DNA of 33,886 nucleotides from a virus, in IMG/VR virus record IMGVR_UViG_3300020453_000172, positions 1 to 33,886 of that record; one strand, written 5' to 3'. Positions 1-33,886 of the stretch are shown in pieces. The notes under the pieces were generated by a model. It saw only the letters and a list, made by a program, of their open reading frames with translations, was not told the DNA's origin and did not search any database. The stretch's first letter is position 1, and every line of letters begins with the position of its first letter. The position numbers and the translations under genes were made by a program.

Positions 1-2
1 AT

Positions 3-695
3 TCTCAGTCTGCTGACACTGGTCATACTGTGGCAGCGATTGCGACGCCAGCCACAATCGGTGTTACAACGACGTTTTCGGCAAGCCCGTCGGTCCCGGC
101 AACTGTTACACCGGCAACGCTCGCCTGTCCGGTAGTAATTGTTTCAACAGTTACTGCGAATCTAATCGTTGTACATGCTGGTATAGAAGTCCCAGCTACC
201 CTCCCTAGTGCCACAATCTCTGCGACTGTTACACCGGCTGCTGTGGCGTGTCAGGCAACATTCCCCGGCCATACGCTGTACATAACTGTTGATGCGACAC
301 CGGGAGTCATTGCTGGTACAACAACAATACCTTCAGCAACTGCTAGCGGTAACTTTACAGCTACCCCAGCAACTATTGCTATAACAGCAAATATTCCTTC
401 AGTGGAAATGTATGAACGGTTGGTTATGCCAACAGAAAATACATTGCCACGAGCAATTAACCCACAAGATAGTTCTCCTGCTGCTTATGCACTAATGAGA
501 CATTTTGCACCCGGAGCTAAAGGAACAAATATTTTTATAATCAACGGAACAACAGTACAAACATATTTGCCAGCTAATTGGTCTACTGTAACTCGTTGGA
601 TATATGGGGGACATGAGAGTCCAACTGATTTATCATCTACAGAAGTATCACTTTTAGCCGCTGCTGGCTATTCGTTTAACGCAGGACCAGAATAA
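3..695 (+). CDS. Repeat-containing virion protein, probable fibre or tail component (5' end missing)
   Basis: The reading frame is open to the first base, so the start lies outside the window; the GTG at position 30 is only the first internal candidate. Counting from that GTG, residues 1-125 are an Ala/Thr/Val/Pro-rich repeat region. A TPA(T/A)(I/L/V)A-like core recurs near residues 6, 27, 68, 90 and 112, a period of about 21-22 residues with one degenerate copy, suggesting stacked beta strands. Residues 126-221 are a non-repetitive domain rich in Trp, Tyr and Gly. The repeat half is clearly more GC-rich than the second half. It sits just before connector and tail genes. The stop overlaps the next start (TAATG). 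A fibre or decoration role is inferred from repeat style and context only. Confidence 0.6.
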   Translation, partial: SQSADTGHTVAAIATPATIGVTTTFSASPSVPATVTPATLACPVVIVSTVTANLIVVHAGIEVPATLPSATISATVTPAAVACQATFPGHTLYITVDATPGVIAGTTTIPSATASGNFTATPATIAITANIPSVEMYERLVMPTENTLPRAINPQDSSPAAYALMRHFAPGAKGTNIFIINGTTVQTYLPANWSTVTRWIYGGHESPTDLSSTEVSLLAAAGYSFNAGPE

Positions 696-1105
696 TGCCA
701 ATTTATGTTTACCGTTGTCTTGATTGTGGGCTATCGCATGATATTCGTCATGGCTTTAACGAAACTTACGACGGAGTATGTCAAGAATGTGCTGGAGTAG
801 TTCGTAAATACTTTGGACAAGTTCATATTTCTGCTTCTGCTACACCGACAAAAGGTATGCATGATGGAAAAGCAATTGATTGGGCTGGGAGTAAAGCTAA
901 AGAAAGAGCCAAAGAAAAAGATATGGACGCCTATAAACGTCTTCGATCTGAAGGTATTCAGCCGAAGGGCATTGATGGCGCTGCCAAAATGGAACGAGAA
1001 GCATCTACTACACACGAAATTACAGCAGGAACTTTGCTTCAAGGTCCAAAATCAGAGAAAAAACGTAAAGAAAAAGCCCTTAACGATGTTCTTGGGAGCA
1101 AATAG
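695..1105 (+). CDS. FmdB-like zinc-ribbon protein
   Basis: A 136-residue protein. The N-terminus reads MPIYVYRCLDCG followed about 20 residues later by CQEC, giving two Cys-x2-Cys pairs in a short beta hairpin. This is the layout of the FmdB/CxxC_CxxC_SSSS putative regulatory zinc-ribbon family. Residues 60-136 are charged, Lys/Glu-rich and probably helical. The family is usually annotated as regulatory from bacterial relatives, but in phages it often sits among morphogenesis genes, as here between a virion protein and a connector-like gene, so an assembly or scaffolding role is as likely. The gene overlaps its neighbours by one base on each side (TAATG and TAGTG), indicating translational coupling. 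Confidence 0.65.
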   Translation: MPIYVYRCLDCGLSHDIRHGFNETYDGVCQECAGVVRKYFGQVHISASATPTKGMHDGKAIDWAGSKAKERAKEKDMDAYKRLRSEGIQPKGIDGAAKMEREASTTHEITAGTLLQGPKSEKKRKEKALNDVLGSK

Positions 1106-2052
1106 TGACAGCACAAATATGGATTGATGAAACAAGAGACATGCTGTTATCAGGTTATGTTGAAGAACTTTTGTTAGTTGGGGCTCCAGCAGTAGAAAAC
1201 AATACAGGCACAGCTTTTACAATTAGCGAAGCAGCTAACTCAGGCATAGTAAAAGGTGTCATTATAGAAATAAACGAAGAACTTATGTACGTTACATCGG
1301 TAGATGGAACAACAGTTAATGTTCTTAGAGGTTATGGCGGTTCAACAGCATCTTCTACAGGGCATGCAGTTAATTCAATAGTAAGAGTTTCTCCTAAATT
1401 TCCTACACATAGAATTATTGATGCTTTAAACCATGATTTGCGTGATCTCTCTGCACCAAATTCTGGAATGTTCCAAATGAAATCAACAAGTTTTATTTAC
1501 AATGCACCTACAGATGGATACGACTTAACTGGTTTAACAAGCGAAGAAGTGCAATCAATTTATTCTGTAACTTATGCAGAGATTGGTGTAGAAGCACGAG
1601 AGCCTGCTGTTAGTTCTTGGAAACTAAAACGAAATAGAGATACAGCTACGTTTTCCAGCGGTATGGCACTAATTCTTTACGGAGCAGCATGGCCCGGTAA
1701 AAAAGTAACTGTTCTTTACAAATCTCCTTTTGGTTCTGTGACTAATGGAAGCACAACATTGGCGTCTACTGGTATGCCAACTACTGCTTATGATTTACCT
1801 CCTCTTGGGGCAGCTATGGCGTTAATGACTACACGTCCAATACGACGAGAGTTTTTAGATGCTGAAGGCACATCAAGAATGGCTGAAGAAGTACCGCCCG
1901 GCGCAATATCAGCATCTTTTAGAGATCTAATGGGTCGTAGAAGGTCACGTTTAGAAGCTGAATCAGCACGATTAGCAGCTATGTACCCTCAAAACCTTAA
2001 AGACAACTCGTCGAGTAGACCAGTTGGCAACTGGGGCCGGTACTGGTCGTGA
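1105..2052 (+). CDS. Putative head-tail connector / neck protein
   Basis: A 315-residue protein starting at GTG 1105, which overlaps the previous stop (TAGTG). Residues 20-100 are beta-rich and include VLRGYGGSTASSTGHAV, a VxRGxxGSTAxxHxxG-like pattern I associate with phage neck and tail-assembly proteins that have a small beta-barrel. The segment FPTHRIIDALNHDLRDL looks like a long amphipathic helix. The C-terminus is helical and basic (MGRRRSRLEAESARLA). Its place immediately before the large tail protein fits a head-tail adaptor or tail completion role. No enzymatic motif is seen. The product name is an inference from pattern and context. Confidence 0.5.
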   Translation: MTAQIWIDETRDMLLSGYVEELLLVGAPAVENNTGTAFTISEAANSGIVKGVIIEINEELMYVTSVDGTTVNVLRGYGGSTASSTGHAVNSIVRVSPKFPTHRIIDALNHDLRDLSAPNSGMFQMKSTSFIYNAPTDGYDLTGLTSEEVQSIYSVTYAEIGVEAREPAVSSWKLKRNRDTATFSSGMALILYGAAWPGKKVTVLYKSPFGSVTNGSTTLASTGMPTTAYDLPPLGAAMALMTTRPIRREFLDAEGTSRMAEEVPPGAISASFRDLMGRRRSRLEAESARLAAMYPQNLKDNSSSRPVGNWGRYWS

Positions 2053-3992
2053 GTTTTAATGCTGAATCGTTACCAGTTGAACTGGATGGTGTCTCTTATT
2101 TAGTTGACACTACACAGTATCGACGTACAACGGTTCCTGTTGCTCGTCAACAACGAGACAACAGCAGAGAAGCTGGAGAAAACACTTTAGACACAACTGG
2201 TGCATGGGTGCGTTCTCAAACTGACTGGTCTTTAGGAGCAGGACAACTTTATTTAGATAACGAAGACTCAGACAGAAAACGATTTTATTCTTCTTCTGGA
2301 ATTGACATATGGACTAAAGGACAAATTACTTTACTCCCTGTAACTGAAACACCAACTGGTACAAATACTCCATCGTTTACAACAGGTGAAATTTTTACGT
2401 TAGCTGTAACTAATTCATCTGGAGTTGAATACATTTATGTTGGGCAAGCAAACAAACTTTTTTGGGCAACAAGTCCTGCTGGCTCTTCTCCAACATGGAA
2501 CGCAAGCGCCGGAATAACTGTTGGTGGCACAATAACTAGTCTTACTAGCGATGGAACTGACGTATATATTGGTTTTGCTAGCGGAATAACTGTTGAAAAA
2601 TCAACTATAGGTTCAAGTTCAACTAGTTCTTTTGGTTCTTTAACTCCGAATCTTATAAAAATTGTTGCAGGACGTATCGTTGCTGCTGACGACAATTCAA
2701 TATTTGAATTAGATGCTGCTGGCGCAAAAGCTTCTTCCTCATTGGACTACTCATTACCTATTAGTTCTAGCGAATGGGTTTCTATAACTGCTGGGGCTAA
2801 TGGAATTTACGCAGCAGCAAACACTGATAACTCAGGATCTATTTATTACATAGGAGTAAGCAGCGCAGACGGAACTTTGCTAACACCAACCATTGCTGCA
2901 TCTTTACCTCGCAACGAAACAATCAACGAAATTCTTGCATACGGTGGAGTGCTAGGTATAGCAACTAGCGTTGGATTTCGTGTCGGTTTAATAGACCAAA
3001 GCTCATCCGGTGTAACAATTGGACCTGTTATAGATACAGGTGGTGAAGCATTCGCATTAGAAGCAGACGAAAAATTTATGTGGTGGGGCACTAACTACGG
3101 CACAGCTTACAGAGCAAACCTAGCTACATTCACAGACACACTGGTTCCTGCTTACGCAACCGATCTTGTTTCAGCAGCATCAGCAACAGCTTCAGATAAA
3201 ATAACTTCTTTAACACGTATTAAAAATGCAGGGACACCCAAACTATTTATGGGAGTCGAAAGTTCCGGCACCGCAGTATTGCAAAGAGAGCACTACAACA
3301 ACGAACGAGTCGCATCAGGGTCTTTAATTGTTGGCGAAATAACTTGGTCAACTGTTGTGCCCAAACTTTTACGCTCAGGTGTTATTGATTTAGACCGTTC
3401 ACAATACGAAAACCTTAAACGTGTTTACCCTGCAACTGGTGTAACTTACAACGCAGCTACCGGCACATACACACTGGGCTCAGAAACAACTACACCTGTC
3501 GGCAGCATTACTTTAACTGCTCGTAACGGCGCTAACACTGCCTCTGTAATCCCTTCATCAGGTTCATTACAAACAGGCATCCCAGAAACTTTTACCTTTT
3601 CAGACAACGTAAACACTGCTATCTCTTACGACTTAACGATCACACTTACTCGTTCAGCATCAGATGCAACCAAAGCACCTGTTTGTCACGACTGGCAATG
3701 CACGGCTGTAGCTGTACCTCGACGCATAGACGAAATTATTTTGCCTGTTGTTTTAAGACGAAACGTTTTAACAGCACGTAACTCTGGCGCACCCGTAGCA
3801 TTAGCTGCCGGAGCGACCTTTACAAAACTTCGTAACTTAATGGAAAGTGGTAACTCGATTGTTTACAAAGAAGGCAGCCGCTCAGAAACAGTAACTATAG
3901 AGCGTTTAGAAATGCAACCTGAACGACTATCCGATGATGGGTCGTGGTGGGAAGGTACGCTATTAGCACGGCTCCTGACAGTTCCGACTTAG
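2049..3992 (+). CDS. Large tail protein with probable beta-propeller, tail tube/nozzle-like
   Basis: A 647-residue protein starting at GTG 2049 with a four-base overlap (GTGA). The N-terminus (residues 50-95) contains TDWSLGAGQLYLDNEDSDRK and SSSGIDIWTKGQITLLP, a pattern that I recall from tail proteins of actinophage and aquatic podoviruses whose genes lie at the end of the morphogenesis cluster. Residues 110-400 are repeating short beta segments with Gly/Ser/Thr turns (for example SDGTDVYIGF and ADEKFMWWG), consistent with a WD/YVTN-style propeller. Residues 480-540 look immunoglobulin-like. The C-terminal 100 residues are beta-rich and probably pack on the tail. A tail tube, nozzle or hub role is inferred. 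Confidence 0.55.
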   Translation: MSFNAESLPVELDGVSYLVDTTQYRRTTVPVARQQRDNSREAGENTLDTTGAWVRSQTDWSLGAGQLYLDNEDSDRKRFYSSSGIDIWTKGQITLLPVTETPTGTNTPSFTTGEIFTLAVTNSSGVEYIYVGQANKLFWATSPAGSSPTWNASAGITVGGTITSLTSDGTDVYIGFASGITVEKSTIGSSSTSSFGSLTPNLIKIVAGRIVAADDNSIFELDAAGAKASSSLDYSLPISSSEWVSITAGANGIYAAANTDNSGSIYYIGVSSADGTLLTPTIAASLPRNETINEILAYGGVLGIATSVGFRVGLIDQSSSGVTIGPVIDTGGEAFALEADEKFMWWGTNYGTAYRANLATFTDTLVPAYATDLVSAASATASDKITSLTRIKNAGTPKLFMGVESSGTAVLQREHYNNERVASGSLIVGEITWSTVVPKLLRSGVIDLDRSQYENLKRVYPATGVTYNAATGTYTLGSETTTPVGSITLTARNGANTASVIPSSGSLQTGIPETFTFSDNVNTAISYDLTITLTRSASDATKAPVCHDWQCTAVAVPRRIDEIILPVVLRRNVLTARNSGAPVALAAGATFTKLRNLMESGNSIVYKEGSRSETVTIERLEMQPERLSDDGSWWEGTLLARLLTVPT

Positions 3993-4003
3993 CCGTAAGG
4001 GAT

Positions 4004-4759
4004 ATGTCTAAAGTTCTTTTCTTTGACATTGAAACAGCACCTAACTTGTCTTACGTGTGGGGTCAATGGCAACAAGATGTCATCGAGCACGCCAGAGAGT
4101 GGTACATCATATGTTTTTCATACAAATGGGAACACGAAAAGAAAACACACGTCGTATCTTTAAACGACTTTGATCTCTACAACGAAGATCCTGAAAATGA
4201 TTTCGATGTTGTTTACAAACTCTGGCAATTATTAGATGAAGCAGACATAGTAATAGGCCACAACTCAGACGCATTCGATATTAAAAAAGCTAACGCACGT
4301 TTTGTTTACCATAATTTTGGACCAACTGGCCCTTACCAAACGGTTGACACATTAAAAATCGCACGTAAACATTTTAAATTTAACAGCAACAGACTCGGAC
4401 ATCTCGGGGAACACCTTGGGCTCGGAGGAAAAGAAGTCACAGGAGGATTCCAAACATGGGCAGGTTGTATGAAGGGTGAAGCTAAAGCGTGGGGAACCAT
4501 GAAGAAGTATGCCAAACAAGACGTAGATCTGTTGGTAGATGTTTACGAACGGTTACGTCCGTGGATGACAAACCATCCTAATAGAAACGTAATTGATTCA
4601 ACTTCTCGTCATTGTCCTACATGTGGCAGCGACAGGTTACAAAAACGTGGGATTCGGTGTACTCGAACAATGAGTTACCAAACATATCAATGTCAACGTT
4701 GTCGTTCTTATTGCAGAGAAAGACTAACTAATAGCTCTGCACGTCCCGAAGTAGTTTAA
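4004..4759 (+). CDS. DnaQ/RNase H-fold 3'-5' exonuclease (DEDDy) with C-terminal zinc ribbon
   Basis: A 251-residue protein from ATG 4004, chosen because the fold begins immediately (VLFFDIET); an in-frame start at 3944 would run 49 bases into the tail gene. Exo I is FDIET (D8, E10), Exo II is GHNSDAFDIKK (D92), and Exo III is YAKQD (Y169 to D173), the DEDDy arrangement of DNA polymerase proofreading-type exonucleases. Residues 204-233 hold Cys-Pro-x-Cys and Cys-x2-Cys, a zinc ribbon likely to bind nucleic acid. It is the last rightward gene and lies next to the leftward recombination genes. No polymerase domain is fused. Its stop overlaps the stop of the convergent gene at 4756. Confidence 0.85.
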   Translation: MSKVLFFDIETAPNLSYVWGQWQQDVIEHAREWYIICFSYKWEHEKKTHVVSLNDFDLYNEDPENDFDVVYKLWQLLDEADIVIGHNSDAFDIKKANARFVYHNFGPTGPYQTVDTLKIARKHFKFNSNRLGHLGEHLGLGGKEVTGGFQTWAGCMKGEAKAWGTMKKYAKQDVDLLVDVYERLRPWMTNHPNRNVIDSTSRHCPTCGSDRLQKRGIRCTRTMSYQTYQCQRCRSYCRERLTNSSARPEVV

Positions 4760-4926
4760 TCAAAATTATATCTAGCTCGTAACGGTCCACGTTCTTGATC
4801 AGGCGCAAGAATACGTTCTTTGCATTTTTTGCAACGACATTCTCCAATTAAATATTTAGCAAGAGTGCCATGCTTTTTAAAATCTTTTTTCTCCCAGCGG
4901 ATGTGGCCGAGATCATCCATGAACAT
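4756..4926 (-). CDS. Small Cys-containing protein (56 aa)
   Basis: A 56-codon reading frame read leftwards from ATG 4926, overlapping the stop of the gene before it (TAATG) so that translation is probably coupled. The protein begins MFMDDLGHIRWEKK and contains CRCKKC at residues 30-35, a possible half metal site, followed by a charged tail. I do not recognise a family. The stop codon overlaps the stop of the exonuclease gene on the other strand (4756-4758 against 4757-4759), leaving no room for a terminator between convergent genes. Coupling, tight packing and codon use like its neighbours argue that it is real. Confidence 0.6.
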   Translation of the reverse strand: MFMDDLGHIRWEKKDFKKHGTLAKYLIGECRCKKCKERILAPDQERGPLRARYNFD

Positions 4927-5096
4927 TAGTAATCTTCAGGATTAGACGCATCATCCTTAAATAGTTCAGCTACACGCATGGCTTCTTCTTTGCTACGAAA
5001 CCATTCACGTATTTGGCTATCACAAATAACGGCATATCCTCGGACACTTAATCCGGCGCCTATTCGTGCTGGTACTTCTTGGACTTTAATTTTCAT
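4926..5096 (-). CDS. Small hypothetical protein (56 aa)
   Basis: Reads leftwards from ATG 5096 with a good ribosome-binding site, GGAG seven bases upstream. The protein starts MKIKVQEVPARIGAG, has a beta-rich first half (LSVRGYAVICDSQIREWF) and an acidic helical end (SKEEAMRVAELFKDDA). I do not recognise it. It is the first gene after the terminator-like hairpin at 5152-5195 and the extended -10 element at 5126-5134, so it may head a short transcript with the next 56-codon gene. Confidence 0.65.
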   Translation of the reverse strand: MKIKVQEVPARIGAGLSVRGYAVICDSQIREWFRSKEEAMRVAELFKDDASNPEDY

Positions 5097-5125
5097 CGCT
5101 TTTCTCCAATCACGATGTCACCTTT

Positions 5126-5134
5126 ATTTTACCA
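5126..5134 (-). promoter_or_regulatory. Candidate extended -10 promoter (TGGTAAAAT)
   Basis: On the minus strand the sequence reads TGGTAAAAT, a TGn extended -10 with a five-of-six hexamer. It lies 29 bases before the start of the gene at 5096 and just past the terminator-like hairpin at 5152-5195. I see no clear -35 at the right distance, which extended -10 promoters can lack. The same TGG-TA(T/A)AAT form occurs at 10052-10060. Confidence 0.4.
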
Positions 5135-5151
5135 CGCTAAGTGTTAAGGGC

Positions 5152-5195
5152 GGGGTATCGAAAGTAAAAAGGAGAGTAAAAACTCTCGATACCCC
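5152..5195 (-). terminator. Nested hairpin, probable leftward terminator
   Basis: A perfect 10-bp inverted repeat, GGGGTATCGA at 5152-5161 and TCGATACCCC at 5186-5195. Inside it is a second hairpin, GAGAGT (5172-5177) and ACTCTC (5182-5187), sharing two bases with the outer stem. On the minus strand the inner hairpin is followed by CTTTTTAC, the form of an intrinsic terminator. It lies between the stop at 5218 and the start at 5096. The two stems cannot both form completely, so a switch between them is possible. Confidence 0.55.
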
Positions 5196-5217
5196 ATTAC
5201 CGAGAACCCATCCCCGG

Positions 5218-5610
5218 CTAGCCCTTACCTAAATCTTTTCGTAGTTCTCTCAATCTTTTTATATTTTCATCCATTGGCAACGCATCGCGTTTATCTATTG
5301 CCATGGCATTCAAAGTCTTTTCGATGTTAGCAACGTTACTTGGATTTTGCACTACCTTTTTTTCGTCAGCTATACGACGCAAAGCAGTTTCAAAAGCTTT
5401 CTCTGTAAAAGCCCAAGTAACATTCAATGCTTCGTAACACTCATTTAATGACCACCCTGCTGTATGTGCAGTTTCAACAATGTGTCTAATCCTAAGTGGC
5501 TTTACACCAAAAGGTTTTTTATCCAGTTCCTTCCACCATCTGTTCAGCATCTGACTCAGATCCTTGAACTCTGGTGTCGAAGGCACTTCCAACTTGATTA
5601 CCTCTCCCAT
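5218..5610 (-). CDS. Hypothetical protein, helical (130 aa)
   Basis: Starts at ATG 5610 with a strong site (AAAGGAG, seven bases upstream) that lies inside the end of the nuclease gene, so the two frames overlap by 92 bases. The protein is mostly helical and charged, with WWKELDKKPFGVKPLRIRHIVE near residues 25-46 and TWAFTEKAFETALRRIADE further on. This layout resembles small phage replication or DNA-binding accessory proteins, but I do not recognise a family. Its place after the recombination genes suggests a role in DNA metabolism, by context only. Confidence 0.6.
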   Translation of the reverse strand: MGEVIKLEVPSTPEFKDLSQMLNRWWKELDKKPFGVKPLRIRHIVETAHTAGWSLNECYEALNVTWAFTEKAFETALRRIADEKKVVQNPSNVANIEKTLNAMAIDKRDALPMDENIKRLRELRKDLGKG

Positions 5611-5950
5611 CTAATCTCTCCTTTATTAATTGGGCAAAAGTATGCATTTCCATAACAACATACGCACCGCCAGTTCCAAAGTTACGTCTTTTAACTAACG
5701 CTGCACTGAATTTGGCGTCTGCGTTTATTCGTTCTTGCTCTGTTTCTTTCATAATTTGAGACAAAGAAGACAAAGCATCCTTCCTGTTTTTACATTCAAA
5801 CACAAATTCAGGAAGGTCAAGGCACCGAATATCTCCGACATCTTTAGTACCTACAAGCGGGAGTCTCATAAACTCATGCTTTGTGTAGCTTTCAAGATAC
5901 CTAACACACTCAGTTTCCCAAGCAGTCCCCTTCTGTTTAGCTTTGCTCAT
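5519..5950 (-). CDS. PD-(D/E)XK nuclease, Holliday-junction-resolvase-like
   Basis: A 143-residue protein. The N-terminus KGTAWETECVRYLE supplies the conserved helix-1 glutamate (E12 or E14). TKDVGDIRC gives the catalytic aspartate (D40), and FVFECKNR gives E52-x-K54. The order E...GD...ExK and the short length match archaeal-type Hjc/VRR-like resolvases and related phage nucleases. The likely role is cutting branched recombination or replication intermediates. It overlaps the gene upstream by four bases. The last 30 residues are encoded in the stretch that also encodes the start of the next gene, and they look low in structure (Gly, Ser, Glu-rich). Confidence 0.75.
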   Translation of the reverse strand: MSKAKQKGTAWETECVRYLESYTKHEFMRLPLVGTKDVGDIRCLDLPEFVFECKNRKDALSSLSQIMKETEQERINADAKFSAALVKRRNFGTGGAYVVMEMHTFAQLIKERLDGRGNQVGSAFDTRVQGSESDAEQMVEGTG

Positions 5951-6210
5951 TCAAACTCTTCAATATCTGGTGGATAATCTTCGTCACCCTCAACATAATT
6001 ATCGTAAAAGTCAAATGAAGTTTGAATAACAAATGACATGCTTTGCATCATCTTGTTGTTAGGGTCCATCTCTCCATTACTAGGATGATTGTCAAACCCA
6101 TCAATAATTTTTGCTGCTTTCATTTCTATACGATTAGCAAAATCTTTAGGAACAACAAAAGATAAAATTGTGAGTTCATCGTTAAGAATGGGTACGATCA
6201 CACTGTCCAT
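5947..6210 (-). CDS. Hypothetical acidic protein (87 aa)
   Basis: An 87-residue protein between the SSB gene and the nuclease gene. It starts at ATG 6210, overlapping the SSB stop by a single base. The first half alternates beta strand and helix (DSVIVPILNDELTILSFVVP). The C-terminus is very acidic (EGDEDYPPDIEEFE), a feature sometimes found on proteins that mimic or dock to DNA-binding partners. No family is recognised. Its operon position suggests service to the recombination set. Confidence 0.6.
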   Translation of the reverse strand: MDSVIVPILNDELTILSFVVPKDFANRIEMKAAKIIDGFDNHPSNGEMDPNNKMMQSMSFVIQTSFDFYDNYVEGDEDYPPDIEEFE

Positions 6211-6602
6211 TAAAAGGGCTCCTCACCATCTGCAAAAGCATTTTGTACAGTCTCTACTGCTGCTTTCGTAACTCTATCACTAGGGCTACCCTTAGGATGC
6301 CAACGCCATGAAGGACCACCTTCGTCAGCGTAAAGACATAATTTAGTGCGATTTTCACCTTCTTTCGTTTCCCATTTATCTTGTTTCATACGACCAGTAA
6401 ACATGACACGACTTCCTTTAGGTAACTCTGCAATGCGTTCAGCTAAATCGCCAAAGCATTTAACATCGAACCAATGAGTTTCTTTAGTGTCATCTCTGCC
6501 AGTTGTAACAGCTACAGGCACAGTGATAAAAGCATTACCTGATTGAGCGTAACGTAATGTTAAATCACTACCTGTGTTTCCTGCTATAGATATATTACTC
6601 AT
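6210..6602 (-). CDS. ssb: Single-stranded DNA-binding protein
   Basis: A 130-residue OB-fold SSB. The start at ATG 6602 gives the typical N-terminus MSNISIAGNTGSDLTLRY and has a purine-rich ribosome-binding site (GAGAGGAAG) upstream; an in-frame longer start at 6680 would add 26 atypical residues. Typical SSB patterns follow: THWFDVKCFGDLAERIAELPKGSRVMFTG, then a strand pair KWETKEGENRTKLCLYADE. The C-terminus ends DGEEPF, the acidic tip through which bacterial SSBs recruit partner proteins. The protein binds single strands during replication and recombination. The start overlaps the end of the Rad52-like gene by eight bases. Confidence 0.92.
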   Translation of the reverse strand: MSNISIAGNTGSDLTLRYAQSGNAFITVPVAVTTGRDDTKETHWFDVKCFGDLAERIAELPKGSRVMFTGRMKQDKWETKEGENRTKLCLYADEGGPSWRWHPKGSPSDRVTKAAVETVQNAFADGEEPF

Positions 6603-7017
6603 TTTCTTCTTCCTCTCTTTTATTGAGAATGTCTGCGAGAACATAGTTCCCGTCATGTTTATGCCAGAGATGTAAGCCAAGACCTAATCTCATAGCACAC
6701 CTTTTAATACCATCAGACGCACAAGCTTTTAAACGTGCTCCGTCTGTTTTCCAGTTGTTTGGATTTTCGCATTCACCAACCTCTTGTATCGAGGTAGTTC
6801 GTCCATCAATGTCAACAGTAAGAGTGCAGAGGCAACCAGTAAGAGTACCGTCAGCATCCCGAACAAGAGTATCAATAGCAAAATCATATGGACCTACTAT
6901 CCCTAATAGAAACTGCGACACAACGCCATGAGGCACATATGAAGCAGAAAACTTTCCCGGTTTAGTTTCAATAAACCTGTCGGAAAATGGTGTTGCTAAT
7001 TTATTTAACTGACTCAT
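6595..7017 (-). CDS. Rad52-like single-strand annealing protein
   Basis: A 140-residue protein. It begins LNKLATPFSDRFIETKPGKFSASYVPHGVVSQFL, and residues 97-116 contain KACASDGIKRCAMRLGLGL, which matches the conserved K-x-AxSDAxKRAAxxLGxG core of the Rad52/Rad22/DdrA superfamily of annealing proteins (phage Sak-type). These form rings that anneal complementary single strands. It is slightly short for the family and ends in a run of glutamates that also serves as the ribosome-binding site of ssb. Neighbouring SSB, nuclease and resolvase genes complete a phage recombination module. Confidence 0.75.
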   Translation of the reverse strand: MSQLNKLATPFSDRFIETKPGKFSASYVPHGVVSQFLLGIVGPYDFAIDTLVRDADGTLTGCLCTLTVDIDGRTTSIQEVGECENPNNWKTDGARLKACASDGIKRCAMRLGLGLHLWHKHDGNYVLADILNKREEEENE

Positions 7018-7828
7018 CAGTCTCCTTTGTTACAAGATTAATTACATCAACAATGTCTATGTCACCATGCTGTTCGCACACGTCATAGTACGGGCAGTAA
7101 TTACACTCCCAAGGAATTTCTGTTCCCCAATACGACCGCAAACCTTCCGGTATAACACCAGTATTCAGGTAGCTTTTAGCCATACGTGCATGGTCTTCTA
7201 AAAAATACGTAGTAGCTGTACTAATAGGTGTTCCACTTTCATCAAACGAATCATAAATATCGTAAAGCCACTCAACCATGTCGCCAGCACGAGCGCTATC
7301 TTTCCAACGTCCCGGCGTAGCATCACTACACATGTAAACCAAATGTATTTTTGTTACACCTAACGCTAAAGCATATGCACACGCTTGAAACAAGTGCTCT
7401 TCTTTGGGCCCTTCGTTTCGTGCTTTACGAAATCCGTAGTTTCGCATTGTTTTAATTTCTAAAACAGTTCCATCACGACTACTCGGATTACTATGCGACG
7501 CATAATAAACACCATCAGCATGACCAGACGTTAAACACTCAGGGATACTGACTTCAACTTCACACTCGAAATTAGGCACCCGTTCTTTAAACGCTGACTG
7601 AATATGCTCATGCATTATGTTGCCTATTTCTTTAGCAACAAACCCATTCACAGCATTAGGTCCTGCTTCTATGCGAGGCAATCCCATTCCATCAAACACC
7701 TGCTTACGTGCACACGTAGTCACATTAGATATTCGAAGGAAAGAACCGTCTGCGGTAGGTTTACTCGCAGGATGACGTATGTAATCTTCCAGCACACTTT
7801 GTGCCGGACCCGTTTCGTACTGCATCAT
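7001..7828 (-). CDS. Cas4/RecB-like PD-(D/E)XK exonuclease with Fe-S cluster cysteines
   Basis: A 275-residue protein starting at ATG 7828 (a second ATG follows directly) behind AAAGGGAG. The nuclease core is visible as GNIMHEHIQ (H73), TSGHADGV (D105), VLEIKT (E124-x-K126) and QACAYALAL (Q148...Y152), the RecB motif order. One cysteine near the N-terminus (C39) and three near the C-terminus (C242, C245, C251 in CNYCPYYDVC) reproduce the 1+3 cysteine pattern that holds a 4Fe-4S cluster in Cas4 and AddB. It probably resects DNA ends to feed the annealing protein, whose gene it overlaps by 17 bases. No CRISPR array or cas1/cas2 is present, so a CRISPR role is not implied. Confidence 0.85.
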   Translation of the reverse strand: MMQYETGPAQSVLEDYIRHPASKPTADGSFLRISNVTTCARKQVFDGMGLPRIEAGPNAVNGFVAKEIGNIMHEHIQSAFKERVPNFECEVEVSIPECLTSGHADGVYYASHSNPSSRDGTVLEIKTMRNYGFRKARNEGPKEEHLFQACAYALALGVTKIHLVYMCSDATPGRWKDSARAGDMVEWLYDIYDSFDESGTPISTATTYFLEDHARMAKSYLNTGVIPEGLRSYWGTEIPWECNYCPYYDVCEQHGDIDIVDVINLVTKETDESVK

Positions 7829-7851
7829 TCTCCCTTTCTACATGCAGTATA

Positions 7852-7995
7852 TCAATTTCCTCGGGCCTCATCAATGCGGCGATCCCAATAATTCGACTCA
7901 GCAACTTCGATAGCTTCGAGCATTTCTTCATACTCATCGTCACTTAAATCTGCATAAGGATCATCAGGTGGGTCAGGGCTAATATACACGTCCAT
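7852..7995 (-). CDS. Small acidic protein (47 aa)
   Basis: Starts at ATG 7995 behind GGAAGGAG, which lies in the last codons of the upstream gene; a longer in-frame start at 8043 would overlap that gene needlessly. The protein is strongly acidic (PDPPDDPYADLSDDEYEEMLEAIEVAE) with a single predicted helix and a short basic end. No family is recognised. It may be an interaction peptide or inhibitor; nothing further can be said from sequence. Confidence 0.6.
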   Translation of the reverse strand: MDVYISPDPPDDPYADLSDDEYEEMLEAIEVAESNYWDRRIDEARGN

Positions 7996-7997
7996 TA

Positions 7998-8369
7998 TTA
8001 CTCCTTCCAATATTCGTAATAGTAAGTAGGTGTCGTACGCCATATGTACTGCGGACCAGCATGACGTTTCTTACGTTTAGATAACCGAGTTTCTTGACGA
8101 TTACAGCCTTCACAAACAACAGGCTCAATCAACCCAGCCCGCTGCGCTTGCTTCATCAACGGACCAAGCACCCGAGCATTATCTAACTTGACATTCATAG
8201 CTTCTAAAACAGCATGAACTTCATCAGTAGTCCACGAGTTATGTGGCGCTGTACTACGACAGACTTTAGCTATGGCATGTTTAGCAGCAAGTTTCTGAGA
8301 TGGACGAGCACCTAACTCTGCCCGTGCCATCCCAATATCACGTTGCTGCCTTCCCTCACTCTCCGACAT
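7998..8369 (-). CDS. Putative winged-helix DNA-binding protein
   Basis: A 123-residue protein. The middle reads HNSWTTDEVHAVLEAMNVKLDNARVLGPLMKQAQRAGLIEPV and ends with GPQYIWRTTP. This order (a TTDEV helix, a recognition helix, RRAGLI, then a wing ending in xVWRS/T) is one I know from small winged-helix proteins in the early regions of actinophages and other phages. A Cys-x2-Cys pair (CEGC) and a basic stretch (RLSKRKKRH) sit in the wing. It probably binds DNA, as a regulator or replication accessory. It overlaps the gene upstream by 14 bases. Confidence 0.6.
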   Translation of the reverse strand: MSESEGRQQRDIGMARAELGARPSQKLAAKHAIAKVCRSTAPHNSWTTDEVHAVLEAMNVKLDNARVLGPLMKQAQRAGLIEPVVCEGCNRQETRLSKRKKRHAGPQYIWRTTPTYYYEYWKE

Positions 8370-8619
8370 AGCTACGTGCCATGTTCAATATAGCTTTAGC
8401 TACAGCATTAATGAAAGTGTCATCGTCAGGGTCAAAGACTGGGTTGTCTTCTAAATACATTGAAATGTGATAACTAATATCATTTTCTATTGCATTAGTC
8501 ACAACGTGTTCTACCTCCCCACTGTCTCTGATTACATCAGCAACGATGTCACCTACGATGTCACAGAACGTGCCGTCATTAGCAAGTTCTCGTGTATCTA
8601 TATCTACTGTTATCTCCAT
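8356..8619 (-). CDS. Hypothetical acidic protein (87 aa)
   Basis: Starts at ATG 8619 behind AAAGGA. The protein is acidic and mostly helical, with MEITVDIDTRELANDG at the start, a hydrophobic helix (CDIVGDIVADVIRD) and DNPVFDPDDDTFINAVAKAI near the end. No family is recognised. It is the first gene after the 8646-8709 hairpin and so may start a transcript or processed mRNA with the winged-helix gene. Confidence 0.6.
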   Translation of the reverse strand: MEITVDIDTRELANDGTFCDIVGDIVADVIRDSGEVEHVVTNAIENDISYHISMYLEDNPVFDPDDDTFINAVAKAILNMARSYVGE

Positions 8620-8645
8620 TTTTTTTCCTTTATTTATAAGAATTA

Positions 8646-8709
8646 ATAAGAGAGGATGCCTCTACATCTAAGTCGCTCTGGTTACCCGTACGAGCACATC
8701 CTCTCTTAT
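8646..8709 (-). other. Long perfect intergenic hairpin in a leader
   Basis: A perfect 13-bp inverted repeat, ATAAGAGAGGATG at 8646-8658 and CATCCTCTCTTAT at 8697-8709, encloses 38 bases. Within the loop GCTC and GAGC can form a second short stem. It lies between the stop at 8716 and the start at 8619, ending 27 bases before that start. No strong T-run follows, so RNA processing, mRNA stability or protein binding fits better than plain termination. Confidence 0.6.
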
Positions 8710-8715
8710 AAACTT

Positions 8716-9711
8716 TTACCCAACTACAAGCGCTTTAGCAGCTTTCTCAGTCATAGGCAACTTGCCAAACATAACGTTAGCTTGGTGTCTACGAGTACGT
8801 TGATCGCTACTCTTAATACCTTTAAGCGCTTTATCTTTCTGCTCCCATGCTTGAACAGCCATAAGTGCACCCCATCTAGTGTTACGCACACCAGTTATAT
8901 CTTCATCATTGTAGAACCTAGAATTAAGATCTTTTCTAGTGTTCACCCAACGAGTCAACTGATTGTGAAAACCCTGAGGAGTTAATGAATGATCCATATT
9001 AAGCGGTCGAGGCCCAATAAGATCAACAACTAAATTATCCCACTGTTGATCAACAAACATCTGATTAGACATTCGTTCAATCTGTGCAGCATATTGTGTA
9101 TGACGTTCATACCCTGCACACAACTCTTCAACAGCTTCTTGCATCATCTCTTGTGGATTACCCATCTTCTTAAACCTGAAGACAGCATTCTTATCTAAGA
9201 TGTTCCATTTGAATGTATTCGCACACACAACAGCAGTTGCAGATTGAGTAGCGACCAAAGGGACTTGCTTATCGTGACCGTTGCCAATGTTAAACATCGA
9301 CTCAACTTTTGACCAACCCGGAATGTTTATCTCATCTTTGAATTTAAGAGATACATAACCGACAGCACCATTGTCATACGTGCCTACTGATTCAATAGTT
9401 TCAACGAGCCCAGTATCAATAAGTAACCCAGTTAAATCATCAATCATAAATCGATGTTGAACTATTTGATACTTAGGACTTACTTCTGCATAAGCATAAG
9501 CGTAATTATTCATCTTCAAGACATCTCTGCCTTCAAGAATTACACCTACTTCATCATGCTCAATGTGTATTGGGTGACGATGAACTTCGCACCAGTCAAA
9601 AGCATCACGAGCTTCTTCCCAATCAATATGTCCAATATTACCTAAACGATGCCAAGGTGTTTCTCGATACTTAGCATGTTGAATATCAAGTGGCGTCATT
9701 TGATGTGACAT
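8716..9711 (-). CDS. DUF932 / TIGR03299-family phage-plasmid-like protein
   Basis: A 331-residue protein. The N-terminus contains ETPWHRLGN, followed by WCEVHRHP, VSPKYQIVQH and SATAVVCANTFKWNI; these match the landmarks of the DUF932 family (PWHGLG, a VEKRP-like strand, a YxxVQ strand and RVVCANTL), also called LGT_TIGR03299. The family is common in phages and plasmids of many bacteria. Its function is not established; its usual place is near replication and recombination genes, as here. Length is near the normal 310-400 residues. The final 26 bases of the upstream gene overlap its start. Confidence 0.8.
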   Translation of the reverse strand: MSHQMTPLDIQHAKYRETPWHRLGNIGHIDWEEARDAFDWCEVHRHPIHIEHDEVGVILEGRDVLKMNNYAYAYAEVSPKYQIVQHRFMIDDLTGLLIDTGLVETIESVGTYDNGAVGYVSLKFKDEINIPGWSKVESMFNIGNGHDKQVPLVATQSATAVVCANTFKWNILDKNAVFRFKKMGNPQEMMQEAVEELCAGYERHTQYAAQIERMSNQMFVDQQWDNLVVDLIGPRPLNMDHSLTPQGFHNQLTRWVNTRKDLNSRFYNDEDITGVRNTRWGALMAVQAWEQKDKALKGIKSSDQRTRRHQANVMFGKLPMTEKAAKALVVG

Positions 9712-9958
9712 TTTTCTCCGTTTCTTTGTTAATAGCTTGCAATAACTTCAACATTGTCTCTTGATCGATGCCTTCTAAAGACAAACCACCAATAGATATA
9801 TGCCATGTGTCATCACTAAAACGAGCAGCCCATACATAACTTGAACCTTCGCCATAACGCACAGTGGCTTGCAATGTTTCTTTATTCTTGAATACAAGTT
9901 CACGTTCCTCTTGACACGCTTCGTTGTAAACATCTGTCCTAACACGTAAATACTTCAC
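9686..9958 (-). CDS. Hypothetical protein (90 aa)
   Basis: Starts at GTG 9958 behind AAAGGGAG. The protein is a mixed alpha/beta sequence (MKYLRVRTDVYNEACQEERELVF, then YVWAARFSDDTWHISIGG) with an amphipathic C-terminal helix. It is not recognised. It is the first gene of a transcript predicted to start at about 10045 from the extended -10 promoter, with the 9987-10028 hairpin in its leader. It overlaps the DUF932 gene by 26 bases. Confidence 0.6.
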   Translation of the reverse strand: MKYLRVRTDVYNEACQEERELVFKNKETLQATVRYGEGSSYVWAARFSDDTWHISIGGLSLEGIDQETMLKLLQAINKETEKNVTSNDAT

Positions 9959-9986
9959 GTATTCTCCCTTTCATATTGAGATCTTC

Positions 9987-10028
9987 GGGAGAGAGGACTT
10001 TGTTTATGGGAACGACGTCCCCTCTCCC
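9987..10028 (-). other. Leader hairpin, complete only as leftward RNA
   Basis: GGGAGAGAGGAC at 9987-9998 and GTCCCCTCTCCC at 10017-10028 form a 12-bp stem. On the plus strand one position is an A-C mismatch, but on the minus strand the same position is a G-U pair, so the stem is unbroken only in leftward RNA. It ends 28 bases before the GTG start at 9958, close to the spacing of the 8646-8709 hairpin from its own gene. A regulatory or stabilising leader element is likely. Confidence 0.6.
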
Positions 10029-10051
10029 TTTCTTATGACCTTTCAGGAAAT

Positions 10052-10060
10052 ATTATACCA
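10052..10060 (-). promoter_or_regulatory. Extended -10 promoter (TGGTATAAT)
   Basis: The minus strand reads TGGTATAAT, a perfect TGn extended -10. A weak -35 (TTTTCC) lies 17 bases upstream. It sits directly downstream of a terminator-like hairpin (10064-10102) and upstream of the leader hairpin and the gene at 9958, the expected order of terminator, promoter, leader and gene. A start near 10045 is predicted. Confidence 0.6.
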
Positions 10061-10063
10061 ACA

Positions 10064-10102
10064 ATAAATCCAAGGGAAAACCTCCTTCGAGGCTGGATTT
10101 AT
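10064..10102 (-). terminator. Probable leftward terminator after the lysozyme gene
   Basis: ATAAATCCA (10064-10072) and TGGATTTAT (10094-10102) form a perfect 9-bp stem around an inner stem CCTC/GAGG (10081-10084, 10089-10092). On the minus strand the inner stem is followed by TTTTCCC. An outer pair, TGACCTTT at 10036-10043 and AAAGGTCA at 10120-10127, overlaps the lysozyme stop codon, so the whole 92 bases can fold as nested stems. Confidence 0.5.
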
Positions 10103-10124
10103 GCAGGATTAAGCATCCAAAAGG

Positions 10125-10463
10125 TCACGTTCTATAGCGACCACAGGTCCAAAGCCGCCACTTCAATTCAGTATGTTCCACAATGTAGAACGCAAACCGG
10201 GTTGACTGTTCAACATCAAACCTGTTATCCCATTTATCTTTAAAAGTTTCGTACCAAAAGTACTTATTAATTTGGAACAATCCATGATCTGCACCGTTAT
10301 AAGCATTCGGATTATGCAATGACTCACACCACGCAATACCTAACGCATTTACACAATTATCCGCAAAATACTCACAAACAATCGGTGCAACTTCAGAATG
10401 AGGTGGCTCATGGTTGATCGCAGCGAAATCAAGTATCGACCAAATCACTAACCACAAATTCAC
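10125..10463 (-). CDS. Small lysozyme / transglycosylase-like endolysin
   Basis: A 112-residue protein starting at GTG 10463, overlapping the previous stop by four bases. Residues 1-16 (MNLWLVIWSILDFAAI) form a hydrophobic segment that could be a signal or signal-anchor sequence. AWCESLHNPNAYN carries the likely catalytic Glu (E47), and DHGLFQINKYFW is the G-x-FQIN signature of SLT/lysozyme-fold enzymes that cut the glycan backbone of peptidoglycan. Four cysteines (30, 37, 46, 107) could form disulfides after export. It is the best candidate for the lysis enzyme. No holin is adjacent, but a 51-residue membrane protein is encoded at 11172. Confidence 0.8.
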   Translation of the reverse strand: MNLWLVIWSILDFAAINHEPPHSEVAPIVCEYFADNCVNALGIAWCESLHNPNAYNGADHGLFQINKYFWYETFKDKWDNRFDVEQSTRFAFYIVEHTELKWRLWTCGRYRT

Positions 10464-10672
10464 ATCATCCCTCTCGCACGCAAGATCTCCTCACGAGTAA
10501 ACGCATCACTAAACACAACTGGCTTATCACGACTACCAGAAGGCTTCTTATTCTTACGTTTTTCATCCCGCAACTCTTGACCATGCACACGCCACGCATC
10601 ACGACACGGCGCACACCGGCAACCATTTCCATACCAAGTAGCTGACGGTTTCCCCTTACATTTAGCAGCCAT
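10460..10672 (-). CDS. Small GCRC-x2-C putative zinc-binding protein
   Basis: A 70-residue basic protein from ATG 10672; an in-frame TTG at 10678 is closer to the AAAGG ribosome-binding site and remains possible. The pattern CKGKPSATWYGNGCRCAPCRDAWRVH resembles a short protein frequent in actinophages (HGT-x-GY-x2-GCRC-x2-C-x2-A), which probably binds zinc through these cysteines. The rest is Lys/Arg-rich with a helical end (AFTREEILRARGMM). Function is unknown. It lies in a run of four small coupled genes. Confidence 0.6.
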   Translation of the reverse strand: MAAKCKGKPSATWYGNGCRCAPCRDAWRVHGQELRDEKRKNKKPSGSRDKPVVFSDAFTREEILRARGMM

Positions 10673-10678
10673 TAACAA

Positions 10679-10939
10679 CTAAACCTTTCGGCTCATATTT
10701 TCCATATCATTCATCATGCTATTCAAATCACCATTAATGTGAACCATCAACTCACGCAACTCAGTAATGCGAGCACTCCACACCATATTGTCCGTATCAT
10801 CACCAAACGCAATAGTACGCCTAGCCTTTTGCTCTTCAAGCTCGTATATACGCAACTTCAAATACGCAGCAATACGTTCAGCAGTAATCAAATCAAACTT
10901 AGCTAAAAGATTACTGTTCCAAATATCTTGTTTAGTCAT
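10679..10939 (-). CDS. Hypothetical helical protein (86 aa)
   Basis: Starts at ATG 10939, overlapping the previous stop by four bases (ATGA). The sequence is almost wholly helical, with LLAKFDLITAERIAAYLKLRIYELEEQKARR and a second coil-like stretch rich in Met, Asn and Asp near the end. A coiled-coil dimer is likely. It is not recognised. Confidence 0.6.
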   Translation of the reverse strand: MTKQDIWNSNLLAKFDLITAERIAAYLKLRIYELEEQKARRTIAFGDDTDNMVWSARITELRELMVHINGDLNSMMNDMENMSRKV

Positions 10940-11169
10940 ACAACTACCCCTTCTTCCTCAATATTGAGATTTTCCCAAATACAATCACACACGTAAAAGC
11001 CCGTGCGTTGAGCCATAATAATTTCTCGATCTGTTAATGACGCCTCAGGAAAGACCACCTGTACTGGCGCTTCGCCATCAAGATATCTAACCATTGAATC
11101 ACGATCAACTTCAACAGATACATTTTTATTGCAATGCAAACACGTAGCTTGCAACATAACTACTGACAT
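10936..11169 (-). CDS. Small Cys-pair protein of actinophage type (77 aa)
   Basis: Starts at ATG 11169 behind AAAGGAG. The pattern is CLHCNKNVSVEVDRDSMVRYLDGEAPVQVVFPEASLTDREIIMAQRTGFYVCDC. A Cys-x2-Cys pair, a W/Y-L-x-G-x3-Q segment, FP-x3-L-x2-DRE and a second Cys pair form a signature I know from many actinophage small proteins of unknown role. The two pairs probably hold one zinc. It is coupled to the genes downstream. Confidence 0.65.
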   Translation of the reverse strand: MSVVMLQATCLHCNKNVSVEVDRDSMVRYLDGEAPVQVVFPEASLTDREIIMAQRTGFYVCDCIWENLNIEEEGVVV

Positions 11170-11171
11170 AT

Positions 11172-11327
11172 TTATCTCCTTTTACCGACATTCCATGCTG
11201 CCCACCATATCCGACCTACCACAAACGTAGGAACAAAAATAGGTACACAACTAAGTACCCTCATCCAAACCAGTTCAGGATCTACCAAACCAAAAACCAG
11301 TTCAAAGTCCATAACATTTACAACCAT
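11172..11327 (-). CDS. Small hydrophobic membrane protein (51 aa), possible holin
   Basis: Reads leftwards from ATG 11327 with AAAGG ten bases upstream; its stop lies two bases before the next start, and its last codons (AAAAGGAGA) supply the ribosome-binding site of the gene at 11169. Residues 20-46 (for example VLSCVPIFVPTFVVGRIWWA) form one likely membrane segment, and the end is basic (NVGKRR). Single-pass proteins of this size encoded near a lysozyme can be holins or pinholins, but there is no direct evidence here. Confidence 0.55.
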   Translation of the reverse strand: MVVNVMDFELVFGLVDPELVWMRVLSCVPIFVPTFVVGRIWWAAWNVGKRR

Positions 11328-11755
11328 TTACTAAATGCCTTTCTGATAGTGAATACTTACGTTCTCCCGGGGGGGAGAGGCACAGCACTACAGCCGAGGT
11401 ACGAGGCTGGCGCAGTGACCAATGTTTGACCGCCCAAAGCCCCTAAAGCTTTTGGGGCTCAATGCCCCGGAAGCTTTATAAGATCGGGTTGGGGGTCCGG
11501 GGGAGGGGGCGATCTCTCGCCTCCGCCCTCCGGTCTGATCCAAACCGAAGAGTTTGGCGTCCTGCCGAGGGCGTTACTCGGCCCCCGAGCGGGAAGCGGG
11601 ATATCTTTGGGCTGGGGGCGGGCTGCCCAGAATTTCTGAGAGCGTCGTTGTTGTCTCCAGAAATTCTAGGAGCAGGGCGCTCATAAATCATTTGCCCCGC
11701 AGGGCCCCCGGAGGGAAATTTTTTTTGGGGGAAATTACATGCTCGACCCCAAAAA
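11328..11755. other. GC-rich non-coding block of consecutive hairpins
   Basis: There is no believable gene in this stretch. GC content is about 63% in 11461-11580, against roughly 35-45% in most coding parts of the window. Successive stems are TCTCCC/GGGAGA (11363-11378), CAGCC/GGCTG (11391-11409), AAAGCTT-tt-GGGGC / GCCCC-gg-AAGCTTT (11445-11477), a 37-base hairpin with GAGGG/CCCTC and GGCGA/TCGCC (11497-11533), CCAAAC/GTTTGG (11540-11557), GCCGAG/CTCGGC (11564-11582) and AGAATTTCTG/CAGAAATTCT (11629-11667). A further GCCCC at 11439-11443 can compete for GGGGC at 11454-11458. A structured RNA or replication control region is inferred. Confidence 0.6.
11419..11436 (+). repeat. Left copy of 18-bp perfect inverted repeat
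   Basis: CCAATGTTTGACCGCCCA. Its exact reverse complement is at 13605-13622, 2.2 kb away. Weaker matching continues on both sides (GCGC-x-GTG outside, GCCCC inside), giving roughly 35 bp of related sequence. The pair encloses the two leftward genes at 11816-12764 and most of the non-coding region. Confidence 0.85.
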
Positions 11756-11816
11756 GCACAAAGGGCCCTCCTGGGCTCACGCACTACGAGTCCAAGAGGG
11801 CCGATTTTCTTTGTGC
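11751..11816 (-). terminator. Strong leftward intrinsic terminator
   Basis: On the minus strand GCACAAAG and CTTTGTGC (11756-11763 and 11809-11816 region) close a hairpin with inner arms GGCCCTC and GAGGGCC, followed at once by TTTTTGGGG. The first arm overlaps the stop codon of the gene at 11816-12532. This is a typical Rho-independent terminator and should separate that gene from the hairpin block beyond it. Confidence 0.75.
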
Positions 11817-12532
11817 TAGAAGCTCACACCAGAAGTGTCACCGGGTTTATCGACCGAGCTAGTGTCAAAGTCTGCTTTACGTTCCTTGCGGACTTTGGAC
11901 TGTGCTCGACGAACGTCGACCATAGCGGCGGCTATCTCTGACACTGCGTCATCTTGGATCTTGCGTATTTCTTGCAATCTCCACATAACGACCTTTTCGC
12001 CAGCGTTCTTGTGTGGCTGGCCATTCTCGTCGAAGTCAGGCCACACGGCTACTTCGTTGTTTGCGTTGTACTCGTAACGAGAATCGTCAAAGCTCCAGCG
12101 GCATATCGCTGGCTTCGTGTCCCGTGGCGTTTTGTCGGCTGTTTCTGGGCCTACCGGAATTTCTGCGACATGCCACATGACGCAATCTTCTTGCGACATG
12201 AACTCAATTTTTCCCGAGTTGTTTTGCTTGCCTCGGGTGTGCTCACGATGTGCACGCAGGAACGACACGTTGGCTTGTTCGTGAATTTTATACGAACCCC
12301 AACCTTCTGTTCCGATCATCGGTTCGTCATCTATCGAATCGCATTGCACATCGATAGACGTTAAACCGTTTTTTATCGTACGGGCTTCAAGTAATCCCTG
12401 AAGCTCGACGATCCTCTGATCTAGTTGCTGCTGTGCTCGATCGAACGCATCCGATCTATCGCCACGCCGATCAACATCGGCATTTTGATTTATCTCTTCT
12501 TGTTTTTGTTCTTGCTCTGATTTGTTAATCAT
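11816..12532 (-). CDS. Hypothetical protein, coiled-coil N-terminus (238 aa)
   Basis: Starts at ATG 12532 with AAGGA about ten bases upstream. Residues 1-50 are Glu/Gln/Asp/Arg-rich and likely coiled coil (QEQKQEEINQNAD, then FDRAQQQLDQRIVELQGLLEA). Residues 60-190 are mixed alpha/beta with many Trp and acidic residues (TEGWGSYKIHEQANVSFLRAH, CVMWHVAEIPVG, ICRWSFDDSRYEYN). The end is helical and basic. I do not recognise it. It is more GC-rich than its neighbours, lies within the 18-bp inverted repeat pair, and is followed by a strong terminator. With the small gene upstream it forms a separate two-gene leftward unit next to the putative origin, so a role in replication or host takeover is possible. 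Confidence 0.65.
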   Translation of the reverse strand: MINKSEQEQKQEEINQNADVDRRGDRSDAFDRAQQQLDQRIVELQGLLEARTIKNGLTSIDVQCDSIDDEPMIGTEGWGSYKIHEQANVSFLRAHREHTRGKQNNSGKIEFMSQEDCVMWHVAEIPVGPETADKTPRDTKPAICRWSFDDSRYEYNANNEVAVWPDFDENGQPHKNAGEKVVMWRLQEIRKIQDDAVSEIAAAMVDVRRAQSKVRKERKADFDTSSVDKPGDTSGVSF

Positions 12533-12545
12533 TTTTATTTATTCC

Positions 12546-12764
12546 TTATTTTTGGGTATCCGCTGTTGCGGCTGGGTGTTCGACTAGGTCTGGGGAAAGT
12601 TCCCGCAGAATACGTCGAGCGACTAGGTTGCAGTCATGCTTTACCGCATGACCACATTCACACATAGACCAATGGTCTGTTCGTGTTGCAAGGTGCACAA
12701 GTTCGAACGGGCGGTGATGATTCCAAAAGGAGGACATCATCCACGCTTCTGACTGATTTGCCAT
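12546..12764 (-). CDS. Small His/Cys putative zinc-binding protein (72 aa)
   Basis: Starts at ATG 12764 behind AAAGGA. WSMCECGHAVKHDCNLVARRIL places Cys-x-Cys-x-His and His-x-Cys close together, a plausible metal site, with further histidines upstream (WNHHRPFELVHLATRTDHW). The remainder is a helix with an acidic and Ala-rich end. Not recognised. It is the first leftward gene from the promoter at 12792-12820, about 20 bases downstream of the predicted start site, and is therefore probably expressed early. Confidence 0.6.
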   Translation of the reverse strand: MANQSEAWMMSSFWNHHRPFELVHLATRTDHWSMCECGHAVKHDCNLVARRILRELSPDLVEHPAATADTQK

Positions 12765-12782
12765 AGCTATCCTTTGTTTGGG

Positions 12783-12805
12783 TTGTTCTCGATTGTATCG
12801 AACAA
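12783..12805. promoter_or_regulatory. Palindromic operator candidate over the leftward -10
   Basis: TTGTTC and GAACAA form a perfect 6-bp dyad with an 11-base centre that also contains TCGATT/TATCGA half-symmetry. It covers the -10 hexamer of the leftward promoter, the usual place for a repressor site. No repressor gene is identified with certainty; the winged-helix protein at 7998-8369 is one candidate binder. Confidence 0.5.
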
Positions 12806-12820
12806 ATCAGATCTAATCAA
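12792..12820 (-). promoter_or_regulatory. Sigma70-type leftward promoter
   Basis: On the minus strand TTGATT (12815-12820) and TACAAT (12792-12797) are separated by exactly 17 bases. It points into the genes at 12764 and 12532, and a start near 12785 would leave a short leader with the AAAGGA site. This is the best-formed promoter seen in the leftward arm. Confidence 0.65.
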
Positions 12821-12939
12821 TTACAAATACAAGGTTTAGCGCTCGGATGAGTTGCGAGCCGACAAACTCTCGACTCAGCTAGTCGGTTTGTTTCCCGACG
12901 CACTGATTCGAGACTTCGAGCCGACAAAGCGCACTGCTA

Positions 12940-13003
12940 CTCGACAGGACTAAATCGCCACGCCGCTTGCTTGCGGCCAAGCGATTTATTCCGTGTAGTC
13001 GAG
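12940..13003. repeat. Three-tier perfect hairpin
   Basis: Outer CTCGAC/GTCGAG (12940-12945, 12998-13003), middle TAAATCGC/GCGATTTA (12951-12958, 12981-12988) and inner GCCGC/GCGGC (12962-12966, 12973-12977) with a six-base loop TTGCTT. The middle and inner stems are separated by a symmetric three-by-three internal loop. All stems are perfect, a degree of order unlikely by chance. Confidence 0.7.
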
Positions 13004-13098
13004 AAGCTGTAAGCGACTCGGCACTTTGAGAGGCAAGTCATCGAGGGCGACAATCGAGCCATGGTAAGACGCCCCAGCTACAAGCCCAATCGTCAAAG

Positions 13099-13145
13099 AA
13101 TCGATAGCTTACGATTGCGAGCGCTCGCAGCAATCGTTATCGATT
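13099..13145. repeat. 47-bp near-palindrome
   Basis: Ends AATCGATA and TATCGATT, arms containing ACGATTGC and GCAATCGT, and a perfect 14-bp centre TGCGAGCGCTCGCA at about 13116-13129. Two three-base offsets interrupt the arms. Such a structure could extrude as a cruciform, bind a dimeric protein, or fold as an RNA hairpin. Confidence 0.7.
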
Positions 13146-13240
13146 CCGGACGATCTTGGGATGCCGGCTGTGGTGGATTGCCAGCAGATCGAGTTAGCCC
13201 GGACACAACACCAATCAATCGTTTTGGCTCGCAACACAGT

Positions 13241-13344
13241 CGCTCGCTAAACACACAGGGAGCGGTAGCGAGCGCAAAGACCATCACGATTATTTGATCG
13301 AGAACAACGAAAAGTCTTTGCTTCTTTGGGCTTTGGCAAAGAAG
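13241..13344. repeat. Three abutting perfect 8-bp hairpins
   Basis: CGCTCGCT/AGCGAGCG (13241-13248, 13267-13274), GCAAAGAC/GTCTTTGC (13274-13281, 13314-13321) and CTTCTTTG/CAAAGAAG (13321-13328, 13337-13344). Each begins at the base where the previous one ends, which looks like one designed fold rather than scattered repeats. Confidence 0.7.
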
Positions 13345-13604
13345 TCGTGCCGAAGGCATCACGGCCGCCAGCCCTAAAGCCACAAATTCCACCACCAAAC
13401 TACACCACCAGACCAACCAACAAGCCACGCCACCTCCCTTCACCAGCCATCTCTAAAGCTCACACACCAACAACACACAAGCATCCAACCCCCTAACACA
13501 CCACCAACCCCAACAGCAATCTCTGTAGTCTTGCTGGCTGGGGGTGGTTTGCTTGGTTTAGTTGGTACCCCCTACCCTTTGACTGAAGCTGAGTGGGTTG
13601 GGGC

Positions 13605-13622
13605 TGGGCGGTCAAACATTGG
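13605..13622 (-). repeat. Right copy of 18-bp perfect inverted repeat
   Basis: TGGGCGGTCAAACATTGG, the exact reverse complement of 11419-11436. It lies in the G/T-rich part of the divergent region about 300 bases before the first rightward gene. Confidence 0.85.
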
Positions 13623-13925
13623 GCACGGCGCTGGGGTGATGTGCCGAACCCCCCCTCTCTACATACATGACTATCGTTGTTTTGGGTAGTTTGGTTCAGG
13701 TGTTTGTTCGTGCGTGGTTATGTCCTTGGTATCCTCCGAGTGTTGAGGCCTCTCTTGCCTTGACCTAGCCGTGCGGTACTGGTCGCTCCGTGCCCCCCGG
13801 TTGGGCCGTCGTGTCTGGACACGGAGTCAGATGCCCCTCTGACGGGCGATCGAACCGTTGTTAGCGGCGAGTGCGTTTGTACTGTATCATTTTGTGACGG
13901 GGGGTTCTACTGTTTTGGAGTTTTT

Positions 13926-14054
13926 ATGGCTGATAAAAGAGAAAAGCTTGTTGATCGGGAGCGTGCCCGTGTTGATTCGGAAGAAATTTTTCGGTTGATG
14001 CGTGGTAATGGCAACCAGTCTCGGATTAATGACGGGAAAGCGTCTTCGTCGTAG
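13926..14054 (+). CDS. Small charged protein, first rightward gene (42 aa)
   Basis: ATG 13926 is preceded by GGAG with a five-base spacer, and the stop TAG is followed directly by the ATG of the next gene. The protein is helical and charged (MADKREKLVDRERARVDSEEIFRLMRGNG) with a Ser-rich end. It is not recognised. It is the first gene to the right of the divergent region. Confidence 0.65.
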   Translation: MADKREKLVDRERARVDSEEIFRLMRGNGNQSRINDGKASSS

Positions 14055-14309
14055 ATGTCTAGGACTGTTCCTTCTCCTAAGAGGTCAGCTTCTTATTATA
14101 GAAAAAACGCTAAGGCGCGAGCTAAGAAAGCTGCTTATGATAAGGCTTTTAATGCTCGTCCTGAGCAGAAAAAAGATCGGGCTGCTCATGGGCGTGCCCG
14201 GTATAAGGCTCAAAAGGCTGGAACTGTGAAATCTAATCAAGATATGGTGAGGGGGAAGGGGGGCAAGCTGCGTGCTGGTAATCGATCTAAGAATCGTGCT
14301 CGAAAATGA
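14055..14309 (+). CDS. Small basic phage protein, PSPKRS type (84 aa)
   Basis: Begins directly after the previous stop. MSRTVPSPKRSASYYRKNAKARAKKAAYDKAFN and a C-terminal RAGNRSKNRARK resemble a family of short, very basic phage proteins found in many aquatic phages (PSPKRSxSYxKNPxxRAKKxxYDxxY). A role in nucleic-acid binding or packaging has been suggested only by charge. The stop overlaps the next start (ATGA). Confidence 0.65.
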   Translation: MSRTVPSPKRSASYYRKNAKARAKKAAYDKAFNARPEQKKDRAAHGRARYKAQKAGTVKSNQDMVRGKGGKLRAGNRSKNRARK

Positions 14310-14596
14310 CTATCGAGGACGTTGCTGATCGTGCCGATGCATGGTCTAAAGCAATTAAAACAATTGTAAAAGCTATTTCTGCTGTCGGTATTGCTATCGG
14401 TACTGCTGTTGCGGCGCTTATAGCGTTATGGCCTTCGGGAGATACACCTAATCCTCCGCCGCCACCCCCTGCCGCTGTTGCGGAAGGTATGGGGTATGGG
14501 CCACAATGTTCGCAACTTTACAATACTATAGAACACACTTGGACAGAATCACAATGGACTGTCTGGGAATCATTGAAAAGAGATTTAGGTTGTTAA
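14306..14596 (+). CDS. Small single-pass membrane protein with Pro-rich linker
   Basis: A 96-residue protein. Residues 19-43 (IVKAISAVGIAIGTAVAALIALW) are a clear membrane helix, followed by a Pro run (residues 49-55 region) and a Trp-rich C-terminal domain with two cysteines (MGYGPQCSQLYNTIEHTWTESQWTVWESLKRDLGC). It could be a holin-like or spanin-like lysis factor, or an envelope protein. The short charged N-terminus, one membrane helix and an outward Cys-containing domain are facts; the role is open. Confidence 0.6.
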   Translation: MTIEDVADRADAWSKAIKTIVKAISAVGIAIGTAVAALIALWPSGDTPNPPPPPPAAVAEGMGYGPQCSQLYNTIEHTWTESQWTVWESLKRDLGC

Positions 14597-14881
14597 ATGC
14601 CTGCTAAACCAGACCCTCGATTAAAACGTGCCGGAGTTAGTGGGTATAACAAACCCAAACGCACTCCTAACCATAAAACTAAATCGCATGTTGTTGTAGC
14701 TAAATCAGGTAATCAAATTAAAACAATCCGATTTGGTCAGCAAGGCGTTAAGGGTGCAGGTAAAAACCCTAAAAGCGCTAAACAAAAAGCTCGTAAGTCG
14801 TCATTTAAAGCTCGTCACGCAAAAAACATAAGCAAGGGGAAGATGTCTGCCGCATATTGGGCAAACAAAACAAAGTGGTAA
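14597..14881 (+). CDS. Small basic conserved phage protein (DUF6321-like)
   Basis: A 94-residue protein with PKRTPNHKTKSHVVVAKSG, then IKTIRFGQQGVKGAGKNP and SFKARHAKNISKGKMSAAYW. I recognise this string from conserved basic proteins in cyanophages and other marine phages, annotated as a domain of unknown function (I believe DUF6321). It starts directly after the previous stop. Very basic, so nucleic-acid contact is likely, but no function is known. Confidence 0.65.
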   Translation: MPAKPDPRLKRAGVSGYNKPKRTPNHKTKSHVVVAKSGNQIKTIRFGQQGVKGAGKNPKSAKQKARKSSFKARHAKNISKGKMSAAYWANKTKW

Positions 14882-14884
14882 CTA

Positions 14885-15187
14885 GTGACTATTTACGGTT
14901 GCGACTGTGAAGGGGAAGAATGCGTTTGCCATTTTTACCATTACGACTGCTCTTGTAATAATTGTCCACATTGTGCTGATGATTGTTTTTGTTTCGATTA
15001 TGCACACCCCATAGATGAAGATTTTGAAGGACCGTTAATGGAACCATTGACACTTATGGAAGTATTTGAACAACACCCTGAATTACTTGGTGAACGTTTA
15101 GATGCAGTTCTTGTTGACCCGTTTGATGACGACGAAGTAATTGAATGCGATTTAGAAAATCCTGATATTTGTGATTCTTGCCAATAA
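14885..15187 (+). CDS. Cys-rich acidic metal-binding protein (100 aa)
   Basis: Starts at GTG 14885 with no good ribosome-binding site. Residues 6-36 contain ten cysteines (for example CDCEGEECVCH and CSCNNCPHC) with several histidines, and three more lie near the end (ECD, ICDSC). The centre and C-terminus are strongly acidic. The first part looks like a multi-zinc or metallothionein-like cluster; the acidic part could mimic DNA. Its place between small basic proteins and the terminase is where small terminase subunits often lie, but it lacks the usual helix-turn-helix. Confidence 0.6.
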   Translation: MTIYGCDCEGEECVCHFYHYDCSCNNCPHCADDCFCFDYAHPIDEDFEGPLMEPLTLMEVFEQHPELLGERLDAVLVDPFDDDEVIECDLENPDICDSCQ

Positions 15188-15196
15188 GGGGGCAAT

Positions 15197-17107
15197 ATGC
15201 CATCTGGTAAAGCGACAACTGTAGAAAAATGGGCGGATTATCTAGCGTTCCGCCGTCAAGGGAAATCTTTGTATGCAGCTTCAAAAGAAGTAGGGCTCTC
15301 TTACCACGCTTGCCGAGACGCAGAAAATGGCAAAGCTCCGAGAAATTTCATCGCCGCCCAAGAAGCTCTGGGCAAAACAATTCAACCAGAGGTACCCGGA
15401 CATGATGACCTTTGTCCTGAAGCGCAGGCTGCTTACGACAATATCGAAGTCTTTGCCAAAAGGTATTTCGGCATTATTTTACAACCATGGCAGATTGAAG
15501 CAACCGAACGGATCATGGGTCTCCTCGAAACCGAGTTCGAAGAATATGTAGTTATTAATGCTCCTCCGGGGACAGGAAAATCTACGTTTTTTGCTAAAGT
15601 ACTACCTGCATGGGCAACTGTGCGGAATCGGGCCATCCGTGGGATGATCGGGTCTTCTACGCAGCGTTTAGCTGAATGGTATTGCCGCAGGTTGCGTGCC
15701 GAGTTAGATCGAGCGCATCCAGTTAGAGCCGAATTAAACGATGTTCGTTTAAATTTGGCGGTTGACGCTGAAGCTACGCTGCAAGAAGATTTTGGGATGT
15801 TTAAACCAGATTCTTCTGAAATATGGCGCGCTGAAGCATTTACTGTGCTACAAAAGGATGACACTCCGTTAAGCCAAAAAGAACCCACATGGTCAGCTTT
15901 CGGAATGGACTCTGGTTTTCTTGGTGGCCGTTTCGATTTAGTCATATGGGACGACGTGTACGACCCACGCAAAATGCGTTCCGCAGAAGCACGGGAAGAT
16001 ATGCGTCGTTGGTGGGACGAAGTAGCAGAAACCCGACTAGAACCCGGCGGTTTGCTGGTTTTACAGGGACAACGCATGTCAGCAGATGACATCTACAGGT
16101 ATGCGTTAGACAAAGTTGCACCCCCAGATGATTACGAATTGGATGAATTTGATACTGAAGACGCACCAGAGGAATGGCGCAAATACCATCACCTCAAATA
16201 TCAAGCACATTATGACGAATTGTGTTCACACGATACTGAACAACACAAGCCCGGTGGCAAACCTTGGCCCGAAGGATGTTTACTATACCCACGACGGCTC
16301 CCATGGCGACGATTACGTCACATTAAGGCACAAACTCCTGACCGATTTGAGGTCTTGTACCAGCAATCGGATGTAAACCCTGCCAACGTTTTAGTTGACC
16401 CATTATGGGTATCAGGTGGAGATGGACAAGATGGGGTACATCACCCCGGTTGTTGGGACAACGATCGAGATTTGTGGGAATTACCTGCAAATGTTGGTGG
16501 CGAAATGTTTGTTATAGCTACCGCAGATCCTTCTCCAGCAAATTATTGGGCTATCCAATGCTGGGCTTACAACCCTGAAACAGAGTTTCGTTATCTTTTA
16601 GAGTCATATCGGCGTAAGATGGATGCACCGTCCTTTTTGGATTGGAACCATGAACACCAAACATTCACTGGCGTAGCCGAAGAATGGTGGCAAATTAGCA
16701 ACGAAATTGGTCACCCAATTACACATTGGGTAATCGAAGCGAACGCTGCCCAAAAGTTCATACTCCAATACGATCATTTTCGACGTTGGGCGGCACTACG
16801 CAATGTCCAACTTATCCCGCATTACACGCATTCTAAAAACAAAGGCGACCCCAAGTACGGGGTGCAAATGCTCGCTCCGTTATGGCGTGTTGGCCGAGTG
16901 CGTTTGCCCGGTAAACAGAACACTGAAGCAAGACCTCACTCGTTACTTTTGGTCAACGAAGTAACAAGATGGAACGCTGAAGGGACGGGTGCCCGAACAG
17001 ACGACTGTGTTATGGCACAATGGTTCCTAGAGCATAATTTAGAAAAACTCTATACTCCGACTATAGTAAACAACAAACAATGGCGGCCATCATGGATTTC
17101 CGCATAA
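15197..17107 (+). CDS. terL: Terminase large subunit
   Basis: A 636-residue packaging motor. Residues 14-50 (a helix-turn-helix-like WADYLAFRRQGKSLYAASKEVG) look like the DNA-binding part of a small terminase. Walker A is APPGTGKS at 122-129, Walker B is DLVIWDD at 247-253, and QGQRMSADD follows the ATPase core. The RNase H-like nuclease has TADPS (D444), WVIEAN (E514) and TDDCVMAQWF (D602, D603). It cuts concatemers and drives DNA into the prohead through the portal encoded next. Start ATG 15197 has AGGGGG five bases upstream. No separate small terminase gene is recognised. Confidence 0.93.
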   Translation: MPSGKATTVEKWADYLAFRRQGKSLYAASKEVGLSYHACRDAENGKAPRNFIAAQEALGKTIQPEVPGHDDLCPEAQAAYDNIEVFAKRYFGIILQPWQIEATERIMGLLETEFEEYVVINAPPGTGKSTFFAKVLPAWATVRNRAIRGMIGSSTQRLAEWYCRRLRAELDRAHPVRAELNDVRLNLAVDAEATLQEDFGMFKPDSSEIWRAEAFTVLQKDDTPLSQKEPTWSAFGMDSGFLGGRFDLVIWDDVYDPRKMRSAEAREDMRRWWDEVAETRLEPGGLLVLQGQRMSADDIYRYALDKVAPPDDYELDEFDTEDAPEEWRKYHHLKYQAHYDELCSHDTEQHKPGGKPWPEGCLLYPRRLPWRRLRHIKAQTPDRFEVLYQQSDVNPANVLVDPLWVSGGDGQDGVHHPGCWDNDRDLWELPANVGGEMFVIATADPSPANYWAIQCWAYNPETEFRYLLESYRRKMDAPSFLDWNHEHQTFTGVAEEWWQISNEIGHPITHWVIEANAAQKFILQYDHFRRWAALRNVQLIPHYTHSKNKGDPKYGVQMLAPLWRVGRVRLPGKQNTEARPHSLLLVNEVTRWNAEGTGARTDDCVMAQWFLEHNLEKLYTPTIVNNKQWRPSWISA

Positions 17108-17129
17108 CGCAATTAGCGGTGAGGTAAAA

Positions 17130-18896
17130 GTGAAATCAATTGATGAGATCATGGCAATATACAGTGCACGATCTCGTGTCAACGACAGCGCTAAAGGCCG
17201 GATGCGTGAGTTGCGAGATTATTATAACGGGGATGTTATCGTACCGCTACCAGAATTAAATTCTGACGAACAATCAGCGGTTGCTAATCTTTTAGCGCAA
17301 GGGCTTGACCAAACAGCTATGCGTATAGCTTCAACAAGCCCAGATATTTTTTGTCCTCCTACAGACACACGAACGAAACGTGCTAGAGATAACGCATCAA
17401 TAAGACGGCGAGCCCTTTTTGGTTGGTGGGAAAACAGCCGAATGGATTTGCAGTTGTCAAAGCGTGCACGTCATTTGATTGGTTACGCTACAACTTGCGC
17501 TCAATTACGATTTAACGCAAAACTTGGATGTCCAGAATGGCATTTACGTGACCCATTGACTGCATACCCTGCACAAATGTTAGGCGTAGATGATTTACGT
17601 CCACGAGATATTATTTTTGCATACGAAAGATCACTTGCTTGGTGCAAACAGCAATACCCAGAAGCTGCTCGTAGATTTGCGGCAGAAGGAAAAGCTGATT
17701 TAGACCAAGGTATTGAGCTTATTGAATACATTGATAATGAAGAACAAGTTTTAATTGGTAGCAGAGCACCAATACCTACAACTATGTTTTCTCGCCCAGA
17801 CGAAGAAAACGCAGGAATAGTAATAGAGCTTGAACGAACACCTAACCCTCTTGGGCAAGTGCCAGTTGTTTGTGCACAACGTATAAGTCTTGACAATGCA
17901 CAAGGTCAATTTGATGGCATTTTAGGAATGTACCAAATGCAAGCTCGGTTAATGGCTCTTGAAGTTATAGCTGTGCAAAAAGGAGTTTTCCCTGATACGT
18001 ACCTTGTAGGTCGAGCAGGCGAAACTCCGCAAATTGTAAATCCAGCCGATGGACTAACTGGCGAAGTTGGTGTAGTTCGTGGTGGCGATTTACGAGATAT
18101 GCAAATGCAACCCGGTTATATGACTAACCCTGCAATTGACAGACTTGAACGAGCGCAACGTTTAACTGCTGGTATACCGCAAGAATTTGGTGGCGAATCA
18201 ACATCAAATATTCGGACCGGTCGCCGGGGGGACGCTGTGCTATCAGCCGTAGTTGATTTTACAGTTCAAGAAGCACAACGAATTATGGCTCGTTCTCTTC
18301 AAGAAGAAAATAAAGTTGCCATTGATATGGCAAAAGCATACGCAGGTAACCGACCACGCAGTTTTTATGTCAGTACTAAAAATGTAAAAGGCCGTGTAGA
18401 TTACCGCCCGAACGAAAATTTTGACTCTACTGATAATGTTGTTTCTTACTCGCATCCGGGGGCTGATATTAATAATCTTGTTATTGGGGGTGGGCAACGT
18501 GTTGGTATGGGCACTATGTCGAAGCATTCGTTCATGGCGATTGACCCGCTCGTTGACGATCCAGAATTTGAACACGACACAGTAATAGGAGAGCAGTTAG
18601 AACAAGCTCTTCTTTCTTCTGTGCAACAACAAGCAGCAGAAGGGATTATCCCTCCAGCAGATTTGGCTCGCATTATGGATCTTGTAACTAATGATCAAAT
18701 GGAACTTGCTGGCGCTGTAGAAAAAGTACAAAAAGAAGCCCAAGAACGACAAGCCGAAATGGTAGATCCGTTAGCTCCTGAAGCTCAACCCGGATTAGCT
18801 CTTCCCGGCATGGGAGCAGAGTCTATGCCTGCTGAACCTTTACCGGGAGATGAAGCAATGGCACCTTCTCTTGAAGAACTTATTGGTGCGCTCTAA
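17130..18896 (+). CDS. Portal protein
   Basis: A 588-residue protein after terL, starting at GTG 17130 behind GAGG. It begins with a helical arm (MKSIDEIMAIYSARSRVNDSAKGRMRELRDYYNGD) and has the mixed core of portals (FGWWENSRMDLQLSKRARHLIGYA, then VPVVCAQRISLDNAQGQFDGILGMYQMQARLMAL, a long helix). The region after residue 340 (IPQEFGGESTSNIRTGRRGDAVLS) looks like the tunnel-loop neighbourhood. The C-terminus is Gln/Glu/Pro-rich. It forms the ring through which DNA enters. Assigned from order and pattern, without a single diagnostic motif. Confidence 0.8.
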   Translation: MKSIDEIMAIYSARSRVNDSAKGRMRELRDYYNGDVIVPLPELNSDEQSAVANLLAQGLDQTAMRIASTSPDIFCPPTDTRTKRARDNASIRRRALFGWWENSRMDLQLSKRARHLIGYATTCAQLRFNAKLGCPEWHLRDPLTAYPAQMLGVDDLRPRDIIFAYERSLAWCKQQYPEAARRFAAEGKADLDQGIELIEYIDNEEQVLIGSRAPIPTTMFSRPDEENAGIVIELERTPNPLGQVPVVCAQRISLDNAQGQFDGILGMYQMQARLMALEVIAVQKGVFPDTYLVGRAGETPQIVNPADGLTGEVGVVRGGDLRDMQMQPGYMTNPAIDRLERAQRLTAGIPQEFGGESTSNIRTGRRGDAVLSAVVDFTVQEAQRIMARSLQEENKVAIDMAKAYAGNRPRSFYVSTKNVKGRVDYRPNENFDSTDNVVSYSHPGADINNLVIGGGQRVGMGTMSKHSFMAIDPLVDDPEFEHDTVIGEQLEQALLSSVQQQAAEGIIPPADLARIMDLVTNDQMELAGAVEKVQKEAQERQAEMVDPLAPEAQPGLALPGMGAESMPAEPLPGDEAMAPSLEELIGAL

Positions 18897-19300
18897 TGGT
18901 TAGACCAAGAAAACAAGCTCCGCAAGCTGCAACTGGACAAGAATACGGTGCAGCAAAAGAACAATTACAAGCACAAGAAATGATGCCTTTGCCAGAAGAC
19001 GTAACAGCAATGGGAAGACCAGCATCAATTTCTCCTGCGGATACTCCACCAGCTTTTGGTCCTAGTATGCGACCTGAAGAATCAATTACTGAACCTGCAA
19101 TGCAACAACCTCCTGCATCCGGGGTAACAGTAGATAGAGCACGGAACTTTTTGCAAATACTCCCAGTACTTTTGCCTTTAGCTTCGTCTGATTATTCTTC
19201 TTCAGCTACTCGCAGAGCTATACGACAAATGGAACGTGTAGCTTTGCAAATGCCACGAGAATCAATTGCACCAGAAACTGGTAATTATGGGGATACCTAG
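18896..19300 (+). CDS. Hypothetical Pro/Gln-rich protein after the portal (134 aa)
   Basis: Start overlaps the portal stop (TAATG). Residues 1-80 are Pro, Gln, Ala and Met-rich and probably disordered; residues 82-125 contain a hydrophobic helix (NFLQILPVLLPLAS) and an amphipathic one (ATRRAIRQMERVALQM). Similar short disordered proteins commonly follow portal genes in aquatic phages. An assembly or minor virion role is likely. Confidence 0.55.
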   Translation: MVRPRKQAPQAATGQEYGAAKEQLQAQEMMPLPEDVTAMGRPASISPADTPPAFGPSMRPEESITEPAMQQPPASGVTVDRARNFLQILPVLLPLASSDYSSSATRRAIRQMERVALQMPRESIAPETGNYGDT

Positions 19301-22300
19301 CCGAGCATCAGGCATCGCTAATGCAGCGTTTCAAGCAACAGCTTCAGGCGTTGAACTATTTACAGATATTGTCAAAGGCGTTTACGACGACGAAGATGAA
19401 TATGATGGTGTAGCAGGCACTATTTGGGGTTCATGGAATGACAATGTTTTAGGCGAAGGCGGCGTTTTACAAAGTCTTTTTGGGCCTGAAGGTGTAGGCG
19501 GCCAAATAATTGGCGGGTTACCTGAATACGATCCAGAAACAGATCCTTGGTGGATGGCAGGACCCGGCGCATTACGTACAGGTGGCCGTCCAATATTTAA
19601 CGCAGCGTTTGACGCTATAGACACTGTTTACGAATACGGTGTAGATCGACCTATAGCTGTAGCTATTACTTTAGCTAATGCCGGTCTTATGGACGGTTTT
19701 GTTCTTAACTATCTTGACCCACGAGTATGGCAACAAGTAAACGAAATTCTTGGTGTAGCTCAGTACGGTCAAATTCTTGGTGATGAATTTGCTTCGTGGC
19801 TTCCTGAAGGTGAAGGTGGCGGGCGAAGTTCTGGACAAGCTTTAGCTTTAATGGTTAATCGGACAAACATTTTAGATCCGACAGAAGTAGAACGTGTTGA
19901 AGGCACTGCTCAATACAAAATTATGTCTGGCATTGCTGATGCTGCAATGCAATGGTATTTAGATCCTTCGAATATTGCAGGCATGGCTGTTAGAGGAGCA
20001 AAAGCTTCCAACATCCAAAAAATGAAAGCGCTTGTAGCTGAAGGAAACTATCAAGCAGTTTTAGATACAACTGGCTACAGAAACTTTAAAGAAGCAATTA
20101 ATGATTTAAGTATTCAAGTTGACGGGTTAAGTGAACAATTTCGGAAAGGACAGGGGTTCACTAAATCTGACGAAAGTTTAATAAACAAATTATCAATACA
20201 AATTTGGAAAGCTGCTCGGAAAGGCAATCTTGGTCGAGGTTTTAAAAACTTTACGATAGACCAAGCAAAATCTTACGCTGTTTTATCTGGCGGTCTTGAC
20301 ATTAACAAGATGGACCAAGCTTTTGATTATTTAATCCGCATACAACTTGGTGATGTGCAAGCTCTTGATGATATGCGAAACATTGCTACTGACTGGGTTA
20401 GATCAACTTTAGAAGGCGGTCTTTACGCAGAACTTTTAGAAGTCGGTGATGAACTAAAACATTTAGACCAACTTGAAGAACGCATTGCTTTTGGACTTAG
20501 CGACGAAGCAGGTGATACCGCAATTCTTTTTGAAGAATACCCAGAACTAATGGGTGAACGGTTAGACCCTGCAAGCGTTATGGACACAACAAAACCAACA
20601 CCATTAACTGCGGATACAACGCTGACCGTTGATGACATTATCGAAAATAAAAATCTTATAGAACAAAGGTTAAAGCAACGACAAAGAGAAATTGAAAGCG
20701 AACTGTTTATAAACGAATACGCTTCAATGCCGTTTGCTGCTGCCTTAATTATGAAACAAGAACGGTTGCGGACTATGGCACAATACGTGTCAAACCGTGG
20801 CGAACATGCTGGTTTAAATAATTTCGATGAAATGACAAACGCAGACAGCGACCTTGTTACAGCTGCTGCTAACGAAATTTTGATTGAAAATCAAATCAAT
20901 ATTCTAGATCCGCTTCCACAAATTGGCGAAATGTCTAAAAGCGGAATAGCTGCAAAAACATTTATTTCTCAATCAAAGTTTGGTCAATCAGTTGGCAACA
21001 ACATGATTGTTCGAGCAATTGTAGAAAAAATCCCGCATCAATTAATGAACTGGGATGACCCAGCACAACAAGTAATTACATTTGAACGAATGCTTCGAGA
21101 TGCACAAAATGTTGTGTATGACGGAGTAGATCTTGTAACACACACAGGTAGAGATATAGACGCAGTTTTAGGACGATTCACTGATTTAAAAACTCAACGA
21201 GAAAAACGAGAATTTTTTGATTCAACAGTTCAAGGTTTAAACCAAGGATTAGTAACTCTTTTCCATGGCAAAACCGCAATCACAGACAACATGCGTGAAA
21301 TGACTAGTGTTTTGCAACGTCAATGGGGACGAGCACAAGATACTTTGCGTGAAAAAGCACGAGTAGATCGACGTTATTCAAACTCAGATTACACAATTGT
21401 CGATCACGCAAGTGACGGAGTAATTGACCGACGGTATCTTCCGCTAACACCAGCCCAGTTAAGAGAAGCATCGTTAGTTCCTCGTTACGATCTTTACCAA
21501 CAAGCATTTGGTGATGTTCCGGGTACAGTGCCTACAACTAAATTCCAAAAAGCTATGCAAGATGCTGCAATAGCAGGTAAAGCAGGGGCTCGTGCAACAT
21601 TAGGAGCAGCACAAAAAGTATCTACAGCTTTTACGTCAGTATGGTCACGGTCAGTTTTGTTACGTCCAGCTTGGCCTTTGCGAGTCATCATTGACGAAGC
21701 TGCACGTTCTGCCGCAACAATTGGAGCGCAAGCAACAATTCAAGGTTTAGCTTCAGGAATGAACGACCTTAGAGTCGCATGGTTCCGTAAACACGGAATT
21801 GATGTTGGCGATCCAATAATGCAAGAAATGTTGTCAGAACTTATGGCAGGGCAACGTGCTGACGAAGTAGCAGCTTTAGGCCCAATTTCTGCAACTATGC
21901 AACCAGCAGAATTTCTTCCTAAACGCTGGAAAGAATGGGAAGACGGTCCTTGGGAATTAGCTCCTGACGATTACAACGAAATTTTGCAATCATGGAACAA
22001 AGCTGAAGCAGCGGGTAACACTACTAGAAGCACCCAAGAACTTGTTGAAGAAGTTATTGCTCGTGAATACGGTGCTAAACGAATTTTTAAACGAACAGCT
22101 TTAACAACAGGGCTTGGTTTGTTACTTGCTGGTCCTGTTGGGGCTATGTCATTTGCAGGTCTTTATTATTTGCAGGCACGAAACACATTGCAACGTGTAG
22201 CAAGATCTGAAATTAACGCAAATCAAATGTTTGCTTTACGCCAAGTAGCTCACGGTGATCTGCGAGCAGAAATAGACAACCTTCGTAAACAAGTATCAGA

Positions 22301-24968
22301 ACTTGATCCAGATGATGTTGCTACTGCACGTCGGTTAGGACAAGAAGCAGAAGAACTACAAACAGCTACTCGTCTTTTAGAAACACAAGCTGAAAATCTT
22401 ACTGTTCACGAACAAATGTTAAAAGACAAACTTAAAGCATCTAACAGAGATCTTTACGACAATTTCGATAAAGTCGGTTTGTTAGCTGCTGAAAGCGGAT
22501 ACAACAACTTTTATGTTGGTGGTTATTCAGTAGAAAATGCTTTTGGAAATACCCCAACAGACGTATCTATTTACAAAAACGCAATTTCTTCAGACAATTC
22601 AATGCGTCAAATTTGGGATGGCACATCAGTTGTTCAACGCCGCACAAACCGGCAACGTTCTCGTGAACAATACGATGTAATGGATACGCAACAACGGCCT
22701 GTTTTTGCTAAAGCGTATAACGACACAGTTAATAGACAATGGTTACCTAAAGGTGATGCAAACGGACCATTTCAAAAATTTATGCGGTTGTTTTGGGAAG
22801 GCAAAACAGACGAAGAAATATTTAGATTTATGCAAAACGAAGGCAGAGTTGTAAGAGATGCTTTCGGAGATGAACTAGCAAATCCAGAATCACTGCGTAA
22901 TCACATTGAAAAAATACGTATTGAAGCAAATGCTTACATACCTAATCTTCCTGAGTTTGCACACTTACGTAAAAAAGCAGCAACTGGCGGACAAATTGAT
23001 TGGGTAAGAGACATAGTTCCAGTTATTGAAAAACGATTTAATGGCAACGTAGAAGAAGTACGTCAAGCCGCAAATACAAACGACTTTGGAAAAGTAGTAG
23101 CAGATGCTTCTTTCCAAGACATTGTTGATAAAAAAGTATTACAAGTACGAGTTATGGGGTGGCTTGATAACGCATTTGAAAATATAGGCACAATGCCAAC
23201 CGATGCTTTAACTAGAAGCACCGTGTTTAACGCTGTCTACCAGCGAGAAGTAGCACGTCAACTTGGCGGTCTTGAAAATACTCCTAACAATTTTAGATTG
23301 ACAGGCAAAACAGTAAAGCAAATAGAAGATCGAGCCCGTGTAGTTGCTATGTCAGAAACAAAAGATCTTCTTTATGATCTTGCTGAACGAGGCAGGTTTG
23401 AAGAAATAGTTTCAAACTTAATGCCGTTCGTTGGAGCGTGGCAAGAAGTTGTTACCCGATGGAGCGGTATAGCGGTTGACAATCCTTTAATGATTGCCCA
23501 AGTAGTTCGTAACTGGCGTTTGTTAGACGCAGAAGATGACGAAGGTACAAAACTTTCAATATTCCGTTTGCCAGATATTTTAAAATATGAATGGCAATAT
23601 GGAGCAAACGTAAAGCTATTTGGCAAAGCATCAATTCTTGCAGATACTGCTGTAAATCTAAACGTTAAATCAGCTTCAATGATTGGTGGATTACCCGGAG
23701 TTGGGCCACTTATTAGTTACCCGGTTTCTGAAGCAGTAATAGCTAATCCAGAACTTGAAGATGCAGTTGGATGGATACTTCCTTTCGGAGTTTATGAAGG
23801 ACAAAGATCTCTTTCCAGATTTATTTCAGCTTCTACATCTCCATGGCAACGAGCAGTAGCAGGTTCTTACACAGGAGGTCTTGGATTAGATACTCCTGAA
23901 CGTGCAAAAACAATGTTGCGTATCACAATGGATCTTGCTGCCGAGTATGAAGCAGGTGGCGACACTATTGATAATGAATACGACTGGGGTGTTTTTGAAG
24001 ACGAAGTAGCACGCCGCACAAATCAAGTTTTAATGATTCGTGCTTTTGGTGCTTTAAATCTTCCTTTCTCATTCAGAATGCAATCACCTCATTGGTCAAT
24101 CATTGAGGAATACCACGAAGTCTTAAAAGAAAACGGTGTTGATGCAGCAGACACATGGTTATTACATAACCATGCAGATCTTTGGGTTGTAACTGGCCGT
24201 CAAACAGCAGCAGCAGGTGTAGCTACAGCAACGTTAGAAGGACAAAGAGGATATTTACGACACAAAGAATTATCTGACGCTTGGCCTGAAATTGGTGGGT
24301 TTATTATTGGACGTGTTGGCGCAGCAGATGTTCGATTTAACTTTAGTAAAGCAACTCAAATGAAAGAGTTAGAAGAAGGACGCCGAATTAATTTAACGCC
24401 TAGAGATATTTATGAAGGCGCTCAACAAACTCGTGGTTGGAAAACGTGGAACGAAGTTACAGACCACATTACTGATGAATTAAATGCAAAAATGCGGTTA
24501 GGTGAATCTGGAGATATACAAGCCCATCCAGAACTTCTTCAATTCCGACGAGCAGCGGCAGTAGCTAACGGACAAGAAAACCCTGCTTGGTACCGAGAGT
24601 ATTTAGCACCAAATAACCCGTATACAGCAGCACGCATAATGCAAGGATTCAGAGAAGTAATTTCTGATCCAACGTTTGATTACAGACCAGAATGGCCGTT
24701 TGTTCAACGCTTTGTTGATTTACATGATTCAGTTGCATCTTCTATGAAAGCAAGAGCAGAAGATAGCGGCAATCTTGAATTTTTAAAACTTAGTTATGAA
24801 GGGAACGTAGACCTTAAACGCAGTTGGCATGAAGGTGTAATAGAATTGCGTTTACGACCTGATTTCGTAGATATTTACGATCGTTACTTCAGCAAAATTG
24901 AATCAGTTGTACCTACTAATTTTCCTTGGAATTTCCCTATGATGAATCGCAATAAAGAGTTGACCTGA
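19287..24968 (+). CDS. Giant virion protein, probable internal/ejection protein (1893 aa)
   Basis: The longest gene in the window. ATG 19287 is preferred to an upstream in-frame TTG (19266) and gives a 14-base overlap with the gene before. The sequence is largely helical. About residues 750-830 include SVWSRSVLLRPAWPLRVIID, a pattern I associate with very large podovirus-type virion proteins. Residues about 937-961 (TGLGLLLAGPVGAMSFAGLY) form a hydrophobic membrane-like segment, followed by coiled coil to about residue 1050 (LRAEIDNLRKQVSELD). No catalytic motif is evident. Size, location between portal and capsid genes and the membrane segment suggest an internal protein ejected with DNA to span the envelope, like T7 gp16 in role. 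A tape measure is the alternative. Confidence 0.6.
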   Translation: MGIPSRASGIANAAFQATASGVELFTDIVKGVYDDEDEYDGVAGTIWGSWNDNVLGEGGVLQSLFGPEGVGGQIIGGLPEYDPETDPWWMAGPGALRTGGRPIFNAAFDAIDTVYEYGVDRPIAVAITLANAGLMDGFVLNYLDPRVWQQVNEILGVAQYGQILGDEFASWLPEGEGGGRSSGQALALMVNRTNILDPTEVERVEGTAQYKIMSGIADAAMQWYLDPSNIAGMAVRGAKASNIQKMKALVAEGNYQAVLDTTGYRNFKEAINDLSIQVDGLSEQFRKGQGFTKSDESLINKLSIQIWKAARKGNLGRGFKNFTIDQAKSYAVLSGGLDINKMDQAFDYLIRIQLGDVQALDDMRNIATDWVRSTLEGGLYAELLEVGDELKHLDQLEERIAFGLSDEAGDTAILFEEYPELMGERLDPASVMDTTKPTPLTADTTLTVDDIIENKNLIEQRLKQRQREIESELFINEYASMPFAAALIMKQERLRTMAQYVSNRGEHAGLNNFDEMTNADSDLVTAAANEILIENQINILDPLPQIGEMSKSGIAAKTFISQSKFGQSVGNNMIVRAIVEKIPHQLMNWDDPAQQVITFERMLRDAQNVVYDGVDLVTHTGRDIDAVLGRFTDLKTQREKREFFDSTVQGLNQGLVTLFHGKTAITDNMREMTSVLQRQWGRAQDTLREKARVDRRYSNSDYTIVDHASDGVIDRRYLPLTPAQLREASLVPRYDLYQQAFGDVPGTVPTTKFQKAMQDAAIAGKAGARATLGAAQKVSTAFTSVWSRSVLLRPAWPLRVIIDEAARSAATIGAQATIQGLASGMNDLRVAWFRKHGIDVGDPIMQEMLSELMAGQRADEVAALGPISATMQPAEFLPKRWKEWEDGPWELAPDDYNEILQSWNKAEAAGNTTRSTQELVEEVIAREYGAKRIFKRTALTTGLGLLLAGPVGAMSFAGLYYLQARNTLQRVARSEINANQMFALRQVAHGDLRAEIDNLRKQVSELDPDDVATARRLGQEAEELQTATRLLETQAENLTVHEQMLKDKLKASNRDLYDNFDKVGLLAAESGYNNFYVGGYSVENAFGNTPTDVSIYKNAISSDNSMRQIWDGTSVVQRRTNRQRSREQYDVMDTQQRPVFAKAYNDTVNRQWLPKGDANGPFQKFMRLFWEGKTDEEIFRFMQNEGRVVRDAFGDELANPESLRNHIEKIRIEANAYIPNLPEFAHLRKKAATGGQIDWVRDIVPVIEKRFNGNVEEVRQAANTNDFGKVVADASFQDIVDKKVLQVRVMGWLDNAFENIGTMPTDALTRSTVFNAVYQREVARQLGGLENTPNNFRLTGKTVKQIEDRARVVAMSETKDLLYDLAERGRFEEIVSNLMPFVGAWQEVVTRWSGIAVDNPLMIAQVVRNWRLLDAEDDEGTKLSIFRLPDILKYEWQYGANVKLFGKASILADTAVNLNVKSASMIGGLPGVGPLISYPVSEAVIANPELEDAVGWILPFGVYEGQRSLSRFISASTSPWQRAVAGSYTGGLGLDTPERAKTMLRITMDLAAEYEAGGDTIDNEYDWGVFEDEVARRTNQVLMIRAFGALNLPFSFRMQSPHWSIIEEYHEVLKENGVDAADTWLLHNHADLWVVTGRQTAAAGVATATLEGQRGYLRHKELSDAWPEIGGFIIGRVGAADVRFNFSKATQMKELEEGRRINLTPRDIYEGAQQTRGWKTWNEVTDHITDELNAKMRLGESGDIQAHPELLQFRRAAAVANGQENPAWYREYLAPNNPYTAARIMQGFREVISDPTFDYRPEWPFVQRFVDLHDSVASSMKARAEDSGNLEFLKLSYEGNVDLKRSWHEGVIELRLRPDFVDIYDRYFSKIESVVPTNFPWNFPMMNRNKELT

Positions 24969-26533
24969 TGGCTGACGAAGACAACCCAAATTCTGCTGCA
25001 AAGCAACGTTCAAAAGCATTGAGATACTCAGAAACATACGAAGGTCCTGCTGCTGTGAGCCCAATGTCACGGGCACTTTTTGACGCATTATCTTTAGGTG
25101 GTTCTACCGCTGAATTAGCTGATTTAATGATCCAAGCATCTGATGATCCAGAAATATTAGAGTATGCCCAAGTAACCCAAGGCATTCCGCCTTATAGATC
25201 AAATGTTGACCCTAGAGGATTTCAACCCGGCAATATGATACCGGGTATCAATGATCTTTTAATGGCCGCTCCGTTTCCTGTAAGCATTCTTGGATTTGGT
25301 GCTAGTCGGATGCAAGAAGGCGAAGAGTCAAAACTTGCTCGTCAAGAAATAAAAGAAATACAAAAACAATTAGAAGGTTTTGAACGTTTAACTGAAGATC
25401 AAAAATTAGAAATGACAGAAGAACTGGCTTACCCCGGTGACTTTGACATGATTATTGATCTTTACGATATGGGTAATGTTTTAGGCGAACGAATGCCGCT
25501 TTTCTACGGCAATCTTAGTTTGACAGAACGAGGCTTATTCGCCGAAACCCCCAGCTATAAAACTTTAACTGCTGAACAAATCAAAAAAGCAAATCCTGAT
25601 TGGGACGATCAACGAGTTAATGATCTTCTTACACCGCCTTTTGACAGTTCAGCGGGTCGTGCTCTTGGTGCTATGAATGCTCGTTATGCATCAATAATGG
25701 TTCCTATTTCTGCTCAAAGAGCACAGTCAATGGGTTACGCACAAGACGCTATTGGAGAAATGGAGCGTGTAGATTACCAATTGCTAGCTCCGGGTGAAGA
25801 CACTCCACAAGGTTTAGAAGCATGGGGGCCTGAAGCAGAAGTCCAAATTGAAGAAGGCGAATTTGTTTTCGGTATAGATGACGCTCTTGCATATTATGAA
25901 GCGTTACAACCAGATCAACAACGACAATTCGCTATGAGTCTTTTAGCGTTAGGGTTTATGGATGAACAATCTGCACAAGGAGTGCAATGGTTGCTTGACC
26001 CTGACCAAGTGTTTACTGATGATGCTGTAAGACTTGCTTTAACAAAAGCAGCAGACGATTACGGTCGAGAATTACAAGATGTTTTTGGTGTTGCTGACCC
26101 AACGAACTTAGAAGAAACAGGTATCGAAGGCGAAGCCCGAGGCAAATTTATACCTATGTTAGGGCGTCCCGGTGGCATGTTCGATACTGAAGAAGCTCAA
26201 ATAGACGATTTTGAATCGTTTATTCGTCAAGCTCGAATAACTGCCGGGTATCTTGCTTCAGTCCCAACTGAATCAATTACACAAACAGTTAATGAATGGT
26301 CGTGGCGTAACCTTGGCAGAGCAGCAGATCCAAGTCTTATTCGTATGGGTTTAAATCTTGCAACTGAAATTAATGAAAGTCCTTCGAATTTGAAACCCGG
26401 TGGAGTTAGGTTTGGAGAACTTGCAGCAGGTGTTGAATCAGGGTTACGTGCAGGTGCTAGCGAAGAAGAACTTAAATTTAATCAAGGCAATGTATTAAAC
26501 AGAGTTTTGACAGCATATTTGGCGAGAGGCTAG
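24968..26533 (+). CDS. Probable virion protein (521 aa)
   Basis: Overlaps the giant gene by one base (TGATG). The protein is acidic, with a charged helix near residues 119-153 (ESKLARQEIKEIQKQLEGFE) and many loops rich in Asp, Gly and Pro. No enzymatic motif is recognised. Its place in a coupled row of large virion genes with similar codon use supports an internal or head component acting with its neighbours. Confidence 0.5.
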   Translation: MADEDNPNSAAKQRSKALRYSETYEGPAAVSPMSRALFDALSLGGSTAELADLMIQASDDPEILEYAQVTQGIPPYRSNVDPRGFQPGNMIPGINDLLMAAPFPVSILGFGASRMQEGEESKLARQEIKEIQKQLEGFERLTEDQKLEMTEELAYPGDFDMIIDLYDMGNVLGERMPLFYGNLSLTERGLFAETPSYKTLTAEQIKKANPDWDDQRVNDLLTPPFDSSAGRALGAMNARYASIMVPISAQRAQSMGYAQDAIGEMERVDYQLLAPGEDTPQGLEAWGPEAEVQIEEGEFVFGIDDALAYYEALQPDQQRQFAMSLLALGFMDEQSAQGVQWLLDPDQVFTDDAVRLALTKAADDYGRELQDVFGVADPTNLEETGIEGEARGKFIPMLGRPGGMFDTEEAQIDDFESFIRQARITAGYLASVPTESITQTVNEWSWRNLGRAADPSLIRMGLNLATEINESPSNLKPGGVRFGELAAGVESGLRAGASEEELKFNQGNVLNRVLTAYLARG

Positions 26534-26535
26534 TT

Positions 26536-28617
26536 ATGGCTAGGTTTGTTGATAGAAACGAAAATTGGAGTAAAGCTTCTACAGTTCCTGAAACACAAGT
26601 AGCTATAGCCCTTTACAACATTGGTGTTAGAGGAAAAGATTTAACAGATCTTTTAGCTATTGCTTATGGAGAAAACGGCCATCCTTGGAGTACCGGACGT
26701 ATCGCTTTAAATGGCAGAAACAAAAATCTTGGGGTTGAAGATTCGTGGGGGATATTTCAAATAAATCGAGATCCAACAGCAAGAGGTGGTTCTATAGGTG
26801 ACGTAATTTGGGAACGACCGGGTTACGAATCAAAAGGCCAAGCGTTTAATTCTTTAGAGGGCAATATGAAAGCGTTAGCAGTAACGCTTTCTGCGTTTTT
26901 AAAAACTAAAGACGGTGCTGTTCGTAAACAACGAAGCGGTAGAGGTGGCGTTTTTAATCATTGGTCGGCTTATAAAAGCGCAAATTGGGAAGCAAGAACA
27001 ACTAGAGCTTTTGATGTAGCTAATTCAGTTTTGCCTGATTCTTGGAATAGAAACGAAACTCGTTGGGATACGTTAAGACGTAAAACGTGGACTGATCCTC
27101 TTATAGTTGGTGAATCTAAAGCAAACATTGGGCTTGTGCAGTTAATGGCAGGGCTCGACGTTGATGGAATAGCTGGCTCAAAAACACGAGAAGTAGCAGA
27201 GCAAGACGCTAACGGTTTTTGGCGGTTAAAGCCGGGGACTCCTGTTGATCCTAATATTTCTGGACAATTTGAACCGGGAGAGTACGAATACCCAGATTAT
27301 GAATCAATAGTTGGAAGACGTGCTCCAGTTGTTCCCGGTGGCGGTCCTGTTATTTGGAATGATCTTGGCGAAATTGTAAGCGGAGATTCCCCTGTAATGG
27401 GTGAAGAAATTTCTTTTCAAGACGTTAATAACGATGGAGAAACTGTAACAACAGAACAATTTGAAGGTGGTAACCCAGAAGGTTTTGACCCTTGGGCTGC
27501 TGGTGATTTTGCTACTTTTAATCCTACAGGACAACTTGTAAATGCTCCCGGTGAAATAGCTGGTGCTCTTGGCTTTTTGCGTGGACGTGCTGACGCAAAA
27601 GTATTTGATCCTAGAACTGGGCAAGAATACGATTTTATTTCGTATATGGAATCGTCGCTTAGAGGCGATGAACCCCCTGAAATAATTGCTCAATGGATTG
27701 ATACTTGGCTTCCACGCACAGCTTGGTATCAAAATACGCCTTCAACTGTTCGGACACGAATTGCTGAATGGTATTCACAAGGAATGGGCGCAGGTCAAGA
27801 TGCATGGACTGGCGCTCGAAAAGGCAAAGTACAGCCTTATTATGATACTTTGCAAAATCTTATGGCAAGAGAAGGGTTTGAAGCTCCAGACGAAGCGTTA
27901 TGGGAAGCAGCAAAACTTGGATATTTCCATGACTGGGATGAAAACAAATTCATTAGATTTTTTAGTGGTGAAGTAGTTGACGGTGAAAAAAGTAGTCAAG
28001 GCGATGTTTTCTTTTCAACAGCAACATCACCTGCTGGCAATATCGCAAACATAAAATCAGCTATGCGAACATCTGCAAATACTTATTTAATTTCGATGAC
28101 ACCTTCAGAAGAACGTGCATTAGCGAAACGTGTTTTTACTGGCGAAGTTCCAGTACAAAACATTGATCAAGTTTTTCGAGAAAAAGCTCGTTTGCTTTAT
28201 CCTTATTTGGCTGACTTTTATGATGCAGGCGGCAACACAATAGAGTTTTTAAATCAATACGATCCGATAGTCCAACGAATGTTAGGGCGTTCTGCTGAAT
28301 GGAATGGCCGAGATTATTCAATGGGGCAAGCTGCTTTAAATGGTGATTTAACTGATTTGTTTTATTACAGACAACGTGGGGGCAATTCGTTAGATCAAAT
28401 ACAAATGGGAGATCCAGAAACTCCGGGTGCATACCAAGCTTTAGATCCGTTTGGTAGACCAGAAAATATTACGCCTAAACAAGATCGACCTCTTACAGTT
28501 CAAGAATTTAAATTAGCTATTAAACGTAGCGGAGAGTACCAACAAAGTGGCTATGCGTTAGCTGAAATGGGTCAACTTCTTAATTACTTAGGTGCAGGAA
28601 TGGGAGCAACACCGTAA
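26536..28617 (+). CDS. Virion-associated lysozyme-like protein (693 aa)
   Basis: Residues 38-80 contain LLAIAYGENGHPWS (likely catalytic E46) and SWGIFQINRD, the E and G-x-FQIN signatures of SLT/goose-type lysozymes. Residues 197-222 (NIGLVQLMAGLDVDGIAGSK) look like a peptidoglycan-binding repeat of the type found in PG_binding_1 domains. The remaining 470 residues are unassigned, acidic and loop-rich. An enzyme built into a long virion protein usually opens the cell wall locally during DNA entry. It is distinct from the small lysozyme at 10125, which better fits lysis. Confidence 0.75.
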   Translation: MARFVDRNENWSKASTVPETQVAIALYNIGVRGKDLTDLLAIAYGENGHPWSTGRIALNGRNKNLGVEDSWGIFQINRDPTARGGSIGDVIWERPGYESKGQAFNSLEGNMKALAVTLSAFLKTKDGAVRKQRSGRGGVFNHWSAYKSANWEARTTRAFDVANSVLPDSWNRNETRWDTLRRKTWTDPLIVGESKANIGLVQLMAGLDVDGIAGSKTREVAEQDANGFWRLKPGTPVDPNISGQFEPGEYEYPDYESIVGRRAPVVPGGGPVIWNDLGEIVSGDSPVMGEEISFQDVNNDGETVTTEQFEGGNPEGFDPWAAGDFATFNPTGQLVNAPGEIAGALGFLRGRADAKVFDPRTGQEYDFISYMESSLRGDEPPEIIAQWIDTWLPRTAWYQNTPSTVRTRIAEWYSQGMGAGQDAWTGARKGKVQPYYDTLQNLMAREGFEAPDEALWEAAKLGYFHDWDENKFIRFFSGEVVDGEKSSQGDVFFSTATSPAGNIANIKSAMRTSANTYLISMTPSEERALAKRVFTGEVPVQNIDQVFREKARLLYPYLADFYDAGGNTIEFLNQYDPIVQRMLGRSAEWNGRDYSMGQAALNGDLTDLFYYRQRGGNSLDQIQMGDPETPGAYQALDPFGRPENITPKQDRPLTVQEFKLAIKRSGEYQQSGYALAEMGQLLNYLGAGMGATP

Positions 28618-30107
28618 TGGCTACAAAAGAAACGCTTCGTCGAGGTAGTGACAATGATGTTGTTTTGCAATTACAACAAATATTGTTTCCTCAATCTCCT
28701 GAAGAATGGGACGGTAAATTTGGTCCTCGTACTGAAAGCGCAGTTAAAGGTTTTCAACAAGCACACGGTTTGTCTCCAGATGGGGTTGTTGGTCCTTTAA
28801 CAGCAGCGGTTATTAATGCTATTGGTCCACAAATTCTTGATCCTGAAGGATTAGGAGTACAAAATCCTGCTGTAAATGTGCCTGCATTAACTGATGCAGC
28901 ATCTTTAGGCGTAGATTATCCTGAGCAAGAACCGTTTTTTGCTTTACCAGAAACTCCAACTGAAAGTTCACAACCAAATCTTGATACAGGTGGAGATACT
29001 CCATTTCCTGATACAGGTGGAGATACTGACGATACTTTTTCTGACAGTTTTGTTCCACCTGCAACTGGACTTCCTAACGAAGAAGCAGTTTTTGAAGAAA
29101 TTGCAGATCAGTTTTTTGTAAATCCTAACGCAATGACTGATGATTTAAATGAAGGTTTTGCTTACAATCCTCAATCACCAGATCCTATGGGTTGGAATAA
29201 CCCTTACAGGTCAACAGAACCATTTGATTTTCGTCAAGGTACATGGCAACTAGCTGATGTGCCTGCTGAATTTGGGCAACGTGAAGAAAATTTAACTGCC
29301 GCTGGTATGGCAGCAGAGTATTTAAGTTTTTTTGGTCTTGGTCAAATGATGCCGTTTGTGTACGACATGATTATGGATGATGTCCCTGCGTCAATGATTC
29401 TTCCACAATTGCGAATGCAACCAGAATACAATGTGCGTTTTCCTGCACAACAGTTACGTTTGCAACAAGGTTTAGGGTTTTTATCAGAAACTGAATACAT
29501 AGGTCTTGAAAGTAATTTTCAACAAATAGCAAGTGCAGCAGGAATACCTGATGGGTTTGTAGACAAAGCCGCAATTACAGAATTAATTGCTAACGATGTT
29601 TCTGCTTCTGAATGGCAAGCAAGAGTTGTTTCGGCAGAACGAGCAAAAAATCAAGCAGATCCAGAAACAGTTAGAATGTTACGGGATATGTATGATTTCG
29701 CTGAAGGCGATATTACTGCTCTTTATTTAGACGACACTAAAACACAAAATATTGTTGCTGCTCGACGAGAATTATCTGATTTAGGATTAGCTGTACGAGC
29801 AGATCAAGTGTTGAATACACGTACTGCTGACATTGTTCGACAAGATGTTGGTAAATTACTTGGTCGAGCTAATGTTCAAGAAAGAGAAATTGCTTCAACT
29901 TTGACTCCTTTGCGGGGGCTTACTAGCAATCTTCTTGGAGAAGAAGCAATGAGTGGTGGTACTTTAACTCGTGGTGCATTTAATCTTGATGCGGCAAGTG
30001 CAGAAGCATTACAACAAAGAAGAGAAGGCCGAGTAGCTTCTTTTGCAGGAAAAGCTGGGATGATGGCTTCAACTGCTGGGATAACCGGTATGGGTGAAGC
30101 TACTTAA
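28617..30107 (+). CDS. Virion protein with N-terminal peptidoglycan-binding domain (496 aa)
   Basis: Start overlaps the previous stop (TAATG). Residues 6-66 are a PG_binding_1 domain (LRRGSDNDVVLQLQQILF, then DGKFGPRTESAVKGFQQAHG and DGVVGPLT). A linker at about 120-145 contains a tandem DTGGDT repeat encoded by a 20-base direct repeat. The rest is mostly helical and acidic. It probably anchors the entry machinery to the cell wall alongside the lysozyme-like protein encoded upstream. Confidence 0.75.
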   Translation: MATKETLRRGSDNDVVLQLQQILFPQSPEEWDGKFGPRTESAVKGFQQAHGLSPDGVVGPLTAAVINAIGPQILDPEGLGVQNPAVNVPALTDAASLGVDYPEQEPFFALPETPTESSQPNLDTGGDTPFPDTGGDTDDTFSDSFVPPATGLPNEEAVFEEIADQFFVNPNAMTDDLNEGFAYNPQSPDPMGWNNPYRSTEPFDFRQGTWQLADVPAEFGQREENLTAAGMAAEYLSFFGLGQMMPFVYDMIMDDVPASMILPQLRMQPEYNVRFPAQQLRLQQGLGFLSETEYIGLESNFQQIASAAGIPDGFVDKAAITELIANDVSASEWQARVVSAERAKNQADPETVRMLRDMYDFAEGDITALYLDDTKTQNIVAARRELSDLGLAVRADQVLNTRTADIVRQDVGKLLGRANVQEREIASTLTPLRGLTSNLLGEEAMSGGTLTRGAFNLDAASAEALQQRREGRVASFAGKAGMMASTAGITGMGEAT

Positions 30108-30110
30108 AAC

Positions 30111-30139
30111 TTGCATTGTGCACATTAAAAGACTATAAA
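30111..30139 (+). promoter_or_regulatory. Candidate promoter before scaffold and capsid genes
   Basis: TTGCAT (30111-30116) and TATAAA (30134-30139) are separated by exactly 17 bases. It lies in one of the few gaps of the rightward arm, four bases past the stop at 30107, and would start RNA near 30146 at the first base of the leader hairpin. A dedicated promoter for the most abundant virion proteins makes sense. Confidence 0.5.
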
Positions 30140-30145
30140 TATAAA

Positions 30146-30180
30146 TGTTGTTCGGCCCTTTCGGGGTGAGCCGTGCAACA
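30146..30180 (+). other. Leader hairpin of the scaffold-capsid transcript
   Basis: TGTTG (30146-30150) pairs with CAACA (30176-30180), and CGGCCC (30153-30158) with the GG and GCCG around 30163-30173, capped by TTTC. A second small stem, CATCC/GGATG, lies further down the 5' leader (about 30185-30210). With the predicted start at the foot of the hairpin this resembles a 5' stabilising stem. Confidence 0.5.
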
Positions 30181-30232
30181 CCTCCATCCGAAGTACCACC
30201 GCTGAGGATGCGTATAGGCAGGTGAGTGACAT

Positions 30233-30706
30233 ATGACAGACACTAACTCCACTGACAACAGTGAAAGTTCTGGCAGTTCAACTGAATCGAAACCGAATTG
30301 GCGACGAGATTTAGAGAATCGAGCTAAAGAAGCTGAACAAGAAGCAGCATCTATGGCAGCGCAACTTGAATCTTATCAACGTCGGGATACGTTCCGTTCA
30401 GCAGGGCTCGACCCTGATGATGCTCGTGTCAAGTATTTCGTTAAAGGTTATGATGGTGAACTTGATGCTGAAGCTATCCGGCAGGAAGCTATGGCAGCAG
30501 GTTTTATAGGTGAAGATTCACCTATGCCTCAACCAAGCGTAATGAATGATGCTTTAGCAGTGGAACAGCGTATCCAAGCAGCCGGTGAAGGCGGAGAGCC
30601 AGTTGTTTCACCCGACCTAGAAGACCGAATTAAAGCAACAACTAATCAAGATGAATTGCGTGCTTTAATGGAATCTGAAGGCATTTTATGGGGTGCAACT
30701 TCCTAA
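30233..30706 (+). CDS. Scaffolding protein (157 aa)
   Basis: Starts at ATG 30233 behind AGGTGAG. The first 20 residues are Ser/Thr/Asp-rich, followed by a coiled coil (WRRDLENRAKEAEQEAASMAAQLESYQRRDTF) and an acidic helical rest. Small acidic coiled-coil proteins encoded directly before the major capsid gene are normally scaffolds that shape the prohead and then leave. Function is assigned from layout and composition. Confidence 0.75.
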   Translation: MTDTNSTDNSESSGSSTESKPNWRRDLENRAKEAEQEAASMAAQLESYQRRDTFRSAGLDPDDARVKYFVKGYDGELDAEAIRQEAMAAGFIGEDSPMPQPSVMNDALAVEQRIQAAGEGGEPVVSPDLEDRIKATTNQDELRALMESEGILWGATS

Positions 30707-30743
30707 TTTCCTAGTCATTGGAGTCCGACTTTAAGGATTTCAA

Positions 30744-31685
30744 GTGGCATATACAACCACCTCCACACTTGACGATCAGGTAAAAACGGCGTTTGATCAG
30801 GTTGCGTACTTTGCTTTGCGTTCGCAGCCTTTGTTCGAAATGGTCGCTGATGTCAGGTCCACCGCTCAGAGCCACAACGGTTCTGGCGTACAATTCACGT
30901 TCTACGCTGACATGGCACAGGCAACATCAGCCCTCACTGAAGGTTCTGATGTAACTGCTGTTGCGTTGACAGACAGCGCAGTAACCGTAACTCTTGCAGA
31001 GTACGGTAACGCTGTCATCACCACCGCTAAAGTGCGTGGAACATCGTTCCTCAACGTAGATGCTGATGCGGCCAACATTGTTGGTTACAACATGGCTGAC
31101 TCGATGGACAAAATCGTTTCTGATGTCGCTAACGGCGGCAGCAATGTAACGCATGTCGGTCAAACAAGCCGTGGCGCTATTACAGCTTCTGATAACTACA
31201 GTGCTGCTGAAGGACGTAAAGCTGTTGCACAGCTTCGTACTCGTAACGCACCGGGTTGGGACAACGGCAACTACATGGCGATCATTCACCCTGATGTTTC
31301 TTACGATCTTCGTGGAGACACAGCGGTAACTGACGTTATTAATTACCAACTGTACCAAGACGGAGCACCAATCCGTGCAGGTTCAATTGGTACTTTCAAC
31401 GGCATCGAATACATTGAGAACCCTCGTGCAGGTCTAATTGCCGACGGTGGTTCCGGTAACGTTGATGTTTACCAAACCCTTATCTGCGGTCGTCAAGCTG
31501 TTGCAAAAGCATTCAGCCGTGCACCCGGATTTGGACCTGAGCCAAGCATTGTTGTTGGTCCTGTGACTGATACTTTGCGTCGGTTCAACCCAATTGGCTG
31601 GTACCACCTTGCTGGTTATGGCATCTTCCGTGAAGAATGCATGCAGCGTGTGGAAGCAGCTTCCACTATTGGAGCTAACACCTGA
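30744..31685 (+). CDS. Major capsid protein, HK97 fold, N4-gp56-like family
   Basis: A 313-residue protein starting at GTG 30744 behind AAGGA. TLDDQVKTAFDQVAYFALRSQPLFEMVADV, SALTEGSDVTAVALTDSAVTVTLAEYGNAV and the following helix with MADSMDKIVSD match the order seen in the N4-gp56 family of HK97-fold capsids. Codon use is more GC-rich (about 52% in 30901-30960) than the upstream genes (about 37% in 29641-29700), as expected for a very highly expressed gene. A strong terminator follows. Confidence 0.85.
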   Translation: MAYTTTSTLDDQVKTAFDQVAYFALRSQPLFEMVADVRSTAQSHNGSGVQFTFYADMAQATSALTEGSDVTAVALTDSAVTVTLAEYGNAVITTAKVRGTSFLNVDADAANIVGYNMADSMDKIVSDVANGGSNVTHVGQTSRGAITASDNYSAAEGRKAVAQLRTRNAPGWDNGNYMAIIHPDVSYDLRGDTAVTDVINYQLYQDGAPIRAGSIGTFNGIEYIENPRAGLIADGGSGNVDVYQTLICGRQAVAKAFSRAPGFGPEPSIVVGPVTDTLRRFNPIGWYHLAGYGIFREECMQRVEAASTIGANT

Positions 31686-31705
31686 TAGTTAGTCCATAGA
31701 GGTTT

Positions 31706-31748
31706 GGAGGGGTCGGGTTTTCCCCCTTTCCCCGGCCCCTCCATTTTC
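31706..31748 (+). terminator. Rho-independent terminator after the capsid gene
   Basis: GGAGGGGTCGGG (31706-31717) and CCCGGCCCCTCC (31731-31742) form a 12-bp stem with one G-U pair, followed by ATTTTCC. It lies 21 bases after the capsid stop, the expected place for limiting readthrough after the most transcribed gene. Confidence 0.8.
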
Positions 31749-31767
31749 CTCTGCTATCATTTAAAAT

Positions 31768-31869
31768 ATGCCTAAAGTAAACGGAAAAAAATACCCGTAC
31801 ACCGCCAAAGGAAAAGCTGCTGCTGCGGCTGCAAGGAAAAAGAAAAAAAATGCAAAAACCAAACGGTGA
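31768..31869 (+). CDS. Basic mini-protein (33 aa)
   Basis: ATG 31768, ending TGA 31867-31869. MPKVNGKKYPYTAKGKAAAA followed by a Lys/Arg-rich end. I recognise the pattern MPKVxxKxFPYTxxGKxxA from short proteins encoded next to capsid genes in many aquatic phages. Nothing like a ribosome-binding site is visible upstream, and the gene sits just past the terminator. Function is unknown; the charge suggests DNA contact in the head. Confidence 0.65.
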   Translation: MPKVNGKKYPYTAKGKAAAAAARKKKKNAKTKR

Positions 31870-31921
31870 TGTAACAATTAGGCCTAAACCAATTCAAGGA
31901 ACGAGTAATACAAATGGCTAG
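31850..31921 (+). CDS. Mini-protein (23 aa), possible
   Basis: ATG 31850 lies within the end of the previous mini-gene in another frame, behind a purine-rich AAGGAAAAAG. The product is MQKPNGDVTIRPKPIQG plus six residues. The stop overlaps the next start (ATGGCTAG). Length makes chance hard to exclude, but the exact bridging of two genes by overlaps and the resemblance to other short phage products (KPNGDVTIRPKP) support it. Confidence 0.4.
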   Translation: MQKPNGDVTIRPKPIQGTSNTNG

Positions 31922-32351
31922 TGGTCTTTACGTTGAGACTTTTGAAGCGGCTTTAAAGAATGACCTTGCTCTCGACATGGATAATGACACTTTTAAGTGC
32001 ATGTTGGTGACAGCTTCTTATACACCGAACTTTGAAACTCACACAAATAAATCAGATGTGTCAAATGAAGTTTCAGGTACTGGATACTCAGCCGGTGGTG
32101 AAACTCTTACTAGTGTTGCTATGACTAGCAGTTCCGATGGAACGGGCACAATTAAATGGGATGCTGACGACGTTTCGTGGACTAGTTCTACGTTGTCAAA
32201 TGTGCGAGCCGGAGTTATTTATGATGACACGGTTACGGACGATCGTTTGATTGCATACATAGACTTTGGGGGAGATTTTAGTACAACGTCAGGTACATTC
32301 CAGATTCAGTGGAATGCGTCTGGTATTTTTACCCTTGATTTGGTTCCGTAG
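31914..32351 (+). CDS. Minor virion protein, beta-rich (145 aa)
   Basis: Starts at ATG 31914. The pattern ALKNDLALDMDNDTFKCMLVTASYTPNFETHTNKSDV, later VRAGVIYDDTVTDDRLIAYIDFGG and FQIQWNASGIFTLDL, is one widely seen in phage structural clusters (a D-x-xKVxLVxxxYxPxxxxHxF-type protein). Head decoration or tail-related roles are possible. No catalytic residues are seen. Confidence 0.6.
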   Translation: MASGLYVETFEAALKNDLALDMDNDTFKCMLVTASYTPNFETHTNKSDVSNEVSGTGYSAGGETLTSVAMTSSSDGTGTIKWDADDVSWTSSTLSNVRAGVIYDDTVTDDRLIAYIDFGGDFSTTSGTFQIQWNASGIFTLDLVP

Positions 32352-32359
32352 GAGCAATA

Positions 32360-33037
32360 ATGCCAAGTTCTAATTACCCAACTTCCCTTGATACAACTTC
32401 AACGCAGGTAACTCCGGGCTCTACTACTGATTTAGACGCATCGGGTTTTGAGCATGATCAGGTACACGGTGCTGCTTCTACTGCATTAATTGCTTTAGAA
32501 ACTAAAGTCGGTATTAGTGCTTCGCCTGCTGCTTCAGCGTCAACGAACGCTGTGCTTACGCATACTGGTACAGGTACGACAGCGTGGTCTACTACGTTGA
32601 CAAGCCCAACTATTGCTGGTGCAACTCTTTCGGGTGCTGTTGTGGGCGCAGACCAAATTATGTCTGCGGTTACCCATAAGGATTACTCTGAAACGGTGTA
32701 TGCCGGTGGTAACACTGGTGCGAGCCCTGCAATAGATGAAGCTAATGGCAACACTCAAACTTGGACGTTAGATAATAACGCTACGTTTGCTTTGCCAGCA
32801 GATTCTGGTTTGCAAGCTGGTACTGCACTTACGTTAATTTTGACTCAGGATGGTACTGGGTCACGGACAGGTGCTTTCCAAGTAAATAGTGCTACTACGA
32901 ATGTTAAGTGGGCTGGTGGTACTGCTCCGACGTTGACGACTACTGCGTCGAGAGCAGATATTGTTTGTTTCGTCACGTTTGATGGTGGTGCGACTCCTAC
33001 TTGGTATGGGTTTGTAGCTGGTCAAGACTTCCAGTAA
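32360..33037 (+). CDS. Tail-fibre-like protein (225 aa)
   Basis: Begins MPSSNYPTSLDTTSTQVTPG and HDQVHGAASTALIALETKVG, matching an N-terminal pattern common to phage fibre or fibre-adaptor proteins (NYPTSLDxx...H-x5-AI-AIExKVG). The C-terminal half is a beta-rich domain (GTALTLILTQDGTGSRTGAFQV, WAGGTAPTLTTTASRADIVCF) frequent in fibres of marine phages. It probably forms or carries a host-contact fibre. Confidence 0.65.
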   Translation: MPSSNYPTSLDTTSTQVTPGSTTDLDASGFEHDQVHGAASTALIALETKVGISASPAASASTNAVLTHTGTGTTAWSTTLTSPTIAGATLSGAVVGADQIMSAVTHKDYSETVYAGGNTGASPAIDEANGNTQTWTLDNNATFALPADSGLQAGTALTLILTQDGTGSRTGAFQVNSATTNVKWAGGTAPTLTTTASRADIVCFVTFDGGATPTWYGFVAGQDFQ

Positions 33038-33046
33038 GGATTACTA

Positions 33047-33643
33047 ATGCCTTTCGGCTTATCTAAAGCAACAGTCTTAGGTGCTGCCGGAAGCGGTGGC
33101 GGCAGTGAAGGCGGCACTTATGAATGGGTTGCTGGGTTCACAGTAGAGTCTGCTGGCAGTGTTAATTCAGTATCGATGGACACTAGTGGTGCTACTGATT
33201 ACCAAGAATGGTTTATTAAGTGGTCTTTTCTTGGCACAAATCCAACAGATGTAAATGTTCGGCTTAATGGAGATACAGGCAGTAACTATTACAGCAATGA
33301 ATGGTGGACATACAACAGCAATGCTGGCGCAAATGGTCTTTCTAGCCATGATCAGTTAAGAATGGTTTGGACAGGTGGCACAAGTGCAGGTTATGGATCG
33401 CCTGTTTCTGGGATTATTAGTATTTCTGGTGGTAACACAGTCCGTAAACAATCTATTGAAACATTAACTTATAGAAGTTACGACACTTACTCGACTTACG
33501 GTACTTATGACTTTGGGACTACGCTTAGAGCAGTTACAGCCTCAACTATATCTACTGTGACTTTGTATGCTCAAACGCCAAGTAACTATTTTAGTATCGG
33601 GGACACTATCCAAGTGTTTGGTGTAAAGAAAACGAGTAGCTAA
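33047..33643 (+). CDS. Fibre/receptor-contact protein, paralogue A (198 aa)
   Basis: Begins with a Gly/Ser-rich segment, then a beta-rich domain with GATDYQEWFIKWSFLGTNP and VRLNGDTGSNYYSNEWW. Tyr, Trp, Ser and Thr richness and absence of helices suggest a surface beta-sandwich. It is related to the next, incomplete gene (shared ATDY, then a strand, then L-x2-N-x-DTGxNY and E at matching spacing), so the two are tandem duplicates, typical for receptor-binding proteins under diversifying pressure. Confidence 0.55.
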   Translation: MPFGLSKATVLGAAGSGGGSEGGTYEWVAGFTVESAGSVNSVSMDTSGATDYQEWFIKWSFLGTNPTDVNVRLNGDTGSNYYSNEWWTYNSNAGANGLSSHDQLRMVWTGGTSAGYGSPVSGIISISGGNTVRKQSIETLTYRSYDTYSTYGTYDFGTTLRAVTASTISTVTLYAQTPSNYFSIGDTIQVFGVKKTSS

Positions 33644-33886
33644 TGGCAGGAAATAATTGGATTCCAATAGAGTCAATTAGTGGTGCCGCTACTGATTATT
33701 CGTTTACTAGTATTCCTTCTGGCTATAAAAGTCTTATTTTGAAAGGCTTAGTGCAGTCATCTGTTAGCACATATGTACAAGAAGGGTACCTTAGATGCAA
33801 CAATGACACTGGTAACAACTACGCAGATTCAGAATTTGGTTATCACGGAAATACGTCTACTATAAAACATGCGATGGTTGACGGTG
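33643..33886 (+). CDS. Fibre/receptor-contact protein, paralogue B (3' end missing)
   Basis: ATG 33643 overlaps the previous stop (TAATG). The 81 codons present encode MAGNNWIPIESISGAATDYS, a strand LKGLVQSSVSTYVQEGYL, then RCNNDTGNNYADSEFGYHG, parallel to the previous gene. The frame runs off the window. The last base plus the first two bases of the window would keep the frame open into the truncated gene at 3-695, but that would cut this domain short, so missing sequence is more likely. Confidence 0.6.
   Translation, partial: MAGNNWIPIESISGAATDYSFTSIPSGYKSLILKGLVQSSVSTYVQEGYLRCNNDTGNNYADSEFGYHGNTSTIKHAMVDG

Follow-up and report, generated by a model that had tools for sequence, protein, structure and literature searches.

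RNA-based origins of replication were described in 2020 in a few mycobacteriophages, as prophage origins that share 41–71% nucleotide identity with one another and for which no structure was described (PMC7157519). The limits of these origins were placed at 27232–27897 in RedRock, 25875–26522 in LadyBird, 26448–27060 in Alma and 24464–25062 in Gladiator (Wetzel et al. 2020, PMC7157519). By RNA-seq, the origin ncRNA was located immediately upstream of parA, running in the reverse direction, and deletion of the ori RNA region from Alma and LadyBird led to the loss of stable lysogeny (PMC7157519). Another ncRNA of cluster A phages, the P_left RNA of L5 and D29, exceeds all other phage transcripts in abundance and comes from a region that is toxic (PMC5712189).

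The sequence analysed here is the IMG/VR virus record IMGVR_UViG_3300020453_000172, and all of its 33,886 nt (33.9 kb) are referred to below as the window. Genes run leftward from approximately 12.8 to 5.2 kb and rightward from 13.9 kb on; the rightward genes encode a terminase (phrog_38), a portal (phrog_104), a giant protein of 1900 aa and the major head protein. The phage also encodes an SSB, an annealing protein and a nuclease. The terminase has 156 relatives in IMG/VR, and the phage family is uncultured and mainly marine. The nearest cultured relatives of the major head protein belong to the Streptomyces Beephvirinae (approximately 40% identity), a kinship that suggests, but does not prove, actinobacterial hosts for the family. 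An island that holds at least three structured elements separates the early genes, which run leftward, from the late operon, which runs rightward. As the initial annotation had stated, its non-coding DNA falls into two blocks (11328–11815 and 12765–13925, approximately 1,649 bases) around two leftward genes. It is proposed here that the right block rather likely contains the core of an origin of replication based on RNA, neither parABS nor RepA having been detected in this phage. The features of the island are as follows.

11172–11327, minus strand: short leftward gene adjoining the left block.
11377–11815, plus strand: left structured RNA, with a terminator-like hairpin at approximately 11760–11815; found in the window, L081 and L004.
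11410–11443, plus strand: left copy of an inverted repeat, located towards the 5′ end of the left RNA; pairs with 13600–13631.
11816–12532, minus strand: leftward gene, 238 aa; 68–72% identity in L004 and L081.
12546–12764, minus strand: leftward gene, 72 aa; 82% identity over 56 residues in L081.
12836–13256, unstranded: middle structured element of 420 nt, closed end to end by GTTTAGCG/CGCTAAAC; found in the window and L081.
13361–13520, plus strand: A+C-rich tract (up to 92%); clearly similar in about 10 of 28 relatives.
13600–13631, minus strand: right copy of the inverted repeat; 88% match to 11410–11443.
13640–13676, unstranded: conserved element TGTGCCGA-C-run-TGACTATCG; same position in nearly all relatives.
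13677–13719, minus strand: low-G, A+C-rich tract of the putative leftward RNA; 88% G+T on the plus strand.
13720–13871, probably minus strand: structured RNA R1, helices H1–H6 as numbered on the plus strand (leftward order H6-H5-H4-H3-H2); 147 bits with the covariance model in the window.
13833–13867, minus strand: R1 core, comprising H5 (13833–13836/13844–13847) and H6 (13855–13857/13865–13867), each with a 7-nt loop; from a 29-sequence alignment.
13881–13889, minus strand: predicted extended −10 promoter TGATACAGT; predicted start at approximately 13874, right at H6.
13926–14054, plus strand: 42-aa gene that opens the rightward operon; its homologues adjoin R1 in many relatives.

The island had been described as dense in hairpins, with mostly perfect stems and a left block of about 63% G+C. 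Its hairpin density is borne out by folding: z-scores are lower than −3 in 28% of the windows inside the island and in 3.7% of those elsewhere. The left block reaches −5.0, and a value of −6.1 occurs at 13051, in the middle element. G+C is indeed enriched (57.6% in the left block and 53.2% in the right, versus 42.6% in the rest), but 63% is too high for the left block as a whole, in which 150-nt windows reach up to 67%. The perfection of the stems was overstated: just three perfect stems of at least 7 bp with a loop of at most 12 were found, and the stems are mostly imperfect. R1, the best conserved RNA of the island, has a folding z-score of approximately 0 and was detectable through covariation only. 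The minimum of the cumulative GC skew also falls in the island, where gene orientation alone may account for it. Just left of R1, L010, L013, L008 and L018 have islands that are likewise enriched in hairpins but differ in sequence; at 7361–7527 of L010, a nearly perfect 20-bp closing stem (TGCCATGTGGTCGCTAGGCC) surrounds approximately 125 nt of hairpins. A hairpin with CTGGACTC...GAGTCCAAG recurs across the island (L081, 985–1012 and 2473–2505; window, 11764–11802) and resembles a small dispersed element. Many of the L005–L084 contigs stop within 2.5 kb upstream of TerL, their ends scattered rather than at a single point, which is perhaps an assembly effect of this hypervariable hairpin region.

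In the three sequences available for the left RNA (window, L081 and L004), 98.3% of the cells of its 13 helices are paired, and 13 pairs have double changes versus 4.5 in shuffles. Wobble pairs (10 GU and 0 AC on the plus strand, versus 6/6) favour the plus strand, and a hairpin resembling an intrinsic terminator is situated at the 3′ end. The start of the left RNA is an inverted copy of 13600–13660, and in L081 the complementarity of the inverted repeat is maintained despite changes in both copies. The idea that the 11410/13631 repeat closes one giant RNA or intron was rejected, as no supporting protein family was found; it is weakened further by L010, where part of the left copy occurs but the left RNA is absent. 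For the middle element, a comparison of two sequences only, those of the window and L081, revealed changes on both sides of 22–23 pairs, for example GAATCGATA/TATCGATTC versus GAACCAAGA/TCTTGGTTC. Beyond L081 and L004, searches for sequences homologous to the left and middle elements found none, and both elements are restricted to this subfamily. The 238-aa leftward gene product had no match in Pfam or PHROGs and belongs to no known family, and the 72-aa product had no Pfam match.

The sole part of the island that is conserved in most relatives is 13634–13930. Profile searches placed R1 approximately 1.0–1.8 kb upstream of the terminase gene and traced it down to 63% terminase identity. Six helices were derived from a 35-sequence alignment, and the covariance model built on it had 52 matches in 82 loci, one per contig, always in a single orientation and at a constant position upstream of the terminase gene. 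In the resulting alignment, standard pairs occupy 91% of cells versus 38–52% in slid controls, and both sides have changed in 24 of 31 pairs; this alignment is fitted to the model, and an unfitted MAFFT alignment agrees with it (88.6%, 21 of 32 pairs). Covariation thus bears out the suggestion of structured RNA in the initial annotation: it was seen in 52 matches of R1, three sequences of the left RNA and two of the middle element. When homologues were checked for covariation and loss of stems, compensatory changes were present and the reading was not refuted.

R1 had no match in Rfam. Pattern scans of IMG/VR returned more members of the family, plus unrelated contigs bearing H4–H6 only, and bacterial genome contigs yielded just one MAG-binned phage contig and one weak match (14.6 bits, without H6). 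One contig of this phage family, L085 (PARV01000048.1), is binned in a Gammaproteobacteria MAG, probably in error. R1 was not found in the Beephvirinae, whose structural genes are related. The covariance model detected no convincing R1 in the subclade L029, L030, L033 and L034, and only a weak one (23.5 bits) in L021. In these loci (for example L030, 7595–7860, and L033, 8453–8719) the promoter-like element and the G+T tract are kept without R1, of which only an H6-like GTTGTTAGCCAAC hairpin remains in the R1-less subclade. Loop–loop kissing between H5 and H6 was rejected, as inspection by eye found it inconsistent across clades.

In 36 of 54 loci the minus strand carries TGNTANNNT no more than 75 nt to the right of H6, versus a background of 3.8% and a plus-strand control of 11 of 54; among these 36 are L116 and L108, both outside the terminase family. 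Left of R1, the G+T tract averages 92% on the plus strand over 34 relatives, with a length of 43 to more than 100 nt and an unconserved sequence; the A+C-rich composition that it would give the leftward RNA is kept in nearly all relatives. The element at 13640–13676 represents either a rightward promoter-like site or a G7 run of the leftward RNA (at 13649–13655; about half of the relatives have a G-run).

The evidence on the strand of R1 is mixed, with the minus strand clearly the more likely; the call is based on the promoter, the published strand of the homologous ori RNA and the folding of H3 and H4, and it thus rests partly on distant homologues. In the window, the minimum-energy fold of the minus strand contains H2–H6 as separate hairpins, whereas that of the plus strand lacks them. 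Pair probabilities of H3 and H4 are 0.76 and 0.80 on the minus strand versus 0.34 and 0.51 on the plus strand, and the 29-sequence core alignment, with 8 GU versus 3 AC cells, also points to the minus strand. On the other side, H1 and H2 pair better on the plus strand, their wobble pairs favour it as well, and a count of lineages, made with H1 left aside, favours it by 19 to 9. In some prophage contigs the direction of the neighbouring genes is unreadable.

A 61-nt core query returned weak matches only, in A4 mycobacteriophages and Gordonia phages. With elements taken from IMG/VR prophage contigs as queries, matches emerged in Gordonia Coeurvirus and in many cluster A phages. In AnnaL29, EricB, 20ES, LadyBird, RedRock and Alma, all of which are included in the 29-sequence core alignment, the element is situated in a non-coding or unconserved region directly upstream of parA. 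The R1 core, as defined in this analysis, lies inside the defined ori of RedRock, LadyBird and Alma, and in EricB (subcluster A6) the R1 match is at the position of the ori of Gladiator (A6). Within mycobacteriophage origins the R1 model scores 30–38 bits, with E-values that are rough owing to a short calibration. In the core alignment, 96% of H5–H6 cells are paired versus 32–46% in slid controls, and 7 of 9 pairs have double changes. Many of these sequences were selected partly via a match to H5, so the independent evidence consists of H6, which varies by compensation in these mycobacteriophages, and of exchanges in H5, such as the change from GCCC/GGGC to GCCG/CGGC, with the loop retained, in EricB and Alma. 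What is shared is mainly H5–H6, and H1–H3 are weakly or not alignable in the mycobacteriophages. Homology of the R1 core with the mycobacteriophage ori RNAs is nevertheless well supported by these comparisons.

Because the core of R1 recurs in the RNA at which replication starts in some mycobacteriophages, R1 is probably an RNA-based replication origin. We infer the origin function, transcription in the window, its direction and priming from these data. The leftward non-coding RNA would start at approximately 13874, from the extended −10 promoter, and would fold H6 and H5 at once, followed by H4–H2. It would next traverse the unstructured A+C-rich tract, after which its G-run, in the window and in the other relatives that make up about half, would meet the C-run of the template. 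If the RNA then remained paired with the template, DNA synthesis could be primed from it close to where the two gene arms diverge. The models for the hybrid and the priming are ColE1 RNA II, in which a G-run helps the primer hybrid to form, and the RNA-based origins of mycobacteriophages. The A+C-rich tract would equally suit Rho-dependent termination. The GC-skew minimum in the island, and the encoded SSB, annealing protein and nuclease in a phage without a detected RepA, speak for an origin. No parA, parB or RepA was found among the scanned proteins (some small ORFs were outside the scan, and the record is possibly incomplete); the plasmid-prophage context is accordingly absent, and this counts against the origin reading.

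Among the alternatives, R1 might be no origin at all but a leftward ncRNA, made early and in abundance, that serves as a stabilising 5′ leader or acts in trans, like the P_left ncRNA of cluster A (L5, D29, Kampy), which it resembles as a leftward early ncRNA heading the early arm. The abundance of the L5/D29 P_left RNA and the toxicity of its region (PMC5712189) would fit such a role, and A4 phages have an R1-like element at the P_left position. The A4 case is suggestive only, however: no other member of the set resembles R1 so weakly (blastn E of approximately 2, 31.9 bits, an H6 of just 3 bp), and the right end of D29 has no R1 match (L5 being outside the collection). Since the clearest homologues of R1 are origins, this alternative is considered unlikely, although the ncRNA and origin roles may coexist. 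At the right ends of Peaches and Kampy (L145, 1590–2050, and L148), tandem leftward promoter-like sites of the form TTGACA-N17-TAGnnT precede the R1-like element and overlap stoperator-like GATGTCAAG repeats. On the minus strand of the D29 right end (L149), GGTTCGATTCCTGGCTACCCA is situated downstream of P_left and resembles the T-arm and acceptor end of a tRNA.

The first hypothesis saw R1 as the 5′ leader of the late operon, read rightward and controlling antitermination or translation; the put-type antiterminator RNA of HK022, with its cis suppression of termination, was considered as an analogy only. In the terminase family its position just upstream of the first late gene is constant, a promoter-like element lies to its left and the H1–H2 wobble pairs suit the plus strand, but the minus-strand promoter and the published RNA strand, opposite in direction across the mycobacteriophage element, demoted it to a rival. 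H3 and H4 also pair better on the minus strand, and in other phages the element is away from the head of the late operon, so that a late leader now appears distinctly improbable. There is still less to be said for hairpins that work at the DNA level, for instance as sites of packaging or of single-strand initiation. Wobble pairs are few overall, with GU and AC cells near symmetric, and the element is close to the terminase gene and the contig ends; against this, the homologous element yields RNA (PMC7157519), the contig ends are scattered rather than sharp, and in the parABS mycobacteriophages the element is at mid-genome. A large ornate RNA of the GOLLD or ROOL type, suggested initially, has next to no chance of being correct: several structured RNAs do occur within one phage, as a likeness to those structured phage RNAs, but the Rfam search gave no match at the gathering score or at E up to 5, there are no tRNA genes, and the island RNAs are smaller, built differently, and without a tRNA neighbourhood or model match (PMC12286853). 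A virion RNA polymerase with hairpin promoters, as in N4-like phages, was also rejected, the 1900-aa protein having no motif or family match. The other suggestion in that annotation, a complex origin, is the better one, as the R1 core lies inside RNA-based mycobacteriophage replication origins.

The covariation-backed model of R1, a structured RNA family absent from Rfam, connects mycobacteriophage RNA origins with dozens of uncultured phages and supplies named helices for mutation, so that an initiator-free start of replication becomes directly testable. We would tentatively extend the origin reading further: R1 may represent a broad, previously unnamed class of origin RNA in actinobacterial and related phages, serving as a plasmid origin in parABS prophages and as the main origin where parABS and RepA are lacking, with the left and middle RNAs as regulators or partners of an RNA-primed start.

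The proposed order, a structured RNA followed by a G-run able to hybridise with the template, resembles that of ColE1 RNA II/RNA I; this likeness is one of mechanism alone. No counterpart of RNA I was identified here, and only about half of the relatives have the G-run. With respect to the RNA-based ori of cluster A, the window differs in its extra helices H1–H4, A+C-rich tract and G-run, and the adjacent parABS cassette was not found in it, nor was RepA detected. Its R1 is situated between divergent gene arms beside the terminase, whereas the mycobacteriophage element is at mid-genome, and the R1 phages are uncultured, with a structural module unlike that of the cluster A ori phages. It is with the origins of the non-RepA parABS phages RedRock, LadyBird, Alma, Gladiator and Et2Brutus, however, that the same H5–H6 core, 7-nt loops and compensatory changes are shared, and the published strand of their RNA is that of R1 on the minus strand.
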